The notes beneath the pieces were generated by a model that made no database searches, was not told where the DNA came from, and saw only the letters and a program-made list of their open reading frames with translations. Shown one piece after another: positions 1-21,095 of a DNA stretch of 21,095 nucleotides. The translations under genes were made by a program, and so were the position numbers. How positions within the stretch are numbered: position 1 is the stretch's first letter; each line of letters starts with the position of its first letter. The stretch is from a virus, in IMG/VR virus record IMGVR_UViG_3300021378_001617, positions 1-21,095 of that record; one strand, given 5' to 3'.

Positions 1-282
1 ATAGGTTATAACAGGCCTTACAGATTTCTGTAATCCAGCGATAAAACCAGTTCCTTTGTTAATTGAAATGTCGTGTTCAACTAGGCGTTCATGTTCTTTA
101 TCATGTGCCTGAGCCTGAAACATATTGAATTCTGTTTCTGACATTTTAGACTTTAATTCAGCCTGTAATTTTATTTTTTCAAGTTCAAATTTTCTGTCTG
201 CTTTGTCTTTGAATCCGTCAATTATTCCTGGAATAACTGAACCACCAAGACCGAGAGCAGAACCTAATAGTCCGCTTAACAT
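1..282 (-). CDS. Holin-like 3TM membrane protein, 5' part only
   Basis: The open frame begins with ATG at 282 and runs off the window at base 1, giving 94 codons. The N-terminus is glycine-rich and hydrophobic (MLSGLLGSALGLGG, then IPGIIDGF). A charged, probably helical stretch follows (residues about 22-75, with KFELEKIKLQAELKSK). The visible part ends in SVRPVITY. This arrangement, with the RPVITY box just before the expected transmembrane segments, resembles the phage and gene-transfer-agent 3TM holin family; those membrane segments lie outside the window. Holins of this kind form the inner-membrane lesion that releases endolysin. A good ribosome site (AGAGAGG) lies about 7 bases before the ATG, and a T4-type late promoter lies 35 bases upstream, fitting a lysis gene. 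It follows gp41 directly on the same strand. The family call is from recall of the motif; the gene itself is secure. Confidence 0.6.
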   Translation of the reverse strand, partial: MLSGLLGSALGLGGSVIPGIIDGFKDKADRKFELEKIKLQAELKSKMSETEFNMFQAQAHDKEHERLVEHDISINKGTGFIAGLQKSVRPVITY

Positions 283-316
283 AATTATACCTCTCTTAAA
301 TAATGTATCGGTATAA

Positions 317-324
317 TATTTATA
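317..324 (-). promoter_or_regulatory. T4-type late promoter (TATAAATA) before the holin-like gene
   Basis: The minus strand reads TATAAATA, the exact T4 late promoter octamer recognised by the gp55 sigma factor, whose transcription is stimulated by the gp45 clamp. It sits 2 bases upstream... in plus coordinates just below the gp41 stop codon (327-329), and 34 bases before the holin-like ATG at 282. No sigma-70 -35 box is needed for this class. Position at the boundary between the replication genes and a predicted lysis gene supports a real promoter. Confidence 0.65.
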
Positions 325-326
325 AA

Positions 327-1697
327 TTAATCTAATTTAATACTGGAATAATCGTCAAGTTTTTTAAGGAAAGAGTTTTCACCCTGCCCTTGACCTGAAT
401 CTTGGATTTGTTTTTGTGCTGAATCGTCTAAGTCAAACAATTTCATTTTACTTCTATCAACACCTATCATAAATCTTTTGTTTCTTGTAGGGTCTGAATA
501 TCTGTTCTTTAATTGTTTAACCATTATTTGTCCCATCTGTTCTAGTTCTTCTGTGCTAATCAAAGCAAACATTAAGTCTGCCGTTGCAGGCAAACCAAAC
601 GATTCAGAAGTATCTGTAAGTTCTACATCACTAGAATTATAACCACTTCTTGTTGTTTGTGTAGCAGAAACAATAGGAACATCAAACTCTACTGCTAAGC
701 CTCTAAGCTCTTCTGCGATACTTTTAATAATTGTATAAGAGTTTGCAGAACTACCTGGCCTAAATCTACTACTTGTGCAAATGTTTAGATAGTCAATAAA
801 AATAATATCAGGAACAAAGTTTCTTTTAATTTTCAATTCATCAAGTAGAATTTTAAAATGTCCGGCGTGTGCTGATGCTGTAGGATATTCTTTAATTACA
901 AGACGACCTTCTATTTTCTTTTTAATCTTGTCAATTCTTTCATCAAACATCTGCTTAGATAAATCTTTTAAATCCTGTATAGCAATGTTCATCATATTTG
1001 CATCTATTCTTTCTGCAATTCTTTCTTCTGCCATTTCTAATGTAATGTATAAAACATTTTTGCCTTGTTTAATTGCTCCTGAGGACATATGACACATAAA
1101 CAACGACTTACCTACTCCCGTGCCTGCAAGTGCAATATTCAATGTTTTGTTTGATAATCCACCTTCAGTAATTTTATTAAAAAACTCTAAATCGAAAGGC
1201 ATTTTTTCTTCTAGTCTGTGATAAAAGTCAAAACGTTCTTCAGCATTTTCTATATAGTCATGTCCAACTGTAACATTAAAACCTATACTTAGGGCATCTG
1301 AAAGTATGCTAGGTAATGCATCAGGAGTCTTTTCACCTTTACCATCTATAATTTGTATGGATTCCATTATGGCATTGTAAACAGCTTTGTCCTTACAGAA
1401 CTTTTCTGTAGACTCTAAAAGCCATTCCTCATTAACGTTATCTTCTATAAGTCCGTTAATTAAGGTTTCACATTTACCATATAAATCTTCACTAATGCTT
1501 CTATTTTCTTGTAGGGCTATAAGTAAGGCAGACTTACTAGGAGGGGAATTATATTTTACAACAAAGTTAGAAATAGTTTTATAAACTTCTCTATCTTCTA
1601 CATCTAAAAAATAATCTGGTTTTAGAAAAGGAACAACCTTTCTAACATATTCTTCATTAAATAATAGGTTGCTCAGTATCTGTGTTTCTAATCTCAT
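327..1697 (-). CDS. 41: Replicative DNA helicase, T4 gp41 / DnaB family
   Basis: This is the hexameric 5'-3' helicase that unwinds DNA at the phage replication fork and recruits primase. Residues 1-100 form the helical N-terminal domain of DnaB-type helicases. The RecA-like motor follows, with Walker A AGTGVGKS at 191-198, EMAEERIAERI at 221-231, a hydrophobic Walker B strand IIFIDYL at 298-304, and the SATQTTR segment at 344-350. Length is 456 residues, close to T4 gp41 (475). The start ATG at 1697 has AAAGGA upstream and overlaps the end of the zinc-ribbon gene by 41 bases. It is the last gene of the replication cluster before the late holin-like gene, as expected from T4 order uvsX-(40)-41. 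The primase subunit (gp61) is not in this window. Confidence 0.93.
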   Translation of the reverse strand: MRLETQILSNLLFNEEYVRKVVPFLKPDYFLDVEDREVYKTISNFVVKYNSPPSKSALLIALQENRSISEDLYGKCETLINGLIEDNVNEEWLLESTEKFCKDKAVYNAIMESIQIIDGKGEKTPDALPSILSDALSIGFNVTVGHDYIENAEERFDFYHRLEEKMPFDLEFFNKITEGGLSNKTLNIALAGTGVGKSLFMCHMSSGAIKQGKNVLYITLEMAEERIAERIDANMMNIAIQDLKDLSKQMFDERIDKIKKKIEGRLVIKEYPTASAHAGHFKILLDELKIKRNFVPDIIFIDYLNICTSSRFRPGSSANSYTIIKSIAEELRGLAVEFDVPIVSATQTTRSGYNSSDVELTDTSESFGLPATADLMFALISTEELEQMGQIMVKQLKNRYSDPTRNKRFMIGVDRSKMKLFDLDDSAQKQIQDSGQGQGENSFLKKLDDYSSIKLD

Positions 1698-1845
1698 CTA
1701 TAAATTCCTTTCTTATTATTTCTATACAGGGCTCGCATAGGTATACTTCGCCTTCCATTGTATTAAAACATATACCCTCATCATTGTCAAGGATATTGTC
1801 ATCACAACGGTCACATTTACCCAATATCGTCATATGCTTCTGCAA
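1657..1845 (-). CDS. Small zinc-ribbon protein between uvsX and gp41
   Basis: A 62-residue protein with two CxxC pairs, CDRC near residue 11 and CEPC near residue 37, spaced like a single treble-clef or zinc-ribbon metal site. The tail is acidic and charged (EIIRKEFIDEIRNTDTE). The gene overlaps uvsX at its start by 29 bases and gp41 at its end by 41 bases, so the three are probably translated from one mRNA. The start is uncertain: TTG at 1845 has a well-spaced AGAGGA ribosome site, while ATG at 1833 has none. In T4 this slot holds gene 40, but I see no similarity to it. The function is unknown; binding to nucleic acid or to a replication protein is only a guess from the fold and the neighbours. 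Confidence 0.72.
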   Translation of the reverse strand: MQKHMTILGKCDRCDDNILDNDEGICFNTMEGEVYLCEPCIEIIRKEFIDEIRNTDTEQPII

Positions 1846-2881
1846 TGTCTTCCTCTGAAATTTCTTCCTGCATTATTTTGCCTGTTGAGATTAGATAGTG
1901 GTCTTCAACCCATTTTGTAAATGTGGCATCTGCTAATACAGGTAACCAGAATTCTTTACTATATGTTTCTTTTGTTCTAAACTTTTTACTGTCTGTTCCA
2001 TCGGCAGCTACTTGATACCAGCCATTACTAGGTTTTACAACGTGACCCGATTCTAATGCTATATCTAAAAGACCAGACCATTTACTAATACCACCTTCAA
2101 AAGATACTTCAACTGGTATTTTACTTTTCTCTCTAACAAATCTAGACTTCTCAACATTAATTACAAAATCATAACCTGAAACATCTGAACCTGTTTTTTG
2201 TTGCCTTCTACCAATAATAAAAATGTTATCAGCAGAATAATAAATGCCTGTTCCACCTGAAACAATAGCTTTAGGAAACAATCCCATTTCTTGATATGTA
2301 TGATTAACAACAACTGCTGGCAAATCTTTAATTGTTAAATGTGGTGTAATCATTCTGAATAACGACTTCATTTGTTTTGCCCTTGTCATATCAGCAACGC
2401 TTTTACCATCTAAGGCATCATCTACTTCTTTCTTACTAGCCAAGTTACCTACGGAGTCAACAATAATCATAACTCTGTCACCTCGCTCTAAACCATTTAA
2501 CTGCGACATAACATCATGCTTTAATTGTTCGATGTCTGTAATAGGTGTATGAATAACTTTATCAGTATCAATACCAAAGGAATCGAAATATCCTTGAGGA
2601 GCACCAAACTCTGAATCGTAAAATAAAATAACAGCATCATCATACTTGTCTAAATATGACTTAGCAAGTAACATAGCAAATGCTGTTTTAAAATGTTTAC
2701 TTGGACCTGCAAAAACTGTAAGTCCTGGTGTTAGTCCACCATCTAATTTGCCTGACAATGCTACGTTCAAAGCAGGAACAGGTGTTTGTATCAAATCTTT
2801 TGTATTAAAAAATTTAGATTCGGAAAGTATTCCGGACTCCTTAATTGTAGAGTTCTTTTTAATTTTATCTAATAAGCTCAT
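1817..2881 (-). CDS. uvsX: UvsX, RecA-like recombinase
   Basis: The protein forms filaments on single-stranded DNA and catalyses strand exchange, which drives recombination-dependent replication in T4-like phages. The Walker A sequence is GPSKHFKT at residues 59-66, the phage form of the RecA P-loop (T4 has GPSKSFKS). The Walker B strand is VMIIVDS near 137-143, and DSEFG (residues 89-93) matches the catalytic-glutamate region. Length is 354 residues against 391 in T4. The start ATG at 2881 has GGAGA upstream and overlaps the stop of the sugar dehydrogenase gene by 4 bases (ATGA). A strong sigma-70 promoter lies inside that upstream gene at 2935-2964, so uvsX can be transcribed independently of gp43. 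Confidence 0.93.
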   Translation of the reverse strand: MSLLDKIKKNSTIKESGILSESKFFNTKDLIQTPVPALNVALSGKLDGGLTPGLTVFAGPSKHFKTAFAMLLAKSYLDKYDDAVILFYDSEFGAPQGYFDSFGIDTDKVIHTPITDIEQLKHDVMSQLNGLERGDRVMIIVDSVGNLASKKEVDDALDGKSVADMTRAKQMKSLFRMITPHLTIKDLPAVVVNHTYQEMGLFPKAIVSGGTGIYYSADNIFIIGRRQQKTGSDVSGYDFVINVEKSRFVREKSKIPVEVSFEGGISKWSGLLDIALESGHVVKPSNGWYQVAADGTDSKKFRTKETYSKEFWLPVLADATFTKWVEDHYLISTGKIMQEEISEEDIAEAYDDIG

Positions 2882-3606
2882 TCTTTTCTCCGAGATTTAT
2901 TTAGTGTGAGGGCTACAGCCATTGGATTGTCATTATTATAACATAAAGTAGATATGTGTGTCAAGTCTTTTGGAAAACAATTTCCGCCAAAACCTAACTG
3001 ACCATCTGGTCCTGGAACTTGCCAATGTGTTCCACCCAGCCATATATCTTTTTCTAAAAGATTGGCTACTTCATTATATTTTATTCCATGCTGTTCGCAT
3101 ATTTCATAAAAATCATTAGCAAGTGCAACCCTCATGGCTAAAGAGGCATTCCTTGCTAACTTAAACATTGAGGCACCCTTTGCCCCTAATACGGTTGGGG
3201 ATTTTATATCCTTAAATGTAGAAACAAAACCCTCGTGAACTTCTCCTGGAAACCCTATAACTAAAGGTAAATTAGGATTATCTACATCCTCCTTCCAAGA
3301 ACGCTCACGTAAAAACTCTGGCATAATAATAGCATCAGGAAACTTTTCCACTTGGTCAGGACCTATTGTGCTTCTTATTACTGTTTGTTTATCCTTAAAT
3401 TGTTCATATACTTCTTCTAGTATAGAAGTATCTAATGTGTTATCTTTTAGTGGAGTAGGGACGCACAAAAACACATAGTCTACCTCACTAACCTCAGTAT
3501 CAAAGCCTAAGGGCGGGTCATATATGCTTATTTCAGCATTTACTTTACTTAACAGATATTCTGTAGCCTTTCCTACAAAACCATACCCTACGATTAATGC
3601 TCTCAT
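2878..3606 (-). CDS. Short UDP-glucose/nucleotide-sugar 6-dehydrogenase lacking the C-terminal domain
   Basis: Enzymes of this family oxidise UDP-glucose to UDP-glucuronate with two NAD+. Visible here are the Rossmann loop GYGFVG (7-12), a CVPTP segment, RSTIGP (the family's STVxPG region), PEFLRE, the KLARNA helix bearing the catalytic Lys and Asn, and the nucleophile motif GFGGNC with Cys210 followed by FPKD. These cover the NAD-binding and central domains. At 242 residues it stops about 30 residues after the catalytic Cys, whereas cellular enzymes continue for a third, UDP-sugar-binding domain to about 400-450. The ATG at 3606 overlaps the gp43 stop by 4 bases, with weak GAGG upstream. It may be a sugar or other acyl dehydrogenase with an altered substrate; active-site residues look intact. 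Confidence 0.82.
   Translation of the reverse strand: MRALIVGYGFVGKATEYLLSKVNAEISIYDPPLGFDTEVSEVDYVFLCVPTPLKDNTLDTSILEEVYEQFKDKQTVIRSTIGPDQVEKFPDAIIMPEFLRERSWKEDVDNPNLPLVIGFPGEVHEGFVSTFKDIKSPTVLGAKGASMFKLARNASLAMRVALANDFYEICEQHGIKYNEVANLLEKDIWLGGTHWQVPGPDGQLGFGGNCFPKDLTHISTLCYNNDNPMAVALTLNKSRRKE
2935..2964 (-). promoter_or_regulatory. Sigma-70 promoter for uvsX
   Basis: The minus strand has TTGACA (2959-2964), an 18 bp spacer, and TATAAT (2935-2940), matching both consensus hexamers exactly. It lies within the 3' end of the sugar dehydrogenase gene, about 54 bases before the uvsX ATG. A perfect match to both boxes is unlikely by chance, even in AT-rich DNA. Confidence 0.7.
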
Positions 3607-6086
3607 CCAAATAAATCCTCAAGTGTAGCTACAGGCTTTGTATTCCAACCAAGTCCTTTAGCAATAGTATTAAGGGGTTCTGTAAATGCTTTATCAAAAA
3701 TTAATTCATAATCAACCATATCATGTAAGTTAAATTCCTTAGGCAGTTTACTGGAAAATGCTATAGTATTTTCACCTATCATATTAGGCTCTTTTAAATA
3801 CAAAAATTTAACCTTATCCCCATCTTGTATTTTTTCGTATTTATTACCTAACTTATTCTGTTTAATCATATGATTATATAACAGAGCTCCTCTAACATGA
3901 ATAGGAGTTCCTTTATTGTATATGTCTGCGACCGAGGTATATTTTTCTAAATTGTTACATCCTCGAGGAAATGCTATTTTCTCTGGACTCATTGTTTTAA
4001 ACTCTTCCCAAGTTTTAGCAACAAAGGCCTGTAATTGTTTTTCATCTTCAACTAAGCAAAGCCTTACTGCCTCTCTCAGACTTTTTCTAACAGGAGCAGG
4101 AGTAGAACTTCTTACAATTTCTAAACCCATAACTTTAAGTTTAGGTTCTGTATATCTTACACCTTCGTTATCATAAACATTAAGTGCATATCTTTTCTTC
4201 GCAACCCAGATACCTCTATCAGCGATTGCCTCACGTTTAAAGAATATTTTTTCCTCAAAGGCATTTGTATATTCCGCAAGTTTGTGCATTGCTTTATTAA
4301 TTGCCTTCTCAATTTTCTCCTCACCTATTTTGTCTAAGTTATCTATAATTTTATCTTTAGGCAATTTACTAAAAAACTTTTGAACAAGTTTGTCCATTGT
4401 AATATAGCAGGAGTCTGTGTCTGAATAAAAACTATACATTTCATCTTGTGTATCGCATATTTTATTTAGATACTCATCAAGTGCCTTGGCAGTTTCCCTG
4501 ATGATGAACTGACCTGTCATTGTAATACCTTCTGCTATTCTATCGTCATAGAAGCGAAAGTATTCGTTTGCCAAGGCACCGAATAAACTATTAAGTTGAA
4601 TTTTTCTAGCCATCTGAAAATTGTTAAACTTAGCAATGTTATTCAGATGTTTATCATCTTTGTCTTGTTCGTGTGCCTTTTGTGCCTGTTGCATCAATTT
4701 CTTATATCGTTGTCTATCATCAAAAAACTTTTCTACTATCTCAGGAAACAATCCTTGTTTTTCTTTTGTAAATTGTTGACCATTAGCTGCCATAGCATAC
4801 TTGCCAACTTTTACTGTTTTATCTAATAATCCTTCTACTGTGCTATCTAACATACCTGGAACTAAAGTATCTGGACTCATATTATATTGCATAATAATAC
4901 TAGGATATAGACTTGTGGCATCGAAGGACATTACCCAATCATATTGTCCTGGCATTGGTTCTTGAACATAGGCACCTTCAATACGTCTACCTTGTGTTGT
5001 TTTACGTTGAGGTATCATTATGTTTTTATCTAACAAATGATTATATAATAAACAATCCCATGTTCTTACAGCTGAGAATATATCATTAAAGTTTGCCTTA
5101 GCATCATAGGTCATTGTAGCAATCAGTTCAATAAGTTTCATCTTATCTTCCAATTCATCTACAAGTTTTGTATCTATAATGTTGTAGTCAATAAATCTAT
5201 TCCAGTCATTTTCATAAAACTCTTTAAATGTATCAAAGCCACTTTCTAATTTGTTTTTACCTAGTTCTACTTCTGCAATATAATCTAATTTGTAGGATTC
5301 TTGTGCTGTGTAAGTAAACTTTCTATATAAGTCTAAATAGTCTAATTGTGAAACCCCCTTAATATCATATGCTAAGAGCTCCTTATTATTCATTCTAACA
5401 TTTCTTTTTCTAGTCATGCCAAACGGACTTAGGGTATTCTTAGCATCATTGCCAAATACTTTATCAATACGAGAAACAAGATAGGGAATATCAAATAGTG
5501 TGGAGTTCCAACCTGTGATAATGTCTGGGTATTCATCAACCCACCATTGCATAAACTTTTCTAGTAAATCATGTTCATCATCACATACGGTATAATTTAC
5601 ATTTAAGTTTACAGTTTCTTTACCGGGCTTCCATTCTCCGGAGCCCCATGTAAAGATTTCTTTAGTGTGATTATTTATTACAGTAATAAGCAACACTTCA
5701 TCGGTTGGATTCTCCACACTCGGGAATCCGGAGTCGGCTCTAGTCTCAATATCAATGGACCAAATGCCTAACTTTGTTAGGTCAAAGTCAATTTCTCCGG
5801 GATAGATTGTGGACAGATATTGATAAGTCATATCTGTTTGTCCGTATATGGGATAGTTATCTATGCCCTTATATTTTTCTAAAAACTCTTTTGCATCTGT
5901 GCAATTTTTAAATCTTACAGGCTTTATTTCCTCACCATACAAACCTTTAAATTTTGAAGGTTCATTAGAACGAACATAAAGGGTAGGTGTAAAGGCATGC
6001 TTTTCAATAAACTTTTCTCCTTCACGTATTCCGCGAACAAGAACTTTATTGCCGTATTGCCAAGCATAAGAATAAAAATCACTCAT
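3603..6086 (-). CDS. 43: Family B DNA polymerase, T4 gp43-like
   Basis: Replicative DNA polymerase with proofreading exonuclease. Exonuclease motifs are all present: Exo I with DIET at 112-115, Exo II GWNSTLFDIP at 192-201, and Exo III YNIIDT at 301-306. Polymerase motif A is DATSLYPSI at 389-397, motif B is within RKIQLNSLFGALANEYF near 494-510, and motif C is YSDTDS at 554-559. Length is 827 residues against 898 in T4, with no break or inserted element. A consensus sigma-70 promoter sits immediately upstream, with its predicted start site on the A of the ATG, and there is only a weak AGG in place of a ribosome site. The gene is translationally coupled to the sugar dehydrogenase downstream. 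The Sm-like gene upstream is 52 bases away. Confidence 0.96.
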   Translation of the reverse strand: MSDFYSYAWQYGNKVLVRGIREGEKFIEKHAFTPTLYVRSNEPSKFKGLYGEEIKPVRFKNCTDAKEFLEKYKGIDNYPIYGQTDMTYQYLSTIYPGEIDFDLTKLGIWSIDIETRADSGFPSVENPTDEVLLITVINNHTKEIFTWGSGEWKPGKETVNLNVNYTVCDDEHDLLEKFMQWWVDEYPDIITGWNSTLFDIPYLVSRIDKVFGNDAKNTLSPFGMTRKRNVRMNNKELLAYDIKGVSQLDYLDLYRKFTYTAQESYKLDYIAEVELGKNKLESGFDTFKEFYENDWNRFIDYNIIDTKLVDELEDKMKLIELIATMTYDAKANFNDIFSAVRTWDCLLYNHLLDKNIMIPQRKTTQGRRIEGAYVQEPMPGQYDWVMSFDATSLYPSIIMQYNMSPDTLVPGMLDSTVEGLLDKTVKVGKYAMAANGQQFTKEKQGLFPEIVEKFFDDRQRYKKLMQQAQKAHEQDKDDKHLNNIAKFNNFQMARKIQLNSLFGALANEYFRFYDDRIAEGITMTGQFIIRETAKALDEYLNKICDTQDEMYSFYSDTDSCYITMDKLVQKFFSKLPKDKIIDNLDKIGEEKIEKAINKAMHKLAEYTNAFEEKIFFKREAIADRGIWVAKKRYALNVYDNEGVRYTEPKLKVMGLEIVRSSTPAPVRKSLREAVRLCLVEDEKQLQAFVAKTWEEFKTMSPEKIAFPRGCNNLEKYTSVADIYNKGTPIHVRGALLYNHMIKQNKLGNKYEKIQDGDKVKFLYLKEPNMIGENTIAFSSKLPKEFNLHDMVDYELIFDKAFTEPLNTIAKGLGWNTKPVATLEDLFG

Positions 6087-6092
6087 AGCCTA

Positions 6093-6121
6093 ATTATATA
6101 GACAAAAGTCGTAGAAGTCAA
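6093..6121 (-). promoter_or_regulatory. Sigma-70 promoter for gp43, predicted leaderless
   Basis: The minus strand shows TTGACT (6116-6121), a 17 bp spacer, and TATAAT (6093-6098). Only six bases (TAGGCT) separate the -10 box from the ATG at 6086, which places the expected +1 on the A of the start codon. This would give a leaderless polymerase mRNA. Confidence 0.75.
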
Positions 6122-6138
6122 GTAGATAGACTACCAAA

Positions 6139-6489
6139 CTATTTAATTGGTTGTATTTTCTTTTCTTGTGGCATTATAACTGATGAACCATATACTCTAT
6201 TGTATTCATCAATTAAATTTCCTACAGGTGACATAATTGCAACTACATGATTTGGCATAATGCTAACTAATGACTTTTCAGCATAAGGGGCATATGGTGC
6301 CAATGCAACGTTGAATTTTCCTTCTTCGGTTGGGTGGGGTTGAATAATAACAACTGCTGGTTTTTCAACTTGAATAAGTTGTCTACCTTCAATTTCTAAA
6401 TCACTAACTTTGCCGAGAAGTTCTTCTCCTGAGGAAAGTTTAACAATCTGTAATTGAGATGGTTGTTTGGTTTCTACTTTTTTACTCAT
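6139..6489 (-). CDS. Conserved small protein with possible Sm-like beta-barrel
   Basis: A 116-residue protein. The core reads IVKLSSGEELLGKVSD, then a strand ending in VEKPAVVIIQP, then VSIMPNHVVAIMSP and DEYNRVYG. The KLxSGEE opening followed by alternating beta strands, and the late HVVAIMxP strand, are like the Sm/LSm-type conserved hypothetical proteins I recall from marine T4-like phages; this comparison is from memory. Termini are lysine-rich and probably flexible. The ATG at 6489 has AAGGA spaced 7 bases upstream. It lies between the dehydrogenase-like gene and gp43. A hairpin and an AATAAATA late-like box lie in the leader. If the Sm-like reading holds, RNA binding is conceivable, but nothing in the sequence proves it. 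Confidence 0.7.
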   Translation of the reverse strand: MSKKVETKQPSQLQIVKLSSGEELLGKVSDLEIEGRQLIQVEKPAVVIIQPHPTEEGKFNVALAPYAPYAEKSLVSIMPNHVVAIMSPVGNLIDEYNRVYGSSVIMPQEKKIQPIK

Positions 6490-6506
6490 AATATATTCCT
6501 TAAGGT

Positions 6507-6529
6507 GGTGAGGCCTTTATGACCTCACC
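6507..6529 (-). other. Hairpin in the leader of the Sm-like gene
   Basis: Perfect 7 bp inverted repeat, GGTGAGG (6507-6513) and CCTCACC (6523-6529), with a 9-base loop. It lies between the dehydrogenase stop (6581) and the ribosome site of the Sm-like gene (start 6489). No T-run follows on either strand, so it is not a typical intrinsic terminator. It could be an RNA-stability or processing element. Confidence 0.5.
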
Positions 6530-6531
6530 TA

Positions 6532-6539
6532 TATTTATT
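6532..6539 (-). promoter_or_regulatory. Late-like promoter variant (AATAAATA)
   Basis: The minus strand reads AATAAATA, one base off the T4 late octamer and matching the relaxed NATAAATA form I recall from marine T4-like phages. It is intergenic, 42 bases upstream of the Sm-like ATG. The same variant also occurs inside coding regions, so this is weak evidence by itself. Confidence 0.3.
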
Positions 6540-6580
6540 AACAATTACTGCTAAAGTGTTGTCTGACTTTAACCGTTTTA

Positions 6581-7195
6581 TTAACTAAGTTCTAAATTAT
6601 AAACGAATAATCCATCATTGTTAAAATAATTATCCATTACAAATAACATGGCATGAAAAATTACTTCTGGGTCAAAAGCATTATCTTTTACTCCTGCTTG
6701 GTCAAGTGTTAAGCCTGATTTAATAGGACCTAACTTCATATTACATATTTGTTTGTCTAAGCAAAAGTTATTAAGATTTTCTTTAGTTCTTCGGTAATGT
6801 TTTTGTTCGTCGTCTAAATATATATTTTTAGTTGCGAACAATTCATCGGAATATTGGTCGATTGTGCTGCCTATATTAATTAGCAATACTTTATCGTTAC
6901 CCGTGCGAAACATTTTAAAAGTGTCCCAGTCTGAATAATGTCTACCATACAAGTCCATTAGCATATGCATTTGAGCATCGTCCCATCCATCAAAGTTGTA
7001 AGCGTTGTTAATTATAACATCACACTCACTAGACTCTTTTACAATGGTTTGTCTGTCCTCTGCATCTGAAATATCATATCCTGAACTTTTAGAAAACCCA
7101 ATAACATCGTTACTAAGGTTCTGTAAACTTTCAAATACAAGTTTGCCGAAACCCCTTGTATGTCCAATGACTGCTATCTTTTTATTCGTTATCAT
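6581..7195 (-). CDS. Short-chain dehydrogenase/reductase-like protein
   Basis: A 204-residue Rossmann-fold protein. It has the nucleotide loop GHTRGFG at 11-17 (family pattern TGxxxGxG), NNAYN at 63-67 in place of the usual NNAG, and a possible catalytic set Ser110, Tyr134 and Lys138 (YRRTK). It is shorter than classical SDRs (about 250 residues), mainly at the C-terminus, where the substrate loop is normally found. SDRs are NAD(P)-dependent oxidoreductases acting on sugars, lipids or other alcohols; the substrate cannot be read from sequence. It begins 7 bases after the Hsp20 stop with no clear ribosome site, so it probably depends on hsp20 translation. A role together with the sugar dehydrogenase and glycosyltransferase in this window is possible but inferred. 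Confidence 0.72.
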   Translation of the reverse strand: MITNKKIAVIGHTRGFGKLVFESLQNLSNDVIGFSKSSGYDISDAEDRQTIVKESSECDVIINNAYNFDGWDDAQMHMLMDLYGRHYSDWDTFKMFRTGNDKVLLINIGSTIDQYSDELFATKNIYLDDEQKHYRRTKENLNNFCLDKQICNMKLGPIKSGLTLDQAGVKDNAFDPEVIFHAMLFVMDNYFNNDGLFVYNLELS

Positions 7196-7201
7196 TTAGT
7201 T

Positions 7202-7639
7202 CTATTTTATTTTTACCGTTCTAGGCTTTTTCTCCTCTGGAATAATTCTTTCCAATGGAATTATTAGCATCCCATTCTTTAGAGAAGCCTCACCAACTAC
7301 GACATCATCTGCTAATGCAAAACTTCGTGTAAAGTTTCTATTGGCAATTCCCTTATGGAAAAACTCTTTACTTTCGTCGCTAGTTTTTGACCAAACAACA
7401 AGTTGATTATCCTCAGGTTTATGCTCAATAGTCAAATCAGATTTATCAAAGCCAGCCACAGCCAACTCAATCACAAATTTTTCATCTGATTCTTTAATGA
7501 TGTTATATGGTGGATATCCAGTGCTTGGAGCAATTTGTCTTAAATTGTGAAATGCTCGGTCGAACCCGACACTGAACGGTGAAATTTCGTCTAATAGTTT
7601 TTGCATATCAGACGCAATATAGGTTTTAATGCTATTCAT
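7202..7639 (-). CDS. hsp20: Small heat-shock protein, Hsp20/IbpA family
   Basis: An ATP-independent chaperone that holds unfolding proteins. The 145 residues comprise an N-terminal segment (FSVGFDRAFHNL, close to the FD-RLF start of bacterial IbpA proteins), an alpha-crystallin domain starting at PPYNIIKESDEKFVIELAVAGF, and the terminal strand LIIPLERIIPEEKK, which includes the conserved L-x-I-x-L-x-R pattern. The C-terminus ends in VKIK. Hsp20 genes are a known hallmark of marine T4-like phages. The ATG at 7639 has a strong AAGGAG site. Two promoter-like elements lie in the 104-base gap upstream, a late TATAAATA and an extended -10, suggesting expression at more than one stage. Confidence 0.92.
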   Translation of the reverse strand: MNSIKTYIASDMQKLLDEISPFSVGFDRAFHNLRQIAPSTGYPPYNIIKESDEKFVIELAVAGFDKSDLTIEHKPEDNQLVVWSKTSDESKEFFHKGIANRNFTRSFALADDVVVGEASLKNGMLIIPLERIIPEEKKPRTVKIK

Positions 7640-7669
7640 ATTTTTCTCCTTTTAAATAAGCAAGTTAAT

Positions 7670-7678
7670 ATTATACCA
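7670..7678 (-). promoter_or_regulatory. Extended -10 promoter candidate before hsp20
   Basis: The minus strand reads TGGTATAAT, a TGN-extended -10 element, about 30 bases upstream of the hsp20 ATG and just before its ribosome site. No good -35 box is present 17 bases further up (TATACT). Confidence 0.4.
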
Positions 7679-7701
7679 ACCCTTACGGCGTCAGTATACT
7701 T

Positions 7702-7709
7702 TATTTATA
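7702..7709 (-). promoter_or_regulatory. T4-type late promoter before hsp20
   Basis: Exact TATAAATA on the minus strand in the desaturase-hsp20 gap, 62 bases before the hsp20 ATG. A TTGAAA 16 bases upstream of its TATAAA portion means a weak sigma-70 reading is also possible, so the promoter class is not certain. Confidence 0.5.
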
Positions 7710-7743
7710 ATGTTTCTTTTCTAAATTTCAAGCTTTTTGGTCA

Positions 7744-8508
7744 TCAAATACGAATTAATTTAATTAACCAAGTTCCTAAATCAAAGTTACTCCAAATAAC
7801 TTCTCTAGGATTTTTGTGATGTCTTGTATGCAGTCCCTCACCAAATGCTACTACGTTTAGCCAGCCGTCTTCGTGGGTGTTACCGCCTCTATGTGAATAT
7901 GAGGCAATAAGTGCCATCGCAAATTTTGAAAGTCCGGCTGCTACCAAATATATTAAAGCCCATATAGGATTTATTAATGCTAATAGTGTAATAAAGCCAT
8001 AGATAATTAACAAATAATTATCTGCTTGAAACTTGTAAACTGGACTTTGTAATTCGGGTTTACAATACATCAATACTCTTTTCATAAACTGACGTTTACT
8101 ATTTCCTGCCATGAGAACAGCAGTATTAAATAAACAATTCCATATGCCAGCATATTCAGGTGAATGGGTGTCCTCTGGTTTGTCGGCGTATCTGTGATGA
8201 TTGAGATGAGCGCTTTTCCAAGCAATTGCTGAGGAGTTTAGTGCAAATCCACCTAAGAATAAAAGTATATATTCTATTGTTTTGTGGGTTTCAAACCCTC
8301 GGTGTGTTATAAGTCTATGATATCCAACTGTGGAACCTAGTTGTAATAAAACGTAAACAAAAAGAACTGCTAGCCAATTTTGCCATGTGCCTAAAAATGC
8401 TAGTGGAATAATGCACGCCAGACAGACGTAATGTAGGATATTAATTTGAAGAGCTTCAGTTTGCCTTAGTCTTTCTTTCCAATGTTGTATTTTGTTACTA
8501 ATTCCCAT
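7744..8508 (-). CDS. Membrane fatty-acid (acyl) desaturase
   Basis: A di-iron integral membrane desaturase that introduces a cis double bond into acyl chains, probably of the delta-9 type. All three histidine boxes are present: HRLITHR from His64, HLNHH at 101-105, and LHTRHH at 226-231. Hydrophobic segments surround residues 25-60, 78-95 and 165-205. At 254 residues it is close to compact bacterial and cyanobacterial enzymes. Box 2 has HLNHH where many have HRxHH; the metal-ligand histidines remain. The ATG at 8508 has GAAAGGGG upstream and overlaps the regA end by 43 bases, so its expression is tied to regA. Such a gene inside the replication cluster suggests changes to membrane lipids during infection; electron donor and substrate are not visible. 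Confidence 0.88.
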   Translation of the reverse strand: MGISNKIQHWKERLRQTEALQINILHYVCLACIIPLAFLGTWQNWLAVLFVYVLLQLGSTVGYHRLITHRGFETHKTIEYILLFLGGFALNSSAIAWKSAHLNHHRYADKPEDTHSPEYAGIWNCLFNTAVLMAGNSKRQFMKRVLMYCKPELQSPVYKFQADNYLLIIYGFITLLALINPIWALIYLVAAGLSKFAMALIASYSHRGGNTHEDGWLNVVAFGEGLHTRHHKNPREVIWSNFDLGTWLIKLIRI

Positions 8509-8882
8509 TCCCCTTTCTCTTTATATGGTAGGATTTTGACCTGAGTTAGTGGACATCTATCCTCAAATTTTTCAGGTTCTAGAATAGATAGAAGTTTCCA
8601 TTGCTGTAATAATTCAGCAATCATATTACGTCTCTGGATATCCAAATCTTCAAAGTCGGCTGGTTTGCCGTCTAATGCAAAAAGTTCTTTGAAGTGGACA
8701 ATGAAGTATCTGCCCTGTTTGTGTAGTATATGACAAGACTGATACAGAACTTTATCCTTCTTAGAAGCAACTCCAATCCTAGATAAAGTTTCTCTTATCT
8801 TTAGGAAATCATCTGCATTATGTAATTTGATTTCTAATGGACTATAACCAGGGTAATCAATTTTAAAAAAATCTTCACTCAT
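8466..8882 (-). CDS. regA: RegA translational repressor
   Basis: RegA binds early phage mRNAs near start codons and blocks translation, including its own in T4. The 138-residue protein contains the segments DDFLKIRETLSRIGVA, KDKVLYQSCHILHKQG, YFIVHFKELFALDG and EWELVTKYNIG, which align directly with T4 RegA (122 residues). It carries an extra N-terminal stretch of about 17 residues. The ATG at 8882 has no recognisable ribosome site; an 8 bp hairpin ends 4 bases upstream of the ATG and a TATAAATA box lies before it. Position between gp62 and gp43 is as in T4, except that four genes separate it from gp43 on the downstream side. Confidence 0.92.
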   Translation of the reverse strand: MSEDFFKIDYPGYSPLEIKLHNADDFLKIRETLSRIGVASKKDKVLYQSCHILHKQGRYFIVHFKELFALDGKPADFEDLDIQRRNMIAELLQQWKLLSILEPEKFEDRCPLTQVKILPYKEKGEWELVTKYNIGKKD

Positions 8883-8886
8883 AGGT

Positions 8887-8906
8887 ATATTCTTGTATAA
8901 GAATAT
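8887..8906 (-). other. Hairpin immediately upstream of the regA start
   Basis: Perfect 8 bp inverted repeat, ATATTCTT (8887-8894) and AAGAATAT (8899-8906), with a 4-base loop. It ends 4 bases before the regA ATG (8880-8882), where a ribosome site would normally lie. It is a candidate site for RegA autoregulation or a start-codon structural element. Confidence 0.6.
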
Positions 8907-8911
8907 TTATA
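8904..8911 (-). promoter_or_regulatory. T4-type late promoter octamer before regA
   Basis: Exact TATAAATA on the minus strand, overlapping the stop codon of the upstream gene (8907-8909) and the outer edge of the regA hairpin. Its expected start site would fall in or next to the hairpin loop, so a transcript from here would lack the complete hairpin. Confidence 0.45.
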
Positions 8912-9452
8912 AGTTTCTTACTTTCTTTATCTGGAAATCCTCCTCGTCTATTCCTATTGCTTCATAAAAACCATTATTCCACTTTTTCCAAATGACTCCT
9001 CGGTTTTCCATTATCAGTTTTTCAGACACATATTCAATTGAATCAATTGAAGTATCAACCATTGTTTCTTGTGTCCATACCGTATACCCAGCATCCATTA
9101 AATTTACTATCCCTAAGTCTGCATAATGTAAGCACATTTGCCACGCTGCCCCAATAACTAATATGTTTGTATTGCCCTCAATTTTTTTAGGAATAAGTTT
9201 AATGTGTTCTTCTAATCCCTCGAGAGTTGTTACAGCTTTAATAGGTGGGACTATGCCTTTAAGTAAGTCATCTACTAAATGTAAATCACAACTAACTAAT
9301 ATGTTTGGAGATTTTTGAACAACGGATTCAATCTGACTAGCTATTCTTCGATAAAGCCATGGTGGTTTTTCTGAAAATTTTTCTTTTAAATACCAATCCT
9401 TTCCCCAAGGGTCAATAATGAGAATAACATCAAACTCTACTAGTGGATTCAC
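8907..9452 (-). CDS. Unknown protein, possibly isochorismatase-fold hydrolase
   Basis: A 181-residue protein between gp62 and regA. An N-terminal strand ending in an aspartate (VILIIDPWGKDW) and a later segment ILVIGAAWQMCLHYADLGIVNLMDAGY resemble the Asp and Cys regions of isochorismatase-like cysteine hydrolases. In that family an Asp-Lys-Cys triad is set on an alpha/beta fold, with the Cys followed by a helix and GYxV. The match is loose and the catalytic Lys is not clear, so the function stays open. The start is GTG at 9452, overlapping the gp62 stop by 4 bases (GTGA) with GGCGGAAA upstream, indicating translational coupling. The stop codon overlaps the late-promoter octamer before regA. 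Confidence 0.6.
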   Translation of the reverse strand: MNPLVEFDVILIIDPWGKDWYLKEKFSEKPPWLYRRIASQIESVVQKSPNILVSCDLHLVDDLLKGIVPPIKAVTTLEGLEEHIKLIPKKIEGNTNILVIGAAWQMCLHYADLGIVNLMDAGYTVWTQETMVDTSIDSIEYVSEKLIMENRGVIWKKWNNGFYEAIGIDEEDFQIKKVRNL

Positions 9453-9901
9453 TTTCCGCCTTTGTTAAGTCTTTTTTCTATACCTGCAAATTCTTCATCT
9501 GTAAGCAGTCTGAGAGCCTCGGCTGCTTTAGTATTGTTATAGCCATAATATTCTTTTAAGATTGCTAACTTTTCTTCTCTTTCGGGCTTTAGCCATTTGT
9601 TATATCTTTTTCTTTTAGATACTATACCGAGTAAAAAGTCATATTGCATCTTTTTATCTAAATGCGGACGTGAATTTACTTCGTTACCTGCAATTACTGT
9701 ATCAGGCCCATAACTTAGTGCTTTGTTTACTATGTAAGGGTTGTATTGTTTTTCTGACCACTCATCAACAATTAAATTTTCTTTAGTAAAGTTAATGCTA
9801 TTGGCAAAGTCAAAAGGACTTATTGCTTTTTTCTTTTCTACAAATTCTGACGGGTCTACGCCAATAACAGCGTCACCAAAGCCATCTAGAATACCTGTCA
9901 T
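9449..9901 (-). CDS. 62: Clamp-loader small subunit, T4 gp62-like
   Basis: gp62 joins four gp44 subunits to form the ATP-driven clamp loader that places gp45 on DNA. The family signature is seen in SPFDFANSINFTKENL, EKQYNPYIVNKALSYGPDTV and KKMQYDFLLGIVSKRKRYNKW (all as separate segments), which match T4-like gp62 proteins. The 150 residues are shorter than in T4 (187). Its ATG at 9901 overlaps by 4 bases the stop of the outer-membrane-like gene, with no clear ribosome site, so gp62 synthesis should depend on translation of that gene. In T4, gp62 is instead coupled directly to gp44, so the inserted gene takes over that link. Confidence 0.88.
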   Translation of the reverse strand: MTGILDGFGDAVIGVDPSEFVEKKKAISPFDFANSINFTKENLIVDEWSEKQYNPYIVNKALSYGPDTVIAGNEVNSRPHLDKKMQYDFLLGIVSKRKRYNKWLKPEREEKLAILKEYYGYNNTKAAEALRLLTDEEFAGIEKRLNKGGK

Positions 9902-10539
9902 AGTGCAAAGTTAAAGCTAATAGTCGTTACGTTATCACTAATAGGGTCTTCAGTATAAACATTACCTAAGGATAACTTTAATTGTTTTGTTAGTTGAAAG
10001 TTAAAGTATGTTTCATTCCTAACATAATCAGTATCGCCTGTTTCTATCAAATACTTATTTGTAAAACTTAACTGGTCAGCAAGTTTATAGAAAAACCATA
10101 AGCTGTTTCTCCAAATAAGTTCATCGCCTAAATCTGTATTCAAGTTTAGAAATGTAATTTCATTTGATGCTTTAAATTTTTCTGTTCTCAAAATTTTGTA
10201 ACCATATCCTGCACCATATGTTGTTCTTGTATCCAATGTTCTGTATTCATCAAAGTTATAACCAACATTACCAATTACATAATGTTTATCTGTAAGTGTA
10301 AGAATACGTTTTACATTGAGAAGACCTTCGTTTCTCATTTCAACATTATTTTTTTCTGAATAAAAATAATTTCCTTCTACTTCTGTCTGCCATCTGCCTA
10401 CTTCTTCTTTGAAGTCCAATGTTAAGTTAAAATTAGAACTTCCGCCTTTAAGGAAAGTTCCGCCTATACCTACACTATTTGCTAATGCCATATTAGGCAC
10501 CAACATTATAAAAATTAAAATTTTACTTAAATTCAACAT
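9898..10539 (-). CDS. Outer membrane beta-barrel protein, DUF481-like, with signal peptide
   Basis: Residues 1-20 form a clear Sec signal peptide: LSK, a hydrophobic core ILIFIMLVP, and an ALA cleavage site before NSVGIGG. The mature part, about 193 residues, alternates hydrophobic and polar residues in repeated strands with aromatic girdles (YFYSEKNN, YVIGNVGYNF, YGAGYGYKIL, NSLWFFYKLA, ETYFNFQL), ending in ISFNFAL. The pattern resembles the DUF481/YdiY family of putative outer-membrane barrels. It overlaps the gp44 end by 17 bases (SD GGAG) and its stop overlaps the gp62 start, so it is locked into the clamp-loader operon. It could modify the host surface, for example in superinfection exclusion, but that is inference. 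Base composition matches its neighbours. Confidence 0.8.
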   Translation of the reverse strand: MLNLSKILIFIMLVPNMALANSVGIGGTFLKGGSSNFNLTLDFKEEVGRWQTEVEGNYFYSEKNNVEMRNEGLLNVKRILTLTDKHYVIGNVGYNFDEYRTLDTRTTYGAGYGYKILRTEKFKASNEITFLNLNTDLGDELIWRNSLWFFYKLADQLSFTNKYLIETGDTDYVRNETYFNFQLTKQLKLSLGNVYTEDPISDNVTTISFNFAL

Positions 10540-11458
10540 TTGCCATAATCTCCGTTAAACAAGCAGTTAAGTTTATTTCTTGGTCGGCAACAAAACTACT
10601 CTTATATTGATAGTCCGCAATAATTAAAACTAACTGCGGAACCTGTTTTACTTTTTCCATTAAAGTATCATATACTTTTCTATAAATTTGTTGAGGGTCT
10701 GACTCTACATTATTCGCAACCCATTGTCGCATTTTCTTAAAGTCTTTATCCTTAATTGAATCTACTAAAGCCTTTGTATTTATTTCAGATAGGTTACTTA
10801 ATATACCCTCATCAATAACACCTGAGGAGCCATATCTTTGTAATTCATTAATTACTCTCCTATAATCAGGAAAGTGTTTCATTAGAAGTTCTGCTAGGAC
10901 TTTCTCAGAATATGTAACTTTGTTATCATCTAAAATATGACACATTCTTTTTAAGAACTTAGATGCCATCTTAGCTTTTTGCCCATTAACTAATTTAAAG
11001 TCAATTACAGTTGTTCTACTGTGCAGAGGTTGTATAATTCTATTTTTAAAATTACAAGTAAATATAAACCTACAGTTTTTACTAAATTCCTCAATAAATG
11101 CCCTAAGTGCAGGTTGTGTAGAATTAGGATTTAAGTAATCTGCCTCATCTAATATTACAACTTTAGGTTTACCTTCAAAACTTACAGTAGATGCAAAGTT
11201 TTTAATCTTAGTCCTTAGCACATCGATACCGGACTCTTCGGAACCATTAATTATAATACTATCACAGCCTAATTCATTACAAAGAGCGCGTGCTATGGTT
11301 GTCTTGCCTGTGCCAGCTGTGCCACATAATAACATATTTGGAATTTCTCCTGCCTTAACAAAGTCTCTAAAAACTTTAAGTTTTTCATCTGGCAAAATAC
11401 ATTCATCTAAAGTCTTGGGCCTATATCTTTCGACCCATAAAAATTCTTGATTGTCCAT
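10523..11458 (-). CDS. 44: Clamp-loader ATPase subunit, T4 gp44-like
   Basis: An AAA+ ATPase of the RFC/gp44 class that opens and loads the sliding clamp. The N-terminal box is WVERYRPKTLDEC (residues 8-20). Walker A is GTAGTGKT at 46-53, Walker B is VVILDEAD at 100-107, sensor 1 is in FTCNFKNR at 133-140, and the arginine-finger SRC motif appears as HSRT at 146-149. The length of 311 residues matches T4 (319). ATG at 11458 has AAGGAAA upstream. That ribosome site forms one arm of an inverted repeat, so translation may be controlled. The gene is followed by the outer-membrane-like gene instead of gp62, and preceded by peroxiredoxin instead of gp45. Confidence 0.95.
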   Translation of the reverse strand: MDNQEFLWVERYRPKTLDECILPDEKLKVFRDFVKAGEIPNMLLCGTAGTGKTTIARALCNELGCDSIIINGSEESGIDVLRTKIKNFASTVSFEGKPKVVILDEADYLNPNSTQPALRAFIEEFSKNCRFIFTCNFKNRIIQPLHSRTTVIDFKLVNGQKAKMASKFLKRMCHILDDNKVTYSEKVLAELLMKHFPDYRRVINELQRYGSSGVIDEGILSNLSEINTKALVDSIKDKDFKKMRQWVANNVESDPQQIYRKVYDTLMEKVKQVPQLVLIIADYQYKSSFVADQEINLTACLTEIMANVEFK

Positions 11459-11465
11459 TATTTTG

Positions 11466-11499
11466 ATTTCCTTACGCGCGCGTATTTTTCTGAGGAAAT
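11466..11499 (-). promoter_or_regulatory. Possible translational-control hairpin at the gp44 ribosome site
   Basis: An inverted repeat ATTTCCT (11466-11472) and AGGAAAT (11493-11499) pairs 7 bases, with the gp44 ribosome site (AAGGAAA on the mRNA) forming one arm. The 20-base loop holds ACGCGCGCGT (11474-11483), a perfect 10 bp palindrome that is unusually GC-rich for this genome. RNA folding could hide the ribosome site. RegA is known in T4 to repress gp44 translation, but its site there is not a hairpin of this type. Confidence 0.45.
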
Positions 11500-11530
11500 T
11501 TTTTGGGCTCTTTTTCTATAAAAATCACTT

Positions 11531-12115
11531 CTACTTTTTGGGCCCAAGTTTTTCCTCAACACCTGCACCATCCTGCAGACTTATTTCTATGTTTCTACCC
11601 CAGCCATTTTCCTTTAACCACTTTAGCACATGGTCAGGACTTGATACATTGTAGGGGTCTTCACTTGCATTATCCTTTAGTCCTTCCTCAACAAACATCT
11701 CATGTATGTTCATGTCGTTCACTAACATAGCATATCTCCATGACCTTACACCGAAACCGAGGTTATCTTTTTTGACATCCATACCCATGTAAGTTGTCCA
11801 TATTGCTGAGCCATCAGGTAACACTTTTACGTTCTTTAACTTTTGGTCTTCCGCCCAAGCATTCATTACAAAGGCATCATTAACAGATAAACAATAAATT
11901 TCATCTACGCCTAACTTATAAAATTCCTCTGCCAAAGACTCATAGCCTGGTAACTGCTGATTAGAACAAGTGGGTGTAAATGCACCTGGTAGTGCGAAAA
12001 CCAAAACTTTTTTATTTTGAAAAAGGTTTTGTGTAAGTGTTTCCTTCCACTCACCTAGCTCCCTCAACTTAAAAACAACCTGAGGGATAAATTGAATTTT
12101 AGTTCCTTCTGCCAT
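11531..12115 (-). CDS. Peroxiredoxin, Prx5-like (AhpC/TSA superfamily)
   Basis: Reduces hydrogen peroxide and organic hydroperoxides through a peroxidatic cysteine. The active site PGAFTPTCS places Cys50 with Thr47 and Pro43, and the later GVRSWRYAML holds the conserved Arg that stabilises the thiolate. PYNVSSPDHVLKWL near the end matches the usual Prx5 C-terminal pattern. The other cysteines do not sit in a classical resolving position, so it may use glutaredoxin or thioredoxin as an external reductant. I choose ATG at 12115 rather than the upstream TTG at 12127, because the latter lies within the gp45 end; ATG sits just after the gp45 stop and has GGTGG upstream. The 194 residues fit the family. 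Its position between gp45 and gp44 is unusual. Confidence 0.88.
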   Translation of the reverse strand: MAEGTKIQFIPQVVFKLRELGEWKETLTQNLFQNKKVLVFALPGAFTPTCSNQQLPGYESLAEEFYKLGVDEIYCLSVNDAFVMNAWAEDQKLKNVKVLPDGSAIWTTYMGMDVKKDNLGFGVRSWRYAMLVNDMNIHEMFVEEGLKDNASEDPYNVSSPDHVLKWLKENGWGRNIEISLQDGAGVEEKLGPKK

Positions 12116-12116
12116 A

Positions 12117-12779
12117 TTAACCACCAATAACTGAATTGGGCTCTAATGCTAACCAATAGTTAGTATCTTTAGTTGTGCTAGACAAGTGCATAAATTTCTT
12201 TTCTGAAATTGTAACATTATAGTTACCAGGAACAACTTTAAAGTTTTCCACTGCTAGTCTTGCATCAAAAGTTTTATCAGTATCGCCTATCACTTGTCTA
12301 AAAGCATTACTTCTAGGAGTGCTAGGGTCACCGACTGTAAGAACCGCTTTTCCATCTTTGCCAACAACACTTAGCATAGGTGCGCTAACTACGGCAGCTG
12401 CCTTCATTATCATATCTACTTCTTCCTTAGATAAAACAAAGTCGAAGAATGAATCTACTTCAATTGTTTTGTCAGGTGCAGATACAATTATACTCGGGTC
12501 AGCATAAAAGTATTCAAACTGCGATGAACCTTTAGACATAGTAATCGACTCGTCGCCTAGTTCTACATCTGTATCTTCCATCAAAGTTAAAAGTGCGAGT
12601 AAACTGTTTAAATCATAAACAGCAAACTCTTTGTCAAAAGTTTCTGATACCTGAGCCCTTGCAAAAATATTTTTACCTGTGCTAATAGTAGAAAGCATGT
12701 TGCCTTCTCTAATTAAAATGTTAGTATTAATAGTTGCGAAGTTCTTGAGGACATCAAGAGTTTCTTTAGATATTTTCAT
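12117..12779 (-). CDS. 45: Sliding clamp, T4 gp45-like
   Basis: The trimeric ring that tethers DNA polymerase to DNA and, in T4, activates late transcription. The 220-residue protein (T4: 228) has the gp45-like N-terminus ISKETLDVLKNFATINTNIL, followed by GNMLSTIS and FARAQVSETFDKEFAVYDLNSLL. The two PCNA-like halves are expected at about 1-110 and 110-220. It heads the core replication cluster and overlaps nothing upstream. The mRNA has its own perfect sigma-70 promoter at 12809-12837, then GGAGA and an ATATATT spacer before the ATG. A clamp under an early promoter together with TATAAATA late sites elsewhere fits T4-type late transcription, which needs gp45. Confidence 0.9.
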   Translation of the reverse strand: MKISKETLDVLKNFATINTNILIREGNMLSTISTGKNIFARAQVSETFDKEFAVYDLNSLLALLTLMEDTDVELGDESITMSKGSSQFEYFYADPSIIVSAPDKTIEVDSFFDFVLSKEEVDMIMKAAAVVSAPMLSVVGKDGKAVLTVGDPSTPRSNAFRQVIGDTDKTFDARLAVENFKVVPGNYNVTISEKKFMHLSSTTKDTNYWLALEPNSVIGG

Positions 12780-12808
12780 AATATATTATCTCCAAATAAT
12801 TTTATAGT

Positions 12809-12837
12809 ATTATAAAGGATTGGTATGCCTAAGTCAA
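12809..12837 (-). promoter_or_regulatory. Sigma-70 promoter for gp45
   Basis: The minus strand carries TTGACT (12832-12837), a 17 bp spacer and TATAAT (12809-12814) in the only gap between the unknown 212-residue gene and gp45. It leaves a leader of about 25 bases containing GGAGA. Confidence 0.8.
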
Positions 12838-13472
12838 CCACTTAGATGACCAATTTTTTCAACCAGCGTCTGCTCATATGTTTCATTCCACAAATGATAT
12901 AGACACCATTGTTTAGTGTGTTTAATAATGCAAGGGCCAAATCTTGTAAAAGGAGTTATCCTAATACCCGGCTCTCTAAAATGTTTTTTATGCCATACAC
13001 CGTCATTTTTATTTTCTGCTATAAAGGCATAGTTTGAATGTCTATCAGCTCTATTGAAACGTTCGTTTCGTTCCATTAGAAATAAATTATATTCATTAAA
13101 TGTTTCTATAAATCCATGGAAGCCATCTTCTTCTGCTTTGTCCAACAAATAATAAAAAAGATTATGTCCGCTATCTTTTGAAAGAGCTTTTGTTGTTTGC
13201 TTGTTATAAAATCTACTAACAATGCAAACGTTCTCATCAAAGTCTGCTGGATAATATCCTACACCTGAATGTAAATCTTCAGATACAATATACAATCCGT
13301 TTCCATCAAATCTTTTTTCTATAAAAATTGTATAGAGCAAAGTATGAGATTTGTTTTCCCAATCTTCAACATCTATATTATCGTTTGTTAAGTTGTTAGC
13401 TGTCTGTTGTATTAGACAAAATTGTTTAACTAACTCTATGTCTGAATTTGAATTAATTCTGTTGTATGTCAT
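12834..13472 (-). CDS. Unknown 212-residue protein, possible GNAT-like fold
   Basis: I do not recognise this protein. It is soluble and rich in aromatic residues, without a signal peptide or membrane segment. A central stretch with YIVSEDLHSGVGYYPADFD, a strand VCIVSRFY, a helix HNLFYYLLDKAEEDGFHGF and later LFLMERNERFNRA is reminiscent of an acyltransferase core, including a long helix followed by a residue-rich loop. The acetyl-CoA binding motif is not convincing, so this is a loose idea. The start ATG at 13472 overlaps the glycosyltransferase end by 20 bases. A perfect sigma-70 promoter sits inside that upstream gene, only 8 bases before the ATG, so it can be expressed alone. Its stop lies within the gp45 promoter region. 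Confidence 0.65.
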   Translation of the reverse strand: MTYNRINSNSDIELVKQFCLIQQTANNLTNDNIDVEDWENKSHTLLYTIFIEKRFDGNGLYIVSEDLHSGVGYYPADFDENVCIVSRFYNKQTTKALSKDSGHNLFYYLLDKAEEDGFHGFIETFNEYNLFLMERNERFNRADRHSNYAFIAENKNDGVWHKKHFREPGIRITPFTRFGPCIIKHTKQWCLYHLWNETYEQTLVEKIGHLSG

Positions 13473-14301
13473 AGTCTAATATTATACGCATCCTTTCTTC
13501 CTCAGTCAAATTTGAGATGACCGATTCATATTCAAACGCTTCCGCATCATATTCACCTTCATGGATTCCTTCCCAAAATATTTTTTCTTGTTCTGGAGTA
13601 AATGTATTATCCACAAAATCTGATAATGTGCCAGCACCGTCGCTTCTGTCATATAAGTAAATGTCTTTATCGTATACTATCTTGCCTTTTATATTACCCT
13701 TAGAACACTCTAAGGCTAGGTTTACTTGTGCCTGAACATCATCTAGTCCCATTAACTTGTCGGAAAATTTAAATGCTCTAGCGCCCTTCTTAGAAAGTCC
13801 TACAATCCTTTGGACTATGGTTTCATGGGAATACGCTTGAGCTATATCTCTCATTGTTTTGTAAAATGTTTTAAACTTATCTTTATCCGTAGCAAATTCC
13901 TTTCTTAGTGTTTTAGGAAACTGCCACTCCAGCATGGATAATAGTTTACGTTGTGGGGTGTAAACATCTGTTAAACAACCTACATAATCAAAGTCTTCTA
14001 AATGTTCTTTAATTCTTTCTATGCCACCCGGCATATAGTAGTCGTCCGAATCTATAAAAGTAAGATGGGTGTAACTTGTTTTCAAAAAGTAATCGAGAAC
14101 TGATTGTTTACCTAAGCCGGGAGTTCCGTTTGAAAGAGTAATTGCAAATTGGGAAATGTCCAACTTAGCATTTAATACTTCTTGAACATAGTCTTTGTTA
14201 AGAGTATTAATAATTAAAACTGCATCATCACCTACAGTTGTTAGGCAACGTTTAGTTTTTTCTAAATCCTCAGAACTAAGAACGGCTGTTAATAATTTCA
14301 A
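13453..14301 (-). CDS. GT-A fold glycosyltransferase (family 2-like)
   Basis: Transfers a sugar from a nucleotide-sugar donor to an acceptor that cannot be read here. The N-terminus KLLTAVLSSEDLEKTKRCL is the first GT-A strand and helix. The block GKQSVLDYFLKTSYTHLTFIDSDD ends in the DSDD metal/donor motif at 84-87, followed by DYYMPGGIERI, a common GT-2 pattern. A C-terminal part with YDKDIYLYDRSDGAGTLSD follows. Length 282 is usual for a small phage transferase. The start is TTG at 14301: no nearby ATG exists and AGAGAG lies upstream. It overlaps the nucleotidyltransferase-like gene by 26 bases and the unknown gene by 20 bases, forming a tight trio. Targets could be DNA, protein or host glycan. 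Confidence 0.82.
   Translation of the reverse strand: MKLLTAVLSSEDLEKTKRCLTTVGDDAVLIINTLNKDYVQEVLNAKLDISQFAITLSNGTPGLGKQSVLDYFLKTSYTHLTFIDSDDYYMPGGIERIKEHLEDFDYVGCLTDVYTPQRKLLSMLEWQFPKTLRKEFATDKDKFKTFYKTMRDIAQAYSHETIVQRIVGLSKKGARAFKFSDKLMGLDDVQAQVNLALECSKGNIKGKIVYDKDIYLYDRSDGAGTLSDFVDNTFTPEQEKIFWEGIHEGEYDAEAFEYESVISNLTEEERMRIILDYDIQQN
13481..13509 (-). promoter_or_regulatory. Sigma-70 promoter for the 212-residue gene, near-leaderless
   Basis: The minus strand has TTGACT (13504-13509), a 17 bp spacer and TATAAT (13481-13486), embedded in the 3' end of the glycosyltransferase gene. Eight bases separate the -10 box from the ATG at 13472, predicting a leader of about 0-3 bases. Confidence 0.65.
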
Positions 14302-14893
14302 GATATTTCTCTCTTCGTTTGTTTAAATTTTTGTGTTCAAGTTTTGTTGTTTGCCATATGGCTTGGTCGTCTGTGAAAAACTTTTGTGCTTCCTCAGAAG
14401 TTAATGTCCACCCCTGACTTAACCTAAGCATACATCTAATGATTGCAATATCCATATGAGTAGTAATACCTGTAAACTTTATTATTTTATTGTCCACTAC
14501 GTGTTCAAACAGTTCGTGCTTATGAAGTTCTTTATTACTATCATATGCTGACATACAATCTACATAATCTGTAATTGCCCACCAATCATGTGGATGTGAA
14601 CATGGTTTCTTTGATAATGAAATTACTGCATCGCCCCATGTGAAAAACCAAAAGTTAGTATTCGACCACGAATCTGTTTCGTCGATAACAACCGAATCGG
14701 AAACATCTTTTTCGTTTCCAAAGACTTCTTGTAATGTGGGTAAAAGTTTTTCAGGTTCAGGTGAAAACATATCAAAGTCTAATGGTTTAACACCTAGATA
14801 GGAATCCTTAAGGGCACCTCCTGATATAAAGAAATATGGTTGGGGTCCTTGAGATAGGATTAGTGCTACTAAATTTTGAACGTAATGATACAT
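14276..14893 (-). CDS. Nucleotidyltransferase-fold protein (Pol beta superfamily)
   Basis: The motif ISGGALKDSYLGVKPLDFDMF at residues 23-43 has GG, then the paired acidic residues D39 and D41 (DFD), as in the catalytic head of Pol beta-superfamily nucleotidyltransferases and CCA-adding enzymes (GG...DxD). The rest, helical with FHTHMDIAIIRCML-like patterns, carries no obvious extra domain. The 205 residues are short compared with tRNA nucleotidyltransferases. Target could be a sugar phosphate, RNA end or protein. The ATG at 14893 lies behind a hairpin following the 104-residue gene. The 3' end overlaps the glycosyltransferase, which suggests the two enzymes work on a shared product, for example making and then using an activated sugar; this is inference. 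Confidence 0.7.
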   Translation of the reverse strand: MYHYVQNLVALILSQGPQPYFFISGGALKDSYLGVKPLDFDMFSPEPEKLLPTLQEVFGNEKDVSDSVVIDETDSWSNTNFWFFTWGDAVISLSKKPCSHPHDWWAITDYVDCMSAYDSNKELHKHELFEHVVDNKIIKFTGITTHMDIAIIRCMLRLSQGWTLTSEEAQKFFTDDQAIWQTTKLEHKNLNKRREKYLEIINSRS

Positions 14894-14901
14894 GATATAA
14901 T

Positions 14902-14918
14902 GGGGAGTTTAACTCCCC
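14902..14918 (-). terminator. Hairpin after the 104-residue gene
   Basis: The palindrome GGGGAGTT T AACTCCCC (14902-14918) has 8 matching bases on each side, folding as a 6-7 bp GC-rich stem with a small loop. It lies between the 104-residue gene (stop at 14935) and the next ATG (14893). The run after the stem is ATTATATC, not a U-tract, so termination is plausible but not proven. It may instead protect RNA 3' ends. Confidence 0.5.
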
Positions 14919-14934
14919 AAATTAAAGAAATTTA

Positions 14935-15249
14935 TTATGTTATGATTTCTTTTGTTGCTGAAAGAGCAGAATCAGCTTCGATTAAAGATTTAACATCTTG
15001 ACCTGGTGTAATACCTAATTCTGTTGCCTTGTCTGCACAAGCGGTATTGAAAGCATCTAATTGTGCTTGGTCTTCAAAAATTAAAGTAACTGTTTGAGTT
15101 AATCCATCTTCAGAAAACTCCTCGGTAGCTTGAACCAAATTGTCTGCTAACCATGTGCTTCTAAAAGTTGAAAAATCAGAATTACTATAACTAGGAAAAG
15201 CTGTGCCTAACTCTGTTCTGTTAATAATATATCTTTTAACTACTGACAT
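14935..15249 (-). CDS. Unknown 104-residue protein under a late promoter
   Basis: I do not recognise a family. It starts MSVVKRYIINRTELGTAFP, has a beta-rich middle (EDGLTQTVTLIFEDQAQLDAF) and a soluble acidic C-terminus (KSLIEADSALSATKEIIT). There is no signal peptide, membrane segment or metal motif. The ATG at 15249 has a strong AGGAGA site. A TATAAATA late promoter lies in the 3' end of the gene before it, and a GC-rich hairpin follows its stop, making it look like a single-gene late unit inside an early region. Late expression would fit a virion or assembly role, but this is inference. Confidence 0.75.
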   Translation of the reverse strand: MSVVKRYIINRTELGTAFPSYSNSDFSTFRSTWLADNLVQATEEFSEDGLTQTVTLIFEDQAQLDAFNTACADKATELGITPGQDVKSLIEADSALSATKEIIT

Positions 15250-15264
15250 TTAAGTCTCCTAAAA

Positions 15265-15558
15265 TTAGTTTTTGTTTCTATATTTATAATCATGGTGATA
15301 TAGAGAAATCATTCCATAATGTATTACTTTTAATAAATCAGCTCTATTAAACCCATCCTTTTTTCCATAACGTTGGGCATACTTCATAATGTTTCCAATT
15401 AAGAATCCATCACCATGTCCACTATCAATAATAAATTCAGTTGCCTGAAATTTATTTTGACTATAATGCTGGGAGTATGTGTTGTCCACATACTCCTTTA
15501 TTTCTTTGAGGGTTTCACCCTCATTATATTTATAATTAATATTGTTCTTCTTGAACAT
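15265..15558 (-). CDS. DUF3310-like protein
   Basis: A 97-residue protein with the pattern HYSQNKFQATEFI, then DGFLIGNIMKYAQRYGKKDGFNRADLLKVIHYG. The G-N-I-x-K-Y-x-x-R-x-G-x-K-D followed by a K-x-x-H-Y helix is characteristic of DUF3310, a small phage family sometimes labelled nucleotide kinase without firm support. I choose the ATG at 15558 rather than the GTG one codon earlier, because it has a well-spaced GAGGAAAG site. It overlaps the CobS-like gene end by 23 bases, so it probably belongs to that mRNA. The last codons hold the late promoter for the next gene. Function unknown; family is moderately sure. Confidence 0.75.
   Translation of the reverse strand: MFKKNNINYKYNEGETLKEIKEYVDNTYSQHYSQNKFQATEFIIDSGHGDGFLIGNIMKYAQRYGKKDGFNRADLLKVIHYGMISLYHHDYKYRNKN
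15281..15288 (-). promoter_or_regulatory. T4-type late promoter before the 104-residue gene
   Basis: Exact TATAAATA on the minus strand, within the last codons of the DUF3310-like gene and 31 bases before the ATG at 15249. Distance and context match other late promoters in the window. Confidence 0.6.
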
Positions 15559-16675
15559 CACTTTCCTCAGTTAAATCTACTTTTGCATCTACTTTATTGT
15601 AGAGTTCAATAAATGCTGACTTTGTGTCCTCATCAAATCTGTTTACACAAAGTTCAATAGCCTTTACTCTGTCATTAAACATGGCATAAGCATTTACAAT
15701 ATGCTCTAGTCTACGTGTTGAGATTAACTCGTCAATTGCACCTTCATAAAATGTCTTACGAATTACTTCAGCCCATGTTACTAAGTTTTCTGCAAACTCA
15801 ACATCTTCAACATTTGCCTTTGCCATTTTATTTAGTATGATTTTCTTCTCATTTGCCGGAGTAGGGTATTCCTGTTCGACCGTTATTGCAAACCTTTCTA
15901 GAAATGCTTCGTCTAACATTTGTGCTGACATAAACTTGCCATCTTCTGAACCACGTCCTTTTGTATTCGCGGTTGCTATTACGTTGAAGCCATGTGCTGG
16001 ATGCACAACTTCGCCTGTCTTTTTATTAAAGTAAGGCTTGCCTTCTAGTATAGCCTGTAAGCACATCAACTTGTTAGAGCCTCTATCAATCTCATCTAAT
16101 ATTAAGATTGCGCCTCTTTTCATTGCTGTTAATACAGGGCCTTCTCTATAAACAACGTTGCCATCAACAAGTGTATTGCCACCAATCAAATCATCTTCAT
16201 CTGTTTCAATGCTGATGTTTACCCTAAGTGCTTCTTTGCCTAACTTCGCACACGCCTGCTCGACCATTGTTGTTTTACCATTACCTGACAATCCAGAAAT
16301 AAATGTAGGATAAAACATTCCGGATTGGATAATTTTATTTAGGTCTTTAAAGAATCCAAATGGGACGAACGTCTCGTCTTTTGTTGGAATTAAATTATCT
16401 ACTTCCACTTCTAGTTTTGCCTGTGTTACGACCTTTGGGTCTGACTCAATAGTTGCAATTGGTTGTTGAACTGGTTGCTCAACTTTACTAACAACATGGA
16501 GTGCTGGGTTAATAGAATATTGATTATAGCCTACTTTGTTTTCTTTAAAAAACCAGTGTGGATATCTCAATCCGTTTTCCTCAATCACCTTAATGACATC
16601 TGCTCTTTGAACGCTAGCAACATTTGGAAATGTTTCTGCTAATGCGTTTAAAAATGTTTCTTTATCATAGTTCAT
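15536..16675 (-). CDS. cobS: CobS/MoxR-type AAA+ ATPase
   Basis: An AAA+ ATPase of the CobS-MoxR group, which usually works with a VWA-domain partner to remodel or metallate proteins. After about 100 variable residues, Walker A is GLSGNGKT (128-135), Walker B is LILDEID (191-197), sensor 1 is in ATANTKG (234-240), and the arginine finger is in DEAFLERF near 255-262. The N-terminus (about 1-60) looks like a small helical domain with a proline- and glutamine-rich linker. Genes labelled cobS are common in marine T4-like phages. The mRNA has its own sigma-70 promoter and an AGAGAGG site. It lies just after the CobT-like gene. No cobaltochelatase CobN is present in this window, so cobalamin synthesis is not shown. 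Confidence 0.9.
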   Translation of the reverse strand: MNYDKETFLNALAETFPNVASVQRADVIKVIEENGLRYPHWFFKENKVGYNQYSINPALHVVSKVEQPVQQPIATIESDPKVVTQAKLEVEVDNLIPTKDETFVPFGFFKDLNKIIQSGMFYPTFISGLSGNGKTTMVEQACAKLGKEALRVNISIETDEDDLIGGNTLVDGNVVYREGPVLTAMKRGAILILDEIDRGSNKLMCLQAILEGKPYFNKKTGEVVHPAHGFNVIATANTKGRGSEDGKFMSAQMLDEAFLERFAITVEQEYPTPANEKKIILNKMAKANVEDVEFAENLVTWAEVIRKTFYEGAIDELISTRRLEHIVNAYAMFNDRVKAIELCVNRFDEDTKSAFIELYNKVDAKVDLTEESDVQEEQY

Positions 16676-16713
16676 AATATATTTACCTCTCTTTTTTATT
16701 AACTATACCACAT

Positions 16714-16742
16714 ATGATACAGTCAAATGCAAAAAATGTCAA
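16714..16742 (-). promoter_or_regulatory. Sigma-70 promoter for the CobS-like gene
   Basis: TTGACA (16737-16742), a 17 bp spacer and TATCAT (16714-16719) on the minus strand, in the gap after the CobT-like stop. A leader of roughly 32 bases with AGAGAGG follows. Confidence 0.7.
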
Positions 16743-16747
16743 GCATT

Positions 16748-19039
16748 TTATGCAACTTTTTCTATAAATCTATTTACAAAAACTCTTGTTTTGTTTTTGT
16801 TGCCTTGGAACTTTTTAAATCCTCTTAACAAATCACCTTTCTTGTTGGACTTAACTTCTAATTCATCTTCACTAACTTGAATGTTCTTACCATTTTTAAT
16901 TATGAACTTACTATCATATTGTTCAAAGTCTGTTAGTTCAACAAAACCATTTCTTAACCAGTCCTTTTTCCAAGCTACCTGAAATTCTTTTTCGCCTTTG
17001 CTCCAGCCATACTTTTCAGTAAACTCTCTTTCAACATCATACTTACCAAACCTGCCTATGTGAAAGTTGATAAGTCTAGAATCAGTTTCTTGTTTAAACC
17101 ATTTCTTAACTAACTCATATTGAATAGCTTTATCTCTAGTATAATATTTCTCACCCTTGTGAATAATAGTTTTGCCTTTTTTCTGTATCGCAAATCCATT
17201 ATAATTTCTGCTATCAAAATATTTATCTTTACCACATTCTACTCTTAATTCGCTTGTAGGACCTCCGTCGGTTAGCAGTATTGTGTTCATTACTTCGACC
17301 TTGTGTTGTTGCCTAAACTTTCTAACAAGTTCAGTAGCAATGACCATAGTCTCAACTAGGGGTGTTCCGCCTAGTCTAAATTGTGTAGGTAAGTCATAAC
17401 CATTACAACATAACTCTGTAACTCTAGGATTATATCTATGCTCATAATAACTATCATGGTTGCTATATGATGCTCCTACCATTAATAATGTTTTGAACAT
17501 CTCATTATATTTTCCTTGATTTAAGTTTGAGCTAAGTAAATGATTAATTTTTATATCATCTTCTCTAATCATTAATTGATTTAATTTTCTACCGCCCTGT
17601 GCCTCTTCCAAGAGTCTTAAATGTTTTTCATATGAAAATTCCTCATTTTCATCTCGGTATCTTCTGCTTTGGCCTGTAGTAAATGAATAAACATCAAATG
17701 GTATGCCTACTTTCTTACAAAATTGTGCTTGTATTAAAACTTGTTCTAAGGTCGCTGCTATATCATTTTGCATAGAACCTGAAAAGTCAATTATAAAAAC
17801 CATACCATGATTTTTGCCTTTAGGAATAATTGTGTTTGAAAGAAATACATCTTCAGTTAATCTTGTAGCCCAAAGTTTATCAACATCTAACTCGCCTGTT
17901 TTAGAAGTTCTAGCTTTCTTTAATTGTGATGCCTGTCTTCTAAGTTCAAATTGTTGAACAAGTGCTGAAATATATGCCTTGTTTTTGTTTTCGAATCTTT
18001 TGAATAAAATTTGTTTTGCTTTTTCTATAGGAACAATATGTTCTGCCAACGACTCATCTATTCTTACGAACATATTAGAGCTCCATTTTGTATCTAAAAG
18101 CTCGTTAATTGAAGTTACAAAATAATCTAAATCTAATTTTGTTGGCATTGTTACATACTTCGGAGGAAGTGCGTCTTTATCAATAATTTTATCTTCATTA
18201 TTTCTAAAGTTTTGGTCGGTAATTGAAACAGGCTCTTCTTCTCCGCCTTGCATACCACCACCGGATGTAGGATATGATTCGTCTTGTTCTTCCTGCTCTT
18301 CTTGTTCCTCATCTGAATCTTGTGATTGCCCACTACCGTTATCCTCTTCCTCGTCTTCTTCATCTTCATCTTCAGGTATGCTAGTAAAGTAATCATCGAA
18401 GTCTGGATTTTCTTCTTCCTCTTCTTTGTCCTGTTCTTCAGGTTGTTTCATTGTTTGTTGAATTATTTTTTCTAATGCTTCCTGTTCGCCCTCATCATTT
18501 GAAGCTCTATCAAATAAATCTTTACATACATTAACAACTTCGTCCCAAGTTTCTACAACATCAATCCTATTTAGGAATTCTTTTTCCTCATCTGTGAATT
18601 GAATAGCTAGCATTGAACCTACTTTGTAATGTAGATTAATTCTATCGATTAGTGGGAGTGCATTAACATCTCTGTCTTTAACACCAAAGAAGTCTTTATC
18701 AAATAATTCCTGATACCCTTTATAAAAGTTTTTAACAATACCCGGGAATTTGTTTTTGACCTTTCTTTCAATACGAGCATCTTCAACAACATTAAGATAT
18801 GTCTTAAAGTTTTTGCCGTAATCTTGATTTGTATGCCAACCTTTTTCAGGAGTGAATAAAGCGTGACCAACTTCGTGACCTAAGAACATATCATATAGGT
18901 CATTTGACATTTCCTTCCAAACTGGAAGAACTATTGTTCTAGTGTTTAATTCAAAGTAAGCAGTTGATGTTTTTCTGTGTTCAACTGTTACATTTTCTGA
19001 TGCTAATAGTTTTGCTAATGTGTTTTTATTTTGTTTCAT
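16748..19039 (-). CDS. cobT: CobT-like protein with HExxH motif and VWA domain
   Basis: A 763-residue protein with three zones. Residues 1-190 hold HEVGHALF at 55-62, the zinc-binding pattern of metallopeptidases, with EDARIERK at 86-93 as a likely third ligand region. Residues 200-270 form a very acidic linker rich in Glu and Gln (EEEEENPDFDD, EDEDEEDEEED). Residues 410-760 form a von Willebrand A domain with the MIDAS motif DFSGSM at 418-423, followed by GGTPL, which supplies another metal ligand. It resembles CobT, the partner of CobS. I take ATG at 19039 rather than TTG at 19054, because the -10 box of the promoter overlaps that longer version. It is probably co-expressed with CobS; the substrate is unknown. 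Confidence 0.88.
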   Translation of the reverse strand: MKQNKNTLAKLLASENVTVEHRKTSTAYFELNTRTIVLPVWKEMSNDLYDMFLGHEVGHALFTPEKGWHTNQDYGKNFKTYLNVVEDARIERKVKNKFPGIVKNFYKGYQELFDKDFFGVKDRDVNALPLIDRINLHYKVGSMLAIQFTDEEKEFLNRIDVVETWDEVVNVCKDLFDRASNDEGEQEALEKIIQQTMKQPEEQDKEEEEENPDFDDYFTSIPEDEDEEDEEEDNGSGQSQDSDEEQEEQEEQDESYPTSGGGMQGGEEEPVSITDQNFRNNEDKIIDKDALPPKYVTMPTKLDLDYFVTSINELLDTKWSSNMFVRIDESLAEHIVPIEKAKQILFKRFENKNKAYISALVQQFELRRQASQLKKARTSKTGELDVDKLWATRLTEDVFLSNTIIPKGKNHGMVFIIDFSGSMQNDIAATLEQVLIQAQFCKKVGIPFDVYSFTTGQSRRYRDENEEFSYEKHLRLLEEAQGGRKLNQLMIREDDIKINHLLSSNLNQGKYNEMFKTLLMVGASYSNHDSYYEHRYNPRVTELCCNGYDLPTQFRLGGTPLVETMVIATELVRKFRQQHKVEVMNTILLTDGGPTSELRVECGKDKYFDSRNYNGFAIQKKGKTIIHKGEKYYTRDKAIQYELVKKWFKQETDSRLINFHIGRFGKYDVEREFTEKYGWSKGEKEFQVAWKKDWLRNGFVELTDFEQYDSKFIIKNGKNIQVSEDELEVKSNKKGDLLRGFKKFQGNKNKTRVFVNRFIEKVA

Positions 19040-19045
19040 GTGTAT

Positions 19046-19074
19046 ATGATACAAAGAAACTTAATAATTGTCAA
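19046..19074 (-). promoter_or_regulatory. Sigma-70 promoter for the CobT-like gene, predicted leaderless
   Basis: TTGACA (19069-19074), a 17 bp spacer and TATCAT (19046-19051) on the minus strand. The -35 contains the stop codon of the nuclease gene. Six bases (ATACAC) separate the -10 box from the ATG at 19039, placing +1 on its A. No ribosome site is present. Confidence 0.75.
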
Positions 19075-19499
19075 GCACTTTCTGAAAAGAATTGCCTATT
19101 TTTTAGATGTTCCTCGGCTATCGCATCTTTACTTTGTCCAAAGTATTCAACCGCATGATGTTTCATAACCATTTCTTTATTTACATTAACGTCAACTTCA
19201 AACTTAGGATGACCTTCGTTTTCCTTTACAATAAATTCGCCTAGGATTCTTCCAAACTTTCCTTTACTATCTAATCTTGTTTTTAGAACTGCCCCTTCTG
19301 AAAGTCTATCCTTTAAAAAGTTTTTAGCCATAAGACCATATTTCTTTTCTTCTAAATCTCTTGTTCTACTTTCTGGAGTATCAATTCCGTAAAGTCTTAC
19401 TCTTTGTTTTCTAAGCCAAACGCCAAACCCTAAGTCGATATCTACATCAACGGTATCGCCGTCAACTACCTTAACAATATTTACTCTATACTCATACAT
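19071..19499 (-). CDS. Staphylococcal-nuclease-like endonuclease
   Basis: A 142-residue SNase-fold protein. The calcium and catalytic residues are in place: DGDT at 13-16, Arg35 in RVRLYGIDTPES, Asp40, Glu43 and Arg84 in KFGRILGEF, so it should hydrolyse DNA or RNA with a metal ion. Unlike secreted SNases it lacks a signal peptide and would act in the host cytoplasm. The ATG at 19499 overlaps the ClpP-like gene by 8 bases, with an A-rich, weak ribosome site. Its stop codon lies inside the -35 box of the next promoter. It may degrade host nucleic acid or trim phage DNA. Confidence 0.88.
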   Translation of the reverse strand: MYEYRVNIVKVVDGDTVDVDIDLGFGVWLRKQRVRLYGIDTPESRTRDLEEKKYGLMAKNFLKDRLSEGAVLKTRLDSKGKFGRILGEFIVKENEGHPKFEVDVNVNKEMVMKHHAVEYFGQSKDAIAEEHLKNRQFFSESA

Positions 19500-20097
19500 T
19501 TTTCTTTTTTCTTGTCCTACGTTTTGTTGCAGGTTTTGTTGCTTTTTCCTGCTCTTCTAATTCTTTTCTTTTATTAAGTCTTTTAATAACCTCATCAGAC
19601 TCCATCCAGAAATCTTTACCATCTATAAGTTTTTCTATTTCTACTTCTGTTAGAAAGTTTTTATAAACTTGATTAATTAATTTTGTTCCCCAATTTTTTT
19701 CTAGTAAAACTTGTGCCTGCATCTCATGTTGTTTACCAAATGATGCACTAGAAAAGGTATGAAACATAAATGCTGAATGGTCAGACACTTCACATTGGTC
19801 TCCACATAAAAATAACATAGTAGCTGCCGATGCAACTAATCCTTCTGCTGATGTAATTACTCTTGCATTAGTTTCATTTAAGGCTCTCATAAATTGAACT
19901 GTGGTAAAAGCATTTCCGCCCCCACTATTCAAATGCAAATAGATAGCATCCATTTGTCCTGCCTGTCTCATAATTTGAAACCATTCTATATATTTGTCAG
20001 GAGTTTCAATTGGTCCTGATATATAAAAATGATGTATTGTTGCTACGCCCTGTTCTACGTAACCTTGTCTAGGTTTAAAGTTAGTTGAGTCGTTCAT
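19492..20097 (-). CDS. ClpP-fold serine protease
   Basis: A 201-residue crotonase-fold protease. The oxyanion segment is LHLNSGGGNAF (54-64, compared with NSPGG in ClpP). The probable nucleophile is Ser90 in GLVASAATML, with His113 in FMFHTFS and Asp162 in GKDFWM, giving the Ser-His-Asp order of ClpP. The C-terminus ends in a basic tail (TKRRTRKKK). Phage ClpP homologues elsewhere act as prohead proteases, but here the neighbours are deformylase, a nuclease and the CobT/CobS genes, so a protein turnover role is also possible. The ATG at 20097 overlaps the upstream small gene by 17 bases. AAGG is about 16 bases upstream, a poor ribosome site. No Clp ATPase is seen in the window. Confidence 0.85.
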   Translation of the reverse strand: MNDSTNFKPRQGYVEQGVATIHHFYISGPIETPDKYIEWFQIMRQAGQMDAIYLHLNSGGGNAFTTVQFMRALNETNARVITSAEGLVASAATMLFLCGDQCEVSDHSAFMFHTFSSASFGKQHEMQAQVLLEKNWGTKLINQVYKNFLTEVEIEKLIDGKDFWMESDEVIKRLNKRKELEEQEKATKPATKRRTRKKKNV

Positions 20098-20437
20098 AAT
20101 ATCTTGTTACTGCCTTAATTTTTTCAATCTGTTTATCAATAATGACCGTTCTATTTGGCCAATGTATCATTTCCTTTTCAGGGTCCTTTTTTAAATTAAT
20201 TAAAAGCGGTAAAATCAAATCTTCGACTTCCCTTAATTTTAAAGCTACATCTTGCTCTACTAAAGCTCGATGCTCATTAATTAAACCAGAATTATCTGCA
20301 GACAAAATTCTGTTTTCTAAATCATATAATTTTTCTAATATTTCTTTTGAACTACTATCATCAGTAACCTGTTGAACAGGTGCTCCTGCTGGTTCCTCAT
20401 CAACAATAGTAAATCCAAAATCAAAATCCTCAGCCAT
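20081..20437 (-). CDS. Conserved small protein, function unknown
   Basis: A 118-residue acidic protein. The N-terminus reads AEDFDFGFTIVDEEPAGAP, a low-complexity linker follows, and a helical C-terminus contains ILPLLINLKKDPEKEMIHWPNR and a final KAVTRYYERLN. The NLKKDPEKxxIxWPNR box resembles a conserved hypothetical protein I recall from marine T4-like phages; the exact role is not known to me. No membrane, metal or catalytic motif is visible. The ATG at 20437 has AGGAG upstream and overlaps the deformylase stop by 8 bases. Co-transcription with deformylase and the ClpP-like gene is likely. Confidence 0.75.
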   Translation of the reverse strand: MAEDFDFGFTIVDEEPAGAPVQQVTDDSSSKEILEKLYDLENRILSADNSGLINEHRALVEQDVALKLREVEDLILPLLINLKKDPEKEMIHWPNRTVIIDKQIEKIKAVTRYYERLN

Positions 20438-21038
20438 TTGATTGCTCCTGGTGTTCCTGTTGTTCCTGTTGTGCCAGCATTTCTAAAACTTCTGGTGGGA
20501 GTTTAGTAACTTGCTCAACAAGTCTTTTGTTTGCTTTTGCCTTTTTATTATATGCTTTTAGAGCTCTTTCCAATTTAAGTCTTGAAGCTCTCATTGTATA
20601 ATTGTAACCCAGCATATGGTCATACTCATGCAATGCAACTCTAGCTGCTAAGTCTACATATTTTTCTATACATTCTTTGCCTTCAACATCTTGATATTTA
20701 AATGTTGCTTCTGCAGGCCTTGTGATGTTTAAAAATATGCCAGGTAAACTTAAACATCCTTCCTTTGCTACATTAGTTTCCTTAGAACAATCTATTAGTT
20801 CTGGATTAATAATGTATCTTTTTAATGCCTCTCCATCTCCCATAACAAATACTTTCATATCTAATCCAACTTGATTAGCAGAAAGTCCTATGCCTCCAAA
20901 TTCTTTTTGTTTTTCAAATAAGGCATCACAAATTTTTTGTGCGTCATACTTTTCAAAATCAAACTTTTTTGGTTTGGTTCTTAAAAGAGGTTCGTTGAAA
21001 TCAATCAACTGAAGATTATCTAAGTTTAAGTCTTCCAT
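20430..21038 (-). CDS. def: Peptide deformylase
   Basis: Removes the N-formyl group from nascent proteins. All three metal and catalytic motifs are intact: GIGLSANQ (49-56), EGCLSLPG with Cys95 (93-100) and HEYDH with His137, Glu138 and His141. Deformylases are known from marine phages. The C-terminal third (150-202) is longer than in many phage enzymes. It ends in a Gln/Glu-rich tail encoded by short CTGTTGTTC-type repeats near 20445-20475. The ATG at 21038 lacks a ribosome site: the upstream sequence is TATAAATATATT, which contains a late-type octamer. This is the first complete gene of the window in transcription order. Confidence 0.93.
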   Translation of the reverse strand: MEDLNLDNLQLIDFNEPLLRTKPKKFDFEKYDAQKICDALFEKQKEFGGIGLSANQVGLDMKVFVMGDGEALKRYIINPELIDCSKETNVAKEGCLSLPGIFLNITRPAEATFKYQDVEGKECIEKYVDLAARVALHEYDHMLGYNYTMRASRLKLERALKAYNKKAKANKRLVEQVTKLPPEVLEMLAQQEQQEHQEQSNG

Positions 21039-21042
21039 AATA

Positions 21043-21050
21043 TATTTATA
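21043..21050 (-). promoter_or_regulatory. T4-type late octamer just before deformylase
   Basis: Exact TATAAATA on the minus strand, ending only 4 bases before the def ATG. The expected start site would lie at or just inside the coding region, so it might serve a leaderless mRNA or be a chance match in the AT-rich leader. Confidence 0.3.
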
Positions 21051-21062
21051 ACTTGAAATTCC

Positions 21063-21095
21063 CTAGGACATATTGCCTAATACCATTTCCTTTAG
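21063..21095 (-). CDS. 3' end of an upstream gene, cut by the window edge
   Basis: On the minus strand the frame entering the window ends in KEMVLGNMS and TAG at 21063-21065. A second frame stays open further, to TAA at 21046-21048 (GIRQYVLGNFKL). One of these is probably the C-terminus of the preceding gene. Too little is present to say which or to name it. Confidence 0.3.
   Translation of the reverse strand, partial: LKEMVLGNMS

Follow-up and report, generated by a model that had tools for sequence, protein, structure and literature searches.

The junction between gp44 and gp62, the genes of the two T4-type clamp-loader subunits, is a variable cargo slot in marine T4-like phages, and it is this site, rather than the outer-membrane barrel gene found there in the phage studied here, that forms the special feature of the region. 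We analyzed the 21,095-nucleotide stretch of IMG/VR virus record IMGVR_UViG_3300021378_001617 (hereafter, the window) and consider it reasonably probable that its barrel gene encodes a phage-borne selective channel of the DUF481 type, carried as cargo in a variable slot where the coupling of gp62 is preserved. The clamp-loader subunits are an essential, stoichiometry-sensitive pair that is directly coupled in T4, whereas marine T4-like phages gain and lose cargo at this junction without giving up the coupling overlap. This raises the testable question of how phages accept genes inside an essential coupled pair, and whether the cargo then controls replication; the analysis further brings to light a family of outer-membrane barrels encoded by viruses.

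Barrel gene and its genomic context

The preliminary description of the window had reported an open reading frame between gp44 and gp62 that overlaps both genes, and its coordinates proved exact, with overlaps of 17 nt and 4 nt, respectively (Table 1). The flanking genes match PHROG 168 (gp44) and PF16790/PHROG 225 (gp62), and thus both are T4 clamp-loader subunits. The DUF481 membership suggested for the encoded protein is borne out by a PF04338 match of 79.9 bits (E 3.5e-22) against a gathering score of 21.1. The order gp44-barrel-gp62, for which synteny in related genomes had been proposed as a check, was recovered with identical junctions in contigs from five other metagenomes. An assembly artefact or a chance ORF is ruled out by the family match and these independent contigs.

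Table 1. Features of the clamp-loader region in the window
Feature	Position	Strand	Evidence
181-aa gene, no known family, directly after gp62	8907..9452	(-)	family searches, comparison with relatives
gp62, clamp-loader small subunit	9449..9901	(-)	PF16790, phrog_225
ATGA, barrel gene stop / gp62 start, 4-nt overlap	9898..9901	(-)	sequence
DUF481 outer-membrane beta-barrel gene (predicted), 213 aa	9898..10539	(-)	ORF, PF04338 79.9 bits, 12-strand model, fold matches
Putative signal peptide coding part, residues 1-20, MLNLSKILIFIMLVPNMALA	10480..10539	(-)	sequence, helix 2-13 in model, AxA-type site
17-nt overlap, barrel gene start / gp44 3' end	10523..10539	(-)	ORF coordinates, sequence
gp44, clamp-loader large subunit (AAA+)	10523..11458	(-)	phrog_168 415 bits, Gp44_lid
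GGAG, candidate ribosome-binding site of barrel gene, inside gp44, 10 nt before ATG	10550..10553	(-)	sequence
Peroxiredoxin-like gene between gp45 and gp44	11531..12127	(-)	PF08534
gp45, sliding clamp	12117..12779	(-)	phrog_223
Promoter-like site before gp45, TTGACT-17-TATAAT	12809..12837	(-)	11/12 matches

The promoter-like site upstream of gp45 is a candidate promoter of a gp45-gp44-barrel-gp62 operon, to be read against a number of such sites in the region that equals chance, and the barrel gene would be transcribed together with the replication genes. The location of the peroxiredoxin-like gene between gp45 and gp44 is common to many relatives of the window phage group. The 181-aa gene is absent from the L175 and L176 phages, in which the flanking gp62 and regA are conserved; judged from this gene order, its position is a second variable spot. 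A fatty-acid-desaturase-like gene at 7744-8508, recognized by eye from its histidine boxes, is flanked by regA and an hsp20-like gene.

Variable slot between gp44 and gp62

Using both clamp-loader proteins as queries, we collected 160 loci, across which the gp44-to-gp62 distance ranges from an overlap up to about 3.6 kb. On a gp44 tree of 93 lineages, inserts are present in 59 and absent in 34, and parsimony gives at least 16 gains or losses, 11 of which are unavoidable given the well-supported branches. Among the cargo clusters are TauD dioxygenase (18), a 95-aa membrane protein (13), glutaredoxin (9), radical SAM (6), and MazG/PRA-PH-like (4) genes; GMP reductase/IMPDH, exoribonuclease, methyltransferase, tryptophan halogenase, and nucleotidyltransferase genes were also found in the slot. 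Even the six-member gp44 clade of the window is mixed, comprising the barrel gene, a radical SAM gene with a nucleotidyltransferase gene, TauD (twice), and two empty sites. Among cultured Pelagibacter (SAR11) phages, Mosig EXVC030M and HTVC008M possess 2OG-Fe(II) oxygenase genes in the slot. We found no paper describing the slot in the open-access literature.

The 95-aa membrane protein (L144:6924-7211 and 12 relatives) has no Pfam family and fills the slot in 13 loci, mostly with an ATGA onto gp62.

The barrel gene had been described as locked between the clamp-loader genes. Its overlaps with both flanks stand, but a special tie to the clamp loader does not, as the same place is taken by about 25 other cargo families or by nothing. 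Likewise, the premise of a fixed gp44-gp62 pair holds for T4 and fails for the window's group, in which the junction is variable across the 93 lineages. We also rejected the idea that the barrel belongs permanently to the clamp-loader operon, because it occupies the slot only in the window lineage and two close relatives, while its viral relatives L177-L205 are located elsewhere. The barrel gene would be best regarded as cargo in the variable gp44-gp62 slot of marine T4-like phages.

Exchange of barrel alleles

Comparison of the window with L175 gave DNA identities of 99.4% for gp44 and 98.5% for gp62 and only 66.5% for the barrel gene, whereas the respective values between L175 and L176 are 91.7%, 80.9%, and 98.4%; identity shifts near both ends of the barrel gene. 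High identity of the flanks with a divergent barrel gene, together with the converse pattern, indicates that phages have traded the barrel as a cassette. When 27 window genes were compared with a 43-kb sister contig, identity fell below 90% only for the barrel (57%) and the gene at 12834-13472 (64%), and the 181-aa gene was absent. These comparisons show that phages swap the cargo, or the allele of a cargo, by recombination and retain the gp62 overlap. The gene at 12834-13472 is 64% identical to its counterpart in sister contig G001 and 84% in the more distant G007, with neighbours above 90%, and it has likely been exchanged as well.

Translational coupling of gp62 to the upstream gene

As a trend rather than a set of independent events, since the nearest-ATG rule decided many of the gp62 starts and the lineages share ancestry, the gp62 start lies at or inside the end of the preceding gene in 54 of 61 lineages (28 as ATGA), namely in 35/38 with cargo and 19/23 without cargo; of the cargo families directly before gp62, 22 out of 25 overlap its start. 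Elsewhere, such an overlap was observed for 12/85 starts of gp44, 16/76 of gp45, and 41/83 of regA. A Shine-Dalgarno match of -4 kcal/mol or better precedes 41% of gp62 starts, compared to 81% for gp44 and 88% for gp45. No such match was found before gp62 in the window lineage, and the score is 0 in sister contig L093, whose gp62 junction is nearly equal to that of the window. RNA structure at the gp62 start has no excess stability (z 0.74).

Translational coupling of the clamp-loader genes is established in T4 (Torgov 1998, cited in PMC2988022). Given this precedent, the overlap pattern, and the weak Shine-Dalgarno matches, gp62 translation likely depends on the upstream cargo, here the barrel gene, and ribosomes finishing the barrel gene would probably restart at the ATGA to translate gp62. 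The gp62 start overlaps the barrel gene stop and not gp44, that is, the direct gp44-gp62 coupling of the T4 type is not found in the window. The same junction occurs with other cargo or none, so the coupling belongs to gp62 and its site and appears to be kept by whatever gene sits upstream. The earlier claim that gp62 translation depends on the barrel gene is hence retained as probable, in view of the ATGA overlap and of the window lineage having no Shine-Dalgarno match, and dropped as barrel-specific. It is possible that the barrel sets the clamp-loader ratio. More tentatively, and with the balance of probability against it, the gp44-gp62 junction could be a translational relay slot, in which any incoming gene would become the leader for gp62 synthesis, host-modifying cargo would be hard-wired to replication, and only overlap-restoring cargo would be kept.

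The overlap has left a mark on the protein. A C-terminal aromatic residue is typical of outer-membrane barrels, though it is no defining rule of DUF481. The slot alleles of the barrel lack it and end in Leu (CTA TGA), whereas a terminal Trp or Phe is found in 25 out of 25 viral relatives located outside the slot. With A as the obligatory third base of the last sense codon in an ATGA overlap, Phe, Tyr, and Trp are not available. In the phylogeny, the slot alleles group in one clade, and the Leu ending is therefore a single event. It is consistent with the overlap being favoured over the usual barrel C-terminus, and Leu in place of the aromatic end might weaken barrel assembly. These observations, with the ATGA kept in both alleles at the cost of the aromatic C-terminus, could be taken to mean that the barrel gene is mainly a translational spacer tuning the gp44:gp62 ratio, its membrane role being incidental, for which the coupling in T4 offers a precedent (PMC2988022). 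We find this very improbable, because the same coupling in other phages without an insert or with unrelated cargo implies that no barrel is needed, and because the lumen residues of the barrel are under constraint, as described in the following section.

Predicted structure, export, and conservation of the barrel

By sequence inspection, residues 1-20 of the barrel protein resemble a Sec signal peptide with an ALA|N site, and an AxA-type site precedes the barrel at the matching place in nearly all of 27 aligned viral relatives. The signal peptide proposed earlier is thus corroborated by the N-terminal Lys, the hydrophobic stretch, the cleavage site at residue 20, and its counterparts in relatives. 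The AlphaFold model (28-row alignment, mean pLDDT 77, pTM 0.70, with pLDDT of about 50-63 over the first 40 residues) places a helix at residues 2-13 and 12 strands between residues 21 and 212. Its best matches among solved folds, outer-membrane channels and an enzyme, are Tsx (Z 17.6), NanC (16.7), KdgM (16.4), PcoB (16.0), and OMPLA (15.7), the NanC and KdgM matches spanning 163-175 residues; both the model and these outer-membrane barrel matches agree with the barrel postulated from the sequence. On fold comparison, we did not retain an OMPLA-like enzyme as a candidate: OMPLA is similar at Z 15.7, but channels reach equally high scores. Outer-membrane barrel folds resemble one another, so the fold does not imply a channel function. 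The product would be exported via its signal peptide to the host outer membrane, where it is predicted to fold as a narrow 12-strand barrel.

We allotted residues to the inward or outward face from strand parity and mean hydropathy rather than from coordinates. Under this assignment, charged residues occupy 24/75 inward and 6/78 outward positions, and the divergence between alleles A and B affects 19% of the inward, 51% of the outward (lipid-facing), and 54% of the loop residues (Fisher p = 7e-5 and 4e-4, the former for inward vs outward). A lumen function is indicated because the predicted inward residues changed least between the alleles. The pattern of a constrained lumen and a drifting surface favours a channel, or another role of the lumen, over a loop-based receptor mask, and the charged, conserved lumen would most likely serve as a selective channel during infection.

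The receptor mask belongs to a different reading, in which the barrel serves superinfection exclusion or alters receptors, its early insertion masking or replacing host receptors against competing phages. The exchange of barrel alleles between related phages would fit a surface arms race, barrel relatives in one setting are found near a nucleotide-sugar epimerase gene, and phages of streamlined marine bacteria are suspected of carrying surface-altering genes, such as the S-layer type protein of Melnitz (PMC9004378). However, the short predicted inter-strand loops (about 3-9 residues) do not exceed the lipid-facing residues in divergence, with the lumen as the conserved part, and we regard this role as unlikely.

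Viral and cellular relatives

Viral DUF481 relatives from uncultivated phages are spread over at least five different genomic settings, and the setting follows phylogeny. Some neighbour a gp43-like polymerase and sugar-nucleotide genes; others, in T4-type late regions, immediately follow a small phrog_10198 membrane protein. Lysozyme and spanin genes, or ribonucleotide-reductase-like genes, lie close to still others, and others again are part of a radical-SAM cluster; no single partner gene accounts for them. The phrog_10198 protein of the late-region loci (L184-L203, e.g., L192:5582-5956) has a holin-like look, and its relatives are present in hundreds of Vibrio phages.

Some of these settings would suit a barrel that weakens the outer membrane at a late stage of infection and so aids lysis: the L187 relative lies near a phage lysozyme, an Rz-like spanin, and the phrog_10198 protein, L190 has the same gene clusters, and phrog_10198 directly precedes DUF481 in late-region loci. 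The window barrel gene, however, lies inside a replication operon, for which early expression is expected, phrog_10198 is a family without assigned function, and the slot-bearing contigs, which are partial, gave no phrog_10198 match; a lytic role is accordingly judged quite improbable, and the selective channel remains the preferred reading.

A scan of genome contigs for barrel relatives yielded a single one, in a MAG contig called Rhodobacteraceae (L205, NZVE01000006.1), where the DUF481 gene is part of a radical-SAM cluster. This contig shares phage neighbours with viral contig L204 and may itself be viral, since the same radical-SAM cluster is found there. A DUF481 scan of 289 genomes of one bacterial class gave 294 bits in one phage-like contig and at most 57 bits in the others; by these scores, the viral members are a set far from the cellular ones. 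At E up to 1, tblastn detected no match to the barrel among 50,697 phage records, nothing useful came from NCBIfam or PHROGs, and a single-sequence phmmer search found nothing among solved structures, including the NanC/KdgM type.

Comparison with known systems

DUF481 corresponds to TCDB 1.B.75, a putative 12-strand beta-barrel outer-membrane pore family (PMC4827864). The window barrel agrees with this family in its HMM match, 12 predicted strands, and signal peptide and differs in being shorter (213 aa vs 277 +/- 41) and phage-borne. The best viral structural match is the DUF481 protein A0A6J5SX85 of an uncultured Caudovirales phage (TM 0.76 by query, 16% identity), and phage DUF481 genes are therefore already deposited. 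A search of the open-access literature found no paper on DUF481 as a phage protein. BFVD also gives the outer-membrane protein of Aeromonas phage phiAS5 as a viral precedent. NanC, KdgM, and Tsx are outer-membrane channels whose monomeric barrels, with about 12 strands, resemble that of the window (Z 16-18) at 5-14% identity.

The T4 44/62 pair resembles the window in gene order and in start-stop coupling at gp62. In T4, the coupling partner is gp44 itself (PMC2988022), whereas in the window and many marine relatives a cargo gene takes this place. Cargo at this junction is shared with the two SAR11 phages, both of which have a 2OG-Fe(II) oxygenase gene instead of the barrel between gp44 and gp62: in HTVC008M this cargo overlaps gp62 by 4 nt, like the barrel gene of the window, whereas in Mosig EXVC030M a 4-nt gap precedes gp62.
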